Below are positions 1-64,000 of a stretch of 64,000 bases of DNA, in pieces. A program made the translations under genes and the position numbers. Numbering within the stretch: the stretch's first letter is position 1; every line of letters starts with the position of its first letter. Below the pieces are notes generated by a model. That model did not search any database. It was not told where the DNA came from and was given only the letters and a program-made list of their open reading frames with translations. The DNA comes from Georgenia sp. M64 (GTDB taxonomy: Bacteria; Actinomycetota; Actinomycetes; Actinomycetales; Actinomycetaceae): contig NZ_CP145809.1 of NCBI RefSeq assembly GCF_038049925.1, positions 3,754,599-3,818,598 on the forward strand, in the 5' to 3' direction.

Positions 1-842
1 GGCGCGAGGACCTCGGTGCCGGTCAGCGGGGCCGTGGCGGCGCAGGAGGAGCCGTCGGTGCCGCGTGCGAGGCCCACGCGGAGCGCCGGGGCGAGGGCGG
101 CGGCCTCCGCGGCGGTGGTGCCGGGGCCGGCGACCAGGGTGGGGGCGCTCGCCCGCCACGCCAGGCTGGTCTCGGCGGCGGCGGACGTCAGACGCGTGCC
201 GCCGGGGACGGGGGTGGCGGACAGTTGCAGCCGGTCGGTCGTGACGGCGGGCAGCGCCGTGGCGGTCGCGGCGGACCAGGTGCCGCCCGCGTCCTGGGTG
301 AGGGACCAGGCCAGGGCCGGGGTCGCGGTCTCGCCCTGGAGGTAGGCGCCCCACGCACTCGCCCCGGGTCCCACCGGGAGGGTGAGCGTGGCGGTCAGCG
401 GACCGGCGTTCGCGGGGACGACCCGCCAGGACCCGGCCGCGACCGGCACGGGGGCCGGGCCGTTCGCGGCGGAGAGGGCGACCGCCGCGTGGGCGATGAG
501 CTCGGCGGGCAGGGACCCGGCGCCGGTGGCCGAGGGGGTGAGCGTGAGGACGGCGCTGAGGCCGTCTCCGGCCATCGCCAGGTCGCCGCCCGCCTCGACG
601 ACGAGCGTGTCACCGGGCAGCAGACGCCGGTCGCCGAGGGACGTGGTGACGTCCGCCCGCGGGCTGCCGGGCCGGTCGAGGTGCAGCCGGGCGGCGCCGC
701 CGGTGACGGCGAGCCGGCCGGAGGTGAGCTGCGCCCCGCCCACCTCCCGGGCGTCCGACCAGCCCGCGTAGCTGCCGCCGTTGCCCGCGAGGAGGGCGAC
801 GGCGAGCACGCCCGCGGCGGCGGCGCTCAGGAGGCGGGACAT
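1..842 (-). CDS. SipW/TasA-type exported protein (3' end outside window)
   Basis: Reading back from the ATG at 842 gives at least 280 codons with no stop before the window edge, so the C-terminus is missing. The N-terminus has a hydrophobic stretch (LLSAAAAGVLAVALLAG) followed by GGSYAGWSD and then GGAQLTSGRLAV. This is the layout of alternate-type signal peptides processed by SipW-like signal peptidases, as in TasA-like surface or fibre proteins. The rest is Ala/Thr/Gly-rich and probably beta-rich. It lies 7 bases downstream of a shorter paralogue with the same signal (850-1395), so the two form an operon. A SipW-type peptidase gene may lie to the left. The family is well supported by the signal region; the function is inferred. 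Confidence 0.75.
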   Translation of the reverse strand, partial: MSRLLSAAAAGVLAVALLAGNGGSYAGWSDAREVGGAQLTSGRLAVTGGAARLHLDRPGSPRADVTTSLGDRRLLPGDTLVVEAGGDLAMAGDGLSAVLTLTPSATGAGSLPAELIAHAAVALSAANGPAPVPVAAGSWRVVPANAGPLTATLTLPVGPGASAWGAYLQGETATPALAWSLTQDAGGTWSAATATALPAVTTDRLQLSATPVPGGTRLTSAAAETSLAWRASAPTLVAGPGTTAAEAAALAPALRVGLARGTDGSSCAATAPLTGTEVLA

Positions 843-849
843 CGGGTCG

Positions 850-1395
850 TCAGGCGATCTTCTGCTCGAGGGTGATCTGGAAGTCGGCGAGCTCGGCGGT
901 CGCGTCCTGGGCGCGCTGGCCCCAGGCCGCTTCCGCGTCGTCCACCGTGGGGAAGGTGATGGTCGCGACGACGGTGTACTCGCCGCTGTCGGTGATCGTC
1001 GTGCCGTCCTGACCGTTGACCTGGACCTCGACGGTCAGGCCCTCGGCGAGAGCGACGTCGGCCTCGGCCTCGGCCGCCGCGGTGACGGCGGTCGGCAGGG
1101 TGGTGGCCAGCTCGGCCTCGAGCCCGTCGCCGGCCAGTGCGACGTCGACCGTGGCGGTGTAGGTGAGGACCGAGCCGGGGATGACGAGGTAGTCGTCGAT
1201 GGCGATCTCCTCGCCGCCCGCGGTCCAGACGACGCTGGCCTCGTCGACCCGCAGGTGGCCCGAGGTGATGGTGGCGCCCCCGAGGTCCTCGGTGTCCGAC
1301 CAGGTGGCGAACGAGCCGCCGCCGGCGGCGAGGAGGGCGATACCGGCGACGCCGGCGAGGACGGCCTTGCGGGTGCGGGTGCGGGGGGCGCTCAT
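850..1395 (-). CDS. alternate-type signal peptide (SipW-dependent-like) protein
   Basis: A 181-aa exported protein. Residues 1-45 hold a basic start (MSAPRTRTRK), a hydrophobic core and the GGSFATWSDTEDLGGATITSG signature region of SipW/TasA-type substrates. The mature part is acidic and rich in Ala, Val and Thr, ending in LEQKIA, and could be a beta-sandwich surface subunit. The reading frame runs open to 1479, but the ATG at 1395 is chosen because it puts the signal at the very N-terminus. It is the first gene of a two-gene operon with the related gene at 1-842. A surface or fibre structural role is inferred from the signal class only. Confidence 0.75.
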   Translation of the reverse strand: MSAPRTRTRKAVLAGVAGIALLAAGGGSFATWSDTEDLGGATITSGHLRVDEASVVWTAGGEEIAIDDYLVIPGSVLTYTATVDVALAGDGLEAELATTLPTAVTAAAEAEADVALAEGLTVEVQVNGQDGTTITDSGEYTVVATITFPTVDDAEAAWGQRAQDATAELADFQITLEQKIA

Positions 1396-1530
1396 GGTCT
1401 TCTCTTCCGGCTCGGTGCGCCGGCGTGTCTGCCGGGCTGCTGGTGAGAAGACTCGCGGGCGTCCCTCAGGACCGGGCACCGTCGCGGTTCATGTCCGCTC
1501 AAGATCACCTCAAGAGCAGTGAGGTGCGTC

Positions 1531-2685
1531 TCAGGCCCGGGCCACCCGGTTCCCGCCGGCCGCCGTCGCCGAGCGCGAGAGGTCCCGCGCGGCGTCGCAC
1601 ATGGCCTCGAGGTCGAAGCCGTGGTCCGCGGCGTCGACGACGCCGACGCTCGCGGTGACCCGCATGTGCCCGCCGGGCACGGGCACGGGGGTGTCGATGA
1701 GCTCCTTGCGCAGCTCCTCGGCCCACTCGTGCGCCTCCTCCACCGTGCAGCCGGTGAGGACCACCTGGAAGGCCCGCCCGTCGAGGGCGTCCCGGCCGAG
1801 GACCGCCCGCGCCGGCAGCACCATCTGCAGGACCTCCCCGCACACGGCCATCGCCTGCTCCGCGCACCTCGCGCCGAACGCCGCTCCGAGGGTCTGCACG
1901 CCCTCGGGCGCGACCGCGACGAGGACGGCGGGGCGCCCGGTGCCGCGGGCGCCGTCGAGCACGTCCTGCGCGCGGCGGGGGAACGTGCGCGAGGTCCGGG
2001 CCCCGGTCATGGGGTCGAAGTTCGCGGCGTCGACGCGCCGGTCCTGGGCCCGTGAGGCGCGCAGCGCCACCATGCAGAACGCCGCCCCGACGATGACGAG
2101 GACGTTGACGAGCGTGGCGACCTCGGTGCCGGCGTAGGTGAGGAAGGCCCGACCCTCCGGCCCGACGCCGACGAAGAGGACCAGCCGGAACGTGTAGAAC
2201 AGGGCGTGCCCGAGGAGGATGACGGCGAGCATGACGCCGAGCCGGTCCCGGCGCAGGTGCGAGCGGAGGATGGCCGCGACGGTGGCGTAGCCGCCGGCCG
2301 CCGTCGCCGCCAGGAGCGCCTCCTCCCCCGCCCAGTACCCGCCGTCGGGCCCGTGGACGGCGGAGGCGAGGGCGGTGAGCACGGGCACGCCGTACAGGAC
2401 CCCGACGAGCGGTCGCCGGCCGGTGTGCAGTCGCACGCCGGCCCACATCGCCCACACGGTCAGGGCCGTGAAGCCGTTGACGAGCGGGACGGCCGGCCAC
2501 AGGTCGGGGGCGAGGACGGCGACGAGGAGGAAGGTGGTCGTCGCGACCGCGGCGACGAACGCCAGCGCCCAGACGCGGTCGACGTCCTCCCCCGTCTCGG
2601 TCCAGGCGTGGGAGACGAACATCCCGGCCGTCAGGACGATGACGAGCGCGGCGACGACGAGCAGCGTGGGCAGGTCCAGGCTCAC
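1531..2685 (-). CDS. membrane protein with degenerate GGDEF domain
   Basis: A 384-aa protein. The N-terminal half has about six membrane helices (for example LLVVAALVIVLTAGMFV). The C-terminal half, from about residue 215, resembles a diguanylate cyclase domain: DPMTGARTSRTF stands for the usual DPLTGLxNRRxF. The GG(D/E)EF signature is replaced by LDGRAF, so synthesis of cyclic di-GMP is unlikely. The GTG start at 2685 overlaps the stop of the upstream histidine kinase by four bases (GTGA), and GGAGGT lies just before it, so the two are translationally coupled. It may bind a nucleotide or act as a signalling partner of the kinase; this is inference. Confidence 0.8.
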   Translation of the reverse strand: MSLDLPTLLVVAALVIVLTAGMFVSHAWTETGEDVDRVWALAFVAAVATTTFLLVAVLAPDLWPAVPLVNGFTALTVWAMWAGVRLHTGRRPLVGVLYGVPVLTALASAVHGPDGGYWAGEEALLAATAAGGYATVAAILRSHLRRDRLGVMLAVILLGHALFYTFRLVLFVGVGPEGRAFLTYAGTEVATLVNVLVIVGAAFCMVALRASRAQDRRVDAANFDPMTGARTSRTFPRRAQDVLDGARGTGRPAVLVAVAPEGVQTLGAAFGARCAEQAMAVCGEVLQMVLPARAVLGRDALDGRAFQVVLTGCTVEEAHEWAEELRKELIDTPVPVPGGHMRVTASVGVVDAADHGFDLEAMCDAARDLSRSATAAGGNRVARA

Positions 2686-4616
2686 CCGGCACCTCCGGCG
2701 CGCCGGGCACTGGGGCGGCCCGCGAGCGGCAGCACGATGGTGACCTCGGTGCCCTCCCCGAGGGCGCTCCGCAGCGCGATCGTGCCGCCGTGGGCCTCGA
2801 CGATCTCGCGCGCGAGGTGCAGGCCCAGCCCGGTGCCGGGGACGTCGCCGCGGCGCACGGCCGCGGCCCGGTAGAAGCGGGTGAACAGGCGCGCCTGGTC
2901 CTCGGGGGCGATGCCGATGCCGGTGTCGGCGACCCGCACGACCACCTCGTTGTCGACCTGCTCGGCGACGACGTCGACGCGGCCGCCCGCGTGGGAGTAC
3001 TTCACCGCGTTGGACAGCACGTTGGCCAGCACCTGCGCCAGGCGCAGCCGGTCGCCGTCGACGGGCAGGGGCATCCCGTCGTGGAGCTCGACGACGACGC
3101 CGCCCGCCGTGGCGCGCGGACGGTGGTCCTCCACGGCCTCGGCGACGACGTCGCGCAGGTCGAGCGGCGCGTGGCAGATCTCGACCCGCTCCCGCACCGT
3201 CGCGGCGTCGAGCAGGGCGGCGACGATGTCCTGGATCCGCTCGGCGTTGCGCTCGGCCACGGCGAGGTGCTCGCGCACCACCGGCGGCAGGCTCGGGTCC
3301 TCGGCGGCCAGCTCGAGGTAGCCCACCACCGAGGTCAGCGGGGTGCGGACCTCGTGGGAGACGGCCGAGACGAAGTCCTCGCGCTCGGCGAGGGCGGCCA
3401 TCTCGGACGTGAGGTCCTGGTAGACCACGACGGCGCCGGCGGGCCGGCCGTCGGCCCGCTGGAGCTGGTTGGCCGAGACCCGGTAGGCCCGGCGGGCCAG
3501 GCCCGGCCCGAAGTCCCACCAGATGAGCTCGCGCTCGAGGTCGCGACCGCCGGCGGCCCGGGCGAGCGGGCTCTCGTCCGGGCGGAGCGGGGTCTGGCCG
3601 TCGGCGGCGTAGGTGGTGACCGGACCGCGCCGCCGGTCCGGGGTCTCCCCGCGGGCGCGGGCCCGCTCGTGTGCGTCGTCGCCCACCCGCAGCCGGCCCT
3701 GCGTGGCGGCGGTGTAGGCGCGGTTGACGAGCGTGACCCGGCCGCCGGCGTCGAGGGCGACGACGCCGACGTCGACGGTGTTGAGGATCGACTGCAGGAG
3801 CCGCTCGTGGTACCGGGCGTCGGCGAGGATCTCCTCGACGAGGGAGCTCTGCCGGGCGAGGAGGTCACGCCGCGCGGCCGACCGACGCTCGGCGAGGTGG
3901 ACGTACAGGGCCACGGCGAGCAGGACGAGCGGGAGGATGAACAGCCGCGGGATGTCGTCGCCCTCGAAGTGGGCGGTGCCCAGGACCCGGGTGCCCCACG
4001 CCGCGAGGGTGCCGGCCGCCACCGCGACGACGACGCCCGTCACGCCGAAGACCGTGGCCATCCACAGCACGGGCAGGATCAGCAGCATGCTCACACGGAA
4101 GCCGGACTCCACGGCCAGGCCGATCGCGAGCATGTCGAGCAGCGGGACGGCCGCCGAGAGCCAGAGCGGCAGCCGGCGCCAGGGCACGAGCACCGAGAGC
4201 GCCACCGCCGAGCCGGCGACCGCGAACGCCGCGAGGAACGCGGCGTCGTCGAGCATCGTGGGCGCGTACACGAGGACCCCGGCGAGGATCGCCAGGGTCA
4301 CGCCCGTGAAGGGCAGCTGCCGGAGGAAGACGCTGAGGTGGCCCTCCGCGGCCGTCGGGACCTCGGGGCGCCGGGCCGGCGTCGCCGGCTCGTGCCGGCG
4401 CGGGGCGCGGCCCGGAGTGCCGGGTGGCGCCTCCGCACCGGGGGGCGTCTCCGCTGTCGCCGGCGCTTCGGTCGTGCGCGGCGTGGCCTCGCCGGTTGAC
4501 GGTCCCCCCTGCGGGCCGTCATCGGTGTCGGCGGTCGTCCCGGTCCCCCCCGGGACGACCCCGCGCAAGGGCGTGGCGGCCCCAGCCGCCCTCACCCCCG
4601 CCGTCTGCACCCGCAC
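2682..4616 (-). CDS. membrane sensor histidine kinase with PAS domain
   Basis: A 644-aa kinase. The first 90 or so residues are Pro/Thr/Ala-rich and disordered. They are followed by several membrane helices (about 95-250), a PAS-like region (about 275-400) including LNTVDVGVVALDAGGRVTLV, a HisKA box SHEVRTPL with phospho-acceptor His421, and an HATPase domain with NVLSNAVKYS, DTGIGI and GTGLGL. The long low-complexity N-terminus means the true start could be internal. It is followed with a four-base overlap by the degenerate GGDEF protein. No response regulator is adjacent, so its target is unknown. The kinase assignment is firm; the signal it senses is not visible. Confidence 0.88.
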   Translation of the reverse strand: MRVQTAGVRAAGAATPLRGVVPGGTGTTADTDDGPQGGPSTGEATPRTTEAPATAETPPGAEAPPGTPGRAPRRHEPATPARRPEVPTAAEGHLSVFLRQLPFTGVTLAILAGVLVYAPTMLDDAAFLAAFAVAGSAVALSVLVPWRRLPLWLSAAVPLLDMLAIGLAVESGFRVSMLLILPVLWMATVFGVTGVVVAVAAGTLAAWGTRVLGTAHFEGDDIPRLFILPLVLLAVALYVHLAERRSAARRDLLARQSSLVEEILADARYHERLLQSILNTVDVGVVALDAGGRVTLVNRAYTAATQGRLRVGDDAHERARARGETPDRRRGPVTTYAADGQTPLRPDESPLARAAGGRDLERELIWWDFGPGLARRAYRVSANQLQRADGRPAGAVVVYQDLTSEMAALAEREDFVSAVSHEVRTPLTSVVGYLELAAEDPSLPPVVREHLAVAERNAERIQDIVAALLDAATVRERVEICHAPLDLRDVVAEAVEDHRPRATAGGVVVELHDGMPLPVDGDRLRLAQVLANVLSNAVKYSHAGGRVDVVAEQVDNEVVVRVADTGIGIAPEDQARLFTRFYRAAAVRRGDVPGTGLGLHLAREIVEAHGGTIALRSALGEGTEVTIVLPLAGRPSARRAGGAG

Positions 4617-4708
4617 AGCCTATGGCTGCAAGAATGCAGATACGGCACGTTTGCGAACGTAGCAGCGAGCTGGTCTTACCCCTCGGACGGCGGAGCGGCG
4701 TGTCGCGG

Positions 4709-5992
4709 CTAGCGGATCCCGGCCGCGCGCCTTGTGGTGCGGTTGGCGTGCACGGACCACCGCGGCACCCACCGGGCCTGGGCGCCGGCGGCCGCCGCGC
4801 CGAGCGCCGCGGTGACCCAGATGCCCGCGGCCAGCGAGCCCAGCGCCGCGCCCGCGGAGACGATGAGCGGACCGGCGGCCGACCCGCCGTCCTGGAGGAC
4901 GCGCCACAGGCCGAGGAACTGGGCGCGGCCCCGGTCGGGTGAGACGTCCGCACCGAGCGTCATGAGGATGCCCGAGCTCATCCCGTTGCCGAGGCCGAGC
5001 AGCGCCGCGACGACGGCGACCCCACCGATCGTCGTCGTCAGCGGCAGGAGCGACATCGCCACCCCCATGACGAGCATGGACGGCACCCCGATCCACAGCC
5101 GGCCGTAGAGGTCCATCACCCGCCCCGCGGGGTAGAAGAGGAGCATGTCCACCCCGCCCGCGAGACCGAAGATGAGGGACGTCGTCGCCGGGTCGAAGCC
5201 GAGGTGCTCGCTCCACAGCGGCAGGACCGTCATGCGCGCACCGCGAACGGCCCCGACGAGCAGCACGGCGAAGCCGAGCGTGCTCAGCACGGCGCGGTGC
5301 GCGCGCAGCACGCCGCCGAGGGTGAGGTGCTCCCCGGCGGCGCGGGCCGCCCGCCGGGCGGCGCTGCGCTGACGCAGCGTCCCGCCGTCGCCGTCCTCCC
5401 CCACCGCGACGACGATGACCGTGGCCAGCACCGCCGTCACCACGCCCAGCGCGAACGCCGCGCGCAGGCCGGCGAGGGCGATGACGCCCGCCCCGGCGAA
5501 CGGACCGACGAACTGTCCGATGCGGTGGACCCCGGCCAGGGTGGACAGCACGCGTGCCCGGCGCAGCGGCGGGGTGACCTCGGTGAGGTAGGCGTGCCGC
5601 GCGAGGTTGAACACCGCCGCCGCGGCACCGGTGAGGAGCACCGCCGCGGCGAGGAGCACGAGCGAGGGCGAGAGCGCGGCGGCGAGGAACGCCGCGGCCG
5701 CGACCACCCCGGCCAGGGCCATCGCCCGCCGGTCCCCGACGCGGGCGGCGAGCTGGCCGGCGGGGACGTCGGCGAGGATCTGCCCGACCGGGAGCATCGC
5801 GGCGACGACGCCCGCGGTGGCGAGGTCCGCCCCGCGGCCCACCGCGGCCGGGGCGATGATCGGCAGCATGGCGCCGAAGCCGACGTCGAAGAGGAACGAC
5901 GGCACGAAGGTCCCCAGGACCAGGCGGCGGGGGAACATCGGACCGTTCCCGGGCTGCGGCGGGGGGTGCGGGGCGGGCGGGGGCTGCGGCAT
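4709..5992 (-). CDS. major facilitator superfamily transporter
   Basis: A 427-aa membrane protein with about 12 hydrophobic segments. The first half contains the MFS loop RVGDRRAMAL and the second half GRVMDLYGRLWIG, both typical of inner-membrane exporters. The start used is the ATG at 5992 (MPQPPPAP, a Pro-rich leader). The ATG at 5938 (MFPRRLVLG) sits right before the first helix and is a fair alternative. It is divergent from the tyrosine phosphatase at 6087. The substrate cannot be read from the sequence; drug or metabolite efflux is the usual role of this type. Confidence 0.85.
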   Translation of the reverse strand: MPQPPPAPHPPPQPGNGPMFPRRLVLGTFVPSFLFDVGFGAMLPIIAPAAVGRGADLATAGVVAAMLPVGQILADVPAGQLAARVGDRRAMALAGVVAAAAFLAAALSPSLVLLAAAVLLTGAAAAVFNLARHAYLTEVTPPLRRARVLSTLAGVHRIGQFVGPFAGAGVIALAGLRAAFALGVVTAVLATVIVVAVGEDGDGGTLRQRSAARRAARAAGEHLTLGGVLRAHRAVLSTLGFAVLLVGAVRGARMTVLPLWSEHLGFDPATTSLIFGLAGGVDMLLFYPAGRVMDLYGRLWIGVPSMLVMGVAMSLLPLTTTIGGVAVVAALLGLGNGMSSGILMTLGADVSPDRGRAQFLGLWRVLQDGGSAAGPLIVSAGAALGSLAAGIWVTAALGAAAAGAQARWVPRWSVHANRTTRRAAGIR

Positions 5993-6086
5993 GGTGCCGT
6001 CATCCTGCCCGAGGACGCGGGCTCGGCGCCCGGCCTCTAGCCTGGGGCGGCCGGACCTGCCGGCCGACGGACGACCAGGAGGACGG

Positions 6087-6689
6087 ATGGGGCGCAGGGC
6101 GCTGTACGAGGTGAACGAGGAGTTCACGGTCCTGACGGTGTGCACGGGGAACATCTGCCGGTCCCCCGCGGTCGAGCGGCTGCTGCGGGCCGAGCTCGGG
6201 GAGGGGTCGGGGATCCGCGTCCACAGCGCCGGGACGGGCGCCCTCGTCGGAGAGCCCATCCACCACCCCGTGGCCGGACTCCTGCGCGACCTGTCGGTCG
6301 ACGCCGACGCGCACGAGGCCCGCCGGATCACCGAGGCGATGGTGCGCGAGGCAGACCTCGTCCTTGCCCTCACCCGCGAGCACCGGGCCGACGTCGTCGA
6401 GCTCGTGCCTGCGGCGGTGCGGCGCACGTTCACGCTGCGCGAGTTCGCACGGCTGGCCGAGCAGGTCGACCCCGCCGCCCTCGCCGAGGCGGCTGGCGCC
6501 GAGGCGTCCCCGGCCGAACGCCTGGCGGCGCTGCTGCCGCTCGCCTCCGCCTACCGCGCCCAGGTCGACCCCTCCCTGGACGACGTCGTCGACCCGTTCC
6601 GCCGAGCGCCCGAGGTGTACCAGCGCTCGATGGACGAGATCGTCCCGGCGGTCCGCACCATCGCCGACGTGGTGCTCGGGCGGCACTAG
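6087..6689 (+). CDS. low-molecular-weight protein-tyrosine phosphatase
   Basis: A 200-aa cytoplasmic phosphatase. The P-loop CTGNICRS starts at Cys19 and fits the CX5R(S/T) signature, with Arg25 as phosphate binder. The general-acid DP motif is in DDVVDPFRRA near residue 170, followed by the usual helix (EVYQRSMDEIVPAVRTI). Such enzymes dephosphorylate tyrosine kinases or sugar transferases of polysaccharide export, or arsenate in some branches. AGGAGG at 6077-6082 lies five bases before the ATG and decides the start. It is somewhat longer than the usual 150-160 aa, owing to an insertion around EQVDPAALAEAAGAEAS. No polysaccharide genes are adjacent. Confidence 0.9.
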   Translation: MGRRALYEVNEEFTVLTVCTGNICRSPAVERLLRAELGEGSGIRVHSAGTGALVGEPIHHPVAGLLRDLSVDADAHEARRITEAMVREADLVLALTREHRADVVELVPAAVRRTFTLREFARLAEQVDPAALAEAAGAEASPAERLAALLPLASAYRAQVDPSLDDVVDPFRRAPEVYQRSMDEIVPAVRTIADVVLGRH

Positions 6690-6766
6690 AACCGTCCGGC
6701 CGCACCCTTCCCGGGAGCCCGGGGCCCCGAGTAGGTTGTGCTCGACACCCGAGACCCCGGAGTCCC

Positions 6767-8320
6767 ATGCCCGCTCCTGCCCAGCCCTCGGACCGTCCAG
6801 GCAACCGACGCCTGGCGCGGTGGGCAGGTCGATGCCTTCTTGCGGTGAGCGGCACTGCCGCAGGCGCCGTCCTCGTGCTCGGGCTGGCCGGCGGAGCCGC
6901 CGCGGAGGAGGTGCCCGCCCAGCCCGCGGCCACCGTGCAGGACCCCGCCGCTCCGGCCGAGGCTGTCGAGCCTGAGGCGGCCACGGTGCCTTCGTCCGAG
7001 TCCGCGCCGGCGGCGGAGCCCGCGGCCGAACCGCAGCCTCAACCTGTGAGCGAGCCGGAGCCGGCAACGCCGGACGAGCCGAAGCCCGCACCCGCGCCCG
7101 CACCCGCGGCCGAGCGGCAGTCCGCCCCGGAGTCGACCCCCGCGGCCAAGCCGGAGCCCGCACCCCCGGCCGAGCCGCAACCCGCACCGCCGCCGGCGCC
7201 CGCGGCCGAGCCAGAACCGGCACCCTCTGCCGAGCCGGCACCTGCTCCCGAGCCAGAACCCGCACCCGCACCCGCGCCCGCGCAGGCCCCCTCCGAGACG
7301 GAGCCCAGATCACCGGCCGTGGCCGACTCCGTTCCCGCCGACCCTCCGGCGCTCGAGGGCGACCGTGCTGCGGAGCCTCTGACCGGAGACGGCGCACCCG
7401 ACAAGGGAACGATCGCGTCGGTCGGTGGCAGCACGTGGGAGAAGGAGGACGCGGCTACGGGCGCCGTCGAGACCGCCGACAGCGACACCGAGAAGAGCGA
7501 CACTGCGAAGAAGGATGACCGCGACGCCGACCGTACTGACGACGACCGGGAGGACGAAGATCCCCGCGCTGGCGTCGCGGTGAGCGACCGGGGCGACCTC
7601 GAGGGCGACGAGCGTGGCGACGACCGCAAGAAGGACGACCGGGACGACCGCGACGACGAGCCCAAGCCGGACGTCCGCGACGACGAGCCCAAGACGGACG
7701 ACCTCGACGACGACCGCAAGAGGGACAACCGGGACGACCGCGACGACGAGCCCAGGCCGGACGTCCGCGCGAGTGACGACCGCGACACCGAGCGGAGCTC
7801 CGGCGACGACCGGGACGGCCAGGTGGCCGGCCGCACCACGGTCGCCGTCGCGCCCCTCACCGTCGACCGGCCGCATCGCCACACCGGCGCGTCCGCTCCC
7901 GTCGGCTCGCCGGAGGCGCAGCAGGCAAGCACGGCCACCTTCGACCGCCGCAGCGACGGCCTCGCCCCGGAGGTGGCAGCAGCCCCGCTGCACGACTCTG
8001 TCCCCACCGAGAGCGCCGCGTCCTCGACCCGGGCCACCGGTCCTGTCCCCCACGCTCGGCCGCTGACCGACCCGCACAGTCCAGGCGACGGCGTCCGTAC
8101 CGGGCCGCCCACACCCTTCGCTGTGCCACCCACCTCCGACACCGAGGCCTCGAGCTCGGGCGGCAACGCCTCCCAGAGCCAGCGCGGCAGTGGCAGCAGC
8201 GACGCCGACGCCGCTCGTGTCCTCGCCCAGGCGCAGGCCGAGCTCACCTGGGCCTATGCCGTCGCACAGCGCTCGGTTCCCACCGACGTCTTCGAGGAGA
8301 TCCCGGTCTCACCTGCCTGA
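6767..8320 (+). CDS. long Pro/Ala-rich acidic exported protein
   Basis: A 517-aa protein with a signal peptide (basic residues 12-27, then LLAVSGTAAGAVLVLGLAGGAAA). After it come a Pro/Ala/Glu-rich stretch (about 45-185) of repeated PAPAPAPA and AEPxPAP units, an acidic/basic repeat region (about 230-350) built of DDRDDEPKPDVR-like units, and a less biased C-terminus. No catalytic motif is visible. The composition suggests an extended, cell-wall-spanning or surface-exposed stalk. No LPXTG motif or C-terminal anchor was seen. A GGAG at 6759-6762 precedes the ATG. The function is unknown, and repeats of this kind often vary in length between strains. Confidence 0.65.
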   Translation: MPAPAQPSDRPGNRRLARWAGRCLLAVSGTAAGAVLVLGLAGGAAAEEVPAQPAATVQDPAAPAEAVEPEAATVPSSESAPAAEPAAEPQPQPVSEPEPATPDEPKPAPAPAPAAERQSAPESTPAAKPEPAPPAEPQPAPPPAPAAEPEPAPSAEPAPAPEPEPAPAPAPAQAPSETEPRSPAVADSVPADPPALEGDRAAEPLTGDGAPDKGTIASVGGSTWEKEDAATGAVETADSDTEKSDTAKKDDRDADRTDDDREDEDPRAGVAVSDRGDLEGDERGDDRKKDDRDDRDDEPKPDVRDDEPKTDDLDDDRKRDNRDDRDDEPRPDVRASDDRDTERSSGDDRDGQVAGRTTVAVAPLTVDRPHRHTGASAPVGSPEAQQASTATFDRRSDGLAPEVAAAPLHDSVPTESAASSTRATGPVPHARPLTDPHSPGDGVRTGPPTPFAVPPTSDTEASSSGGNASQSQRGSGSSDADAARVLAQAQAELTWAYAVAQRSVPTDVFEEIPVSPA

Positions 8321-8389
8321 TGGGGACGCGCCGATCCGGCACGTCCGCGCGCCCTGACGGGCGCACCTCCATCACGCAAGGAGAGACCC

Positions 8390-8734
8390 GTGCGCGTCCA
8401 CCTTTCCCGTGCGCCTGGCGCACCGAGCACCACCAGCGTCGTCCGCCCTCAGATCCGCGGCGGGCACGCGACGGCAAGGGCTGAGGACCACGCCGGCAAC
8501 GAGCCCGGTGGGAGCCCGCAGCCCGCTATCGCCGGTCACGAGCGGCCGTTCGACGATCCTGTCGCGCTACCGCCCGAGGACCTCCCGGCCCACCGGCCGC
8601 ACGGCACGCTGTGGGGGTCGCTCAACCGGACCGCCGACGCGGCCACCCTCCGCTCGGTCGCTCGTCGGCTGACGGCGGGCGTGGCAGAGCTCGTGACCGG
8701 CACGGCACTTCACCGAGCCGCGGTCACGGGCTGA
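8390..8734 (+). CDS. small hypothetical protein (114 aa)
   Basis: It begins with GTG at 8390, preceded by AAGGAG (8378-8383) six bases upstream, a strong ribosome binding site that supports translation. The first half is polar and low in structure; the second half (LWGSLNRTADAATLRSVARRLTAGVAEL) looks helical. There is no signal peptide and no recognised family. It follows the exported 517-aa protein by 69 bases on the same strand and is followed directly by the four tandem hairpins, so it may be the last gene of that transcript. The function is unknown. Confidence 0.55.
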   Translation: MRVHLSRAPGAPSTTSVVRPQIRGGHATARAEDHAGNEPGGSPQPAIAGHERPFDDPVALPPEDLPAHRPHGTLWGSLNRTADAATLRSVARRLTAGVAELVTGTALHRAAVTG

Positions 8735-8748
8735 GGACGTGCGCCGTC

Positions 8749-8960
8749 CGGCGCTGGCGACGCGCAGGGGGCTCGCCATCGCCGACTCGGCGCACCACGA
8801 CCGCCCGTTCCGACAGTGGTGACGCGCAGGGGGCTCACCACCGTCGGGACGTGAGGCGGTCACCGGTTCCTGGGGCGACGGGGCGCAGGGGGCCCCGTCG
8901 CCCCTGGCGACGTCCGGACGGGCCGGTAGTGGTGGGCCGCAGGGGTGCCCACCACCACCG
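8749..8960. repeat. four tandem hairpins with a conserved CGCAGGGG loop
   Basis: Four inverted repeats follow each other. (1) 8755-8760/8773-8778, with an outer stem 8749-8753/8780-8784. (2) 8816-8822/8835-8841, outer 8811-8814/8843-8846. (3) 8872-8883/8893-8904, a perfect 12-bp stem. (4) 8929-8937/8947-8955, outer 8924-8927/8957-8960. All loops contain CGCAGGGG, while the stem sequences differ but stay paired; hairpins 1, 2 and 4 share a single mismatch at the same height. Spacers of 19-26 bases are not conserved. They lie between converging genes (8734 and 8981) and could end transcription, but conserved loops on different stems suggest a bound RNA or protein motif. Confidence 0.85.
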
Positions 8961-8980
8961 CCCCCGGGGCGCTCCCGGCG

Positions 8981-9388
8981 TCACGCCGCCCGGTGGATGA
9001 CGGCCTCGAGCTCCAGTGCCGTACCGGCGGCGAGCCTCTTGATCTCCCTCAGCGCCGCACGCGCCGGCTCGGCGTCCCCGTCGCCCAGCGCCGCCACGAC
9101 GGGCGCCAGCCGGCCGGCGAGCGCGGCCGCACCCACCGTGGCGGAGGACTCGGCGAGGGCGTCGGCCACGGTGTGCGCTCGAGCGGTGTCTGGCTCGGCC
9201 AGCAGGCGCTCGAGCTGGGCGACCCGCACCGGGAGCCGCTCGAGGTAGTGCTGCACGACCTGGACCGCCACCCGGGGGCCGAGGCCGGCCCCGAGGTCGC
9301 GGAGCACCTGAAGACGCACCAAGGCCTCCACGGTCGCCTCCCTCGGCGAAGCGGTCGTGGAGCAACTGTGCGGCGCGAAGCCACGCAC
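8981..9388 (-). CDS. HPt-like protein with Asp in place of the phospho-His
   Basis: A 135-aa all-helical protein resembling histidine phosphotransfer domains: YLERLPVRVAQLERLL, then ADALAESSATVGAAALAGRL, then a final helix pair. In active HPt proteins the second motif reads AHxLKxSSATVGA. Here His is replaced by Asp and the following Lys by Ala, so phosphotransfer seems impossible. The start is GTG 9388; a GTG at 9331 (VEALVRLQVL) begins nearer the domain. No kinase or regulator is adjacent. It may act as a phosphorylation-independent binding partner. The family call rests on pattern similarity only. Confidence 0.6.
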   Translation of the reverse strand: MRGFAPHSCSTTASPREATVEALVRLQVLRDLGAGLGPRVAVQVVQHYLERLPVRVAQLERLLAEPDTARAHTVADALAESSATVGAAALAGRLAPVVAALGDGDAEPARAALREIKRLAAGTALELEAVIHRAA

Positions 9389-9710
9389 CGGAGGGCGCGC
9401 CGAGGGTGATGACGGGATGAATCCGGGACGCCACCCTCCCGGACGGGAGGGTGAGGCGATGGGGGCTCCAGCGGGCGACGTCGCGACGCGACGTCAGCGC
9501 CGGGTGCTCAGCAGGAAGGCCGTCGCCCGGACGAGGCCGACAACGATCGCGAGCCCGATGATCTCCACGGTCGAGGACCCTGCCGCGAATTCAGGACGGC
9601 CGCGAGTAGCAACTTCGTGGGAGGGGCCGTGCGAACCGGCCGGGATAGGCGCAGTTCCGCCGCCGCGGTGGCCGGTTCTCCACTCAGCGTGACGAGGGTC
9701 ACGCCTGCCG
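9389..9710. other. gene-poor stretch between two minus-strand genes
   Basis: It holds a perfect hairpin at 9432-9453 and one very short minus-strand frame (9494-9568, GTG start, 24 aa, with a hydrophobic core IIGLAIVVGLV) that lacks a convincing ribosome binding site. An EcoRI-like GAATTC at about 9588 marks a locally less GC-rich patch. No other coding signal was seen. Confidence 0.5.
9432..9453 (-). terminator. hairpin terminator candidate
   Basis: CACCCTCCC-GGAC-GGGAGGGTG, a perfect 9-bp stem with a four-base loop and no U-tract. It lies 40 bases upstream of the HPt-like gene start and downstream of the minus-strand small membrane protein gene (9711-10067), so it may end that transcript. 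Confidence 0.45.
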
Positions 9711-10067
9711 TCAGCGGCCGAACGTCTCGTAGAACTCCCAGGATGCGGGGACCTTGCCGAAGGCGCCCCGACGGCGAGGCCTGACGCGTGGGCTCGTTGC
9801 GGTGGTCGCCCTCGTCGCAGGTGCGGTCCCCTGCGGAGCCGGCGCACGCAGCGCACCTGCGGTGCGGGGCGCGCCGCCGAGGAGGCCGTTGAGCCCGAGG
9901 ACGAGGCCCAGGCCCATGACCACCGAGAGGGCCATGGCGACCACGGGGTTCACCGGGCCGGTGGCGGCGAGGTAGAAGGTCGCGGTCAGACCGAGGCCGA
10001 CGAGGAACCAGCCGTTGCGTGCCGACCACCGCGGGCGCCCGTCGCGTCGCATGCCGTTGAAGCTCAC
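9711..10067 (-). CDS. small membrane protein (118 aa)
   Basis: It starts with GTG at 10067, six bases after GGAGGT, a strong ribosome binding site. It has two predicted membrane helices (GWFLVGLGLTATFYLAA near residues 20-36 and AMALSVVMGLGLVLGL near 45-60) joined by a short loop, then an Ala/Thr/Arg-rich tail ending WEFYETFGR, which is probably cytoplasmic. No family is recognised. It lies downstream of the dehydrogenase operon on the same strand but is separated by a terminator-like hairpin, so it is likely transcribed alone. Confidence 0.6.
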   Translation of the reverse strand: MSFNGMRRDGRPRWSARNGWFLVGLGLTATFYLAATGPVNPVVAMALSVVMGLGLVLGLNGLLGGAPRTAGALRAPAPQGTAPATRATTATSPRVRPRRRGAFGKVPASWEFYETFGR

Positions 10068-10264
10068 CGTCCACCTCCGTGCCGCCCGATGGGTTTCTAG
10101 GACTTTAGGCCCGGTCCGCACGACACGCCAGCGGAAGTTTCGAACCGGGAGAGTCCGGTCAGGAGGCCCTCCTGCGTGAGGACCACCGGCGGGTCGGGCC
10201 CGCTCGGGAGCCGGGCGGCGGGCCAGGGGCACAGGTCACCTGGCTCGCCGCCCGGCCCCCGAGA

Positions 10265-10302
10265 GTCCCGTGCGTCACCCGGGTCGTGGTGGCGCACGGG
10301 AC
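10265..10302 (-). terminator. terminator of the E1/lipoyl operon
   Basis: GTCCCGTGCG (10265-10274) pairs perfectly with CGCACGGGAC (10293-10302), an 18-base loop, about 30 bases after the stop of the lipoyl-domain gene. There is no U-tract, as is common in GC-rich actinobacteria. Confidence 0.55.
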
Positions 10303-10333
10303 GAGGCCGGGTGCTTTCAGGTCATCCCCCCTT

Positions 10334-10564
10334 TCACTCGATGGTCGCGATCGGTGCGCCCTGGCGCACCGCGTCGTCCTCCGCGACCAGGAGGCGGACC
10401 GTGCCGGCCGCCGGGGCCATGACCTCGGCGTCGACCTTGTCCACCTGGACCTCACCCAGGAGCTGGCCCTCGGTGACCTGCTCGCCGTCGGCGACGTACC
10501 ACGTCGCCAGGACGCCCTCGGCGTCGGGCCGGGAGGCGTCCAGCGGCGGGAAGGTCACGTTCAC
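10334..10564 (-). CDS. free-standing lipoyl-domain carrier protein
   Basis: A 76-aa protein that is a single biotin/lipoyl domain: GQLLGEVQVDKVDAEV, with Lys43 as the expected lipoylation site in the DKV turn, followed by PAAGTVRLLVAEDDAV. It carries no E3-binding domain and no acyltransferase core. The GTG start at 10564 overlaps the stop of E1 beta by four bases (GTGA), so it is made together with the E1 subunits. In the usual complexes this domain is the N-terminus of E2. Here it would act as a mobile arm serving an E2 or another acceptor encoded elsewhere. Confidence 0.85.
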   Translation of the reverse strand: MNVTFPPLDASRPDAEGVLATWYVADGEQVTEGQLLGEVQVDKVDAEVMAPAAGTVRLLVAEDDAVRQGAPIATIE

Positions 10565-11598
10565 CCCAGGGCCTTCCGGACGGCGGCCTCGATCTTGTCC
10601 TGGCGGGGCAGCACCGCGTACTCCAGGTCGTGCGCGTACGGGATCGGGATGTCGGGCATCGCCAGGCGCTGGACCGCCCTGAGCATCGTCGGGTCGTGCT
10701 CGACGACCGTGGCGACGACCTCCCCCGACAGCCCGTAGGACAGGTAGTCCTCGTCGACGACGACGAGCCGGCCCGTCTTGGCCACCGAGGTGAGGATGGC
10801 CTCGCGGTCGAGCGGGACGAGCGAGCGCAGGTCGAGCACCTCCACCCCGATGCCCTCCCCCGCGAGCTTCTCGGCGACGTCGAGCGCGTGGTGGACCGAG
10901 AGCGAGAGCGTCACGACCGTGACGTCGGACCCCGCGTGGACGACGTTCGCCCGGCCGATGGGCACGAGGTGCTCCCCCTCGGGCACGACGTCGATCGAGC
11001 GCCGGTTCTTCGCCATCCACGGCAGGCCCATGACGCCCTTGTGGAACATGTAGACGACCGGGCTGTCGTCCCGGATGGCCGAGGTCATCAGACCCTTGGC
11101 GTCGGCCGGTGTGGCGGGGACGACGACCTTCATCCCGGGGAGGTGGGCGAACGTGCCCCACAGGCACTGCGAGTGCTGACCACCGTCGGAGTACCCGCCG
11201 CCGACCGCCGTCGTCAGCACCATCGGCACCTTGACGTTCCCGCCGGAGAAGTAGTGGATCTTCGCCATGTGGTTGTAGATCTGGTCCAGCGTCACGCCCA
11301 TGAAGTCGGCGAACATCAGCTCCACGATCGGACGCAGGCCCTCGGTCGCGGCCCCGATGCCCAGCCCGATGAACGCCGTCTCGGAGATCGGGGTGTCGAT
11401 GACGCGGTCCTTGCCGAACCGCTCCAGCAGCCCGGTGGTCGAGGAGAAGATGCCGCCGTAGGCACCGACGTCCTCGCCGAGGTAGATGACGGCGTCGTCC
11501 CGGTCCATCTCCAGGGCGATGGCCTCGACCATCGCCTTGGAGGTGCTCAGGCGCCGGTCGGCCCGTGCGGGCTGGACGGGGCTCTCGGTGAGGGTCAT
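10561..11598 (-). CDS. 2-oxoacid/acetoin dehydrogenase E1 component, beta subunit
   Basis: A 345-aa transketolase-like subunit that pairs with E1 alpha to make the thiamine-diphosphate active site. Seen motifs include YLGEDVGAYGGIF, DTPISETAFIGLGIGAA with the ThDP-activating Glu, the QHSQ segment (GGQHSQCLWGTFAHLPG), and the C-terminal transketolase domain with LSVHHALDVAEKL. The ATG at 11598 overlaps the E1 alpha stop (ATGA). The FADFMGVTLDQIYNHMAK segment resembles acetoin and branched-chain E1 beta alike, so the substrate is not settled. Confidence 0.9.
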   Translation of the reverse strand: MTLTESPVQPARADRRLSTSKAMVEAIALEMDRDDAVIYLGEDVGAYGGIFSSTTGLLERFGKDRVIDTPISETAFIGLGIGAATEGLRPIVELMFADFMGVTLDQIYNHMAKIHYFSGGNVKVPMVLTTAVGGGYSDGGQHSQCLWGTFAHLPGMKVVVPATPADAKGLMTSAIRDDSPVVYMFHKGVMGLPWMAKNRRSIDVVPEGEHLVPIGRANVVHAGSDVTVVTLSLSVHHALDVAEKLAGEGIGVEVLDLRSLVPLDREAILTSVAKTGRLVVVDEDYLSYGLSGEVVATVVEHDPTMLRAVQRLAMPDIPIPYAHDLEYAVLPRQDKIEAAVRKALG

Positions 11599-12653
11599 CG
11601 CGCCGCTCCTTCCGCGAACACGTACGTCATGACGTCGGCGGGGTCGGGGGTCGGGGACGACTTCGCGAAGGCGACCGCGTCCTCGACCCGGGCCGAGGCC
11701 GACTCCTTGACCCGGGCGACGGTGGCGTCGTCGAGGACGCCCGCCTCCCGCAGCCGCTGCTCGTACCGAGGGACCGGGTCGAGGCCGGCGACGGAGTCGA
11801 GCTCGGGCCGGTAGCCCTGGGCGTCGCCCTCGAAGTGGCCCCACATGCGCAGGGTCGCGACCTCGATGAGGCTCGGCCCCTCGCCGGCGCGGGCCCGGGC
11901 CACGGCCTTGGCGGCCTCGGCGTGGACGGCCTCGACGTCGTTGTCCTCCACCCGCACGCCCGGGATGCCGTAGCCGGCGGCCCGGTCGGCGTTGGAGGCG
12001 ACGGCGGTCGAGGCGGTGCGGGCGACGGAGATGCCCCACTCGTTGTCCTCGACGACGAAGACGACCGGCAGCCGCCACAGCGCCGCGAGGTTGAGCGACT
12101 CGTGGAAGGCGCCCTGGTTGGCCGCGCCCTCGCCGGTGACGGCGACGGCGATCCGGTCGGTGCCGCGCCGGCGGAACGCGAAGGCCATCCCGAGCGCCGG
12201 GGGGTAGCCCTCGGCGATGATCCCCGAGCAGGAGAAGTGCGTGTCGGGGTCGAACAGGTGCATGTGCCCGCCCCGGCCACGGCCCAGGCCGGTCTCGCGA
12301 CCGAAGATCTCGGCGGTCATCTTGCGCAGGTCGACCCCGTGGGCGACGGCGAAGTGGTGCGGCCGGTGCGTGGCGGTGACGGCGTCATCGGTGGTCAGGT
12401 GGGCGCAGACGCCCGCCGCCACCGGCTCCTGCCCGGCGGAGAGGTGCATCTCGCCGGGCACGAGGCCCTTGCCGATGTCGAAGCCAGGGCCCTTGTCCGC
12501 GTGGTACTCCCGAAGGATCGCCTCCTCGAACGTGCGTGAGAGGACCATCGTCTCGTACAGGGAGAGCCGGACCTCGTCGGGCAGGTGGCGGCCGGCGGAC
12601 CCTGAGTCGGTGGTCTCGGGGACCGGCGCCGCCGCGGAGAGTGATGTCGACAT
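11595..12653 (-). CDS. 2-oxoacid/acetoin dehydrogenase E1 component, alpha subunit
   Basis: A 352-aa subunit that decarboxylates a 2-oxo acid (or cleaves acetoin) using thiamine diphosphate. The ThDP/Mg motif is TGEGAANQGAFHESLNLAAL, followed by WRLPVVFVVEDNEWGISV. The region RGRGGHMHLFDPDTHF is typical of the AcoA/PdhA group. The start at ATG 12653 is set by GGAGG at 12659-12663, five bases upstream; an in-frame ATG further out at 12698 lacks one. It is the first gene of a three-gene operon (E1 alpha, E1 beta, lipoyl protein) with no E2, E3 or AcoX-like gene nearby. The substrate could be pyruvate, acetoin or a branched-chain oxo acid. Confidence 0.9.
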   Translation of the reverse strand: MSTSLSAAAPVPETTDSGSAGRHLPDEVRLSLYETMVLSRTFEEAILREYHADKGPGFDIGKGLVPGEMHLSAGQEPVAAGVCAHLTTDDAVTATHRPHHFAVAHGVDLRKMTAEIFGRETGLGRGRGGHMHLFDPDTHFSCSGIIAEGYPPALGMAFAFRRRGTDRIAVAVTGEGAANQGAFHESLNLAALWRLPVVFVVEDNEWGISVARTASTAVASNADRAAGYGIPGVRVEDNDVEAVHAEAAKAVARARAGEGPSLIEVATLRMWGHFEGDAQGYRPELDSVAGLDPVPRYEQRLREAGVLDDATVARVKESASARVEDAVAFAKSSPTPDPADVMTYVFAEGAAR

Positions 12654-13217
12654 GTGTGCCTCCATTGGCGTGTCCCACCACTGTCGGACGCGTCGCACGG
12701 GGCGGCAACGGTCGATATTTCAGATGGTGATAGCGCGGCGGCACGCGAGGCTGGTGGCGCAGCGGCACGCGAGGCGGCGTGGGCGGAGCACGCGGCGACG
12801 TCGGCACGCGGCGACGCCGGCAGGACGCGCAGCGGCCCGGGAGGCCACCGGACGGCAGGGGCGCCGCGGCCGGGCCTCCCGGGCCCGCTGACGGTCCCGC
12901 ACCCGGCGCCCGGCGACCGGGCGCGTTTCATGGCGACCGGCAGGGGGGGTTTTCCGGTAGCGACCAGCCACCGGGCCCCGGGTGGGGGACGGCTCCGGAT
13001 CCCTCCGGCGCCGAACACCCTCAGGAGAACGGTGACCACGGTCCTGATACATCCGTGCCGGAGGAATCGGTCCGCGCGTCGAGCACCAGCCCCGTTCGCG
13101 GCGTGTATCAGGGGGACGTCCGGCGCGCTCCTCGTCGAGCGGGGCCCTTCCGGGGCCCTGACCAGGGCCCCTACACTGCGGGAGCCGGGGGGCCGGCAGG
13201 ATGACGAGGAGCGGCGC
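12654..13217. other. divergent regulatory region between E1 operon and protease operon
   Basis: A 564-base non-coding stretch. It holds a 9-bp inverted repeat, CCTGATACA (13043-13051) and TGTATCAGG (13104-13112), 52 bases apart and AT-richer than its surroundings, a GC-rich palindrome at 13152-13171, and a candidate promoter for the plus-strand protease operon. Around 12735-12815 the words GCACGCGAGGC and GCACGCGGCGACG recur without a clear unit. No coding frame with a ribosome binding site was found. Confidence 0.5.
13148..13177 (+). promoter_or_regulatory. promoter with palindrome for the protease-sigma-CHAT operon
   Basis: A -10-like TACACT at 13172-13177 lies 40 bases before the GTG at 13218, with a weak -35 (TTCCGG, 13148-13153) 18 bases upstream. 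The spacer is filled by a perfect palindrome, GGGGCCCT-GACC-AGGGCCCC (13152-13171), ending at the -10, a good place for an operator. The leader then carries GAGGAG (13206-13211). Confidence 0.4.
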
Positions 13218-14918
13218 GTGAGCCAGACCGACGACCAGCAGCGACCCCCCACCGACCGCGGGCGCCCGCCGGGCGCGGCCCGGGCCGGCGTGCCCCTGCC
13301 CACCCCGGCCCGGGTGGCCCGGCACGGCGGGCGGGTGCTCGACCCGCTCACCGCCTCTCGCCTGCCCGGCGAGCCCGCCCCTCTGCCGACGGCGTACCGG
13401 GCCGACCGCCTCGTCGTCGCCGGCGAGCACGCCGACGAGGCCCGCGCGGCCATCGCGGACGCCGCCCGCCGACTGAGCCTCGCCGCCGTCGAGGACACGC
13501 GCGGCCGCAGCCTCGCAGCACGCCGCGGCGGCCGGGCCCCGCGCACCCTCACCCTCGAGCCCGCCGCCGTGCGCGAGCTGACGACCCGAGTCGTCGCCGC
13601 TCCGGACGCCTGGGAGGTGCTCCAGCTCGCCCGGTCCGCCGTGCGCCCCGAGGTCCGGGCCGCCATGGGCCTCGACCACATCCTCATGGGCACCGGTCCC
13701 GACATCGGCGGCGCCCCCTTCACCTCGGGGCACGGGGTGGAGGGCGCCCCGTTCACCTCCGGTCACGGCGTCGAGGAGTACGGCCGGGCGGGCTCCGGCG
13801 GACGCCAGCCCGTCTCGTGGCTCGGGGCACCCCCCGTCCGCCGGCCGGCGGCGGACCTGCCCGGCCGCCGGCCCGTCGTCGCCGTCGTCGACACCGGGTG
13901 CGGCGAGCACCCGTGGCTCGCCGACGTCGAGCGCGACCTCGCCCTGCCCGACGGCACCGCGGCGGGCCTGCCCGGCCCCACGCCGGAGGAGTCCGGGGAC
14001 GTGGTCGGCCCGCTCGACGGCGAGCTCGACTCCCACGCCGGCCACGGCACGTTCATCTGCGGGATCCTGCGCCAGCTCTGCCCGGACGCCGACCTCGTGG
14101 CCGTCCCGGTGATGGCCGGCGACGGTGTCGTCCTGGAGAGCGACCTGCTCCACGCCCTGGCCGTCATCACCGAGCTGGTCGAGCTGGACCGCGCCGGGGC
14201 CACCGGTGGGGTGCCGGTCGACGTCGTCGTGCTCTCCCTCGGCTACCACCACGAGGTCCCCGAGGACGCGACGTTCGACACCCCGCTGCTCGAGGCGCTG
14301 CGCGGGCTGGGCCGGCTCGGCGTCGCCGTCGTCGCCGCGGCGGGGAACGGCGCGACCACCGACCCGCTGTACCCGGCGGCGTTCGCCCCGCACGACGGCG
14401 GCCCGGTGCAGCCCGACGGCTGCGTGCCGGTGACGTCGGTGGCGGCGACGAACCCCGACGGCAGCGTCGCGCTCTTCGCCAACGCCGGCGCCTGGGTCAG
14501 CTGCTGGCACCCCGGGGCCGCGCTGGTCTCGACGATGCCGGTGACGTTCCAGGGCGGGCGCCAGCCGCGGGTGTCCTACGCCGGGCCCGGCGGCCACCGC
14601 CGCGCGACCCTGGACCCCGACGACTTCGGCTCCGGCTTCGCCGTGTGGAGCGGGACCTCCTTCGCCGCACCCGTCATGGCCGGGCTCCTCGCGGCGCGTC
14701 TGCTGGACGGGACCTCCACGGGAGCAGCCGGGGAGGATGCGACCGGCGAGGAGGGCGCGAGCGGAGCCGGCGCGACCGACGAGGCCGGCAGTACGCCGGT
14801 GAGCCTCCTCGCGGCGGCCGGGACCCCCGGCGACCCCGTCGCACGCATGGCGGCGCTGGTGGGCGAGCTCGTGGCCGCCTACGCCACGCCCGGCCGCAAG
14901 GCCGAGGTGGGGTCATGA
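13218..14918 (+). CDS. S8 family serine peptidase (subtilisin-like)
   Basis: A 566-aa protease with the full subtilase set: Asp225 in VVAVVDTGCG, His276 in AGHGTFICGIL, the oxyanion Asn in AAAGNGATTDPLYPAAF, and Ser481 in SGTSFAAPVMAG. No signal peptide is seen, so it probably works inside the cell. Residues 1-220 form an N-terminal region without a clear subtilase prodomain; near residues 165-186 it carries an 11-residue tandem repeat (APFTSGHGVEG then APFTSGHGVEE). The start is GTG 13218, six bases after GAGGAG. Its stop overlaps the sigma factor start (ATGA). It heads a four-gene operon with sigma factor, 160-aa protein and TPR-CHAT protease. The cleavage target is unknown. Confidence 0.9.
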   Translation: MSQTDDQQRPPTDRGRPPGAARAGVPLPTPARVARHGGRVLDPLTASRLPGEPAPLPTAYRADRLVVAGEHADEARAAIADAARRLSLAAVEDTRGRSLAARRGGRAPRTLTLEPAAVRELTTRVVAAPDAWEVLQLARSAVRPEVRAAMGLDHILMGTGPDIGGAPFTSGHGVEGAPFTSGHGVEEYGRAGSGGRQPVSWLGAPPVRRPAADLPGRRPVVAVVDTGCGEHPWLADVERDLALPDGTAAGLPGPTPEESGDVVGPLDGELDSHAGHGTFICGILRQLCPDADLVAVPVMAGDGVVLESDLLHALAVITELVELDRAGATGGVPVDVVVLSLGYHHEVPEDATFDTPLLEALRGLGRLGVAVVAAAGNGATTDPLYPAAFAPHDGGPVQPDGCVPVTSVAATNPDGSVALFANAGAWVSCWHPGAALVSTMPVTFQGGRQPRVSYAGPGGHRRATLDPDDFGSGFAVWSGTSFAAPVMAGLLAARLLDGTSTGAAGEDATGEEGASGAGATDEAGSTPVSLLAAAGTPGDPVARMAALVGELVAAYATPGRKAEVGS

Positions 14919-15526
14919 CCGAGCACACCGCGACCTCGGACGAACGGACCGCCACGTCCTCGCCCGTCGCCGACGAGGCTCGCACGGCCTTCGCGGAGTG
15001 GGTCGGCGGCGACCCCGGGGGCCTGGACCGGCTCGTCCGGCTGCTGACGCCGATGCTGTGGAACCTCGCCCGCGCCTACCGGCTGGACGCCGCCACGGCC
15101 GAGGACGCCGTCCAGGCCACCTGGATCGCTCTCGTCCGGCACCGCGAGACGGTCCGTGACCCGCAGGCGGTCCTGCGCTGGCTCAGCGTGGCGGTGCGCC
15201 GCGAGGCGGCCCGCCTGTCGCGGTCCGCGGCCCGGGCCGCCCCCGTCGAGGACGAGACGCTCGCGGCGGTGCTCGAGCCCGAGCCGGGCATCGAGGAGGA
15301 GGTGGTCGCCCGCGACACCGGCGCCCTGCTGTGGCGTCACCTCGCCGCGCTCTCCGAGCGCTGCCAGCGGCTGCTGCGGGTCCTGGCGTTCCAGGACAAG
15401 CCCGACTACCGCGCCCTGTCCGTCGAGCTGGGCATGCCCGTGGGCAGCATCGGACCCACCCGCGCCCGGTGCCTGGGCAAGCTGCGGGCCCTGTGCACAG
15501 CCGACCCCTCCTGGAGCCCCGCATGA
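14915..15526 (+). CDS. ECF-like RNA polymerase sigma factor
   Basis: A 203-aa sigma-70 family protein. Region 2 (about 35-95) contains MLWNLARAYRL, AEDAVQATWIALVRH and a region 2.4-like LRWLSVAVRREAAR. Region 4 (about 145-195) has SERCQRLLRVLAFQDKP and a helix-turn-helix around YRALSVELGMPVGSIGPTRARCLGKL. It overlaps the protease upstream and the 160-aa gene downstream by four bases each (ATGA), so all three are translated in step. It should redirect RNA polymerase to a small regulon, and the partners imply control by proteolysis; this last point is inference. Confidence 0.88.
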   Translation: MTEHTATSDERTATSSPVADEARTAFAEWVGGDPGGLDRLVRLLTPMLWNLARAYRLDAATAEDAVQATWIALVRHRETVRDPQAVLRWLSVAVRREAARLSRSAARAAPVEDETLAAVLEPEPGIEEEVVARDTGALLWRHLAALSERCQRLLRVLAFQDKPDYRALSVELGMPVGSIGPTRARCLGKLRALCTADPSWSPA

Positions 15527-16005
15527 CCACCGACCTCCCCGAGCTCCCACCCGAGGACGCTGAGCTGCTCGAGCTGCTTCGCACGGAGTGGGAGCGCCGC
15601 GACCCGCCGGCCGAGGACCTCGCCGACCGGGTGATCCTCGCGCTCGCCCTGGCCGACCTCGACGCCGAGCTCGCCCGGCTCGAGGCGGAGGTCGAGCTGC
15701 CGGTCGGGGCGCGGGCGGCCGAGCCGACCCGCAGCCTCACCTTCACCAGCGAGCACGCCAGCGTCATGGTGACCCTCACACCCCGCACGACGGGCCGATT
15801 CCGCCTGGACGGCTGGGTGGCGCCGGCGTTCGCGGGGCAGGTGGAGCTGCGCCGGGCCGGTGACGGCGACGACCGCGCCGCGGTGGACGACGACGGCCGG
15901 TTCGTCCTCGACGACGTCGCCGCCGGGCTCGTCCAGCTCGTCTACGTCCCCGCGCCGGGCGGCGACCTCGTCCGCCCGGTGGCCGCGCCGCCCGTGCAGC
16001 TGTAG
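15523..16005 (+). CDS. 160-aa protein between sigma factor and CHAT protease
   Basis: No family is recognised. Residues 1-55 are acidic and helical (LLELLRTEWERRDPPAEDLA then VILALALADLDAELARLEAE). Residues 65-160 look beta-rich, with TSEHASVMVTLTPRTTGRF, a GWVAPAFAGQVELRR strand pair and GRFVLDDVAAGLVQLVYVP, which resembles carboxypeptidase-regulatory-like folds. It is co-translated with the sigma factor (ATGA overlap). There is no membrane segment and no zinc motif, so it is not a classical ZAS anti-sigma factor. Position and size make it a candidate sigma inhibitor or adaptor, possibly cut by one of the two flanking proteases. Confidence 0.75.
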   Translation: MTTDLPELPPEDAELLELLRTEWERRDPPAEDLADRVILALALADLDAELARLEAEVELPVGARAAEPTRSLTFTSEHASVMVTLTPRTTGRFRLDGWVAPAFAGQVELRRAGDGDDRAAVDDDGRFVLDDVAAGLVQLVYVPAPGGDLVRPVAAPPVQL

Positions 16006-16054
16006 GCCCGGCAACCCGGCCCGGGACGCCCCCCGGCTGTGCCACAGTGGGCGG

Positions 16055-18568
16055 GTGCCCGCCGACCCGGCCCTGCTGTGGGAGCGCGCCGTCACAGCGA
16101 GCGAGCGCGGGCGCCCGGCGGCGGCCGTCCGGCTCCTCGAGCGTGCGCTGACCCACGACCCCTCGCCCGACCTGCGGGTCCGCATCCTCATCAGCCTCGC
16201 CCACGCCCGCGCGGAGTCCGCCGGGGTCGGCGAGGGCCTCACCGAGCTCGACCGGGCCGCGCCCGGGCCGGGGTCCGGGGCGTCCGCCCTCGTGCTCGGG
16301 CTCTGGCACGGCCAGCGCGGGCTCCTCCTGCTGCGGGCCGGGCGCCTCGCCGAGGCGGCGGTGGACCTCGACCACGCCGCCGAGCTCATCGGACCCGGCA
16401 GCCCGGTCGACCTCGCCCGCGTCCTGCTCAACCGCGGCGTCCTGGCCATGGGAGCGGCCGACCTCGAGCGGGCCGAGGCCGACTTCGGCCGCTGCCTGGC
16501 CGTCGCCGAGGGCGCCCGGCTCCACGTGCATGCCGCCAAGGCCGGCGCCAACCTCGCCTACCTCGCGCACCTGCGCGGCGACGTCCCGCGCGCGCTGCGG
16601 CTCCTCGACGGCGCCACCCCGGCGCTGGCCGCCGAGTCACCGGTGCTCGGCGCGGTGGCCGCGCTCGACCGCGCGCGGGCCCTCGCGGCCGCCGGCCTGC
16701 TCACCGAGTCGGCGGCGGCGCTCGACGCGGCGATCCCCGTCCTGGGCCGGGCCCGGCTCGTCCAGGACCAGGCCGAGGCCGAGCTCACCGCCGCCGAGGT
16801 CGCCCGGCTGCACGGCGACGCGCGACGCGCGCGCCGGCTCGCCGCCCGCGCGCAGGCCAGGTTCGCTCGGCGCGGCGCCAGCGGCTGGGCGGCGGTCGCC
16901 GAGCTGGAGGTGCTGCGCGCCGACCTCGCCGGCCTCCCGGGAGGCGGGGCGGCCGCGCGCGCGGAGCGGGTCGCCGACGGCGCCGCCGCGCTGGAGCGCC
17001 GGCTCGCTGCCCTCGGGCTGGCCGAGGAGGGGCGGACGGCCCGCCTGCTGCGCGTCCAGGCCCTGCTCGCCGCCGGACGCACCGAGGAGGCGACTCGCGC
17101 CGCCGGCGGCTGGGCCGCCGTCACCGACCCCGACCGGGCCCGCCTCGCCACGAGGATGCTCGCCCACGAGACCCGGGCGAACCTCGCCGCCGCCACGGGC
17201 CGGTCCGCGGCAGCCCAGCGGCTCCGGGCCGCCGGCCTGCGCGACCTCGCCACCTTCCAGTCGCGTCTGGGCAGCCTCGACCTGGCCACCGCCGCCACCG
17301 CCGTCGGCGCGGACCTGGCCCGCGCCGGGCTGGCGGAGGCGCTGCGCGGCGGGCGCACCGCGGCGGTCCTCGCGTGGTCGGAGCGGGTGCGTGCCACCTC
17401 CTCCCGGCTGCCCGCGGTCCGCCGGTCGGCCGACCCCGCGGTCGTCGCGGCGCTCGCGCGGCTGCGCATCCTGCGTGAGACCGAGCGGACCGAGCGGCTC
17501 GCCGGCGCTCCTCGCGACCCGCGCCGCGCCGCTGACATCCGTGAGCTCCAGGAGGAGGTCACCCGCCTCACCTGGCACCACCGGGCCCCCGACCGCGCGG
17601 TCCGCGCCACCTCGCTCGAGGACGTGCGCGCCGTGCTCACCGACGCCACGCTCGTCTCGCTGGTGATCACCGGCGGCGTCGTCCGCGCACTGACCGTGAC
17701 CGGCTCCCGGGCCCGGCTGGTGCCCGTCGCCGCGGCGGCCGACGTGCGGGAGACGGTGCTCCGGGTGCGCGCGGACCTCGACGTGCTCGCCGGCCGCCTG
17801 CCCGCACGGATGCGGGAGACCGTGCTGTCCTCGTTGCACCGGGGTCTGAGCTCGCTCGACGCCCTCACGGCGGGCGCCGCAGACGGTGACGGCCCGGTCG
17901 TCGTCGTCCCGGCGGGTCTGAGCGCCCAGGTGCCGTGGCCGATGCTGCCGTCGCTGACGGGCCGGCCGGTGAGCGTGGTGCCGTCGGCCACGTGGTGGGT
18001 GGACCGGGTCGCCGGCGACGGTGCGGCCGCCGGGAGCCGGGGCGCCGAGGTGTTCGTCGCCGGGCCCGACGTGCCCCGGGGTGCCGCGGAGGTGACGGCG
18101 AGCGCCGGGCCGGGCGCCACGGTGCTCACCGGGCCCGCGGCGACGACCCGGCAGACCCTCGCCGCGATGGACGGCGCCGCGGTGCTCCACGTCGCCGCCC
18201 ACGGCAGCCACGAGGCGGACAACCCCCTCTTCTCCTCCCTCGTCCTCACCGACGGCGCCCTGTTCGGTCACGACCTGGAGTCGGTCGCCACGCTCCCGCG
18301 CCACGTGGTCCTCTCCGCCTGCGAGACGGGGCTGGCGAGCATCCGCACCGGCGACGAGGCGCTGGGGATGACCGCCGCGTTCCTCCACGGCGGCGCCCGC
18401 ACGGTGGTGGGCTCGGTGGGACGGGTCGGGGACGACGTGGCCGAGCAGGTCGCCGTCGCCCACCACCGCGGGGTGCGCTCCGGGCTCCCGCCCGCGGCCG
18501 CCCTGGCCGTCGCGCTGGCGGAGGCCGACGACGTCGCCCCGCTCGTGTGCTTCGGCGCGGGCTGGTGA
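16055..18568 (+). CDS. TPR-CHAT caspase-like protease
   Basis: An 837-aa protein. Residues 1 to about 500 form Ala/Leu/Arg-rich helical repeats of TPR type (for example RGLLLLRAGRLAEAAVDLDHA). The C-terminal CHAT domain spans about 540-837 and has the caspase-like dyad: His716 in HVAAHGSHE and Cys756 in VLSACETGLASIRTGDE, followed by FLHGGARTVVGSVG. Both catalytic residues are intact. It lies 49 bases after the 160-aa gene. A CACAGT at 16043-16048, six bases before the GTG, could give a separate leaderless transcript. Known TPR-CHAT proteases cut specific partners in conflict or stress responses (Csx29 in type III-E CRISPR is the best studied). Confidence 0.9.
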   Translation: MPADPALLWERAVTASERGRPAAAVRLLERALTHDPSPDLRVRILISLAHARAESAGVGEGLTELDRAAPGPGSGASALVLGLWHGQRGLLLLRAGRLAEAAVDLDHAAELIGPGSPVDLARVLLNRGVLAMGAADLERAEADFGRCLAVAEGARLHVHAAKAGANLAYLAHLRGDVPRALRLLDGATPALAAESPVLGAVAALDRARALAAAGLLTESAAALDAAIPVLGRARLVQDQAEAELTAAEVARLHGDARRARRLAARAQARFARRGASGWAAVAELEVLRADLAGLPGGGAAARAERVADGAAALERRLAALGLAEEGRTARLLRVQALLAAGRTEEATRAAGGWAAVTDPDRARLATRMLAHETRANLAAATGRSAAAQRLRAAGLRDLATFQSRLGSLDLATAATAVGADLARAGLAEALRGGRTAAVLAWSERVRATSSRLPAVRRSADPAVVAALARLRILRETERTERLAGAPRDPRRAADIRELQEEVTRLTWHHRAPDRAVRATSLEDVRAVLTDATLVSLVITGGVVRALTVTGSRARLVPVAAAADVRETVLRVRADLDVLAGRLPARMRETVLSSLHRGLSSLDALTAGAADGDGPVVVVPAGLSAQVPWPMLPSLTGRPVSVVPSATWWVDRVAGDGAAAGSRGAEVFVAGPDVPRGAAEVTASAGPGATVLTGPAATTRQTLAAMDGAAVLHVAAHGSHEADNPLFSSLVLTDGALFGHDLESVATLPRHVVLSACETGLASIRTGDEALGMTAAFLHGGARTVVGSVGRVGDDVAEQVAVAHHRGVRSGLPPAAALAVALAEADDVAPLVCFGAGW

Positions 18569-18592
18569 CCGCGTCGCGCAGGCGCCGGGCCG

Positions 18593-19330
18593 TCAGGGGC
18601 GTCCGGCCATCGCGATGAGCCGGGCCGCCCGGCGCAGCTCGTGACGGCGCCCGAGCACGCTGCCGGCTCGCGCGGCCGGGACCGAGACCGCCACCGCCGC
18701 CGAGATCCCCGGCGCGGGCACGGGGGCGGCCAGGCACACCGTCCCGAGGGAGTACTCCTCCCGGTCGACCGCGAGGTCGGTGGTGGCGGCGAGCTGGTGC
18801 ATGAGGACCTTGCGGCTCGTCACGGTGCGCGGGGTCAGGTCGGCCAGCAGGTGGCTCTCGACGTAGTCGCGGCGCTCGTCCTCCGGGAGCGTGGCGAGCA
18901 CCGCCTTGCCCAGGGCGGTGGCGTGGGCGGCGTCGTGGAAGCCCACCCACAGGTCGGTGCGGGGCGCCGCCGGGGAGTCCACGATGTCGACGAGACGGAT
19001 CTCGCCGTCGTCGAGGACGGAGAGGTAGGCCGCGGCGCCGAGCTCGACGTGGAGCTGCTGGAGGATCCGGTGGGTGCGCTGGGGCGGGACGGGCGTGTGG
19101 CGCGCACCGGCGAGCGCGTCCACGTGGTCACCGAGCACGTAGCCCTCGTCGGTGCGCAGCAGGTACCCCTCGTGGACGAGCGTGCGCAGGAGGTGGTACG
19201 CCGTCGCCACCGGCAGCCCGGTGGCGTGGGCGAGGCGCTTCGCGGGCACGGGACCGTCGGCGGCGGCCACCGCGTCGAGGAGGCTCAACGCGCGCACCAC
19301 CGAGTTGATGAGCGTCGGCTGCGGTGCCAT
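18593..19330 (-). CDS. IclR family transcriptional regulator
   Basis: A 245-aa regulator. The N-terminal winged helix-turn-helix (residues 5-65) reads SVVRALSLLDAV, AKRLAHATGLPVATAYHLLRTL, EGYVLGD. The C-terminal IclR effector domain (about 80-240) has GAAAYLSVLDDGEIRLVDIV, the ATALGKAVLA segment and REEYSLGTVCLAAPV. It would bind a small carbon-source metabolite and control nearby or distant catabolic genes. ATG 19330 follows GGGAGG closely. It converges on the CHAT gene and has no catabolic neighbour, so its target is not evident. Confidence 0.9.
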   Translation of the reverse strand: MAPQPTLINSVVRALSLLDAVAAADGPVPAKRLAHATGLPVATAYHLLRTLVHEGYLLRTDEGYVLGDHVDALAGARHTPVPPQRTHRILQQLHVELGAAAYLSVLDDGEIRLVDIVDSPAAPRTDLWVGFHDAAHATALGKAVLATLPEDERRDYVESHLLADLTPRTVTSRKVLMHQLAATTDLAVDREEYSLGTVCLAAPVPAPGISAAVAVSVPAARAGSVLGRRHELRRAARLIAMAGRP

Positions 19331-19405
19331 GTGGCCTCCCGGAGCCAGGGTAGGCGTCCCGTCCCGGCGTGGGTAGAGCTGGGCGCCCGGGCCTGCGCGG
19401 TGACG

Positions 19406-19783
19406 TCAGGCGACGGCGGAGCGCTTCGACCTGGCCGCCGGCCGCTTGGCCGTGGCCGCATCCCAGGCGTCGGTCAGGGCCTGGTACTGCGCCTCGCTCA
19501 GCGACTCGGGGAACGCGGTGGCCATCACCTTCCAGCGGAACGCCATGCGCACGTCCGGCGGCAGGTCGTGACGTGCCGAGCGTGCGGCGTCGTCGGCGGC
19601 CGCCATCTCCGTCCCGTGGCCGCCGGTGACGAGGATGCGCCGGCCGGAGTCGAACGCCTTGACGTAGCTGGCACCGAGGCGGTGGCGACTCGTGGTCTGG
19701 GCGGTGCGGATGGTCTCGATCTGCTCCTCGGTGAGCTCGTCGAGCTGGGTGATCAGCTTGTGCAGGGTGCGGTCGAAGGTCAT
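19406..19783 (-). CDS. hypothetical protein (125 aa)
   Basis: A small soluble protein with no recognised family. It begins MTFDRTLHKLITQLDELTEEQIETIRTA, which looks like a helical pair, has a central segment SGRRILVTGGHGTEMAAADDAA, and ends in a basic tail (AKRPAARSKRSAVA). The ATG at 19783 is supported by AGGAGC six bases upstream; an upstream in-frame ATG at 19882 lies in low-complexity sequence without such a site. It may share a transcript with the 45-aa frame upstream (19945-20082), since a good promoter lies above that frame. Confidence 0.65.
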   Translation of the reverse strand: MTFDRTLHKLITQLDELTEEQIETIRTAQTTSRHRLGASYVKAFDSGRRILVTGGHGTEMAAADDAARSARHDLPPDVRMAFRWKVMATAFPESLSEAQYQALTDAWDAATAKRPAARSKRSAVA

Positions 19784-19944
19784 GTCGTGCTCCTGTTCCG
19801 CTCGTGGCGGCGGGTGGACGGCGGTGCGGCGTCGTTGCCGGGGCCGGGTGGCGCAGGGGGCGTCTTCCACCTGCGATGTCATCGGGGTCAGGGACGACGA
19901 CGGGGGTCACCGTCGGTGGTGGCCCCGGCTTGCTGTCGGAGTGA

Positions 19945-20082
19945 TCACTCGCCGGGCGGCCGATGTGCTCGGCTCGCCCTTCTGCGAGTGCTGCCCCTCC
20001 CGGGTGGCGCACCGGCGCAGCCGGTGGGGAGGTGGGCGCCCGTCGTACGAACGTCGGCGTTCGAGACCGTGCTGGACGACAT
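19945..20082 (-). CDS. candidate 45-aa small protein or leader peptide
   Basis: The ATG at 20082 is preceded by AAGGAGGG (revcomp of 20086-20093), a very strong ribosome binding site with short spacing, and by a promoter at 20132-20161. The peptide begins MSSSTVSNADVRTTG, contains one Cys and ends Arg-rich. A palindrome CGAACG-TCGG-CGTTCG (20048-20063) lies inside the frame. It could be a real small protein or an upstream leader for the 125-aa gene 160 bases downstream. The rest of 19784-20211 shows one possible weak hairpin (19847-19871, loop CGCAGGGGGCGTCTT) and nothing else. Confidence 0.4.
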   Translation of the reverse strand: MSSSTVSNADVRTTGAHLPTGCAGAPPGRGSTRRRASRAHRPPGE

Positions 20083-20131
20083 CGACCCTCCTTCCGGCGC
20101 GCGACAGCGAGACCCGTTGTCTGTGACGCCC

Positions 20132-20161
20132 ATGGTAGGAGCGTCCGACAGCGGTCCACAA
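20132..20161 (-). promoter_or_regulatory. sigma-70-like promoter
   Basis: On the minus strand, TTGTGG (20156-20161) and TACCAT (20132-20137) are 18 bases apart. Transcription would start near 20125 and read the 45-aa frame (ATG 20082) and then the 125-aa gene. Confidence 0.5.
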
Positions 20162-20211
20162 GGGTCTGGGCCCTCCCCTGTCCGGGGGACAGCCGGACGC
20201 GCTCTGCCGGG

Positions 20212-21627
20212 CTACCGGCGTCCGGCGGGGTCCAGGTCCGTGCTGCCCGGGTCGGGCTGGTGGCGGTCGACCGGGCCCGGCGCGCCACGGTCACCGTCCG
20301 AGCCGTGCGTGCCGTGCACCTGGGCGTCGTCGACGCCTGCGTCGCCGCGACGCACGGCCGCGACCGCGAGCAGCACGGCCGGGACGAGCAGGAGGGCCGC
20401 GGCGAGGTTGACGCCGCGGAAGCCGTCCAGGGCCAGGATCGGGCCGGCGAGCGCGGCGGCCCCGGCGCCGGCGTAGTTCATGAGGGCGTCGGTCGCGCCC
20501 TGGAGCGGCACCCGGACGTCGCCGGAGTCCACCCCCGCCAGCATGGCGGAGGAGGCGATGAGGCTGGCGGACCAGCCCAGCCCCAGCAGCACCAGGGCGG
20601 TCATCGTCACCGCGAAGGAGCCGCTGCCGGCGGCGAGGAGCCCGAGGGCGACCGCGGTGGCCAGCACGGTGATGCCCAGGACGGCCACGCGCAGGGCGCC
20701 GACCCGGTCGGCGAGCCAGCCGAAGAGGGGGCTCAGCGCGTACATCCCCAGCACGTGGGCGCTGATGACGATCCCGACGAGCTCGAGGCCCATGCCGCCG
20801 TGGGTCATGTGCAGCGGGGTCATGGCCATCACCATGACCATCGTCGCGTGGGCGACGGCGATGAGGACGACGGCGAACCGCGCGACCGGGTGGCGGCCGG
20901 CCCAGCGCAGGGACGCCGCCGCACTGACCGGGCGGGCGCCCCAGGCGGGGCGGGCGGCCCGGGCGGGGCGGGCGGCCCGGCCGGGGACCGCCGCGACCGG
21001 GGCCACCTCGGGCGTGGCGGGTTCCGCCACCGCCGACAGGCCGGCACGACCGGGCCGGTAGAACAGCGCCAGGACCGTCCCGGCGAGGGCGAAGGCCACC
21101 ACGGAGAACAGGTACGGGCCGGCGAGGCCGGGCAGCCCGGCCGAGGTGCCGAGGCGCTCGCCCACCGGGGTGAGGTTCGGTCCGGCCACCGAACCGACGG
21201 TCGTCGCCCAGATGACCACGGACATCGTCCGCCCGCGCGAGGCCGGGTCGGCGAGGTCCGACGCGGCGTAGCGGGTCTGGAGGTTGGTCGCCTGGGCGAC
21301 CCCGAAGAGACCGAGACCCACGAGCAGGACGAGCAGGGAGTCCAGGACGGCCCCGCCGATGATGACGACGCCGCCGAGCATGGCCAGGGTGTACCCGACC
21401 GCCAGCGCCCAGCGCCGCCCCAGCCGCACGGCGGCGGTCGCGAGCGGGACGGCCGCGACGGCGGCACCGAGGACGCTCATCGCCTGCCCGAGCCCCGCGA
21501 CCGCGGTCCCGCCGACCTGCTGGGCGAGGATGGCGCCGACCGCGATGCCGGAGGCGACCCCGATGCCGCCGAGGATGTTGCTGACGACGAGGACACCGAT
21601 CGGCCGGCGGGCCGTGCCGGCGGTCAT
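20212..21627 (-). CDS. major facilitator superfamily transporter
   Basis: A 471-aa membrane protein with 11-12 helices (for example GVLVVSNILGGIGVASGIAVG near the N-terminus) and two halves joined by a loop of repeated GRAARPARAARPAWGARP. The second half has the MFS signature GWLADRVGALRVAVLG. The ATG at 21627 (MTAGTARRP) is preferred to the longer open frame starting at 21759 because it begins just before the first helix. The C-terminal 40 residues are Asp/Gly/Pro-rich and hydrophilic. The substrate is unknown. It is followed, after a 148-base gap, by a same-strand TauE-type permease upstream in transcription order. Confidence 0.85.
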   Translation of the reverse strand: MTAGTARRPIGVLVVSNILGGIGVASGIAVGAILAQQVGGTAVAGLGQAMSVLGAAVAAVPLATAAVRLGRRWALAVGYTLAMLGGVVIIGGAVLDSLLVLLVGLGLFGVAQATNLQTRYAASDLADPASRGRTMSVVIWATTVGSVAGPNLTPVGERLGTSAGLPGLAGPYLFSVVAFALAGTVLALFYRPGRAGLSAVAEPATPEVAPVAAVPGRAARPARAARPAWGARPVSAAASLRWAGRHPVARFAVVLIAVAHATMVMVMAMTPLHMTHGGMGLELVGIVISAHVLGMYALSPLFGWLADRVGALRVAVLGITVLATAVALGLLAAGSGSFAVTMTALVLLGLGWSASLIASSAMLAGVDSGDVRVPLQGATDALMNYAGAGAAALAGPILALDGFRGVNLAAALLLVPAVLLAVAAVRRGDAGVDDAQVHGTHGSDGDRGAPGPVDRHQPDPGSTDLDPAGRR

Positions 21628-21775
21628 GGGGTTGCTCTCGTCCGGGGCGCCGGCCGCGAGGGACGCGGTCGTCGCGCGCGGGGGTCCTTCGTCTCGCACG
21701 TCGGGGCAACGGAGAGCCGGCCGCCGGCATTCCGCGGGTTGGGTCCGGCCGGTCCGCACGCGGACCGAGCGGCGC

Positions 21776-22660
21776 TCATCGCAGGAGGTCCGGCACGGCC
21801 TGGGTCGCGGTCGCGACCGCGACGACGGCGAGCAGCACCGCGAAGGCGGTCGTCAGGCGGTGCGGCGGGGTGCGCGCGGAGAGCCTCGACCCGGCGAAGC
21901 CGCCCGCCATCGACGCCGCGGCGAACGCGACGACGGTTGCCCAGTCCACCGTCGGCAGGCTCTCGGTCCGACCGGCCAGACCGGTGAGCGAGTTGACGAC
22001 GATGACCAGCAGCGAGGTGCCGACGGCGTGGCGCATGGGCAGACCGAGCGCGAGGACGAGGGCCGGCACGACCGCGAACCCGCCGCCGACGCCGAAGAAG
22101 CCGGTCAGCAGGCCCACCAGGCTCGCGGCCGCGACGACGAGACCCGCCCGCCGCAGCCGGGTGCGACGCCGCGGGTCGAGCAGCTCGGCGTGCCGGGCGA
22201 CGTCCGGACCGGGCGCCAGGTCGGCGTCGTCGCTGCTCGCCTCCGGCTCGGCGTCCAGGGCTGCCGGTCCGGCCGGCGTCGCGTCCTCGCCCGACCGCGC
22301 GAGCGCCTTGCGCAGCATGAGCACCGCGACGAGCGTGAGCAGCATCGAGAACGCCGTCATGAGGACGGCGGGGTCGGCCCCGGCGGAGAGCCGCGAGCCG
22401 AGGAATGCCCACACCGCGCCGAGCAGGCCGAAGGTCAGGCCCGGACCCCAGCGGACGTTGCCGGCGCGCGCGTGCGAGACGAGGGCGACGGCGGAGGTCG
22501 CGCCCACGATGACCATCGACGCGGTCGCAGCCCCGTAGGGAGCCGTCCCGAGGAGGTAGACGAGGATCGGGACGGTGAGGATCCCGCCGCCGCCGCCGAG
22601 CGCGCCGACGACGACGCCGACGGCCAGGCCGATCGCTGCCGGGAGGAGGACCTCGGTCAC
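21776..22660 (-). CDS. TauE/SafE family sulfite/anion permease
   Basis: A 294-aa inner-membrane protein with two repeat halves, each opening with the family motif: GLAVGVVVGALGGGGGILTVPIL and GLLTGFFGVGGGFAVVPALVLALG. A hydrophilic, acidic linker (about 130-165, EPEASSDDADLAPGPD) joins them. The family exports sulfite, sulfoacetate or related organosulfur anions. The start is GTG 22660, after GGAGAAGG. It lies 55 bases below the DUF3027 gene. No sulfur gene is adjacent, so the substrate is open. Confidence 0.88.
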   Translation of the reverse strand: MTEVLLPAAIGLAVGVVVGALGGGGGILTVPILVYLLGTAPYGAATASMVIVGATSAVALVSHARAGNVRWGPGLTFGLLGAVWAFLGSRLSAGADPAVLMTAFSMLLTLVAVLMLRKALARSGEDATPAGPAALDAEPEASSDDADLAPGPDVARHAELLDPRRRTRLRRAGLVVAAASLVGLLTGFFGVGGGFAVVPALVLALGLPMRHAVGTSLLVIVVNSLTGLAGRTESLPTVDWATVVAFAAASMAGGFAGSRLSARTPPHRLTTAFAVLLAVVAVATATQAVPDLLR

Positions 22661-22715
22661 GGCCTTCTCCGGCCCGCCAGGACGGGGACCGCCACCCCGG
22701 CCGGGGCGCCGGCGG

Positions 22716-23591
22716 TCACTCCTGGCCCGCGACGTCCTCGGTGGGGGCGGCGTCGTCCGCGACGTCCTCGGTCGAGGCGGAGGCCTCCAGAGCGGCCCCG
22801 ATGACGGCCCCCACGTTCGCGGTGGCGACGACCTCGAGGTCCATCTCGTCCCGGACGGGGCGCGACGGCTGCCACAGGGGCTGCGCCTCGGGCGCGTGGG
22901 TCTCCGAGTGCGCACCGCAGCCGTGGTCGACCGAGACGACCCGGCCGTCGTCGGGCGCCCACTCGTTGCCGCACACACCGAACACGGTGCGGGGCGAGCC
23001 CGCCATCTTCATGAAGAAGCCGCAGGTGGAGCACTGCGCGGTCGCGGCCTTGGCGACCGGTGCGTGCGGGCCGTGGTCGCCCTCGTACCACCGGGTCATC
23101 GCCTGGGCACGGCCCTCGCGGGAGAGCACGCGGGCCCGGCCGAGCCCCAGCTCGTAGATGGCGAGCTCGTCGGCGTCCTCGCCGGTCGCCTCGTACCCCT
23201 GCTCGAGGCGCTCGTCGTCGGCGTCGTAGGGCAGGACGTCCCCGGGGCCCACGTCGCCCGGGCGGAGGCGCTCGGACCACGGCAGCCACTCCGGCGCCAG
23301 CAGGGCGCCGTCGCCGGGCAGGAGCTCGACCTCGCACACCGTGGCGACGCGTCCGCGCGGCGGCCGCGCGACCGTCACCGCCCAGTGCCACCCCCGGTAG
23401 CCCGGGACGAGGGACTCGAAGCGGTGGGTGACCAGCCGCTCGTCCTCGACGACCGCACCGCGGTGCTCCCCGACCTGGCCGGGCAGCGCCATCTCCTCGG
23501 CCGCCACCCGGGCGACGTCGACCGCACCCACGAGCACCGCCTCCTTGGCGGCGCGGACGGGGGTGCGGGGGGACGCGGTGGCTGCTGGCAC
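22716..23591 (-). CDS. DUF3027 family protein
   Basis: A 291-aa protein of a family found almost only in actinobacteria, usually next to a cold-shock gene as here. A central region contains RGWHWAVTVARPPRGRVATVCEVELLPG. The C-terminal half has two paired-Cys sites, CSTCGFF and VFGVCGNEW, plus HGCGAHSE, suggesting a zinc-bound fold. The GTG start at 23591 is seven bases after a TAGAAT -10 (23599-23604), so the transcript is probably leaderless. The role is unknown; RNA or DNA binding would fit the zinc site but is a guess. Confidence 0.85.
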   Translation of the reverse strand: MPAATASPRTPVRAAKEAVLVGAVDVARVAAEEMALPGQVGEHRGAVVEDERLVTHRFESLVPGYRGWHWAVTVARPPRGRVATVCEVELLPGDGALLAPEWLPWSERLRPGDVGPGDVLPYDADDERLEQGYEATGEDADELAIYELGLGRARVLSREGRAQAMTRWYEGDHGPHAPVAKAATAQCSTCGFFMKMAGSPRTVFGVCGNEWAPDDGRVVSVDHGCGAHSETHAPEAQPLWQPSRPVRDEMDLEVVATANVGAVIGAALEASASTEDVADDAAPTEDVAGQE

Positions 23592-23598
23592 GGTGTCG

Positions 23599-23604
23599 AT
23601 TCTA
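23599..23604 (-). promoter_or_regulatory. -10 element for leaderless DUF3027 transcript
   Basis: TAGAAT on the minus strand, seven bases before GTG 23591, with CTGACC/TGACCC as a possible -35 about 18 bases upstream. No Shine-Dalgarno sequence fits between, so transcription should begin at the start codon. Confidence 0.55.
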
Positions 23605-23625
23605 TCGGTCGGTTTCTCGGGCGGG

Positions 23626-24000
23626 TCAGGCGTCGAACTGGTCAGCGACGGCGCGCAGGAGCTGCGCCAGCTTCTGCCCGTTCTCCGGGTAGTGACCACG
23701 GTGGAGGCTGTTGGAGGTGCGGTCGAGGGTCTTGATGAGGTCCTCGACGATCGGGACCATGTCCTCGGCGGGCATCCGGTGCGCCTTGGCCACCGACGGC
23801 GGGGCCTCGACGACCGTGACGGACAGCGCCTGGGGACCACGACGGCCGTCGGCGATACCGAAGTCGACCTTCGTGCCGGGCTTGGGGGTGATCCCCGACG
23901 GGAGCGCCGAGGCGTGGAGGAAGACCTCACCGCCGTCGTCGGACGCGATGAAACCGAACCCCTTGTCGACGTCGTACCACTTGACCTTGCCGGTAGGCAC
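23626..24000 (-). CDS. cold-shock domain protein with C-terminal extension
   Basis: A 124-aa protein. Residues 1-67 are a cold-shock domain with RNP1-like GFGFIASDD and RNP2-like VFLHASAL, which binds single-stranded RNA or DNA. Residues 70-124 form an extra helical domain (MVPIVEDLIKTLDRT, GQKLAQLLRAVADQFDA), common in actinobacterial CspA-type proteins beside DUF3027. The start is GTG 24000, eight bases after GAGG. It probably acts as an RNA chaperone. Confidence 0.92.
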   Translation of the reverse strand: MPTGKVKWYDVDKGFGFIASDDGGEVFLHASALPSGITPKPGTKVDFGIADGRRGPQALSVTVVEAPPSVAKAHRMPAEDMVPIVEDLIKTLDRTSNSLHRGHYPENGQKLAQLLRAVADQFDA

Positions 24001-24119
24001 GGTTCTTACCTCTTCTGTCGTCACGAACGAAAGCGCCGGCGGTCGCCGGCGCCACCGGTCCAGGGTAGCGGGGCGCCGAGCACCTCGCCGCCGCCTTCGC
24101 GCGCCACCGTGCCGTGCCG

Positions 24120-24335
24120 GCGAGCGAGTCCGGCAGGCCCGAGGCGAGCGAGTCTGACAGGCCCGAGGCGAGCGAGTCCGGCAGGCCCGAGGCGAGCGAG
24201 TCCGGCAGGCCCGAGGCGAGCGAGTCCGACAGGCCCGAGGCGAGCGAGTCCGACAGGCCCGAGGCGAGCGAGTCCGACAGGCCCGAGGCGAGCATGTCCG
24301 GGCGGGCCGAGGCGAGCAGCTCCGGCGGGGCGGTA
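24120..24335. repeat. 24-bp tandem repeat array (seven perfect-length and two decayed units)
   Basis: Units of GCGAGCGAGTCCGGCAGGCC plus CGAG run head to tail from 24120 to 24287 (seven copies), differing only at GTC(C/T)G(G/A)CAG. Two decayed copies follow to 24335. Because 24 is a multiple of three, all frames stay open and would encode octapeptides such as ESGRPEAS, but the downstream gene has its own start and ribosome binding site at 24393. The array fills most of the 392-base gap between the divergent cold-shock and SseB-like genes and is a likely site of length variation. Confidence 0.85.
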
Positions 24336-24392
24336 GCGCGGCGGCGGACGGTGCGCGAGGCTGGAGGTGACCGCGTCGCCCGGAGGATCTCG

Positions 24393-26213
24393 ATGGCCGA
24401 GACACCGCTCACCCGCCAGGCCGCCCTCATGAAGGACCTGGGGATGTGGGTCCACCGCGCCTCGGCGCCGGGCTGGGACGAGATCCGGCTCCTCCTCAAG
24501 CCGGTCGGTGAGGCCGTCCACGTGCGCATCGAGGAGGTCCGGGGCCAAGGCTCGGTCGTCCGCACCGGCGAGCTGGCGCCCGGCTCGCAGGCGTACTCGG
24601 ACGTCCACGAGCTGCGGGACCTGCTCTACGCCCACCCGTCGGGAACCTGGCACACCTTCCTCATCCACCTCCACGCCCGTCACTGGCCCGCGCCCACGGT
24701 GGCGGTGGACGGCGTCGCGGACTACGACGACGAGCCGCCGCACTGGGAGGAGGGCGAGGGCGCCGACCTCTCCGCCGAGGACCTCCTCGAGGACTACACG
24801 ACCTACCCCCGCACCCGGGAGGCGACGCCGGAGTGGGTGGTGCGCCGGGTCGCCGAGGCCGGGCTGCACCTGCCCTACATCCCGGCGGACGAGTCGACCC
24901 CCGGGCGGTGGCCGGTGGTCGACGCCGGCTCCCTGGGCGGGGCCGACGGTCCCGGCGCTCCCGCGCCGCGGGCGGTGACGGACACCCGCTCGGGCCACCG
25001 CCACGTGCCCCGCCTCGCCGCGCCGCCCGAGCGGCTGACGGTGCTCGTCGACCGCGACGGCATCCCGTACGAGGACGGCCGCCGCCCGCAGCAGCACCGT
25101 CGGACGTTCCCCGGCGGCGCCTCGGTGCTCGAGATCCTCGACGGCCTCGGCCTGCCCCTGGAGTTCGTCGACGGGCACGGCACCTGGATGGTCGTGCGCG
25201 GTACGAGCGGGGCGGACGGCGCACACACGCTGGGCGTGGTGGTCCAGGAGGGCCGGGGCGCGGTCGCGCACGTGACGACCGACCTCGAGCCCTGGCAGCT
25301 GGCCGACGAGGAGGGCGAGCTCGCGCTCTACTACCGCTCGGTACCGGGACCGCCCGCGGAGGTCGTGGCCGCCGCGGAGCTCGACGAGATCTGGACGCCG
25401 ACCCGGCCGCGCGGCGCGGTGGCGGACAACCTGCCGGTGCGGCGGGCGCTCGAGCGCTACTCCGCGGCCCCCGGCGCCGACCGCGGCCTCGACGTCCTGC
25501 GGCAGGCGCTGGGCGGGCAGCTCCTCCTCGACTGCACGGGCACCGTGCTGGGCCCGGACGGCAAGCCCACCAGGGTGGTCGTGAACTTCGTGACGGCGCC
25601 CGACGGCGAGAAGGCCCTGCCCGCGTTCACCCACCACTCCGAGCTGGTGGCGTTCCGCCGCGACGACGACGGCGCCGCCCGGTCCCTCGTCCAGCCGGCC
25701 CACGGCGTGCTGGAGTTCTTCGTGGCCGACGGCGACGCCGCCTGGCTCTACATCAACCCCGCCGGCCCGCCGCTAGGCATCCACCGCGACCAGGTCGAGC
25801 TCGCGCTGCGGCCGGGGCACAACGCGGCGGTGAAGAACGCACTCATGGGCTGCGGCCCGACCGGCGTCCCGCTCGGCCCGCACCACGATCGTCCGCCGTC
25901 GATGCAGGTGCTCTTCGACGCGCTGCGCACCGAGGGCGGGTTCCTCTTCCTCGGCGACCGGACTGCCGCGGGCCCCGGCACCGGCACCGGCACCGGCACC
26001 GGCACCGGCACCGGCACGCTCCTCGCGTACAGCTCGGCGGTCGAGGTCGCCGCGTACGACCGCTCCCTGCCCTTCCGTCGGACGGAGGTCCGCCGGGTGC
26101 TGGAGCAGGTGGTCTCGGACGGGCTCGACGTCCTGCGCATCAACCCCGGCGGGCCGCAGGCGGAGATCCCGACCGAGCAGGTGCGCCGCTTCCTGGGGCT
26201 CACGCCGGCCTGA
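24393..26213 (+). CDS. SseB-like multidomain protein
   Basis: A 606-aa soluble protein. Residues 1-85 (MKDLGMWVHRASAPGWDEIR, EIHELRDLLY-like segment and WHTFLIHLHA) resemble YezG/DUF600-type immunity-like domains. A middle region holds further copies of the same kind (LVDRDGIPYEDG). The C-terminal part contains two SseB N-terminal-like units (about 345-460 and 470-606), recognised by LYINPAGPPLGIHRDQVELAL and VLRINPGGPQAEIPTEQVRRFL. The start is ATG 24393, seven bases after GGAGG; the frame stays open further up only because of the 24-bp repeats. A (GT)n linker sits near residue 530. The function is unknown. Confidence 0.7.
   Translation: MAETPLTRQAALMKDLGMWVHRASAPGWDEIRLLLKPVGEAVHVRIEEVRGQGSVVRTGELAPGSQAYSDVHELRDLLYAHPSGTWHTFLIHLHARHWPAPTVAVDGVADYDDEPPHWEEGEGADLSAEDLLEDYTTYPRTREATPEWVVRRVAEAGLHLPYIPADESTPGRWPVVDAGSLGGADGPGAPAPRAVTDTRSGHRHVPRLAAPPERLTVLVDRDGIPYEDGRRPQQHRRTFPGGASVLEILDGLGLPLEFVDGHGTWMVVRGTSGADGAHTLGVVVQEGRGAVAHVTTDLEPWQLADEEGELALYYRSVPGPPAEVVAAAELDEIWTPTRPRGAVADNLPVRRALERYSAAPGADRGLDVLRQALGGQLLLDCTGTVLGPDGKPTRVVVNFVTAPDGEKALPAFTHHSELVAFRRDDDGAARSLVQPAHGVLEFFVADGDAAWLYINPAGPPLGIHRDQVELALRPGHNAAVKNALMGCGPTGVPLGPHHDRPPSMQVLFDALRTEGGFLFLGDRTAAGPGTGTGTGTGTGTGTLLAYSSAVEVAAYDRSLPFRRTEVRRVLEQVVSDGLDVLRINPGGPQAEIPTEQVRRFLGLTPA
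25977..26017 (+). repeat. GGCACC hexanucleotide repeat inside the SseB-like gene
   Basis: Six perfect GGCACC units (25977-26012) plus a partial one, coding for a (Gly-Thr)n linker within the last SseB-like unit. Loss or gain of units keeps the frame, so it would only change linker length. Confidence 0.8.
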
Positions 26214-26225
26214 GCCGCAGCGCCC

Positions 26226-26597
26226 TCACTCGCAGTGCGAGAGGGCGAGCTTGGTCCCGCCGGGATCCCGGATGATCGCCAGCCACACCCCGGGGGCGGC
26301 CTGGGTCGGCTCGAGGACGGTCTCGCCGCCCAGGTCCTCGACCCGCTCCAGGGTGGCGCCGAGGTCGTCGACCTCGACGTAGGGCAGGACGTCGCCGGGC
26401 TCGAGCACCTCCCGCACCGGGGCGAAGCCTCGCCGGAGGTCGGGGAACCCGCCGCTGAGGGCCCCGTCGTGGAAGGAGGTGTACCCCTCCTCCTCGTGCA
26501 CGTCGGTCCGCCACCCGAGCAGGGCGCCGTAGAAGGAGGCCGATGCCGCGGGGCTGGCGCTCGCGATGTCGATGTGTCCGATCCTGCGGGGGCCCAT
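26226..26597 (-). CDS. VOC (glyoxalase/bleomycin-resistance) family protein
   Basis: A 123-aa vicinal-oxygen-chelate protein. It begins RIGHIDIASASPAASASFYGALLGW, the usual first beta-alpha-beta unit with a metal-ligand His, and ends with PGVWLAIIRDPGGTKLALSHCE, the second unit. The PYVEVDDLGATLERVEDLGG segment is typical of the YdeN/lactoylglutathione-lyase-like group. The ATG at 26597 lies nine bases after a TACGGT -10, so the leader is nearly absent. Substrate unknown. It is divergent from the helicase-associated gene. Confidence 0.85.
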   Translation of the reverse strand: MGPRRIGHIDIASASPAASASFYGALLGWRTDVHEEEGYTSFHDGALSGGFPDLRRGFAPVREVLEPGDVLPYVEVDDLGATLERVEDLGGETVLEPTQAAPGVWLAIIRDPGGTKLALSHCE

Positions 26598-26606
26598 GGA
26601 CGCAGC

Positions 26607-26630
26607 ACCGTAGCGGACCGGTCGTAAGGT
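26607..26630. promoter_or_regulatory. back-to-back -10 elements of two near-leaderless genes
   Basis: TACGGT on the minus strand (26607-26612) serves the VOC gene, and TAAGGT on the plus strand (26625-26630), seven bases before ATG 26638, serves the helicase-associated gene. The two promoters overlap almost fully, so RNA polymerase should occupy only one at a time. Confidence 0.5.
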
Positions 26631-26637
26631 GGGACGG

Positions 26638-28980
26638 ATGTCCAGGACCAGCGGCGACGCCGATCCCCGCACGCCCGGGCGGCGCAGCGCCACCACGGAG
26701 CAGCTCGCGACGGCGCTCGCCGCCCGCACCGACGCCGAGATCGCCGACCTCCTCGCGGTCCGTCCGGACCTGGCCGGCCCGGTGCCGCCGTCGCTCACGG
26801 CGATGGCCGCCCGCGCCTCCTCGCGTCCAAGCGTCGAGCGGGCCCTGGCGCTGCTGGACGCCACCGAGCTCGCCGTCGCCGAGGCCGCCGTCGCCCTCGC
26901 CCCGGTGCGACGGCCCACCACCGCGGCGCTGACCCGCGCGACCGGCCTGCCCGCGCAGGCCGCCCACGCCCGGCTCCACGAGCTCGGCCTGCTGGTCAAG
27001 GACCTCCCGGTCGCCGCGCTCGCCGAGGCGCTCGGACCCCACCCGGCGGGCCTGGGCCCCACCCTGGGCGAGCTCGACGCCCTGCTGGGCCCCGCGGAGG
27101 CACCGACGACGCGGGCCGCCCTGCGGACCGCCATGACGGGTGCGCCGGAGAGCGCCGTGCGCACCCTCGAGGCGATGACCTGGGGACCGCCGGTCGGCAC
27201 CGCCGCCACGCTGCCGGAGGGCGCCGCATGGCTGGTCGCGCGCGGCGTCCTTCGTGCGCTCTCGCCCACCCAGGTGGTCCTCCCCCGCGAGGTCGCCCTC
27301 GCCGCCCGCGGCGGCCTCACCCACGCGGTCCCGCCGGCCGCGCCGGACCTCGGCGACGCCCGGCGCGTCCCGCCCACGGTCGTCGCGGCCGAGGGCGCCC
27401 GGGCCGCCGAGGAGGTGGTCCGGCTCGTCGTCGCGCTGCTCCAGGCCTGGCAGCACAGCCCCGCCACCGTGCTGCGGACGGGCGGGGTGGGTGTGCGTGA
27501 GGTGCGGCGCACCGCTGCGGCCCTCGAGGTCGGCGAGGGCGACGTCGCCCTGCTCGCCGAGCTGGCGGGGATGGCCGGCCTGCTCACCCAGGACGGTGAC
27601 GAGCAGGTGGCGTGGGCGCCCGCACGCACGGCCGCGGACTTCCTCGAGGACACGGTCTCCGAGCGCTGGGCGGCCCTGGCCGCGGCCTGGTTGGACTCGG
27701 CCCGCACGCCGTGGCTGGTGGGCACCCGCTCGGAGCAGGGGACGCTGCGGGCGGCGCTGGAGCCCACGCTCGAGCGGGGCTGGGCGGCGGGGCTGCGCAC
27801 CCGGGTCCTCGCGGCACTCGCCTCGCTCCCCCCGGGCACCGCCCCGACGGCCGCCCAGGTCCGGGCGCTCCTCGCGTGGGAGCGGCCGCGCGCCACCGCC
27901 CCGGAGCCGACGGTCGCGGCCGTGCTCGCCGAGGCGGAGCGGATCGGCCTCACGGGCGCCGGTGCGCTGACCGCTGCCGGGCGGGCTCTCCTCGACGGCG
28001 CCCCGGCCGACGACGTCGCCGCCGCCCTGGAGGAGGCGCTGCCCGAGGCCGTCGGCGAGCTCCTCGTCCAGGGTGACCTCACCGCCGTCGTCCCGGGCCG
28101 GCCCGTGCCCGAGCTGGCCGACCTCCTGGGGCTGTGCGCCTCGGTGGAGTCGCGCGGCTCGGCCCTGACGGTGCGGTTCACGGCGGAGTCGCTCCGCCAC
28201 GCCCTCGACACCGGTTACGGCGCCGACGAGCTCCTCGCCGGGCTCGCCGGCTACTCCCGCACGCCGCTGCCCCAGCCCCTGGAGTACCTCGTGCGCGACA
28301 CCGCCCGCCGCCACGGGCAGGTCCGCGTCGGGGCTGCCGGGGCGTACCTGCGTGTCGACGACGCCGGGGCGGTGGCCGGCCTCCTCGGTGACCCCACGCT
28401 ACGTGCGCTGCGTCTGCGCACGATCGCCCCGACGGTGCTCGTCTCCCCCGTCCACCCCGGGGACGTCCTCGACGTCCTGCGCGAGGCCGGGCTCGCCCCC
28501 GTCCTCGAGGGCAGCGACGGTGCCGTCGTCCTCGACCTCGGCCCCGGCGGGATCCCGGGTGGTGCGCCCCGGCGCGGTGGGCGGAGCGGGCGCGGGTCCC
28601 GGCGCACCGCCGGGCTGCCGACCTATCCCGGCGCGGCACCCACGACCTACCTGCGCCGCACCCCGCCGACCGAGCTCGGACCGGTCGTGGCGCGCATGCG
28701 GGCGGGCGAGGAGCAGGCTCGCCGCGACGCCGCCCGGCACGCCGGCGACGCCCCGCCGGCCACCGACCCGGTGCACGCCCTCGCCGTGCTGCGCGAGGCG
28801 GCGCGGGCCGGCACACCGGTGGAGATGGTCGTCGTCGGCGCGCTGGGGAAGCCGGAGCGGCGCCGTGTGCAGCCCGTGAGCGTCGACGGCGGCCGGGTCC
28901 GGGCCACGGACCTCGAGCGGGACACCGAGCTGACGGTGGCGGTGCACCGCATCTCCGCCGTCGCGCCCGTGGCCCGCTGA
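26638..28980 (+). CDS. helicase-associated (XPB/Ssl2-like N-terminal) domain protein
   Basis: A 780-aa protein of the actinobacterial helicase-associated family. Helical Ala/Leu-rich repeats fill residues 1-450. The conserved part (about 470-640) includes LLVQGDLTAVVPGRPVPELADLL, an XPB/Ssl2 N-terminal-like wing, and VRVGAAGAYLRVDD. The C-terminal portion (TPVEMVVVGALGKPERRRVQPVSVDGGRVRATD) resembles WYL-type sensor strands. It usually accompanies an XPB helicase, found here at 34455, and may load or regulate it in DNA repair. The ATG at 26638 follows TAAGGT by seven bases (leaderless). Confidence 0.85.
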   Translation: MSRTSGDADPRTPGRRSATTEQLATALAARTDAEIADLLAVRPDLAGPVPPSLTAMAARASSRPSVERALALLDATELAVAEAAVALAPVRRPTTAALTRATGLPAQAAHARLHELGLLVKDLPVAALAEALGPHPAGLGPTLGELDALLGPAEAPTTRAALRTAMTGAPESAVRTLEAMTWGPPVGTAATLPEGAAWLVARGVLRALSPTQVVLPREVALAARGGLTHAVPPAAPDLGDARRVPPTVVAAEGARAAEEVVRLVVALLQAWQHSPATVLRTGGVGVREVRRTAAALEVGEGDVALLAELAGMAGLLTQDGDEQVAWAPARTAADFLEDTVSERWAALAAAWLDSARTPWLVGTRSEQGTLRAALEPTLERGWAAGLRTRVLAALASLPPGTAPTAAQVRALLAWERPRATAPEPTVAAVLAEAERIGLTGAGALTAAGRALLDGAPADDVAAALEEALPEAVGELLVQGDLTAVVPGRPVPELADLLGLCASVESRGSALTVRFTAESLRHALDTGYGADELLAGLAGYSRTPLPQPLEYLVRDTARRHGQVRVGAAGAYLRVDDAGAVAGLLGDPTLRALRLRTIAPTVLVSPVHPGDVLDVLREAGLAPVLEGSDGAVVLDLGPGGIPGGAPRRGGRSGRGSRRTAGLPTYPGAAPTTYLRRTPPTELGPVVARMRAGEEQARRDAARHAGDAPPATDPVHALAVLREAARAGTPVEMVVVGALGKPERRRVQPVSVDGGRVRATDLERDTELTVAVHRISAVAPVAR

Positions 28981-28986
28981 GGCGCG

Positions 28987-30183
28987 TCAGCGCGCCTGGA
29001 ACCGGACGATCCGCTCGACCGCCTCGGCCACGTTCTGCCGCCCGGCCGCGAAGGAGAGCCGGACGAAGCGCGAGCCGTGCACGGCGTCGAAGTCCGTCCC
29101 GGGGACCACCGCGACCCCCTCACGCTCGAGCAGCTCGGCGCACCAGTGTGGGGATCCCTCGAAGCCGTCGAGGTTGTGCCCGAGGTCCGCGTAGAGGTAG
29201 AACGCACCGTCGGCCGGGGCCACCGGTCCCCAGCCGAGCCGGTCGAGCTCGCCGAGGAGGACCGCGCGGGTGCCGGCGAACCCGGCGACACGTGCGTCGG
29301 CCTCGGCGTAGGCGTCGTCGGTGAAGGCGCCGAGGCCGGCCACCTGCGCCGGGGCGGGCGGGCAGAGCGCGACGTTGCCGGCGAGGGCGTCGAAGGCGGG
29401 AGCGAGGTCGGCGGGCATGAGCGCCCAGCCGAGCCGCCACCCCGTCATCCCCCAGTACTTGCTGAAGGAGGAGATGACGATGCCGGTCCGGTCGAGCTCC
29501 CAGGCGCTGACCCCCCGCGGGTCGGGCGCCCCTGCGGGCGGGTAGGTGATGCCGTGGTAGATCTCGTCGCTGACCAGCCGGACCCCGTGGGCGCCGGCCC
29601 ACGACGTCAGGGCCTGGAGCTGGTCGCGGCCGATCATCGTGCCCGTGGGGTTCGCCGGGGAGGCGACCACCAGCCCGTCGACGGCGCCGGTGCGCGCGAC
29701 GACGTCGTCGAGGACCTCCGGGGTGGGCTGGAAGCCGACGTCGGGGCCGCAGTCGATCTCGACGACCTCGCACCCCAGCGCGTGGAGGATGTTGCGGTAG
29801 GCGGGGTAGCCCGGGCGGGCGAGGGCGACCCGGTCACCGGCGTCGAAGGCGGCGAGGAACGCCAGGACGAAGGCGCCGGAGGAGCCGGTCGTGATCGCGA
29901 CCTCCTCGGGGGCGACGTCGAGGCCGTACCAGCGCCGGTAGTGCCCGGCCACCTCCCGGCGCAGGCTCCGCAAGCCCAGCGAGCTGGTGTAGCCCATGTC
30001 TGACCGGGCCGTGTGGGCGCGCGCGGCGAGCTGCTCGACGTCGGCGGGGGCCCCGCCTGACGGCTCCCCCGCGCACAGGGAGATGACGTCCCGGCCCGCG
30101 GCCCGCAGCTCGGCCACCCGGTCGAGGATGTTCATGACCTCGAACGGCGGCACCGCCGCCCGGCGTGCGACCTTCAGCGTCAT
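28987..30183 (-). CDS. pyridoxal-phosphate aminotransferase, class I/II
   Basis: A 398-aa fold-type I enzyme. The PLP Lys242 is in SSFSKYWGMTGWRLGW; Asn178 (SPANPTGTMI) and Asp206 (LVSDEIYHG) complete the cofactor site, and the C-terminal Arg that binds the carboxylate is in SRFVRLSFA. It should move an amino group between an amino acid and a 2-oxo acid; the aspartate/aromatic subgroup fits best. ATG 30183 follows a GGGGAG. It converges on the helicase-associated gene with a six-base gap and is divergent from DUF2237. Confidence 0.9.
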   Translation of the reverse strand: MTLKVARRAAVPPFEVMNILDRVAELRAAGRDVISLCAGEPSGGAPADVEQLAARAHTARSDMGYTSSLGLRSLRREVAGHYRRWYGLDVAPEEVAITTGSSGAFVLAFLAAFDAGDRVALARPGYPAYRNILHALGCEVVEIDCGPDVGFQPTPEVLDDVVARTGAVDGLVVASPANPTGTMIGRDQLQALTSWAGAHGVRLVSDEIYHGITYPPAGAPDPRGVSAWELDRTGIVISSFSKYWGMTGWRLGWALMPADLAPAFDALAGNVALCPPAPAQVAGLGAFTDDAYAEADARVAGFAGTRAVLLGELDRLGWGPVAPADGAFYLYADLGHNLDGFEGSPHWCAELLEREGVAVVPGTDFDAVHGSRFVRLSFAAGRQNVAEAVERIVRFQAR

Positions 30184-30262
30184 GCCCGCTCCCCTCTCGA
30201 CACGGCCAGGTTCCCACACGCGGGCCGTGGGCAGGACGGGCGATCGCTGCCATGATCTGGCC

Positions 30263-30652
30263 ATGGCCGATCGCAACGTCCTGGGCGGGGAGCTGGCCGA
30301 GTGCGGGAGCGACCCCGTCACGGGCTACTACCGCACGGGCGGGTGCATGGCCACGCCGGAGGACCTGGGCAACCACAGCATCTGCACGGTGATGACCGAG
30401 GAGTTCCTGCGTCACCAGCAGGAGGTCGGCAACGACCTGGTCACCGCCCGCCCGGAGTGGATGTTCCCGGGGCTGCGGCCCGGGGACCGCTGGTGCGTCG
30501 TCGCGCTGCGCTGGTGGCAGTCGTACGAGGCGGGCGTCGCCGCCCCCGTCGTGCTGGCCGCCACGCACGAGCGCGCCCTCGAGGTGGTGCCGCTGGAGAT
30601 CCTGCGACAGTTCGCCGTCGACGTGCCCGACGACGCCTCCTCCCTCGCGTAG
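30263..30652 (+). CDS. DUF2237 family protein
   Basis: A 129-aa protein that matches the DUF2237 layout throughout: NVLGGELAECGSDPVTGYYR, GCMATPEDLGNHSICTVMTEEFL, and RPGDRWCVVALRWWQSYEAG. The family is cytosolic and conserved across bacteria, with no established function. It probably has a leaderless start, with CATGAT (30251-30256) six bases before the ATG. The next gene (HIT) begins six bases after its stop. Confidence 0.9.
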   Translation: MADRNVLGGELAECGSDPVTGYYRTGGCMATPEDLGNHSICTVMTEEFLRHQQEVGNDLVTARPEWMFPGLRPGDRWCVVALRWWQSYEAGVAAPVVLAATHERALEVVPLEILRQFAVDVPDDASSLA

Positions 30653-30657
30653 GCACC

Positions 30658-31158
30658 GTGGACTGCCTCTTCTGCCGCATCGCCGCCGGGACCGAGCCGG
30701 CCCACGTGGTGCTCGAGACCGACGACGTCGTGGGCTTCCTCGACACCCGGCCGGTCTTCAAGGGCCACACCCTGGTGGTGCCGCGCCGCCACGTCGTGAC
30801 GCTGCCCGACCTGCCCGACGAGCTCCTCGCCCCGTTCCTCGGCGCCACCCGGGCCGTGGCCGCCGCGATGACCTCGGCGCTCGGCGCCCAGGGGTCCTTC
30901 GTGGCGATGAACAACGTCGTGAGCCAGAGTGTGGCGCACCTGCACGCCCACGTCGTCCCGCGCACCAAGGGCGACGGTCTGCGCGGCTTCTTCTGGCCGC
31001 GGAGCCGCTACGACGACGACGAGGCCCGGCAGTACGCCGACCGGCTCCGCGGGGTCCTCGGCCGGGCCGACAGGCCCGCGGCGGGCCAGGACGCGGCGCA
31101 CCCCGGCGGAGCCGCAGGCCGGGGACGAATCCTTGACACCCCCGACGCCCCCTGGTGA
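30658..31158 (+). CDS. HIT family hydrolase
   Basis: A 166-aa histidine-triad protein. The active-site triad HLHAHVVPR spans His94, His96 and His98, and the start CLFCRIAAG carries the CxxC pair common in bacterial HIT proteins. These enzymes hydrolyse nucleoside phosphoramidates or dinucleoside polyphosphates. The GTG start at 30658 gives the classic VDCLFCRI beginning. The C-terminal 35 residues (ADRPAAGQDAAHPGG) are disordered and extra to the domain. It probably shares a transcript with DUF2237. Confidence 0.92.
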   Translation: MDCLFCRIAAGTEPAHVVLETDDVVGFLDTRPVFKGHTLVVPRRHVVTLPDLPDELLAPFLGATRAVAAAMTSALGAQGSFVAMNNVVSQSVAHLHAHVVPRTKGDGLRGFFWPRSRYDDDEARQYADRLRGVLGRADRPAAGQDAAHPGGAAGRGRILDTPDAPW

Positions 31159-31267
31159 GGATCGGTCGTCCGAGGGCCGGGTATCGGACGAACCCGGACA
31201 GACCGGCACCGTCGCCACTCCCTCGGACCGTGCGCACCGTCGCGCACCCGAGTAGATGGAGGACGTG

Positions 31268-33361
31268 ATGACCGAGACCATCCCCACCCGCCGGCTCCTG
31301 CCGCTGCTCTCCGCCCACACCGGGGGCCGTTCCGCGCTGACCTGCCGCTACCGCTGCGGCAACGCCTGCCTGCACGAGCCGACGAACCCCTCGGACAACG
31401 CGTACTTCGGGGACGTCGTCACGCGCGCCCTGTCGCGGCGCAGCGTCCTGCGCGCCGGCGCCGTCGTCGCCCTGGCCGGCCTCGCCGCGCCCGCGCTCGA
31501 CCGTCAGAGCGCCGTCGCGGCACCCGGGCGGGCGGGCGCACCGCCCGCGCCGGGCCTGCGGTACACCCCGGTCGAGCCGAACACGGCCGACGCCGTGCAC
31601 ACACCGGGTGGGTACCTCCAGCAGGTCGTCGTCCGGTGGGGCGACCCGCTGTTCCCCGACGCCCCGGCCTTCGACCCGATGAACCAGACCGGGGCCGCGC
31701 AGGCGCGCCAGTTCGGCTACAACAACGACTTCCTCGGGCTGCTGCCCCTTGGCGGCGACGACCACCTGCTGTGCGTCAACCACGAGTACACGACCGAGGA
31801 GATGATGCTCCCCGGCTACGACCCCGCCAGCCCCACCCTCGAGCAGGTCAAGGTGGGCTGGGCGGCCCACGGGCTGAGCGTCGTCGCCGTCACCGGGAAG
31901 CACCAGGGCAAGCGGTCGGGCGCGCTGGACGTCGTCGTCGGCCACCCCCTGAACCGGCGGTTCGTGACCTCGCCGACCCTCACCGGTGAGGACGGGACCT
32001 CCTCGGCGTTCGAGCTGAGCGGGCCCGTGGCGGGCACGGAGCTGGTCCGCACCGGCGCGGACCCCGCGGGGACGACGGTTCACGGCACGCTCAACAACTG
32101 CGCCGGCGGGCTGACGCCGTGGGGCACGTGGCTCAGCGGCGAGGAGAACTTCGACCAGTACTTCGCCAACCGCTCCGCCGTCACCGAGCCCATGGCCGCG
32201 GCGAGCCTGGCCCGGTTCGGCGTCCCCGCGGGGGCCTCCGAGCGGAAGTGGGAGTGGTACGACGACCGGTTCGACCTCGCGAAGGAGCCGCACGAGCCCA
32301 ACCGCTTCGGGTGGATCGTCGAGATCGACCCGTACGACGCGACGTCGACCCCGCGCAAGCGCACCGCCATGGGCCGGTTCAAGCACGAGGGGGCCAACGT
32401 CGCCCTCGACCGCGGCAACCGGGTGGTGGCCTACATGGGCGACGACGCCCGGTTCGAGTACATCTACAAGTTCGTCTCCCGGGACGCCTACCGGGCCGGG
32501 GACGACGCGCACAACGGCACGCTCCTGGACAACGGCACCCTGTACGTCGCGCGGTTCGAGGGCGACTCCCCGGGCGAGATCGACGGGACCGGCACGCTGC
32601 CCACGGACGGCGAGTTCGACGGGACCGGCGAGTGGCGCCCGCTCGTCACCAGCTCCGACGGCGTGGCCACCTCCCACGTGCCCGGCATGACCGGTGTCGA
32701 GGCGCTCGTCTACGCCCGGGAGGCCGCGGACCTGGCCGGCGCCACCAAGATGGACCGCCCCGAGGACGTGGACGTCAGCCCGAAGACCGGCGTGATGTAC
32801 GCGGCGCTCACGAACAACACCGCCCGCACCTTCGCGCAGGTGGACGAGCCCAACCCGCGGGCGTTCAACAAGTTCGGCCAGGTGCTCGAGCTGGCGCACG
32901 TGAACGGCGACGCGACGGGCGCGGCGTTCGTGTGGCGGCTCCTGCTCGTCTGCGGCGACCCGGAGGACCCGAGCACGTACTTCGGCGGCTACGACAAGAG
33001 CGAGGTCTCGCCGATCTCCTGCCCGGACAACCTCGCCTTCGACAAGTACGGCAACCTGTGGGTCTCCACCGACGGTGCGGGGAGCAGCATCGGGGTCAAC
33101 GACGCGCTGCACGGTGTCGCCGTCGACGGCACCCGCCGGGGCGAGGTCCGCACCTTCCTCACGGTGCCCCTCGGGGCCGAGACGTGCGGACCGATCGTCA
33201 CCGACGAGCGGGTCATGGTCGCCGTCCAGCACCCGGGCGAGGCCGACGGCGCCTCGTTCGAGAACCGGGTCTCGAACTGGCCGGACGGTGGGGACTCCCT
33301 GCCGCGGCCGTCCGTCGTGACGGTCTGGCGGGCGGACGGGAAGAAGATCGGCCACGCCTGA
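31268..33361 (+). CDS. PhoX family alkaline phosphatase, Tat-exported
   Basis: A 697-aa secreted phosphomonoesterase of the PhoX (DUF839) family, which uses calcium and iron. A Tat motif SRRSVLRAG (about 56-64) follows the conserved PhoX head LTCRYRCGNAC. Recognisable family segments are LCVNHEYTTEEMM, NNCAGGLTPWGTWLSGEEN, GRFKHEGANV, YMGDDARFEYIYKFV, RPEDVDVSP, and CPDNLAFDKYGNLWVSTDG. ATG 31268 is chosen over ATG 31256 because GGAGG (31258-31262) sits five bases before it. It should release phosphate from organic esters outside the cell. No Pho-box was identified. Confidence 0.92.
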   Translation: MTETIPTRRLLPLLSAHTGGRSALTCRYRCGNACLHEPTNPSDNAYFGDVVTRALSRRSVLRAGAVVALAGLAAPALDRQSAVAAPGRAGAPPAPGLRYTPVEPNTADAVHTPGGYLQQVVVRWGDPLFPDAPAFDPMNQTGAAQARQFGYNNDFLGLLPLGGDDHLLCVNHEYTTEEMMLPGYDPASPTLEQVKVGWAAHGLSVVAVTGKHQGKRSGALDVVVGHPLNRRFVTSPTLTGEDGTSSAFELSGPVAGTELVRTGADPAGTTVHGTLNNCAGGLTPWGTWLSGEENFDQYFANRSAVTEPMAAASLARFGVPAGASERKWEWYDDRFDLAKEPHEPNRFGWIVEIDPYDATSTPRKRTAMGRFKHEGANVALDRGNRVVAYMGDDARFEYIYKFVSRDAYRAGDDAHNGTLLDNGTLYVARFEGDSPGEIDGTGTLPTDGEFDGTGEWRPLVTSSDGVATSHVPGMTGVEALVYAREAADLAGATKMDRPEDVDVSPKTGVMYAALTNNTARTFAQVDEPNPRAFNKFGQVLELAHVNGDATGAAFVWRLLLVCGDPEDPSTYFGGYDKSEVSPISCPDNLAFDKYGNLWVSTDGAGSSIGVNDALHGVAVDGTRRGEVRTFLTVPLGAETCGPIVTDERVMVAVQHPGEADGASFENRVSNWPDGGDSLPRPSVVTVWRADGKKIGHA

Positions 33362-33383
33362 GGCCCAGGCTCTGCCGAGACCC

Positions 33384-33418
33384 GCCGGGCTCGGGGTCCT
33401 CCGGTCCCCGGGCCCGGC
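33384..33418 (+). terminator. strong terminator after phoX-like gene
   Basis: A 13-bp stem (33384-33396 with 33406-33418, one G-U-type pair) around a 9-base loop, starting 22 bases after the PhoX stop codon. No U-tract. Confidence 0.65.
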
Positions 33419-33530
33419 CGCTCGAGCACCTCCGGAATCCGTGGGCGGGCGGTAGCCGTACAAGGGGCGAGCGTGTCGGATCGTCGCTACGCTCGCGGGC
33501 ACCCTGGCAACGGCGGAGGTGGAGGCAGCG

Positions 33531-34388
33531 ATGTTCCTCACGAAGGCGGTCCACAAGCTCGAGCAGGCCTCGGCGATCGACCCCGTGGTCGAGACGGTGA
33601 CCAAGGTCGTGAACGGGATCCTGCCACCGGGGCCCGTCAAGGACGCCCTCCACGGCCGACCGCTGGGACACGCGCTGCACCCCCTGCTCGTCGCCCTCCC
33701 CATCGGGCTCAGCACCGGTGCGTCGATGCTGGATCTCACCGGCGGTGAGCGCTACCGGCCGGCGGCGCAGCGCCTGGTGGGCGCGGCGGTGCTCTCGGTC
33801 CTCCCGACGGCGGCCTCCGGCCTCGCGGACTGGTCCGAGCTCGGCTCGTCGAAGCGCCCCAAGCGCGTCGGGCTCGTCCACGCGAGCTACAACGTCGTCG
33901 CCACGAGCCTCTACGCCGCGTCCTGGCTCGCACGTCGGAGCGGCCACCACCGCCGCGGCGCCCTTCTGGCACTTCTCGGCGCGGGTGGCCTCGCCGCGGG
34001 CGGGTACCTCGGCGGGCACCTGGTCTACTCCCAGGGCGTGGCCGTCAGCCGCAACGCCGACCGCACGCCGAAGCCCCGGAAGTGGACGGACGTCGCGCCG
34101 GTGTCGGACCTCGACTCCGGGACGCTCCGGATCGACGTCTCCGGGCAGCCCGTGATGATCACCCGGCAGGGCGGACGGCTCTACGCTCTCGGCGCCGTGT
34201 GCAGCCACCTCGGCGGCCCCCTGGACGAGGGCGACATCACGGCGGAGGGCTGCGTCGTCTGCCCGTGGCACGGCAGCACGTTCCGGCTGGACGACGGCTC
34301 GGTCGCCCGGGGCCCGGCCTCCGTGCCCCAGATCGCCTACGAGGTCCGGACGGTCGGCGACCGCCTCGAGGTGCGCGCCAAGGACTGA
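33531..34388 (+). CDS. DUF2231 membrane domain fused to Rieske [2Fe-2S] protein
   Basis: A 285-aa protein. Residues 30-170 form a DUF2231 membrane module (HGRPLGHALHPLLVALPIGL, four helices). Residues 185-285 are a Rieske ferredoxin domain with Cys224/His226 in VCSHLGG and Cys244/His247 in CPWHGS, the cluster ligands. The fusion is known in actinobacteria; the module may pass electrons at the inner face of the membrane, partner unknown. ATG 33531 is fixed by GGAGG (33521-33525) five bases upstream. Confidence 0.92.
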   Translation: MFLTKAVHKLEQASAIDPVVETVTKVVNGILPPGPVKDALHGRPLGHALHPLLVALPIGLSTGASMLDLTGGERYRPAAQRLVGAAVLSVLPTAASGLADWSELGSSKRPKRVGLVHASYNVVATSLYAASWLARRSGHHRRGALLALLGAGGLAAGGYLGGHLVYSQGVAVSRNADRTPKPRKWTDVAPVSDLDSGTLRIDVSGQPVMITRQGGRLYALGAVCSHLGGPLDEGDITAEGCVVCPWHGSTFRLDDGSVARGPASVPQIAYEVRTVGDRLEVRAKD

Positions 34389-34454
34389 CCCCCGTGACCA
34401 GGCGCACGACCCCCCGGCGCGACCAGCACCCCGCGCCCGGGTGACAATGGTCGG

Positions 34455-36098
34455 ATGCCCGACGGCCCCCTGATCGTCCAGTCCGACAAGTCACTCCTCC
34501 TCGAGGTGGACCACCCGCGCGCCGGCGAGGCCCGGCGGGCCATCGCCCCGTTCGCGGAGCTCGAGCGCGCACCCGAGCACGTCCACACCTACCGGCTCAC
34601 CCCGCTCGGCCTGTGGAACGCCCGGGCCGCCGGGCACGACGCCGAGCAGGTCGTCTCCGCCCTCATCGAGTTCTCCCGGTACTCGGTGCCGCACGCGCTC
34701 CTCGTCGACGTCGCCGAGACGATGGACCGCTACGGCCGCCTCCAGCTGCTCAAGCACCCCACCCACGGGCTGGTCCTGCACGCCCTCGACGTGCCGGTGC
34801 TCGAGGAGGTGCTGCGCTCCAAGCGGGTCAAGGGCCTGGTGGGCGAGCGGCTGGACGCCGAGGACGTCGTCGTCCACGCCTCCGAGCGCGGCCACCTCAA
34901 GCAGGTGCTGCTCAAGCTCGGCTGGCCCGCCGAGGACCTCGCCGGGTACGTCGACGGCGAGGCGCACCCCATCGCCCTGGAGCAGGAGGGCTGGCACCTG
35001 CGCCCGTACCAGGAGGAGGCGGTGGAGACCTTCTGGCACGGCGGCTCCGGCGTCGTCGTCCTGCCCTGCGGTGCGGGCAAGACCCTCGTGGGTGCCGGCG
35101 CGATGGCGCGGTCCTCCACGACGACCCTCATCCTCGTCACCAACACCGTCTCGGCCCGCCAGTGGCGCGAGGAGCTCGTCCGCCGCACGTCGCTGAGCGA
35201 GGACGAGATCGGCGAGTACTCCGGCTCGCGCAAGGAGGTCCGGCCGGTGACGATCGCGACCTACCAGGTGCTCACCACGAAGCGGAAGGGCGTCTACACC
35301 CACCTCGAGCTCCTCGACGCCCACGACTGGGGTCTGATCCTCTACGACGAGGTCCACCTCCTGCCCGCGCCCATCTTCCGCATGACGGCGGACCTGCAGG
35401 CCCGCCGCCGGCTCGGCCTCACCGCCACCCTGGTCCGGGAGGACGGCCGGGAGGACGAGGTCTTCTCCCTCATCGGGCCCAAGCGCTACGACGCGCCCTG
35501 GAAGGACATCGAGGCCCAGGGCTACATCGCGCCCGCGAGCTGCGTCGAGGTCCGCCTGACCCTGCCCGAGTCGGACCGGATGGTCTACGCCACCGCGGAG
35601 CCCGAGGAGCGGTACCGCCTCGCCGCCTCCGCGGCGGGGAAGACGCGGGTGGTCCGCGAGATCCTCGCCAAGCACCCCGGCGAGCAGACCCTCGTCATCG
35701 GCCAGTACATCGACCAGCTCGAGGAGCTCGCCGAGTCCCTGGGCGCCCCGCTCATCACGGGTCAGACCACCGTCACCGAGCGCCAGCGGCTCTTCGACGC
35801 CTTCCGCGCGGGCGAGGTCCAGGTGCTCGTCGTGTCCAAGGTGGCGAACTTCTCCATCGACCTGCCCGAGGCCTCCGTGGCCGTGCAGGTGTCCGGGTCG
35901 TTCGGCTCACGCCAGGAGGAGGCGCAACGGCTCGGCCGTCTCATGCGGCCCAAGTCCGACGGGAAGTCGGCGCACTTCTACGCCGTCGTGGCCCGGGACA
36001 CCGTCGACCAGGACTTCGCCGCCCACCGGCAGCGGTTCCTCGCCGAGCAGGGCTACGCCTACACCATCGTCGACGCCGAGGACCTCGCCACGGCCTGA
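34455..36098 (+). CDS. XPB-type DNA repair helicase
   Basis: A 547-aa superfamily 2 helicase. An N-terminal helicase-associated domain (1-150) is followed by Walker A LPCGAGKTLVGAGA near residue 205, the DEVH box near 298, motif III LTATLVRED, and motif VI QEEAQRLGRLMRPK near 495. The bacterial XPB group unwinds 3'-5' and is linked to nucleotide-excision-type repair. The start is probably leaderless: GACAAT (34443-34448) lies six bases before the ATG. The partner-type protein at 26638 is in the same neighbourhood. Confidence 0.93.
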   Translation: MPDGPLIVQSDKSLLLEVDHPRAGEARRAIAPFAELERAPEHVHTYRLTPLGLWNARAAGHDAEQVVSALIEFSRYSVPHALLVDVAETMDRYGRLQLLKHPTHGLVLHALDVPVLEEVLRSKRVKGLVGERLDAEDVVVHASERGHLKQVLLKLGWPAEDLAGYVDGEAHPIALEQEGWHLRPYQEEAVETFWHGGSGVVVLPCGAGKTLVGAGAMARSSTTTLILVTNTVSARQWREELVRRTSLSEDEIGEYSGSRKEVRPVTIATYQVLTTKRKGVYTHLELLDAHDWGLILYDEVHLLPAPIFRMTADLQARRRLGLTATLVREDGREDEVFSLIGPKRYDAPWKDIEAQGYIAPASCVEVRLTLPESDRMVYATAEPEERYRLAASAAGKTRVVREILAKHPGEQTLVIGQYIDQLEELAESLGAPLITGQTTVTERQRLFDAFRAGEVQVLVVSKVANFSIDLPEASVAVQVSGSFGSRQEEAQRLGRLMRPKSDGKSAHFYAVVARDTVDQDFAAHRQRFLAEQGYAYTIVDAEDLATA

Positions 36099-36185
36099 GC
36101 GTGCAGGTCGTGCGCCGATTGCGCTGTCGGAGGACGGTGCGCCGTTGTCGTTGCGCGGTGGCGTAGGTCCGGCGAGGATCGAAGG

Positions 36186-38186
36186 GTGAAGCACCTCACC
36201 GTCCGTGCCCTCGCCGTCGCCCTCCTCACCCTGCCCGCCCTGGCGATCGCCGGACCGGCCGGGGCGGTGCCCCCCGAGCAGCTCACCGAGCAGGTCACCG
36301 ACGTCGCCGACGTCCTGTCCGCCGCGGAGGAGCAGGACGTCCAGGAGGTCATCGACCAGGTCCAGGACGAGACCGGTCAGCTGGTCTACGTGGCGTTCGT
36401 CGACGACTTCACCGGCATGGGCTCGAACCAGTGGGCGGTGGAGTCGGCGGAGCTGTCCAACCTCGGTCCCGCCAACGTTCTCCTCGCCGTCGGCATCGAC
36501 GTGAACTCCTACGGCTACGCCCTCCACGACTCCTCCGCCGTCTCCGAGGCCGAGCTGGAGGACCTCCTCGCGCAGGACGTCGTCCCGCAGCTGTCCGACG
36601 GCGCGTTCGCGGCCGCCGCGACGACGTTCGCGCAGGAGGTCGGTGCAGCGGCGACCGGCACCAGCGACGGCGGCGTCGGCGACGTGGGCGGTGGCTCGAT
36701 CCTCGGCGGCCTCCTCGGCTTCGGGCTCCTGGCGATCGTCGTCATCGGCGGCGTGGCGATGTTCCGCAGCCGGAAGAAGTCCGCTCAGGACCGGCCCGCC
36801 CAGGCCCGTCGCCTACCGCCGGACCACCCCTTGAACCTGCCGACGCCGGAGCTCGCCAAGCGGGCCGGCTCGGCGCTGCTGTCTGCCGACGACGCCATCC
36901 GGTCCTCCGAGCAGGAGCTCGGCTTCGCCAAGGCCCAGTTCGGCCTGCAGGCCACCGACGCCTTCACCGCCGCGCTGGGGGTCGCCAAGGAGAAGGCGCA
37001 GCGCGCCTTCCACATCCGCCAGCTCCTCGACGACGACCAGCCCGAGACGGAGGAGCAGCAGCGGCAGATGTACGCCGACATCCTCCAGCTCACCGGTGAG
37101 GTGGAGCGCGGCCTCTCCGAGCATGCCGAGGAGTTCGTCCGGCTGCGCAACATGCAGGCACGCGCCCCGCAGGTCCTCGACGAGCTCGAGCAGCGCGCGG
37201 GCGAGGTCGCGCGGCAGATCGAGGGTGCACGCGCCCAGCTCGCCGCGCTGTCCAACCAGTACCCGGCCCCGGCGCTCGCGTCCGTCTCGCGCAACCCCGA
37301 CCAGGCCCGGGCGCTGCTCGAGTCCGCGCGCGCCTCGGTCGCCGAGGGCCGGGCCAAGGTCGAGGCCGGTGACCGGGCGACCGCCGTGACGCACATCCGC
37401 GTGGCGGAGGAGGCCATCGGCCAGGCGGACACGCTCCTGAAGTCCGTCGCGGGGGCCCGCGGCGCCCTCGCCGAGGCCGGCCAGCGGCTGGACTCCGCCA
37501 TCGCCTCCATCACCGCCGACGTCCGCGACGCCGCGCGGCTCGCCCCGGCCGACCCCGTCGTCGCCGCCCGGCGCAAGGACGCCGAGTCCGCGATCGCGCT
37601 CGGCCAGCAGGCCCGTGAGGGCGGCGACCCGCTCGCGGCCATCCAGCGCCTCACCGCGGCCGAGACCGCCATCGACGCGGCGCTCGCGCCGGCCCGCGAG
37701 GCCGACGACACCAACCGTCGCGCCCTGGCCCAGCTCGGCGACCGGATGGGCCGGCTGGACTCCCAGCTCCGGGCGACCACCGACTACATCAACACCCGAC
37801 GCGGCTCGGTGGGCACCGAGGCCCGCACCCGGCTGTCGGAGGCCACGCGCCTCGCCGCCGAGGCGAACCGGCTGGCCGGCACCGACCCGGTCGCGGCCCT
37901 GCAGCACGTCACCCGGGCCGAGCAGATGGCCCTGTCGGCCCAGCAGCTGGCCGAGCGTGACGCCGACCGGTTCGACGACTCATTCACCGGCGGCTTCGGC
38001 GGCGGCCGGCGGGGTGGTCTCGACATCGGCTCGCTCGTCCTGGGCGGCATCCTCTTCGGCGGCGGGGGCGGGCACTCCGGCGGCTGGGGCGGCGGTGGCG
38101 GCTTCGGTGGCGGTGGGTTCGGCGGCGGTGGTGGCGGCTTCGGCGGCGGTGGCGGCGGCTTCGGCGGCGGCGGTGGTGGCTTCTGA
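36186..38186 (+). CDS. TPM-domain membrane protein with coiled coil and Gly-rich tail
   Basis: A 666-aa exported membrane protein. A signal peptide (1-27, ending AGPAGA) precedes a TPM domain (about 33-155, with ADVLSAAEEQDVQEVIDQV and VDVNSYGYAL-like strand GIDVNSYGYAL), one membrane helix (LLGFGLLAIVVIGGVAMF, about 180), and a long cytoplasmic coiled coil (240-610). It ends in a 45-residue Gly/Phe tail of FGGGG units. TPM proteins are tied to photosystem repair or phosphatase activity in other groups. It lies 80 bases above pspA and the pair is common in actinobacteria, so a shared membrane-stress role is likely. The start is GTG 36186. Confidence 0.85.
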   Translation: MKHLTVRALAVALLTLPALAIAGPAGAVPPEQLTEQVTDVADVLSAAEEQDVQEVIDQVQDETGQLVYVAFVDDFTGMGSNQWAVESAELSNLGPANVLLAVGIDVNSYGYALHDSSAVSEAELEDLLAQDVVPQLSDGAFAAAATTFAQEVGAAATGTSDGGVGDVGGGSILGGLLGFGLLAIVVIGGVAMFRSRKKSAQDRPAQARRLPPDHPLNLPTPELAKRAGSALLSADDAIRSSEQELGFAKAQFGLQATDAFTAALGVAKEKAQRAFHIRQLLDDDQPETEEQQRQMYADILQLTGEVERGLSEHAEEFVRLRNMQARAPQVLDELEQRAGEVARQIEGARAQLAALSNQYPAPALASVSRNPDQARALLESARASVAEGRAKVEAGDRATAVTHIRVAEEAIGQADTLLKSVAGARGALAEAGQRLDSAIASITADVRDAARLAPADPVVAARRKDAESAIALGQQAREGGDPLAAIQRLTAAETAIDAALAPAREADDTNRRALAQLGDRMGRLDSQLRATTDYINTRRGSVGTEARTRLSEATRLAAEANRLAGTDPVAALQHVTRAEQMALSAQQLAERDADRFDDSFTGGFGGGRRGGLDIGSLVLGGILFGGGGGHSGGWGGGGGFGGGGFGGGGGGFGGGGGGFGGGGGGF

Positions 38187-38266
38187 GGCTCAACCCGTTC
38201 GGCAGGCGCCGCCCGGCGACCTCGACAAGACTTTCCCGCGTTACCCCAACCAAGAAGGGCACGGAC

Positions 38267-39076
38267 ATGGCAGAGAAGCAGAGCATCCTCGGGCGCATCG
38301 CCCAGCTGACGAAGGCCAACATCAACGCGCTGATCGACCGCGCCGAGGACCCTCAGAAGATGCTGGACCAGCTGGTGCGCGACTACACCTCCTCGATCGC
38401 CGAGGCCGAGGACGCCGTCGCCGTCACCATCGGCAACCTCCGTCTGGCCGAGCAGGACCACGCGGCCGACCTCGCCGACGCCCGTGACTGGGGCCAGAAG
38501 GCCCTCGCGGCGTCGAGCAAGGCCGACGAGCTGCGCGCCGCGGGCGACCCCGCCGAGGCCGCCCGGTTCGACAACCTCGCCAAGGTCGCCATCGGCAAGC
38601 AGATCTCGGCCGAGAACGAGGCCCAGGCCGCCGAGCCGATGATCACCTCGCAGAACGAGGTCGTCGACAAGCTCAAGGTCGGCCTGCAGCAGATGCGCGT
38701 CAAGCTCGACGAGCTCAAGTCCAAGCGCGACCAGCTCGTCGCGCGCTCGAAGACCGCCGAGGCCCAGGCCACCGTCCAGGGCGCGATCTCCTCGATCAAC
38801 ATCATGGACCCCACGAGCGAGATCTCCCGCTACGAGGAGCAGGTGCGCCGCGAGGAGGCCCGGGTCGCCGGCCACGCCGAGATCCAGGCGGGCTCGATCG
38901 AGGACCAGTTCGCCGAGCTCGAGGACTACGGCCGCAGCGCCGAGATCGAGGCTCGCCTGGCCGCGCTCAAGGGTGGTAGCCCGCGTCAGCAGATCACGTC
39001 CGACGCCGCGACCGACGAGGGCTCGGCCGACCTCGACGCCGAGTACGTCGCTGACGAGGACAGGACCACCTACTGA
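38267..39076 (+). CDS. pspA: PspA/IM30 family membrane-stress protein
   Basis: A 269-aa helical protein of the PspA/IM30 (ESCRT-III-like) family. Residues 1-25 form an amphipathic helix (ILGRIAQLTKANINALIDRAEDP), then EDPQKMLDQLVRDY and a long coiled coil through about 225. It binds inner-membrane lipid and repairs or stabilises it under stress. The C-terminal tail (TDEGSADLDAEYVADEDRTTY) is acidic and disordered. It follows the TPM gene, with AAGAAGG before the ATG. Confidence 0.92.
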   Translation: MAEKQSILGRIAQLTKANINALIDRAEDPQKMLDQLVRDYTSSIAEAEDAVAVTIGNLRLAEQDHAADLADARDWGQKALAASSKADELRAAGDPAEAARFDNLAKVAIGKQISAENEAQAAEPMITSQNEVVDKLKVGLQQMRVKLDELKSKRDQLVARSKTAEAQATVQGAISSINIMDPTSEISRYEEQVRREEARVAGHAEIQAGSIEDQFAELEDYGRSAEIEARLAALKGGSPRQQITSDAATDEGSADLDAEYVADEDRTTY

Positions 39077-39119
39077 CCTGACGGCGGGCCGCGCGACGGT
39101 CCTGCGAGGATGACCACTC

Positions 39120-39147
39120 GCGGCCCCCGCCTCCGGGCGGGGGCCGC
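39120..39147. terminator. bidirectional terminator between pspA and dehydrogenase
   Basis: A perfect 12-bp stem, GCGGCCCCCGCC (39120-39131) with GGCGGGGGCCGC (39136-39147), closed by a TCCG tetraloop, placed between two converging genes. Confidence 0.8.
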
Positions 39148-39172
39148 GCACGTCTCTCGACGTCGGGCGGGC

Positions 39173-40318
39173 CTAGCGGCGCGGGAGGTACGGGTGGTTC
39201 GAGCCGACGGCGGCGATGCGCTCCTCGGCCAGGTGGTCCGCCGCGTGCGCGGGGCTGATGCCGTGCTCCTCGGCGCGTCGCAGGACCGCCAGGGTCGCGC
39301 CGAACAGGCTCTCGACACGGTGCTTCGCGCGGTCGGGCACGTAGCCCTCGAGCTCGTCGGCCACCTGGATCACCCCGCCGGAGTTCACCAGGTAGTCGGG
39401 GGCGTAGGTGATCCCGCGCTCGAGGAGCCGTTCGGGGATGCCCCCCTCGCCGTCGTCGGCGAGCTGGTTGTTCGCCGAGCCGCACACGAGCCGGGCCGCC
39501 AGGGCCTCCACCGTCGTGGCGTCCAGCGCCCCGCCGAGCGCGCAGGGGGCGTAGACGTCGATGGCCGACCGGACGAGCTCGTCGGTCCCCGCCACCTTCT
39601 CGATCTCGGGGTGCCGGGCCCGGACCGCCTCGACGGCCAGCTCGTTGACGTCGGTGACGACGACGTGGGCGCCCGCGGCGACGAGGTGGTCCACGAGGAC
39701 GCGGCCCACCTTGCCCACGCCGGCGACGCCGACGGTCCGGCCGCGCAGCGACGCCCGGCCCCACACGTGGTCGGCCCCGGCCTGCATCGCGGTGAACACC
39801 CCGAGGGCCGTGAGGACCGAGGGGTCGCCGGACCCGCCGTGGACCTCGCTGCGGCCGGCGACGAACGACGTCTCCCGGTGGATGACGTCCATGTCGGCCA
39901 CCACGGTGCCGACGTCGCAGGCGGTGACGTACCGGCCGCCGAGGGACTCGACGAACCGTCCGTAGGCGCGCAGGAGCGCCTCGGACCTGACCTCGGCCGG
40001 GTCGCCGATGATCACGGCCTTGCCGCCCCCGAGGTCGAGGCCCGCGAGCGCGTTCTTGTAGGTCATGCCGCGCGATAGGCGCAGGACGTCCGCGAGCGCG
40101 TCGTCCTCGCCGGCGTAGGGGTAGAAGCGGGTGCCGCCGAGGGCGGGGCCGAGCGCGGTGGAGTGGATCGCCACGATGGCCCGCAGGCCGCTGGCACGGT
40201 CGTTGAGGTAGGCGACCTGCTCGTGGCCGTGGAGCGGGTCGAAGGGCCCGGGGGCACGAAACGTCGTGGCGGGCGTGAGCGTCTGGGGTCGTGCGTCTGG
40301 GCGCGAGAGGGTGGTCAC
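39173..40318 (-). CDS. Leu/Phe/Val dehydrogenase family enzyme
   Basis: A 381-aa NAD-dependent amino-acid dehydrogenase of the leucine/phenylalanine/valine group. The N-terminal domain has [20 protein letters not shown] and [19 protein letters not shown] with the two conserved lysines. The NAD-binding fold starts at [22 protein letters not shown], and [10 protein letters not shown] plus [16 protein letters not shown] follow. It interconverts a branched-chain or aromatic amino acid and its 2-oxo acid plus ammonia. The start is GTG 40318, eight bases after AAGGAG. Valine/leucine catabolism is the likely role. Confidence 0.9.
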
Positions 40319-40508
40319 GGGTCCGACTCCTTCGTCATCTCGTGGATGCGCGGCGCTCGGACCGTGGGTGGGGTCCTCGCACCACGACCAGCCTAGGCCC
40401 AAGGTCCCGGTTTCGGCGCCCGCGGACGGCCCCTGTCGGCAAGGTTTTCCCAAGCGTGGGGCGCGACGCTGACCCTTTCCGGGGATGCACCCGAAGGGTG
40501 GGACCACC

Positions 40509-41039
40509 ATGGTCGAGCTGAGCAGACGGCAGGTGCTGACCGGCGGGGCGGCCGTGGCCGCCACCGGGCTGCTGACGTGGTCCTGGGCGGGGGCGCTCGG
40601 GCCGCCCGCCGCGGTGCCGGTCCCGACCTCGTTCGGCTCCGTGTCCCTGCTCGGTGCGCGCGTGAGCGGGCGGACCGGCGTGCACGGCCACGACGCCGCG
40701 ACCGCGGCCGGCGCCTCGGCTGCCGCGGCCGTCGCCGCCGCGACCCTCGCCGCGCACCGCACCTGGCCCGGGCTGGTGCGGGTCGACGTCGCGATCGCCA
40801 ACCACCTCGAGCGGGCCGTGGCGTTCTCCCCGGGCCAGTTCCGCCTGCGGGTCGGTGCGGACGGACCGACCGTCACCGCCCTCGACACCGAGCTCACCCC
40901 CGGCGCCCTGCCCGCCGGACGGACGGTGCGCACCTGGCTGACGTTCCTCGTCCCGGCCGCTCCGGCAGAGCTGTCCCTGAGCTTCGAGGACACCGCCGCG
41001 ACCCTGGCGCTGGCGGTGCACACCGTGGAGGACCGATGA
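40509..41039 (+). CDS. Tat-exported protein beside multicopper oxidase
   Basis: A 176-aa protein with a Tat-type signal, [18 protein letters not shown]. The mature part looks like a beta-sandwich: [40 protein letters not shown], and [20 protein letters not shown], similar to DUF4352-like accessory folds. Three His lie in [13 protein letters not shown] and TLAAHRTW, but no set metal site is evident. ATG 40509 puts the Tat motif near the N-terminus; ATG 40485 is the alternative. Its stop overlaps the multicopper oxidase start (ATGA), so it is probably a partner or copper-loading helper of that enzyme. Confidence 0.7.
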
Positions 41040-43597
41040 GCACCACCGACGAGCGCCGTGCCGCCGACGGCCGAGCTGGCGGGCGTCGCACCGACCGGGA
41101 CGCCGAACGAGTCGCCCTGGCTGCTCACCGGAGCGACCGGCCCACCGACCGTCGTGACCTGCTGCGGCTCGCCGCGGCCGGGGCCACGGCCACGGCCCTG
41201 GGTCTCGTGGGCGCCCCCACGGTCGCCGCAGCCGTCCGACCGGCACGAGACGTCGCCTCCCTCGCCCCGGCGCGCACCGCGCTCGGCGCCGTCACCCCCG
41301 TCCCCGGTGTGCTGGACCTGTACGTCAACGAGGGCCGGGTGCCCATGGTCGACGGCACCTTGGTCTACATGCGCGGGTTCGGCGACCGGCCCACCGCCGC
41401 CGACGACCCCGCGCCCAGTCTCCGCCTCCCGCCGCACGTCTTCCTCGCCGACGGCACGCTCCACGCCTCCGCCACCTACCCGCTCGACGCGCCGGCCCCG
41501 CCGCACGGCCGCCCGGCCGCCGCGTCCGGGCCCGACGCGCAGGGGCTCTACGAGGTGCGGCGCGGGTACTGGGCGAGCTTCTTCCCGCCGCGCACCATCG
41601 TGGCCGAGACCGGCGCCCGTCTGCGTCTACGCGTGCACAACGGTCTCGCGGGCGTGCACCGCCTCAGCATCCCGGGTGTCCTCGACACCGGTGACATCGC
41701 CCCGGGCGCCTCGGCCGCCGTCGACGTCCCCACCCCGCCGGCGGGCACCTACCTCCTCGAGGACCCGGGGAACGCCCCGGTCGAGCGGCTGCTCGGCCTG
41801 CACGGCGTGCTCGTCGTCGTCCCGGCCGCGCAGCGGTGGCGGCTGAGCGAGGGCGGCACCGAGTTCGAGCGGCAGTGGCTGTGGATCTGCCAGGACGTCG
41901 ACCCCGACTGGGGCCGCCGGGCGCAGGCGGGCGAGCACATCGACCCCGAGGCCACTCCCCCGGTGCCGCGGTACTTCATGATCAACGACCGCTCCGGGTA
42001 CGCCGCCCTCGGCATGTCCCGCGACACCCGGTCCAACGAGGCCGCGCACGAGGACACCCTGCCGTCGGGCTTCCCCCGGCGGGTGGACGTGCGCGACCTG
42101 TCCGCCGGCAGCCCCGGCACGGTGCGCAGCGGCCAGCTCCTCCGGTGCGTCAACACCGGCGTCGTCGTCCACCAGCTGCACTTCCACGGCAACCACGTCT
42201 CGACGGTGCGGCGCAACGGGGTCGACTTCCCGCGGGACGGGCTCCTCGGCCTCGTCGATGCCGAGGGGCACGTGCTGCTGCAGCAGTGGGAGGACGTCGT
42301 CGAGCTCGACCCGCGCTCACGCAAGGAGACCCTCCTGCCGCTGAAGAAGCCGCCGCAGGTCGTCGAGCCGGTGTGGGCGGCGCGCACCGAGGACTGGCAC
42401 TACCCGATGCACTGCCACGCGGAGCCGTCGCAGACGGCGGCCGGCGGGCTCTACCCGGGCGGCATGGTCGCCGGCTGGGTGCTCGCCGGCCAGGTGAGCC
42501 CGCCGCACCACACCTACCGCAGCCAGGCCGACTTCGCCTCGGACCAGCCCAAGGAGGACGACCCCCTCACCGAGTTCCGCCAGCGCCCCGACCGGTTCTT
42601 CGAGCGGGACGTCTTCGGGCGCCGGCTGCGCTTCCCCGACGGCGCCGAGCACGAGATGTGGAGCTTCGAGTCCGAGACGTCGGGGCGCGGTTTCCCGGCC
42701 CCCGTCATCCGGATGACGGAGAACGCGCTCGTCCACGTCCGGGTCTAACCGAGCAAGGGCCCGCACACCATCCACCTGCACGGGATGGAGCCGGACCCGC
42801 GCAACGACGGCGTGGGGCACACCTCGTTCGAGGTGAGCGGCTCGTACACCTACCAGTTCCGACCCGACGCCGGAGTGCCGGGCGACCCCAACGAGGGCTC
42901 GGCGGGCACGTACTTCTACCACTGCCACGTCAACACGGTCCTGCACGTGCAGATGGGCATGGTCGGGCCGATGCTCGTCGACCCGGTCGTCCACCCGAGC
43001 TTCCCGGTGCCGGCGGGGACCCGCCGCCCGTTCGTCGACGGACCCCTGTACGACATCGCCACCGAGCTCATGCTCGTGCCCTACGCGGTGGACCCGACCT
43101 GGCACCACCTCAACCACGCCGCGGGGCTCTCCGGCGAGGACGTCGGGCTCAACCGGTTCCGGGCGAAGCACTTCTACGTCCTGGGCGGGCACATCGCCCA
43201 GGGGCAGCCGAAGGACCGGGTGTGGGTCCCGCGGCAGGTGCGGGCCAACGCCTCGGGGTACCCGACGCTGCTGCGGGTGCTCAACCTCAACTTCATCCCG
43301 ACCAGGGTGCGGTTCACCCGGGCCGGCGGCGAGCCGGTGCGGATGGCCTCCCTCGTGGCCCACGACGGCCGGGCCTACCGGGACACCGTGCGCCCGGGCA
43401 GCCCCCTGCCGGAGGACCTCGGCAACCGGCTCGTCACCGACCGGCTCGCGTTCGGTGCCGCCGAGCGCTACGACATGCTCCTCCTCCCGCCGGAGCCCGG
43501 CCCCTACGAGATCCACGTCGACTGGTTCGACTGGGTCCCCGGCGCCGCCGGCCTGCGCCTCCTCGCCACCCGGACGGTGCCGCTCACGGCCGTGTGA
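41036..43597 (+). pseudogene. multicopper oxidase interrupted by an in-frame TAA
   Basis: Reading from ATG 41036 gives 570 codons and a TAA at 42746-42748. The same frame then continues without change to TGA 43597 (853 codons and terminator in all). Copper motifs lie on both sides: HQLHFHG and HYPMHCHAE before the stop, HTIHLHG (right after it, 42764) and YFYHCHVN further on. A Tat-like twin Arg ([19 protein letters not shown]) begins the protein. The only internal ATG after the stop (42785) comes after HTIHLHG and has no ribosome binding site, so no intact oxidase can be made without read-through. A single C-to-T change of a Gln codon would explain it. A sequencing error remains possible. 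Confidence 0.85.
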
Positions 43598-43676
43598 GAA
43601 GTGCGACCGGCGAAGACGGGCGGCGTCCGGCGGCATGGGCACGTGCCGTCCGGGCGCCATGGCGGCGTGGCCGCCG

Positions 43677-44369
43677 TCAGATCGCCATGGCCGCGCGCAC
43701 CTCGTCCACGGCCGCGGCACCGCCGGCCCCCGTGGCCGTGACCCGCCCGGACTCCAGCACGGCGAACTCCCGCGCCGCCGTCACCGCGAAGCCGACGTGC
43801 TGCTCGACGAGGAGCACCGAGAGCCCTGCGCCGGTGAGCTCGAGGACGGCGTGCTCGATCTCGGCCACCACCGACGGCTGGATGCCCTCGGTGGGCTCGT
43901 CGAGGACGAGCACCCGCGGCGCGGTGATGAGGGCCCGGGCGATGGCCAGCTGCTGGCGCTGGCCGCCGGAGAGCAGGCCGGCGCGCCGGTCCAGCAGCGG
44001 CATCAGCGCCGGGAACAGGTCGAGCGCCTCGGCGAGCCGGCCGCGCCCCTCACGCCGGCCGTCGGCCACGAGCCGCAGGTTCTCGCCCGCGGTGAGGTCG
44101 GCGAACGACTGCTGCCCCTGCGGGACGTACGCCAGACCACGCCGGACGCGCCGGTGTGCGGGCAACCGCGTGATGTCGTCGCCGTCGAACCACACCGAGC
44201 CCCGGACGGGTCGGAGCAGCCCGACGGCGGCCCGCAGCAGCGTCGTCTTGCCGGCACCGTTGTGGCCCAGGACGGCGGTGAGGCCGCCGTCCGGCACCGT
44301 GAGGTCCACGCCGTGGACGACCACGGCCGGTCCGTACCCGACGTGGACGTCGCGCAGCTCGAGCATCAT
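43677..44369 (-). CDS. urtE: urea ABC transporter ATP-binding subunit UrtE
   Basis: A 230-aa ATPase of the LivF/UrtE type. Walker A is GHNGAGKTTLL, the ABC signature LLSGGQRQQLAIARAL, Walker B VLVLDEPTEGIQPS (the EGIQPS run is characteristic of UrtE), then the H-loop region LVEQHVGF. It powers the urea importer with UrtD. The ATG at 44369 overlaps the urtD stop by four bases. It is the last gene of urtABCDE. Confidence 0.92.
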   Translation of the reverse strand: MMLELRDVHVGYGPAVVVHGVDLTVPDGGLTAVLGHNGAGKTTLLRAAVGLLRPVRGSVWFDGDDITRLPAHRRVRRGLAYVPQGQQSFADLTAGENLRLVADGRREGRGRLAEALDLFPALMPLLDRRAGLLSGGQRQQLAIARALITAPRVLVLDEPTEGIQPSVVAEIEHAVLELTGAGLSVLLVEQHVGFAVTAAREFAVLESGRVTATGAGGAAAVDEVRAAMAI

Positions 44370-45175
44370 GCCCCCCTCGTCCCGGCCGGTGCGCCGAGAT
44401 ACACCTCGATGACCCGCGGGTCGGCCTGGACCTCTGCCACGGTGCCCTCGCTGAGCACGCTGCCCTGGTGCAGCACCGTGACGGAGTCGGCGAACGAGCG
44501 CAGGAACTGCATGTCGTGCTCGACGACGACGACCGTTCGTCGTCGCCCCACCGTGCGGAGCAGCTCACCCGTCTGCTCGCGCTCGGCCTGGCTCATCCCG
44601 GCGACGGGCTCGTCGAGGAGGAGCAGCCGGGCGTCCTGGACGAGGAGCATCCCGATCTCGAGCCACTGCTTCTGGCCGTGGGCCAGCTCCCCCGCGGGCC
44701 GGTCCCGTTCCGCGGCCAGGCCGACCGTCTCCATGGCCTCCTCCACCACCTCGACGCGACGACGGGGCCGGAGGAGCTGGTGCACCGGGCGCCGGGCGCC
44801 GGCCGCGATGTCGAGGTTCTGGACCACCGTGAGGCCCTCGATGACGCTCGCGGTCTGGAAGGTGCGGCCGACCCCCGCTCGCACGACCTGGTGGACCTTC
44901 CGGCCGATGAGCTCGGCGCCACCGAACCGGGCCGACCCGGTCGCCGGGGTCAGGCCCGTGATGGCGTCGACGACCGTGGTCTTCCCGGCGCCGTTCGGGC
45001 CGATGAGGAAGCGCAGGTCCCCCTGGACGACCGTGAGGTCGATGCCGTCGACGGCGACGAACCCGCCGAAGCTCACGCGCAGCCCCCGGACCTCGAGGTA
45101 GTCGTGGGCGACGTCCTGGGTGGCGAGGAGCCGGTCGACCCGCGCCGGGTCACGGGTGGTGTCGTGGTCGCTCAT
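44366..45175 (-). CDS. urtD: urea ABC transporter ATP-binding subunit UrtD
   Basis: A 269-aa ATPase of the LivG/UrtD type. Walker A GPNGAGKTTVVDAITG, then GVGRTFQTASVIEGLTV, a degenerate signature ELAHGQKQWLEIGMLL (typical of UrtD), Walker B LLLLDEPVAGMSQ, and the switch VVVEHDMQFLR. The first 28 residues (MSDHDTTRDPARVDRLLATQ) are extra. The start is ATG 45175, overlapping the urtC stop (ATGA). Confidence 0.92.
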   Translation of the reverse strand: MSDHDTTRDPARVDRLLATQDVAHDYLEVRGLRVSFGGFVAVDGIDLTVVQGDLRFLIGPNGAGKTTVVDAITGLTPATGSARFGGAELIGRKVHQVVRAGVGRTFQTASVIEGLTVVQNLDIAAGARRPVHQLLRPRRRVEVVEEAMETVGLAAERDRPAGELAHGQKQWLEIGMLLVQDARLLLLDEPVAGMSQAEREQTGELLRTVGRRRTVVVVEHDMQFLRSFADSVTVLHQGSVLSEGTVAEVQADPRVIEVYLGAPAGTRGA

Positions 45176-46458
45176 GGGTGCCTCTCCGTGGTGGCGGCCA
45201 GGTGGTGGTCGGGATCGCTCGCCGCTGCGGCGGGCGGGTCGGCGTCGACGTGCCCCGCGGCGGCCCTGTGGTCGTCGGCACCGCCCACGGCGGTGGCGGC
45301 CCTGTCGGGACCGACCGCTGTGGTGGGCGCCCTGCCGGTGCCCTCGCCACGACCGACCGTGCCGGCGTCGTCCGCCCGCCCCGCCCACCGACGTCGACGC
45401 AGGGCGCCGGGGAGCTGGGCCAGCCCACCGGGGAGGAACGCGACCACGAGGATGAACAGGGCGCCCTGGAAGTAGGTCCAGAACGACGGGAACGACTCCG
45501 ACAGACCCGTCTCGGCCCAGGCCACCGCGACCGAGCCGAGCACGGGGCCGAGCAGGGTGGCCCGGCCGCCGATCGCGACACCGACGAGGAAGCCGATCGA
45601 GGGGACGACGCCGACATCGGCGGGCGAGATGATCCCGACGATCGGCACGAACAGGGCCCCGCCGACCGCGGCGAAGACGGCGGCCACCACGTACGCGAAG
45701 ACCTTGACCCGCACGGGGTCGTAGCCGAGGAAGCGCACGCGGTTCTCCTGGTCGCGCACCGCCACGAGCAGCTCGCCGTAGCGCGAGCGCATGAGTGCCC
45801 GGACGACCAGGACCATCACCAGCAGCGTGCCGGCGGCGACGAGGTAGAGCATCCGCCGGTTCACCGGGTCGGCGAGGTCGTAGCCGAAGAACGAGCGGAA
45901 GCCGTTGAGCCCGTTCGTCCCGCCGGTGGTCTGCTGCTGGCCCACGAGCAGGATCGCGAACGCCGCGGCGAGGGCCTGGCTGAGCACGGCGAAGTAGGCG
46001 CCGCGCACCTGCCGCCGGAACACCGCGGTGCCGAGCACGAGGGCGAGGATGGCGGGCACGGCCACGACGAGGACGACCGTCGTCGCGGGCGAGCGCATGG
46101 GCTCCCACCACCCGGGCACCTCACCGGTGCCGTACAGGAGCATGAAGTCCGGTACGCCGCCGGGGCCGGCGTCGGCGAGCTTGAGGTGCATCGCCATGAT
46201 GTAGGCGCCCAGGCCGAAGAACACGCCCTGGCCGAGGGTGAGCATCCCTCCCTGACCCCAGGCCAGGCCGATGCCGACGGCGACCATCGCCAGGCACAGG
46301 AAGCGGGCCAGGAGGCTGAGCCGGAAGTCGCTGAGCACCGCCGGTGCGAGGACCAGCAGGACGAGCGCCGCGACGGCGGTGAGGGCCCAGGTGCGGGCGG
46401 GGCCGGGGCGCAGGACGACGGCGGCCCACCGGCGCACGGCGGTGCTGCCGCCGCTCAT
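45172..46458 (-). CDS. urtC: urea ABC transporter permease UrtC
   Basis: A 428-aa LivM-type permease with about ten membrane helices, including GIGLAWGQGGMLTLGQGVFFGLG and the cytoplasmic loop ALMRSRYGELLVAVRDQENRVRFLGYDP that contacts the ATPases. The last 70 residues (GRADDAGTVGRGEGTG to TERHP) are a hydrophilic, Ala/Asp/His-containing tail not usual for the family. It overlaps urtB and urtD by four bases each. Confidence 0.92.
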   Translation of the reverse strand: MSGGSTAVRRWAAVVLRPGPARTWALTAVAALVLLVLAPAVLSDFRLSLLARFLCLAMVAVGIGLAWGQGGMLTLGQGVFFGLGAYIMAMHLKLADAGPGGVPDFMLLYGTGEVPGWWEPMRSPATTVVLVVAVPAILALVLGTAVFRRQVRGAYFAVLSQALAAAFAILLVGQQQTTGGTNGLNGFRSFFGYDLADPVNRRMLYLVAAGTLLVMVLVVRALMRSRYGELLVAVRDQENRVRFLGYDPVRVKVFAYVVAAVFAAVGGALFVPIVGIISPADVGVVPSIGFLVGVAIGGRATLLGPVLGSVAVAWAETGLSESFPSFWTYFQGALFILVVAFLPGGLAQLPGALRRRRWAGRADDAGTVGRGEGTGRAPTTAVGPDRAATAVGGADDHRAAAGHVDADPPAAAASDPDHHLAATTERHP

Positions 46459-47339
46459 GCCAGGCTCCTCGTCCGGACGGTGACCAGACCCTGCGGCCGC
46501 CACTGGAGGAAGAGGACCACGAGGGCGAGGAGGAGGACCTTGGCCAGGCTCGCCGTCGTCCCGAGCTGGAGGAACGCCTGGATGATGCCCAGGCCGAAGG
46601 CGGCCACCACCGCCCCCTTGATCTGCCCGATCCCGCCGACGACGACCACGAGGAACGCGTCGACGATGTAGCTCTGGCCCAGGGTCGGCCCGATGGAGCC
46701 GAGGAGGGTCAGCGCGACGCCCGCGACGCCGGCGATGCCCGAGCCGATGAAGAAGGTGAGCCGGTCGGTGGCCGCCGCGGAGATCCCCGACGTCTCGGCC
46801 AGGTCGCGGTTCTGCACGACCGCCCGGATCCGGCGGCCGAGCGACGTCCTGGCCAGGACGAGCGCGACGGCGGCGACGCAGACAACGGCGAGCAGCAGGA
46901 TGAAGAGCCGCGAGCGGGGCACCGACACCCCGAGCAGCTGGACGGGGCCGGCGAGCCACGACGGGGCGCGGACGTCGACGTTCGGTGCGCCGAAGACGTC
47001 GCGCGCCACCTGCTGGAGCACGAGGGCGACGCCCCAGGTGACGAGGAGCGTGTCGAGCGGGCGGCGGTGCATCCGGGAGATGAGCAGCACCTCGAGGACG
47101 ACGCCCATGAGGCCGCCGACGAGGAAGCCGACCACCACGGACACGAGCAGGGAGACGCCCGGGTCGGCCAGGACCTGCTGGACGACGAAGGCGGTGTAGG
47201 CGCCGGCCATCATGAACTCGCCGTGCGCCATGTTGATCACGCCCATCTGGCCGAACGTGAGGGCGAGGCCGAGCGCGGCGAGGAGGAGGACCGAGCCGAG
47301 GCTCAGGCCCGCGAAGAGCTGGGGTAGGACGGCGTCCAT
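46455..47339 (-). CDS. urtB: urea ABC transporter permease UrtB
   Basis: A 294-aa LivH-type permease: GLALTFGQMGVINMAHGEFMMAGAY is the family N-terminus, and GRRIRAVVQNRDLAETSGI is the ATPase-contact loop. It pairs with UrtC to form the membrane channel. It begins 64 bases below urtA and overlaps urtC by four bases. Confidence 0.92.
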   Translation of the reverse strand: MDAVLPQLFAGLSLGSVLLLAALGLALTFGQMGVINMAHGEFMMAGAYTAFVVQQVLADPGVSLLVSVVVGFLVGGLMGVVLEVLLISRMHRRPLDTLLVTWGVALVLQQVARDVFGAPNVDVRAPSWLAGPVQLLGVSVPRSRLFILLLAVVCVAAVALVLARTSLGRRIRAVVQNRDLAETSGISAAATDRLTFFIGSGIAGVAGVALTLLGSIGPTLGQSYIVDAFLVVVVGGIGQIKGAVVAAFGLGIIQAFLQLGTTASLAKVLLLALVVLFLQWRPQGLVTVRTRSLA

Positions 47340-47403
47340 CGTGCCTCCGTCTGCTGGGCGGTCCCCGCCCCGGACGGGCGGCCGGGGCGGGGACCGGCGG
47401 TGG

Positions 47404-48666
47404 TCAGGAGAGGCCGGCGGCCCAGTCGTAGGACTCCAGGAACGGGTCCGGCTCGATGGGCCCGTCCGAGCTCCACTCGGTGTGGATGAGCCCGTCCGGC
47501 CCGATCCGGCCGATGAGCGCGGTCTTGCTGAGGTGGTGGTTCTCGCCGTCGATCGTCACCGTGCCCTCGGGCGCCTCGAACGTCGTGCCGTCCGCGGCCT
47601 CCTGGACGGCGGCGACGTCGAAGGAGCCCGCCTCCTCCACCATCGCGCGCCAGAGGTGGAGGGAGGTGTAGGCGGCCTCCATCGGGTCGGAGGTCACCCG
47701 GTCCTCGCCGTAGGCCTCCTGGAACGCCGCGACGAACGCGTCGTTCTCGGGGCTGTCCACGGTCTGGTAGTAGTTCCAGGCGGTCAGCTGGCCCTCGACG
47801 TTGTCGATGCCGATGCCGCCGACCTCCTCCTCGGCGATCGAGACCGACATGACCGGCATCTCCTCGGCCGTCAGCCCGATGTTGCGGTACTCCTTGAAGA
47901 AGGCGACGTTGGAGTCACCGTTGAGGGTGTTGAAGACGGCGTCCGCGCCCGCCGAGCGCACCTTGCCGACGATCGTGGCGAAGTCGGTGTGGCCGAGCGG
48001 GGCGTACTCCTCGCCGAGCACCTCGATGCCGTGCTCCTGGGCGTAGGCGTTGATGATCTTGTTCGCCGTGCGGGGGAAGACGTAGTCCGACCCCACGAGG
48101 AACAGCGACGTCGCACCCTGCTCACGCAGGTAGTCCAGCGCGGGGATGATCTGCTGGTTCGTCGTGGCGCCGCTGTAGAAGATGTTCTCCGACGCCTCGA
48201 GGCCCTCGTACTGCACGGGGTAGAACAGCAGGGCGTCGTTCCCCTCGAAGACGGGCAGCATCGCCTTGCGGCTGGCGGAGGTCCAGCCGCCGAACACCGC
48301 CGCGACGCAGTCGGAGACGATGAGCTTCTCGGCCTTCTCCGCGAACACGGTGGGCTCGGAGGCGCCGTCCTCGGAGACGACCTCGAGCTGCTTGCCGAGG
48401 ACACCGCCGTCGGCGTTGATCTCCTCGGCCGCCAGCGAGAGGGAGTCGAAGACCGTCTGCTCGGAGATGGCCATGGTGCCGGAGAGGGAGTTGAGGAAGC
48501 CGATCTTGACGGTGTCGCCGGAGGTGTCCACGCAGGACTCGGCCGACGCGGCGGAGGTGTCCGCCTCGTCGCCACCGGCCACGCGCGCGCCGCAGGCGCT
48601 CAGCGTCATGGCCAGGGCGGCGACGGCGGCGAGCGCCACGCGGGTCCGCAGGGGTGTGGGGGTCAT
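47404..48666 (-). CDS. urtA: urea ABC transporter substrate-binding lipoprotein UrtA
   Basis: A 420-aa lipoprotein. The lipobox LSACG gives Cys25. The mature protein has the UrtA pattern [79 protein letters not shown], and [17 protein letters not shown]. It binds urea outside the membrane. It heads urtABCDE, 333 bases below ureD with repeats in between, so it probably has its own promoter. Confidence 0.94.
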
Positions 48667-48807
48667 CGCAGGTTCCCTTGATTCGGGCCACGGGGGCCGG
48701 GGCTGGGGGTCGCGACGCCGTGTCGCGACGCCTGCGACGCTAGGAGTCCCCTGTTTCCGGGGACTGCCCGCACCGTTTCGGATGGGTAAACGCTGTGGCA
48801 GCCCCCG

Positions 48808-48938
48808 CCGACGGCGAACGATCCGTCGCCACCCACGCCCACCACCGACGGCGAACGATCACCTTGTCGCCACCCACGCCCACCACCGACGGCGAACGAT
48901 CCGGCGCCACCCACGCCCACCACCGACGGCGAACGATC
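48808..48938. repeat. tandem repeat (about 37 bp, four copies) between ureD and urtA
   Basis: The word CCGACGGCGAACGATC recurs at 48808-48823, 48845-48860, 48886-48901 and 48923-48938. The spacers of 21, 25 and 21 bases share CGCCACCCACGCCCACCA. The remaining stretch 48667-48807 holds the urtA leader and no other feature seen. On the minus strand the repeats lie upstream of urtA and might bind a regulator. The last copy merges into the palindromic element that follows. Confidence 0.8.
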
Positions 48939-49000
48939 CCTCCGTCGCCGAGTGAGAGTGGTGTGCCGGGATCACTCGGCGACACGGTGATCGCTCGTGT
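48934..49000. repeat. dispersed palindromic repeat, copy near ureD
   Basis: A 12-bp perfect stem, GTCGCCGAGTGA (48944-48955) with TCACTCGGCGAC (48972-48983), 16-base loop, extended outward by CGATC/GATCG (48934-48938 with 48989-48993). About four-fifths of its bases match the copies at 61997-62060 and 62141-62204. It touches the ureD stop codon (49000-49002), so here it may also end the urease transcript. Confidence 0.75.
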
Positions 49001-49818
49001 CAGACGGCCGCACCGGCTCGGCCCGCACGGAAGGCACCGGCCGTGACGGCGGCCAGAGAGCCCACCTCGAGCGGGCGCGGCTCGAGCGGCCCCGCCTCGG
49101 ACAACCTCTCGGCGGGGCCCATGCCTGCGCACCACGAGCTCCACCAGGGTGAGAGGCTCGCGCTGTGCGCCGCCGTCCCGAGCAGGCGCGCGAGGGCACC
49201 GGCACCATCGAGGTCGAACCTCGTCCCGCGCGCCGACGGGTCCCCGGCGGGACCGGGTCGCCACCCGAGGGCCAGCACGGTGTCCACCACGCGTGCCCGC
49301 CCGAGCACTGCCGGTGCGGTCCGCGCGGTCGGGCCGAGGTCCAGGTCCTCCACGAGCAGCTCGGCCCCGGCCTGCCGTACCGACGTGCGAGCCCGCAGAG
49401 CGCCGCCGGTCTCCCCCGTGCGGCCCAGGACGAGGACCTCTCGCAGCAAAGCCCGCGCGCCGTCGCCGAGCTCGACGTCGGTGGACCGCAGGACGTCCGC
49501 ACCGTCGGCGACCACGAACGGCAGCCCCTCCCACGTGAGCCTCGCACCGGCCCCGAGTCGCACCCGCACGGCCCACGAGGAGGGCTCCCCGCCCGCGTCG
49601 TAGGCCACCGTCCCGGCTGTCTCGACGACGTCCAGGCTCGCGCCGTCGCCCACCTCGACCTCGACGGCCACGTGGTCCCCACCCAGGAGCAGCGCCCCGG
49701 TGGCGACCACGGCGACGGCCGCCCCGGAAGCGTCGGAGCGGAGCAGCCGCGGGCTGAGCGCGCCGCCCTCGAGCCGGGTACGGACCCGGCCGGGGCCCCG
49801 CTCGACGGCGATCCTCAC
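49000..49818 (-). CDS. ureD: urease accessory protein UreD
   Basis: A 272-aa protein of the UreD/UreH family. It has [35 protein letters not shown] (usually TxATK in others), [23 protein letters not shown], and a C-terminal WWSSW segment. UreD binds apo-urease and guides UreF and UreG during nickel insertion. The GTG start at 49818 overlaps the ureG stop by four bases. It is the last gene of the urease operon. Confidence 0.88.
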
Positions 49819-50741
49819 CCGCGCGCGGCGCCGCGCAGGCCACCAGGGCCGCCGGCGGTCGGGGCGAGCTCCTCGCCCAGGTGGGTCTCGTGGTGGACGT
49901 GCTCGACCGTGTGCGCGCCGTCGGCGTGCCGGTGAGCGCCGGCCCCGTCGTGGCGGTGGACGAACGCGCTCCCCGGCGGCGCGCCCACGGCACCGGCCGC
50001 ACCGGCGGCGGCATCGTGGTCGTCGCCCTCGTGGCTGTGGAAGAAGCCCCCGCCGTCCTCGTCGGCGTGGAAGTGCGGTGCCATCGGCCCGGGGTCAGCG
50101 GGGACGAGGCGGCCGCCCGCGTGCTCGGCGAGCACGCCGCGGACCCACCCGCACAGCTCGGCCACCGAGGCGGGGTCCTCCCTCGAGAGCGCCAGCACCG
50201 GCCGGCCCTCGCGGGCGGCCTCGCCGTCGGCGACCATGCGCTCGACGTCGACGCCGACGTAGGGCGCCAGGTCGGTCTTGTTGACCACGAGCAGGTCGGC
50301 GCGGGCGATGCCGGGGCCGCCCTTGCGCGCGACGTCGCCGCCGCCGGCGACGTCCAGCACGAAGATCTGCGCGTCCACCAGGGCCGGGGAGAAGGTCGCG
50401 GTGAGGTTGTCCCCGCCGGACTCGACGAGGACGACGTCGAGCGGTGCGAAGTCCTCCTCGAGGTCCTCCACGGCGAGGAGGTTGGCCGTGACGTCGTCGC
50501 GGATGGCCGTGTGGGGGCAGGCACCGGTCTCCACCGCGCGGATCCGGTCGGGGTCGAGGACCCCGGCCGAGCGCAGGAAGCGCGCGTCCTCGTCGGTGTA
50601 GATGTCGTTGGTGATGACCCCGAGGGACAGGTCGGCCGACAGCTCCCGGCACAGCAGCGCGATGAGGGAGCTCTTGCCGGTGCCCACGGGTCCGGCGACG
50701 CCGAGCCGGAGGGACCGGGTGGGTGAGGTGTTCTCAGGCAC
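49815..50741 (-). CDS. ureG: urease accessory GTPase UreG with C-terminal His-rich tail
   Basis: A 308-aa protein, about 100 longer than usual. The G domain (10-205) has P-loop [10 protein letters not shown] (17-26), the metal-binding CPH (Cys75-His77), [14 protein letters not shown] and the NKTD base-recognition motif (about 154). Residues 221-290 form an extension with 14 His, including HFH, HSH, HRH twice and HVHHETH. His-rich UreG ends are usually N-terminal; here the tail is C-terminal. No ureE lies in the window, so the tail may store or deliver nickel. GTG 50741 overlaps ureF by eight bases. Confidence 0.93.
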
Positions 50742-51410
50742 TGAAGAGCCTCTCTGTGGTGGTGTCGTGGATCTCGGCCCACAGCTCGACGAGCGGGGCA
50801 CCGGTGGCGGGGATCTCGTGCGGGGCGGTCAGGTCCGCCACCCGCCCGGCGAGCTCCTCGATGAGCGGGTGGGCCGCGAGCACCCAGGCGGTGGCGTCGA
50901 CCGGGTCGACCGGGGCGAGCTTGAGCGCCGCGGCCGCGACCGTCTGGGCGTCGTCGTAGCCGACGAGGCGCGCGGTGTCGGTGGCGCCGAGGCCGGAGCG
51001 GGCGGCGAGCAGGCCGAGCGCGACGGGCCGGGAGGGGCGCGGCGGGCGCGGCGCCTCAGGGACCGGCCACAGCCGGTCCGCGAGTCGCAGGTACCCCCGG
51101 CCGAGCCGGCGCGAGGCCGACCGCAGCGCCGCACTGGGGGTCCGGGCGGCCCACGCCGTCTCCACCACGGCGAGGTCGCCGCCGGCGAGCGTCACGTGCC
51201 GCGCGACGACGGCGGCCCCGGCCTCCACCAGCACCACGGTCCGCAGCCGGGCGGCGAGGTAGGCGGGGACCTGGGCGGGCGGCATGCCGGCCCGCAGCGC
51301 CGGCTCGAGCCCGGCGGACTGGGTGTGGGCCCCGCTGGGCAGCCGGGCGTCGGCGAGCATCGCCAGCAGCAGGGGCGTCGAGCCGGGCGCGGCTGTCGGT
51401 GGTGCGCCCA

Positions 51411-51411
<1 letters not shown>
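50734..51411 (-). CDS. ureF: urease accessory protein UreF
   Basis: A 225-aa all-helical protein. It has [29 protein letters not shown], the usual UreF start (normally LPxGxFxxSxGLE), [13 protein letters not shown], and the [19 protein letters not shown] segment. UreF gates GTP hydrolysis by UreG in the UreDFG chaperone complex. The ATG shares its first base with the ureC stop (TGATG). Confidence 0.88.
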
Positions 51412-53106
<1,695 letters not shown>

Positions 53107-53114
<8 letters not shown>

Positions 53115-53526
53115 CGGTGGGTCCCGTCCCCTGGTTCGTCGCGGGTGCGTCGACCGCCACCGCGTCGGGCATGTCGGTCGCCGACGTGTCGAGCGCCCCG
53201 CCGTCGGCCTTGCCGCGCTGGATCCCGGGCACCCGGCGCGCCCCGCGCAGCGCGACCGCGGCCACGGTGCGCGAGGCTCCCGGCTCGAACCGCTGCGACG
53301 TGCCGGCCGGGACGTCGAGACGGAAGCCGTGGGCGGCCGCGCGGTCGAAGGCCAGGGCGGCGTTGGCGTCCGGCAGGTGCAGGTGGGAGCCGATCTGCAC
53401 GGGCCGGTCGCCGGTGTTGAGCACGACGAGCTCGAGCCGCTCGGCGGCCGTGCGGTCGGCGTTGAGCTCGATGGTGCCGGGGGCCACGCGCACGGCGCCC
53501 GGTCCGGAGGCGGAGATCCCTGCCAT
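53107..53526 (-). CDS. ureB: urease beta subunit UreB
   Basis: A 139-aa structural subunit: [56 protein letters not shown] is cut here to its key words [12 protein letters not shown] and [17 protein letters not shown], which are diagnostic. The C-terminal 40 residues ([20 protein letters not shown] and on) are a non-conserved acidic tail. It overlaps ureC by eight bases and lies 8 bases below ureA. Confidence 0.93.
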
Positions 53527-53534
53527 GGTGCTCC

Positions 53535-53837
53535 TCAGGCGATCGGCTGGTGGATGGTGACGAGCTTGCGCCCGTCGGGGAAGGTCGCCTCGACCTGGAC
53601 GTCCGGGAGCATGTCGGCGACGCCGTCCATGACCTCGTCCCGGCCGAGCACCGACCGCCCCTCGACCATGAGGTCGGCCACGCTGCGCCCCTCGCGCGCC
53701 CGCTCCACCACCCACGTGGTCAGCAGGGCGACCGTCTCGGGGTAGTTCAGGCGCACGCCGCGCTCGCGCCGGTCGCGCGCGACCATGCCGGCGACGGCGA
53801 GCAGCAGCTTCTCCTGCTCCGACGGTGTCAGGTGCAT
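53535..53837 (-). CDS. ureA: urease gamma subunit UreA
   Basis: A 100-aa subunit of standard size: [40 protein letters not shown], and the [15 protein letters not shown] end are all family hallmarks. The ATG at 53837 follows GGGAGG by four bases. It is the first gene of ureABCFGD; its promoter should lie in 53838-54025, but no clear element was seen. Confidence 0.95.
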
Positions 53838-54025
53838 CGGCCCTCCCGCGGCGGTGTGGCCCCGCGTCCAGCGGGCGTACCCGATGGTCGCCGCCGGACG
53901 TTTCGGGCGTGTGACCGGCCGGGAACGGTCGTGTAACCCCTCCCGGGGCGGGTGCGCCGACGCCGGGGCGCGCCGACACCGCGCGGGCGCCACCGACGGG
54001 ACGGGCGCGCCCCTACGCTGGCCCC

Positions 54026-54635
54026 ATGTCAGACTTCCCGGCGCCCGCCCCAGAGACCTACCTGCTCGTCGACGGCGAGAACATCGACGCCACCCTGGGC
54101 ATGAGCGTGCTGGGCCGGCGGCCCGCCCCCGAGGAGCGTGCTGGGCCGGCGGCCCGCCCCCGAGGAGCGTCCGCGCTGGGACCGCATCCTCCACTTCACC
54201 CAGGAGGTCTGGCACGGCCAGGCGCGAGGGCTGTTCTTCCTCAACGCCACCTCGGGGCAGATGCCCATGAGCTTCGTCCAGGCGCTCCTCGCGATGAGCT
54301 ACCACCCGATCCCGCTGGCGGGCACGGGGACCGAGAAGGTCGTCGACATCGGTATCCAGCGCACGATGGACGCCATCCTCGAGCAGGGGCACGGCGACGT
54401 CGTCCTGGCCTCCCACGACGGCGACTACATCCCGCAGGTGGAGCGGCTCCTCGACGCCGGCCGCAAGGTGGGCGTGCTGTGCTTCCGGGAGTTCCTCAAC
54501 GGCCAGCTCGCCGACCTCACCGAGCGGGGTCTGCAGATCTACGACCTCGAGGACGACCTCGGCGCCTTCAACGCCGTGCTGCCGCGCGTGCGGATCATCC
54601 CGCTCGCGGCCTTCGACCCCTCCCGCTACCTGTAG
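54026..54635 (+). pseudogene. NYN (PIN-like) domain protein, frameshifted by a 31-bp duplication
   Basis: The first frame starts at ATG 54026 ([17 protein letters not shown], with the first catalytic Asp) and leaves its frame at the duplication 54107-54168. The remaining domain ([17 protein letters not shown] to the stop at 54635) is in another frame, with [20 protein letters not shown] holding the second acidic pair. Removing one 31-bp copy restores a 192-aa LabA/DUF88-type NYN ribonuclease. As written, only the short first part or a poor internal GTG (54138) could be translated. It may be a recent mutation, a reversible switch, or an assembly error. Confidence 0.8.
54107..54168 (+). repeat. 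perfect 31-bp tandem duplication inside the NYN gene
   Basis: Two identical 31-base copies, 54107-54137 and 54138-54168, each beginning GTGCTGGGCCGGCGG and ending GAGGAGC. Flanking bases GAGC and GT extend the identity. The length is not a multiple of three, so it shifts the reading frame by one. Confidence 0.95.
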
Positions 54636-54695
54636 CGCGACCGCTACCTGCAGCCCGACCGCTCCACGCCAGTCCGGGGCACCCGCGGCCGGCTC

Positions 54696-54701
54696 TAGAG
54701 T
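54696..54701 (+). promoter_or_regulatory. -10 element for leaderless amidohydrolase transcript
   Basis: TAGAGT six bases before ATG 54708, with no Shine-Dalgarno sequence in TCCCCC between, so transcription should begin at or next to the start codon. Confidence 0.5.
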
Positions 54702-54707
54702 TCCCCC

Positions 54708-56216
54708 ATGGTCACCGCCTCCGCCTCGGTGCTGCTGCGCGACGTCCGCCTGGTCCCCGTCGCCGGCATCTCCGCACCGCCGGAGCCGGTCGACGTCCGG
54801 ATCACCGGCGGCCGGATCAGCGAGGTCGGCCCGCACCTGTCCCGCCGGGCGGGTGAGGACGAGCTCGACGGAGCCGGGCGGTGGGCCGCCCCGGGGCTCT
54901 GGGACCACCACGTCCACCTCGGTCAGTGGGCGCGCACCTTCGACCGGCTCGACCTGACCGACGCCGCGAGCGCCGCCGAGGTCCTGCGGCGCGTGCGCGA
55001 GCGCCTCGGCGGCGCCCGGACCCCGCTGGTGGGGTTCGGCTTCCGCGACGCCGCCTGGCCCGACGCCCCGGACCAGGCGGCCCTGGACGCCGTCGCCGGA
55101 GGAGCCGCCGTCGTGCTCGCGTCCGGCGACTTCCACTCCGGCTGGCTCTCGGCGCGGGCGCGCGAGCTCCTCGGCGTCCCGGCCGACGGCGACGCGCTGG
55201 TCCGCGAGAACGCGTGGTTCGCCGCGCTCGGGCGCCTGGAGGACCTGCCCGGGGACGAGCCGGTCTCCTACCGCCGCGCCCTGGCCGAGGCGGCCGCGCG
55301 CGGCGTCGTCGGGGTGACCGAGATGGAGTGGGCGGCCAACGCCTTCGAGTGGCCCGACCGGGTCGCCGACGGCGCCGACACCCTGCGTGTGCGCGCCGCC
55401 ACCTACGCCGACGGTCTCGACGACGTCCTCGCCGTCGCCCTGCGCACCGGCGAGGCCGTGCCCGGGGGACGGGGTCTGGTGCGGATGGGCCCGCTCAAGA
55501 TCATCTCCGACGGCTCGCTCAACACCGCGACCGCGCACTGCCTCGCGCCCTACCCCCAGCCGATCGACCCCCGCCACCCGCACGGTGTGCAGAACGTGCC
55601 GGCCGACGAGCTGCGCGACCTTCTGCGCCGCGCGCGACGCGGCGGTCTGGACGTCGCCGTCCACGCCATCGGCGACGCTGCCGTCTCCATCGCCCTGGAC
55701 GCGTTCGCGGCGACCGGCGCCCGCGGGTCGGTCGAGCACGCCCAGCTCCTCACCCCCGCCCACAGCGCCGAGATGGCCCGGCTGGGGGTGGTGGCGAGCG
55801 TGCAGCCGGCCCACCTCCTCGACGACCGCGACGTCACCGAGGAGCGCTGGCCCGACCGGGCGGGACGCACGTTCGTCCTGCGCGAGCTGCTCGACGCCGG
55901 GGTCCGGCTCACGCTCGGCTCGGACGCCCCCGTCTCCCCGCTCGACCCGTGGCTGGCCATGTCCGCGGCCGTGCACCGCAGCGCCGACGCGCGCGCGCCG
56001 TGGCACCCCGAGCAGCACATCACCCCCGCCGAGGCGCTCGCCGCCTCGACCGACGGCCAGGGCACGCTCGCCGTGGGCGGGCGCGGCGACGTCGTCCTCC
56101 TCGACGCCGACCCCCTGGCGCCAGCGGCGTCCACGGACGAGGCCGCGGCGCGGCTGCGCCGGATGCGGGTGGCCGCCACGCTCGTCCGTGGTCGCGTGAG
56201 CCACCTGGCGCTGTAG
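54708..56216 (+). CDS. YtcJ-like metal-dependent amidohydrolase
   Basis: A 502-aa enzyme of the amidohydrolase superfamily. Metal ligands are visible as HHVHLGQW (about 68-75), [21 protein letters not shown], and [13 protein letters not shown] with the catalytic Asp. The N- and C-terminal strands form the small beta domain ([33 protein letters not shown]). YtcJ-like members hydrolyse N-substituted formamides or related amides; the true substrate is unknown. It has a leaderless-type start. Confidence 0.9.
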
Positions 56217-56274
56217 GGACGCACGCCCGGTCCGCACCCGGCCCCCGCCGGCCCGCGCGGCTATCGTGGCCGCC

Positions 56275-57111
56275 GTGCGCACCCGTCCTTTCGCCCAGAT
56301 CGACGTCTTCTCCGCCGAGCCCCTCCGGGGCAACCCCGTCGCCGTCGTCGTCGACGGCGACGGGCTCGACGAGGAGGAGATGCAGCGGTTCGCGTCCTGG
56401 ACCAACCTCTCCGAGACGACGTTCCTGCTGCCGCCGACGGACCCCGCCGCGGACTACCGCGTGCGGATCTTCACCGTCGACGGCGAGCTGCCGTTCGCGG
56501 GCCACCCGACCCTCGGCTCGGCGCACGCCTGGCTCGGGTCGGGCGGCCACCCACGCGCCGCCGGCGAGATCGTGCAGGAGTGCGCGGCGGGCCTGGTGCG
56601 GGTGCGGCAGGACGAGGGCCGCTGGGCCTTCGCGGCCCCGCCGCTGACCCGGTACGAACCGGTCGACGCCATCACCCTCACCCGCGCGGCGGCGGCGCTC
56701 CGGCTCGACCCGGCCGACGTCGTCGACGCCTCGTGGCTCGTCAACGGCCCCGAGTGGATCGGGATCCTCGTGGGCAGCGCCGACGCGGTGCTCGCCGTCC
56801 GGCCCGACGGCGCCGTCCTGGACGGGCTGTTCGTCGGTCTCGTCGGGCCGACGGCCACGGACACCGACGACGCTCCGGCGTTCGAGGTCCGCGGCCTCAT
56901 GGGCACCGGCCAGGAGGACCCCGTCACCGGCAGCCTCAACGCCGGCCTGGCCCGCTGGCTCGTCGACACCGGCCGCGCCCCCGACCGTTACGTCGCGGCG
57001 CAGGGCACCGTGCTGGGCCGCGCGGGCCGGGTCCACGTCCGGACGGACGGGGACGAGATCTGGGTCGGCGGCGACACGAGGACCGTCGTGACCGGCACCG
57101 TCGAGCTCTGA
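56275..57111 (+). CDS. PhzF family epimerase/isomerase
   Basis: A 278-aa two-domain protein. [26 protein letters not shown] begins it, [13 protein letters not shown] holds the catalytic Glu, and [22 protein letters not shown] and [21 protein letters not shown] are conserved. The family includes PhzF and diaminopimelate-epimerase-like enzymes. GTG 56275 is chosen because TATCGT (56262-56267) lies seven bases before it; the GTG at 56266 overlaps that -10. No phenazine genes are present, so the role is not phenazine synthesis. Confidence 0.9.
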
Positions 57112-57279
57112 CGCCCCGGCCTCGACACCGGACGCCCGGCACCGCCACACTGTCCGCACGACGCACGGGCGAGCGGGGGCGGGCCGTGCCGGAAACGAGG
57201 ACGGACGATGACGCCGCCGACCCACCCACGCCTCGCGGGGCCGTGGCCCGAACGGCCACGACCCCGCCGTGAGCCCGCG

Positions 57280-57855
57280 TCAGGGCATCCCGATGGGTTC
57301 GCCCGCCGGGTCGAGCACGTACCAGACGTCGCCCACGCCCTGGCCCGTGACGTCACCCGGCGCGGTGTCCTGCGCCCAGTAGTACAGCGGCCACCCGTTG
57401 TAGCTCGCCTGGGTGGAGCCGTCGGAGCGCTCGATCGTCCCGAGGAGGGAGTCGTCGACCCCCTCACCGGCCGTGGGCTCACCCTCGAGCGGCGGCCAGG
57501 CGACGAGGCAGTCACCCTCGCAGACGCTCTCGCCGGAGTCCTGGGTGTCGTTGGTGAACATGTACAGCGTCATGCCCTCGCCGTCGACGAGGATCGTGCC
57601 GAGGTCGCTCTCGGCGGTCATGACGGTGGCCGCACCGGCGGCGGCGCCGTCCTCGGTCGACTCCTCGGTCATCGCCTCGGTGGTCGCCTCCTCGGACGCG
57701 GTGGTCTCCTCCTCGGTGGTGGCCTCCTCACCGCCGGCAACGGTGGTCTCCTCGACCGTCGTCGCCCCCTGCGGGTCGTCGTCGCCACACGCGGCGAGAC
57801 TCGCCGCGAGCAGCACACCCGCCGCCACCGCCCCGAGCCTGGATCTGGTTCTCAT
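57280..57855 (-). CDS. secreted COG4315-type lipoprotein
   Basis: A 191-aa lipoprotein with lipobox LAACG (Cys23), then an acidic Thr/Glu-rich linker (24-70, EEATTEEETTASEEATTEA). The C-terminal repeat domain has ILVDGEGMTLYMFTNDTQDSG, CEGDCLVAWPPL and GWPLYYWAQDTAPGDVTGQG-VGDVWYVLDP, the pattern of COG4315 (YX4D) secreted repeats, whose role is poorly known. GGAGG precedes the ATG. It is divergent from an ECF sigma gene and has a matching promoter, so it is a likely member of that sigma regulon. Confidence 0.88.
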   Translation of the reverse strand: MRTRSRLGAVAAGVLLAASLAACGDDDPQGATTVEETTVAGGEEATTEEETTASEEATTEAMTEESTEDGAAAGAATVMTAESDLGTILVDGEGMTLYMFTNDTQDSGESVCEGDCLVAWPPLEGEPTAGEGVDDSLLGTIERSDGSTQASYNGWPLYYWAQDTAPGDVTGQGVGDVWYVLDPAGEPIGMP

Positions 57856-57903
57856 GGTTCCTCCCTCAGGTCCTGACGACGGCCGGGTCGGGCCGTCCCC
57901 CGT

Positions 57904-57932
57904 GGTACGCACCGGAGGTGGCCCGGGATTGC
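57904..57932 (-). promoter_or_regulatory. predicted ECF-sigma promoter of the lipoprotein gene
   Basis: On the minus strand GCAATCCCGG (57923-57932), 13 bases, CGTACC (57904-57909). Transcription would start near 57897 and give a leader of about 40 bases with a GGAGG ribosome binding site. The same motif pair with the same spacing faces the sigma gene. Confidence 0.65.
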
Positions 57933-57970
57933 ATGGCCCGAGAACCAGTGGCACACCCGGTGGGGGCGAG

Positions 57971-57999
57971 GCAATCCCGGACGGCTCCGCGCGCGTATC
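57971..57999 (+). promoter_or_regulatory. predicted autoregulatory ECF-sigma promoter
   Basis: GCAATCCCGG (57971-57980), 13 bases, CGTATC (57994-57999), seven bases before GTG 58007, so the transcript would be leaderless. It forms a perfect 10-bp inverted repeat with the promoter of the divergent lipoprotein gene. Confidence 0.65.
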
Positions 58000-58006
58000 C
58001 CCCGAC

Positions 58007-58579
58007 GTGGACCTCTTCTCGCGCACGGACCGGACGGCCGACGCCGCCCTGGTCGCGGGCCTGGCGGTCGACGACCAGCCCGCCGCCGCCGCGTTCGTGC
58101 GCCGGTTCCAGGCGCCCGTCTTCGGCCTGGCGGTCTCGATCACCCGCGACGCCGCCCTCGCCGAGGACGTGGCGCAGGAGGTGTTCGTGCGCGCCTGGCG
58201 CGCGGCCGGGACCTACGACGTCCGACGGGCGTCCGTGCTGACGTGGCTCCTCACGATCACGCGCAACGCGGCGATCGACGTCGTCCGGGCCCGTCGGCAG
58301 ACACCCACCGACGACGGGGTGCTGGAGGAGATGATCGCTGCGACCCTGCAGGCGCCGGCGTCGGACGAGGAGGCCCTGCGCCACGTGGAGCGCGACGACG
58401 CCCTGCGGCGGCTGAAGTCCCTGCCGCCCGAGCAGGCCCGGGCCGTGGTGCTCGCGGTCATCGGGGGCCGCACCGCGCAGGAGGTCTGCGAGCACGAGGG
58501 GATCCCGCTGGGGACCGCCAAGACCCGCATCCGCACCGGGCTACGCCGGGTGCGCGAATCGATGGAGGCCGGAGAATGA
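58007..58579 (+). CDS. ECF RNA polymerase sigma factor
   Basis: A 190-aa sigma factor. Region 2: FVRRFQAPVFGLAVSITRDAALAEDVAQEVFVRAWR and TWLLTITRNAAIDVVRARR (quoted in parts, residues about 25-90). Region 4: LKSLPPEQARAVVLAVIGG, AQEVCEHEGIPLGTAKTRIR. Order and partner (zinc anti-sigma with RskA-like C-terminus) fit the SigK/ECF19-like class. GTG 58007 is the first start after a CGTATC -10. Its stop overlaps the anti-sigma start (ATGA). Confidence 0.92.
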   Translation: MDLFSRTDRTADAALVAGLAVDDQPAAAAFVRRFQAPVFGLAVSITRDAALAEDVAQEVFVRAWRAAGTYDVRRASVLTWLLTITRNAAIDVVRARRQTPTDDGVLEEMIAATLQAPASDEEALRHVERDDALRRLKSLPPEQARAVVLAVIGGRTAQEVCEHEGIPLGTAKTRIRTGLRRVRESMEAGE

Positions 58580-59466
58580 GCAGGCAGTGCCCGGACCAGG
58601 ACGAGCTGTACGCCCTGGCCCTCGGCGACGTCGGGCAGCCCGAGCGCGACGCCGTCACCGCGCACCTGGCGGTGTGCGAGGGCTGCCGGGCGGAGTACAC
58701 GGCGATCGCCGACGCCGCCGACCACGTGCTCGCCGCCGCACCGGCGGTCGCACCACCCGCGGGGTTCTCCTCCCGGGTCCTCGCCGCCATGGCTGCGGCC
58801 GGCGGCGCCGGTCCGGCCGCGCGCCCGTCGCACCCGTCCGCCGAGGAACGGCCCGCGCCCGACGTCGTCCCGGCACGCGCGGACGTGCTCCGCGCGGAGC
58901 AGGGGCGCGGTGCGGACACCGCTCGGCCCGCCACCGCCCACCACAGCCCCACGGTTCGCGGCGCAGGACCCGAGCGTCCTGGGAGCCGCAGCGGCGGGCA
59001 CCACGACTCCGCCGGTCCGGCCGTCCGGCACCGGCGTCGTCGGTGGCCGGCACTCCTCACCGCAGCGGTGGCCGGTGTCCTGCTCGGCGTGGCCGGGACC
59101 GCCGTCCTCACGCAGCTGACCGCCGAGGAGCCGCCGCCCGCGGCCGCGCCCGCCGAGACCGCCGAGCCCGCCCGGTCCGCCGGCATCGCCCTCGTCAAGG
59201 ACGACGGCACGGCCGTCGGCTCGGTGAGCGAGACCTGGTTCGACGGCCAGCCCGTCCTCGTCGTCGCCGTGACCGACGGACCGCCCGGCGCGCTCTACGA
59301 GTGCTGGCTGGTGGGCTCGGACGGCACGCGGGAGAGCGCCGGTCGATGGAGCCTGGACGAGTACGGCGCCGAGGCCACGTGGATCGTCCCCGTCCCCGAG
59401 GGCCGGCTCGACCGGCTGGAGCTCGTCGCGGCCAGCGGCAGGGTGTGGTCGACGGCCAGCCTGTAG
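58576..59466 (+). CDS. membrane anti-sigma factor (zinc finger, RskA-like)
   Basis: A 296-aa protein. The N-terminal ZAS motif is His30, Cys34, Cys37 (AHLAVCEGC). A long Ala/Pro/Arg linker (75-155) precedes one membrane helix (LLTAAVAGVLLGVAGTAVL, about 160-180). The extracytoplasmic domain has WFDGQPVLVVAVTDGPPGALYECWLVGSDG and ends LDRLELVAASGRVWSTASL, the RskA pattern. It should hold the preceding sigma factor inactive at the membrane until cut. Confidence 0.9.
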   Translation: MSRQCPDQDELYALALGDVGQPERDAVTAHLAVCEGCRAEYTAIADAADHVLAAAPAVAPPAGFSSRVLAAMAAAGGAGPAARPSHPSAEERPAPDVVPARADVLRAEQGRGADTARPATAHHSPTVRGAGPERPGSRSGGHHDSAGPAVRHRRRRWPALLTAAVAGVLLGVAGTAVLTQLTAEEPPPAAAPAETAEPARSAGIALVKDDGTAVGSVSETWFDGQPVLVVAVTDGPPGALYECWLVGSDGTRESAGRWSLDEYGAEATWIVPVPEGRLDRLELVAASGRVWSTASL

Positions 59467-59527
59467 CGGTGCCGTCGTCCAGCCCGTTCCCAGGAAACGT
59501 CCAGTCGACGGGCGGAGACTGGGGCGC

Positions 59528-60292
59528 ATGGACACCACGCGCACCCCGGCGCGGGGCTCCCGCGGCCCCGAGCGGGCCCCGGAGGCCCGGCTGCTGGTCG
59601 TCGACGACGAGCCCTCGATCCGCGAGCTCCTCTCGGCCTCGCTCCGCTTCGCCGGGTTCGAGGTCCTCACGGCCGAGGACGGCAACTCCGCCCTGCGCGC
59701 GGCCACGGAGAACGAGCTCGACCTCGTGGTGCTCGACGTCATGCTGCCCGACATGGACGGCTTCACGGTGCTGCGGCGGCTGCGCACGCACCAGGACGTC
59801 CCGGTCCTGTTCCTCACGGCCCGCGACGACATGTCGGACAAGGTCCAGGGCCTGACCGTCGGCGGGGACGACTACGTCACCAAGCCGTTCAGCCTCGAGG
59901 AGGTCGTCGCCCGCATCCGGGCGGTGCTGCGCCGCACCCGGCCCGAGCCGGAGGACGGCGCCGTGCTCACCTACGCCGACCTCGAGCTCGACGAGGACGC
60001 CCACGAGGTCCGCCGCGCCGGCCGCGAGGTCGAGCTCTCCCCCACCGAGTTCAAGCTGCTGCGCTACCTCATGGTCAACGCCGAACGGGTGGTGTCCAAG
60101 ACCCAGATCCTCGACCACGTGTGGGACTACGACTTCGCCGGCGACGCGGCGATCGTCGAGTCCTACATCTCCTACCTCCGCCGCAAGCTCGACAACCCCG
60201 CCGCCCTCGGCCTCGACCCGGCCACCGAGCTGCCGCCCCTCATCCACACCCGTCGCGGCGTCGGGTACGTCCTGCGGCTCCAGGCGCGCTGA
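59528..60292 (+). CDS. OmpR/PhoB-type response regulator
   Basis: A 254-aa regulator. The receiver domain (20-135) has DDEPSIRE, the phospho-acceptor Asp70 in LDVMLPDMDGF, the Thr of FLTAR and Lys of TKPFS. The winged-helix output domain (155-250) has LSPTEFKLLRYLM and VESYISYLRRKLD, RRGVGYVLRL. It forms a two-component system with the kinase that follows, whose ATG shares one base with its stop (TGATG); the arrangement resembles MprAB or TcrXY. Confidence 0.94.
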   Translation: MDTTRTPARGSRGPERAPEARLLVVDDEPSIRELLSASLRFAGFEVLTAEDGNSALRAATENELDLVVLDVMLPDMDGFTVLRRLRTHQDVPVLFLTARDDMSDKVQGLTVGGDDYVTKPFSLEEVVARIRAVLRRTRPEPEDGAVLTYADLELDEDAHEVRRAGREVELSPTEFKLLRYLMVNAERVVSKTQILDHVWDYDFAGDAAIVESYISYLRRKLDNPAALGLDPATELPPLIHTRRGVGYVLRLQAR

Positions 60293-61944
60293 TGGTCGGC
60301 AGCCTGCACGCACGGTGGCGGGCGGTGCCGCTCAGCGGTCGGCTCGTGGCGATCATCGCCGCCCTGCTGCTCCTCGGTCTCGCCGCGATCTCCGCCGCCA
60401 CCCTCACGGCCCTGCGCGTCCAGCTCGTCAGCCAGGTCGACGAGGAGCTCACCGGCTCGGCCCGGGGCATCGCCCAGCGGGTCCTGGACCAGATCACCCG
60501 CGGCGACGGCGAGGACCAGTTCCTGCCGTCGAACTTCTTCGTGCGCATCGAGATGGCCGACGGCACCGAGCGCACCATCATCAACGACGACGTCGAGGCG
60601 AGCCTGGGCGTGCCGCGCACGCCGGCGGCCGACCTCGACGCGCTGCGCGACGCCGCCGAGCCGCTCGAGCCCGTCACGCTCGCCGGCCGGGGCACCACCG
60701 TCCCGTGGCGGGCGGTGGTGCTGCCCGTCAGCGGCCCGGACGGGCAGGTCGTCGGTGCGGCGACCGTCGCGCTCCCGCTCGCCGCCGAGGAGAAGACCCT
60801 GGCCCGGACGGCGCAGCTCGTGGGCATGGCGGGGCTGGGGATCGCGGCGTTCGGCGCGGTGGCCGCCTGGCTGGCGGTGCGCCGCTCCCTGCGGCCGCTT
60901 CGTGAGATCGAGGCGACGGCCGGGGCGATCGCGGCCGGCGACCTCTCCCGCCGCGTGCCGGCCGCCCCGCCGTCGACCGAGGTCGGGTCGCTCGCACTGT
61001 CCCTCAACGCGATGCTCGCCCAGATCGAGCAGTCCTTCGCGGCGCGGGCCGCCTCCGAGCGGCGGATGCGCCGGTTCGTCTCCGACGCCTCCCACGAGCT
61101 CCGCACGCCCCTGTCGACCATCCGCGGGTACGGCGAGCTCTACCGCATGGGCGGGGTGGAGGACGTCGAGCAGGCGATGGGCCGCATCGAGACCGAGGCC
61201 AAGCGGATGGGCAACCTCGTCGAGGACCTCCTCCAGCTCGCCCGGCTCGACGAGGGCCGCCCGCTCGCGCTGAGCCAGGTGGACCTCGCCGCCGTCGCCC
61301 GCGACGCCGTCGCCGACCTCGGCGCGCTGGCCCCGGACCGCCGGGCCGCCGTCGTCCCGCTGGCCCAGGACGACCCCGCGGCCGGGACGGGTGACGTGGA
61401 CGCGGTCCCCGTCACCGCCGATGCCGACCGCGTGCGCCAGGTGGTGGCCAACCTCGTGGGCAACGTCGTCCAGCACACCCCTGCGGGCACACCGGTGGAG
61501 ATCGCCGTGGGCGTGCCCGAGCCTGGCTGGGCCCTCCTCGAGGTCCGCGACCACGGTCCGGGCATCGCCGAGGAGGACGCGCCGCGGGTCTTCGAGCGCT
61601 TCTACCGGGTCGACCCGTCGCGCACCCGCAGCTCCGGCGGGTCCGGACTGGGCCTGGCGATCGTGGCGGCCGTCGTCGGCGCCCACGCCGGCGGCGTCCG
61701 GGTCCTGCCCACCCCCGGCGGCGGCACGACCGTCCAGGTCGCGCTGCCGGTCGAGGGACCGGTGCCCGCCGGGGCCGACCGCACCGAGGGCGCGCCCGCC
61801 GCCGGCCCCCTCCGCGGCACCCCCGCTGACCGCACAGGCGTTGACCACGCCGAGGGCGCGCCCGCCCAAGGCGCTCCCGCTGACCGCGCCGCCGACGACC
61901 GCGCCGCCGACGACCCCCTGCTCCGTGCGAATGACCCCTCGTGA
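60292..61944 (+). CDS. two-component sensor histidine kinase
   Basis: A 550-aa kinase. Two membrane helices (about 18-42 and 177-199) frame an extracytoplasmic sensor; HAMP (RRSLRPLREIEATAGAIAAGDL) precedes the HisKA box SDASHELRTPL with His268. The ATPase domain has NLVGNVVQHTPAG, DHGPGI, FYRVDPSRTR and GSGLGLAIV. The tail after about 495 is a low-complexity Ala/Asp/Arg run (ADRAADDRAADD). The last codons lie inside the first copy of the palindromic repeat (61931-61970), so the C-terminus may have been reset by repeat insertion. Confidence 0.93.
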   Translation: MVGSLHARWRAVPLSGRLVAIIAALLLLGLAAISAATLTALRVQLVSQVDEELTGSARGIAQRVLDQITRGDGEDQFLPSNFFVRIEMADGTERTIINDDVEASLGVPRTPAADLDALRDAAEPLEPVTLAGRGTTVPWRAVVLPVSGPDGQVVGAATVALPLAAEEKTLARTAQLVGMAGLGIAAFGAVAAWLAVRRSLRPLREIEATAGAIAAGDLSRRVPAAPPSTEVGSLALSLNAMLAQIEQSFAARAASERRMRRFVSDASHELRTPLSTIRGYGELYRMGGVEDVEQAMGRIETEAKRMGNLVEDLLQLARLDEGRPLALSQVDLAAVARDAVADLGALAPDRRAAVVPLAQDDPAAGTGDVDAVPVTADADRVRQVVANLVGNVVQHTPAGTPVEIAVGVPEPGWALLEVRDHGPGIAEEDAPRVFERFYRVDPSRTRSSGGSGLGLAIVAAVVGAHAGGVRVLPTPGGGTTVQVALPVEGPVPAGADRTEGAPAAGPLRGTPADRTGVDHAEGAPAQGAPADRAADDRAADDPLLRANDPS

Positions 61945-62230
61945 CCGAGTGAGAGCGGTGTGCGGGGCATCATCCAGCCAGCACCGACCCCACCGATCCC
62001 TCCGTGACCGAGTGAGAGCGGTGTACGGGGATCGTTCGGCAACAGAGGGATCGCTCGGCAACCCAGGGATCGCTCGCGGCCCGGGCCCACCACTGCGCAC
62101 CACCCGCGGCCGGGTACCGGCGTCGCACCGACGCCACCGATCCCTCCGTGACCGAGTGAGAGCGGTGTACGGGGATCGTTCGGCAACAGAGGGATCGCTC
62201 GGCAACCCAGGGATCGCTCGCGGCCCGGGC
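61931..62230. repeat. cluster of palindromic repeats: one partial and two full copies
   Basis: A partial copy lies at 61931-61970. Two full copies form a 106-bp direct repeat with one mismatch, 61981-62086 and 62125-62230 (offset 144). Each holds CGATCCCTC (61994-62002 in the first) and its inverse GAGGGATCG (62045-62053), an inner pair CCGAGTGA with TCGTTCGG (two G-T pairs), then two further GGGATCGCTCG words. The family also occurs at 48934-49000. The remaining bases to 62369 hold only short GCGTCAC and GCAGCCGCG words and no gene. Confidence 0.85.
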
Positions 62231-62369
62231 GGCCCCTGACCTGGCACCGACTCCGGCGCGGCCCCGACCGCAGCCGCGTGCGCCGCAGCCGCGGCGCGGT
62301 CACCGCTGTGCACCGGCACCGAAGCGCGTCACCAAAGCGCGTCACGGCAGCCGCGTCACGGCTCCACCG

Positions 62370-64000
62370 TCACCACTCCCGCGACGGAGGCAGGATCGTG
62401 CCCGGGTTGAGGTTGCGCCCCGGGTCCACCCCACGCAGCAGCGCGACCATGACGTCGGTGCCGGCCTCGGAGATGTCGTCGGCGAGCCAGCGCGCGTGGT
62501 CGGTGCCCACGCCGTGGTGGTGGGAGATCGTGGCGGCGTTGTCCATGAAGGACTGCTGCACCGCGTTCTTCACGGTCCAGTACTTCTCGAGCTGGGCGTC
62601 GGCGTCGGTGGTGCCCGGCGGGAACGCGAAGGTGAAGTACAGGCACGCACCGGAGTGGTAGCTGTGGGAGAGGTGGCACATGATGAAGCCCTTGACGCCG
62701 ATCTCGTCGAAGGCCGCCTGCGCCGCTCGGACCGTGCCCGAGTGGACGTCCATGAGCCGCGACCACGGGGCCGCCGTCTCCGAGACGTCCGCCACCCCGC
62801 CGACGTCGAGGAGGAAGTCGCGGATGTAGGGCGTGTCAAACTTCTTCTGGTCGTACAGGGCGCCGGGGCCCGTGCCGAGGCTGATCCCGCCGTGCCTCTT
62901 GACGATCTTGCCGACGAGGGCCTTGTTGCGGCGCACGAGGTCCTTGCCGCCCTCGTAGCCGATGTAGGACAGGCACGCGTTGCTCAGGTCCCACCCGCGC
63001 CGCTCCAGCACCGCGAACAGCGCCTTGGACACCTTGCCCTTGATCCCCTTCGACCTCTTCTGCGTCGACAGCGAGAACTGGGTCTCGTTGGCGTCGGACA
63101 CGCGGGTGACCGACGGGGTCGCGTCGGAGGAGGCGATCTCCTGCATGGCCGCCATGCCCGCCGCCCAGGACGGGAAGAGGTAGGCGATGATCTCGCGGTT
63201 CTCCGGCACCCGGTGGACGTTGACCCACGCCTCGGTGATGACGCCGAGCCGGCCCTCCGAGCCGAGGATCATCTCGCGCACGCTGGGGCCCGAGGAGGTG
63301 CTCGGCAGCGGCCGCAGGGCGACGACCTTGCCCGGCAGCACCACGCGCAGACCACGGGTGATGTCGGCGATGTCGCCGTACTTGTCGGACTGCATGCCCG
63401 ACGAGCGCGTCGCGATCCACCCGCCGAGGGTGGAGTGGCGGAAGGAGTCCGGCTGGTGGCCCATGGTCCAGCCGCGCGCGCCGAGCTGGTCCTCCATGTC
63501 CGGGCCGAGGACGCCGGCCTGCACGCGCGCGAGGCCGGCCGCCTCGTCCACCTCGAGCACCCGGTTCATCCGACCGAGGTCGAGCGAGACGATGGTGCGC
63601 GCCTCCGCGGCGGGCGGCGTGAGCGAGCCCGAGATGTTCGACCCGCCCCCGAACGGGATGAGGACGGCGTCCGCCGCGACGACGGCGTCGACGACCGCGC
63701 GCACCTGGTCCTCGTCGGCCGGGTAGACCACGACGTCGGGCACGCGGGGCAGGTCGCCCGCGCGGACGCGCACGAGGTCGGCCAGGCCCTTGCCGTAGGT
63801 GTGGACGAGCCGGTCCTCGTCCTCGACGACGACGTGGCCGTCCCCGACGGCGCCGCGCAGGACGGTGGCGAGGTCCTCACCGAGGCGCGAGGCCGGGACG
63901 GCGATGTCGCTCAGGGCCGGCGGCGGGTTCCCCGGGGCGTGCAGGTCGATGCCGACCCGGTCCAGGACGAACGGCGCCAGCTTGGGCTTGTCGCGGTGGT
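62370..64000 (-). CDS. FAD-binding oxidase, alkyl-DHAP synthase-like (5' end outside window)
   Basis: At least 543 residues; the frame is open to the right edge, so the N-terminus is missing. The FAD-binding PCMH domain has YPADEDQVRAVVDAVV, the pyrophosphate loop IPFGGGSNISGSL, MGHQPDSFRHSTLGGWIATRSSGMQSDKYGDI (in parts) and LGSEGRLGVITEA. The C-terminal cap has GFIMCHLSHSYHSGACLYFTF with HxH-type residues and ISHHHGVGTDHARWL, matching alkyldihydroxyacetonephosphate synthase and its bacterial relatives. Bacterial members oxidise hydroxy acids or make ether-lipid precursors; the substrate is unknown. Confidence 0.88.
   Translation of the reverse strand, partial: HRDKPKLAPFVLDRVGIDLHAPGNPPPALSDIAVPASRLGEDLATVLRGAVGDGHVVVEDEDRLVHTYGKGLADLVRVRAGDLPRVPDVVVYPADEDQVRAVVDAVVAADAVLIPFGGGSNISGSLTPPAAEARTIVSLDLGRMNRVLEVDEAAGLARVQAGVLGPDMEDQLGARGWTMGHQPDSFRHSTLGGWIATRSSGMQSDKYGDIADITRGLRVVLPGKVVALRPLPSTSSGPSVREMILGSEGRLGVITEAWVNVHRVPENREIIAYLFPSWAAGMAAMQEIASSDATPSVTRVSDANETQFSLSTQKRSKGIKGKVSKALFAVLERRGWDLSNACLSYIGYEGGKDLVRRNKALVGKIVKRHGGISLGTGPGALYDQKKFDTPYIRDFLLDVGGVADVSETAAPWSRLMDVHSGTVRAAQAAFDEIGVKGFIMCHLSHSYHSGACLYFTFAFPPGTTDADAQLEKYWTVKNAVQQSFMDNAATISHHHGVGTDHARWLADDISEAGTDVMVALLRGVDPGRNLNPGTILPPSREW

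Follow-up and report, generated by a model that had tools for sequence, protein, structure and literature searches.

We identified, in Georgenia sp. M64 (NZ_CP145809.1, positions 3,754,599 to 3,818,598; this whole stretch of 64,000 nucleotides is referred to here as the window), a four-gene cassette encoding an S8 subtilase zymogen, an ECF-type sigma factor, a 160-aa protein (S160) and a TPR-CHAT protease. The cassette is real and widespread among many actinobacterial genera, its gene neighbourhood being already known. Its most striking part is a short tandem peptide array carried by the subtilase, which is near-identical within a protein and different between lineages. The features, with positions in the window, are as follows.

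13024..13050, - strand: second, divergent copy of the promoter-like motif, pointing toward the gene at 11595-12698, about 350 bases off
13105..13131, + strand: promoter-like motif GTATCAGG..CTCC, upstream of the operon
13218..14918, + strand: S8 subtilase zymogen, 566 aa (Pfam Peptidase_S8, 1.1e-14), with a prodomain (about aa 30-160), an array-bearing linker and a catalytic domain
13710..13775, + strand: tandem array, GAPFTSGHGVE twice, spanning aa 165-186 of S8 in the linker that joins prodomain and catalytic domain
14915..15526, + strand: ECF-type sigma factor, 203 aa (TIGR02937, 53.3 bits against a cut-off of 42.9; Pfam Sigma70_r2, 2.7e-9)
15523..16005, + strand: S160, candidate soluble anti-sigma factor (AlphaFold2 fold; weak CarboxypepD_reg matches in relatives)
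16055..18568, + strand: TPR-CHAT protease, 837 aa, with His716 and Cys756 (Pfam CHAT, 2.3e-25)

Conservation and distribution of the cassette

The first-pass annotation had described four co-directional genes, the leading ones with ATGA overlaps, and two proteases with complete catalytic sets, and this description was borne out. All four ORFs lie on the + strand in the order S8, sigma, S160 and TPR-CHAT; the overlaps were found at the first two junctions (S8/sigma and sigma/S160), and the CHAT gene starts 49 nt past the end of S160. The catalytic residues are kept in the aligned relatives: the S8 triad D225/H276/S481 and the oxyanion Asn377 are invariant in 70 of 70 rows, and CHAT His716 and Cys756 are each at least 90% conserved in 53 rows. 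The subtilase thus has the triad, the oxyanion Asn and the prodomain of a peptidase S8 zymogen, with no signal peptide apparent on reading its sequence, and the TPR-CHAT protein combines a Pfam CHAT match over the cut-off with the His/Cys pair of a CHAT peptidase. In PADLOC, CHAT had a weak BovA match (3.6e-5), and no match was found for S8, sigma or S160.

Two other genes, named by reading, flank the cassette: a dehydrogenase E1-alpha-like gene (11595-12698, - strand), upstream of and divergent from it, and an IclR-type regulator-like gene (18593-19330, - strand), convergent with CHAT and ending just past it. Elsewhere in the window, at about 23930-24560, the ORF listing revealed a short tandem repeat open in several frames (LASGLSDS-like and RTRSPRAC-like).

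Conservation of the neighbourhood across actinobacteria, which had been suggested as a check, held strongly. In loci picked by their sigma factor (the best 80 of at least 571 relatives), S160 was the next cassette gene in 79, CHAT was present in 73 and S8 in 76, and thus the arrangement is far beyond chance; the single exception for S160, L178, stops at a contig edge. A more distant sample was picked by S160, as the analyst's choice of 40 among the places listed in a class-wide S160 profile search; here a sigma factor lay upstream in 39, with CHAT in 31 and S8 in 25. From the two sigma adjacency counts, sigma and S160 form the constant pair, CHAT comes next, and S8 is the mobile part, its gene being located before sigma, after S160, or inverted. 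Six loci (L186, L187, L203, L206, L208 and L221) had a sigma-S160 pair with neither CHAT nor S8 detected within 5 kb, and such pairs are possibly a minimal form.

A CHAT search across the order gave matches in 50 of 198 genomes. With the S160 profile, matches came from 110 of the 394 genomes searched in the class; in one family the figure was 149 of 221, and in another order 119 of 293. Among the genera that carry the sigma-picked cassettes are Nocardioides, Microbacterium, Cellulomonas, Micromonospora and Tessaracoccus. The cassette CHAT is the only CHAT found in its own genome, and the cassette S8 is one of seven S8 proteins there.

The tandem peptide array and its candidate readers

The AlphaFold2 model of the window S8 (pTM 0.88) has a confidently folded prodomain and catalytic domain, with pLDDT below 50 at aa 165-174 and 176-181, so that the array is probably disordered. 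Foldseek aligned the model, over 466-487 columns, to two subtilisins in their unautoprocessed form, pro-subtilisin E and pro-Tk-subtilisin, at a query TM of only about 0.36-0.39, and going by this model the array would sit at the expected maturation junction of S8.

Within the main clade, the majority of the S8 linkers that were located contain an array, mostly with a 6-aa unit (for instance NPFHST, NPLHDS, HPYTQP, GYGDGV or PYYAGV) in 2 to 12.7 copies; loci L073-L102 are left out of the array and motif counts. Of 148 unique located linkers, 121 had at least 2 copies and 114 at least 3. A group of loci (L236, L237, L243, L245-L248 and L258-L262) has a short S8 linker with no array detected, and offers a natural comparison.

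The two units in the window have 6 identical and 5 synonymous codons. Comparison of neighbouring units over the 121 unique arrays gave 1795 identical, 1129 synonymous and 46 nonsynonymous codons (38% differing synonymously and 1.5% nonsynonymously), a nonsynonymous/synonymous ratio of 0.041 against 3.17 for random single-base changes; the loci fetched after discovery, taken alone, gave 714, 439 and 21. Between lineages, on the other hand, 94 distinct units occur in 114 loci, and the first three unit letters require at least 63 changes on the tree. A neutral minisatellite whose copies are kept alike by slippage or gene conversion would fit the range of copy numbers, but hardly the excess of synonymous over nonsynonymous differences or the serine codons, which switch between AGC and TCC from unit to unit. 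Although detection by amino acid identity is biased against nonsynonymous change, no array was detected in only 24 of 154 located linkers, and we regard the neutral explanation as very improbable. The array copies probably change in concert, and their sequence is afterwards maintained.

To find what reads the array, we compared divergence of the unit with that of each protein region as a partial association. The discovery set of 78 loci was obtained by dropping identical S160 rows, loci with CHAT below 350 bits, those with fewer than 1.9 copies or with units longer than 11 aa, and, by hand, L037, L038, L039 and L060. In this set the TPR domain had the highest association (0.223; 0 of 300 permutations as high), followed by the S8 catalytic domain (0.134; 1 of 300) and S160 (0.117; 2 of 300). 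Predictions were fixed before 100 new loci were fetched, 38 of which were usable after dropping identical S160 rows, CHAT below 350 bits, and array scores below 4 or fewer than 1.8 copies. The TPR test failed on these 38 loci (0.051; 104 of 500 permutations as high), and both the S8 catalytic domain (0.174; 14 of 500) and the CHAT domain (0.146; 25 of 500) stood above it; the five TPR columns chosen beforehand reached p = 0.064, the value for column 169 being 0.344.

Over 53 tree-independent pairs drawn from 114 loci, which include the discovery loci again, the TPR association was 0.425 (p 0.0015) and that of the S8 catalytic domain 0.341 (p 0.0095). S160 (0.197), the CHAT middle region (0.191) and the S8 prodomain (0.187) each stayed above 0.05 (p 0.086-0.099), and no positive association was found for sigma (-0.137) or for the CHAT domain, which was strongly negative (-0.499). 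Perhaps these associations are leftover phylogeny, with distant pairs differing everywhere and the TPR domain evolving fast. The failure on the new loci agrees with this, as does the greater distance of pairs whose unit had changed (median 0.65 vs 0.24), and the outcome of the ratio test hinges on the reference protein: measured against the CHAT domain, TPR divergence was in excess (p 0.0004), and measured against sigma it was not (p 0.22). Against it, the 53-pair test takes its pairs from tree paths that do not overlap and corrects for six other regions, and we consider residual phylogeny quite possible while leaning away from it. Taken together, the co-divergence tests give moderate evidence that the array is recognised both by the TPR domain and by the cleft of S8.

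The best TPR column is Tyr169. By reading, 99 of the 102 loci whose unit has Pro as its second residue carry an aromatic residue in this column, and none of the 12 loci without that Pro does so (11 Gly, 1 Ala). Stacking of Tyr169 on the array Pro was nevertheless rejected, as only 2 of 4 independent pairs co-change (p 0.5) and as 24 of 26 loci lacking an S8 array, by the threshold of that comparison, have an aromatic residue in the column as well. A contrast of groove with non-groove TPR columns was likewise set aside (MWU p 0.13; label permutation 0 of 300).

The S8 result can also be explained without CHAT as a reader, if the array is the subtilase's own multiplied maturation (or pseudosubstrate) site, fitting the S8 active site. 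The array does lie at the prodomain/catalytic junction, where pro-subtilisins autoprocess, and in all three comparisons, with the discovery loci, the new loci and the independent pairs, divergence of the S8 catalytic domain follows that of the unit. The top S8 columns are A374 in the AAAGN motif (ranked first among the old loci and 12th among the new), which by subtilisin numbering would be in the wall of the S1 pocket, and F353 (second in both); Ser at column 374 goes with every unit that starts with N. However, column scores agree weakly between the old and new sets (r 0.14), Pro is the second residue of most units, so that the position of an S8 cut is not evident, and over independent pairs the TPR domain follows the unit too.

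A like array also occurs where S8 is missing, on a trypsin-like protease. Among 184 core-CHAT loci, 14 had no S8 in the fetched stretch, and in 6 of these (L035, L041, L050, L238, L239 and L240) a PFTE/PFTQ array was identified on a divergent trypsin-like gene, whose Pfam matches, Trypsin_2 and Nal1_C, are both under the cut-off; no PFT[EQ] array was found in the fetched stretches of the remaining 8. This too weighs against a purely autocatalytic role, and we consider that role rather unlikely. A divergent copy of the promoter-like motif precedes the trypsin-like gene in L035, L041, L050 and L240, and among the matches listed none does so in L238 or L239. A search of the cassette's own genome for a relative of the PFTQ protein gave a single match, to a low-complexity stretch of ATEP; the protein that contains it is unrelated and reads as 5'-nucleotidase-like, and the match was discarded.

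The promoter-like motif, the sigma factor and S160

Of 251 regions preceding the first gene, some of which share a species, 177 contain a motif of the form GTATC-N17/18-CTC. After removal of near-duplicates, and with the window included, the exact GTATCAG occurred in 80 of 166 upstream regions and in none of one shuffle. Within the 64-kb window alone the motif is not significant, since 11 of 100 shuffles give at least 2 matches. In the whole genome, GTATCA-N-CTCYT had five sites, two of them at the operon, and the reversed pattern had none; the three sites beyond the operon had no convincing target. Sixteen other genomes had 53 sites against 11 reversed (0-9 per genome, by the analyst's sum), one genome having none. 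From its position and conservation, the motif is a candidate promoter recognised by the cassette sigma factor; a consensus scan for sigma-70 promoters and terminators found none.

A further copy of the motif follows CHAT in 58 of 170 loci. Behind it we identified papain-like proteases in L118 and L312 (7e-40 and 6e-36), a second subtilase in L116 (6e-42), and in L155 (10607-12790) a 727-aa protein with no Pfam match and with relatives in seven further loci; several of the other ORFs picked up there are apparently spurious frames or ordinary genes, and we make no claim for them.

The sigma factor is ECF54-like, as assigned by gene context. Its C150 and C186 are invariant in 22 aligned sigma rows. 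The link between S160 and the sigma factor, which had been proposed in the first-pass annotation, is well supported by their near-invariant adjacency, which extends to the six loci where no protease of either kind was detected within 5 kb. Coupling analysis did not clearly separate the two proteins from nine control pairs (113 of 30000 pairs over the threshold, 0.38%, vs 0.11-0.24%), this being also the shortest pair of all. An apparent natural sigma-S160 fusion in L091 has sigma region 4 in another frame and was treated as a frameshift artefact, which may be a sequencing error.

In Pfam and NCBIfam, nothing matched the window S160 over the cut-off (best Pfam E 0.051). Weak matches to CarboxypepD_reg were found for 22 of 26 members of its family (E<=0.1, best 5e-5), but not for the window protein itself. 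Folded alone by AlphaFold2 (pLDDT 90.4, pTM 0.62), it has helices at 10-26 and 33-56 and seven strands between 70 and 143, read as a beta-sandwich. Its fold matches (best 50 of 694) include CBM56, FN3, CnaB-like and other folds, with a best PDB E of 7e-3, and none among these 50 is described as an anti-sigma factor. No known anti-sigma family was among the profile matches of S160. Since S160 adjoins the sigma factor, and by analogy with Craspase, it is plausibly a soluble anti-sigma factor that would be removed by proteolysis.

Alternatively, the proteases might act on the sigma factor itself, as in the proposal of proteolytic ECF54 control without an anti-sigma factor that is reported in the accessible part of PMC8999054; S160 would then be, by our own extension, an adaptor or substrate presenter. 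The lack of a match between S160 and any anti-sigma family agrees with such a role. However, sigma precedes S160 in 39 of the 40 S160-picked loci, including those with neither protease within 5 kb, as expected of a sigma partner, and we find direct proteolysis of sigma unlikely.

A proposed switch and its relation to known systems

We therefore favour, tentatively and with somewhat less than even confidence, a protease-controlled, self-amplifying switch of an ECF54-type sigma factor, with the array read by the TPR domain and S160 as the inhibitor. S160 would hold the sigma factor, and TPR-CHAT would act as both sensor and executor, its TPR groove recognising the tandem peptide on the partner protease (on the S8 linker or on the trypsin-like protein). 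This contact may bring CHAT and the partner protease together, or else the processed array may supply an activating peptide. CHAT, the matured S8, or both would then destroy S160, and the freed sigma factor would bind the GTATC-N17/18-CTC promoter; transcription of the operon and of protease genes close by would then amplify proteolysis in a response to stress or conflict. Observed are the conserved cassette and motif, the catalytic residues, the array with its codon pattern, and the neighbouring genes. The inhibitory role of S160, binding of the array by TPR, recognition of the motif by this sigma factor, the order of cleavage, and the trigger and purpose of the switch are the steps that we infer. 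The failed TPR test on the new loci speaks against the switch, as do the 24 of 154 located S8 linkers, and the 8 of 14 loci lacking S8, in which no array was detected.

A bolder version, which we hold to be doubtful, is an intracellular peptide relay, in which the array is a multi-copy precursor carried by a protease, the released lineage-specific peptide is read by TPR as a password, CHAT frees the sigma factor, and sigma boosts a portable protease set. RRNPPA receptors (Rap/PlcR/NprR) are TPR proteins that read a short peptide encoded nearby, as is proposed, by analogy only, for the cassette TPR. The cassette, on the other hand, has no sign of peptide secretion or import, and its effector would be the CHAT protease.

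If the favoured switch is correct, it would explain the control of the ECF54 group and extend the logic of Craspase to a system with no known CRISPR parts. Its signal would be an unusual one: a short peptide array, found on two protease families, whose sequence changes from one species to the next even though its copies stay alike. With a candidate sigma promoter now predicted, the regulon and the role of S160 are open to testing.

The novelty first attributed to the neighbourhood was too strong, and the first-pass annotation made no mention of the array, the motif or the variable neighbours. PMC8999054, the only paper with the word ECF54 among the matches listed, describes in its accessible part ECF54 sigma factors adjoining carboxypeptidase, subtilase and CHAT proteins, and the cassette has this same context of ECF sigma, subtilase, CHAT and a carboxypeptidase-type gene. 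It differs in that the S160 relatives match only a carboxypeptidase regulatory-like domain and that our sigma factor is assigned by context alone; the array, the promoter motif and the variable neighbours are not mentioned in that part of the paper. No description of the constancy of the sigma-S160 pair, the tandem array or the GTATC-N17/18-CTC motif was found in the literature searched. In a title- and abstract-level search, covering few subscription papers, no published account of the array, the motif or the combined system was recognised, and in the accessible part of PMC7159879 neither a sigma factor nor CHAT occurs.

In the EACC2-caspase systems, according to the accessible part of PMC8195603, genes for caspase-like peptidases adjoin an ECF sigma factor and a TPR protein, which resembles the present arrangement. 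The four proteins here have no EACC2 or STAND NTPase domain in Pfam, and the peptidase partners are others.

In the type III-E Craspase, the TPR-CHAT protease Csx29 cuts Csx30, a sigma inhibitor (PMC10028731, accessible part), and in both cases a TPR-CHAT protease is linked to an ECF sigma factor (CASP-sigma in Craspase) and a partner protein. The present cassette, in which the first-pass annotation saw no CRISPR part, adds the S8 subtilase with its peptide array, and its CHAT protein scores 32.3 bits with the Csx29 model, under the cut-off of 300. By this analogy, a Craspase-like switch in the cassette is plausible.
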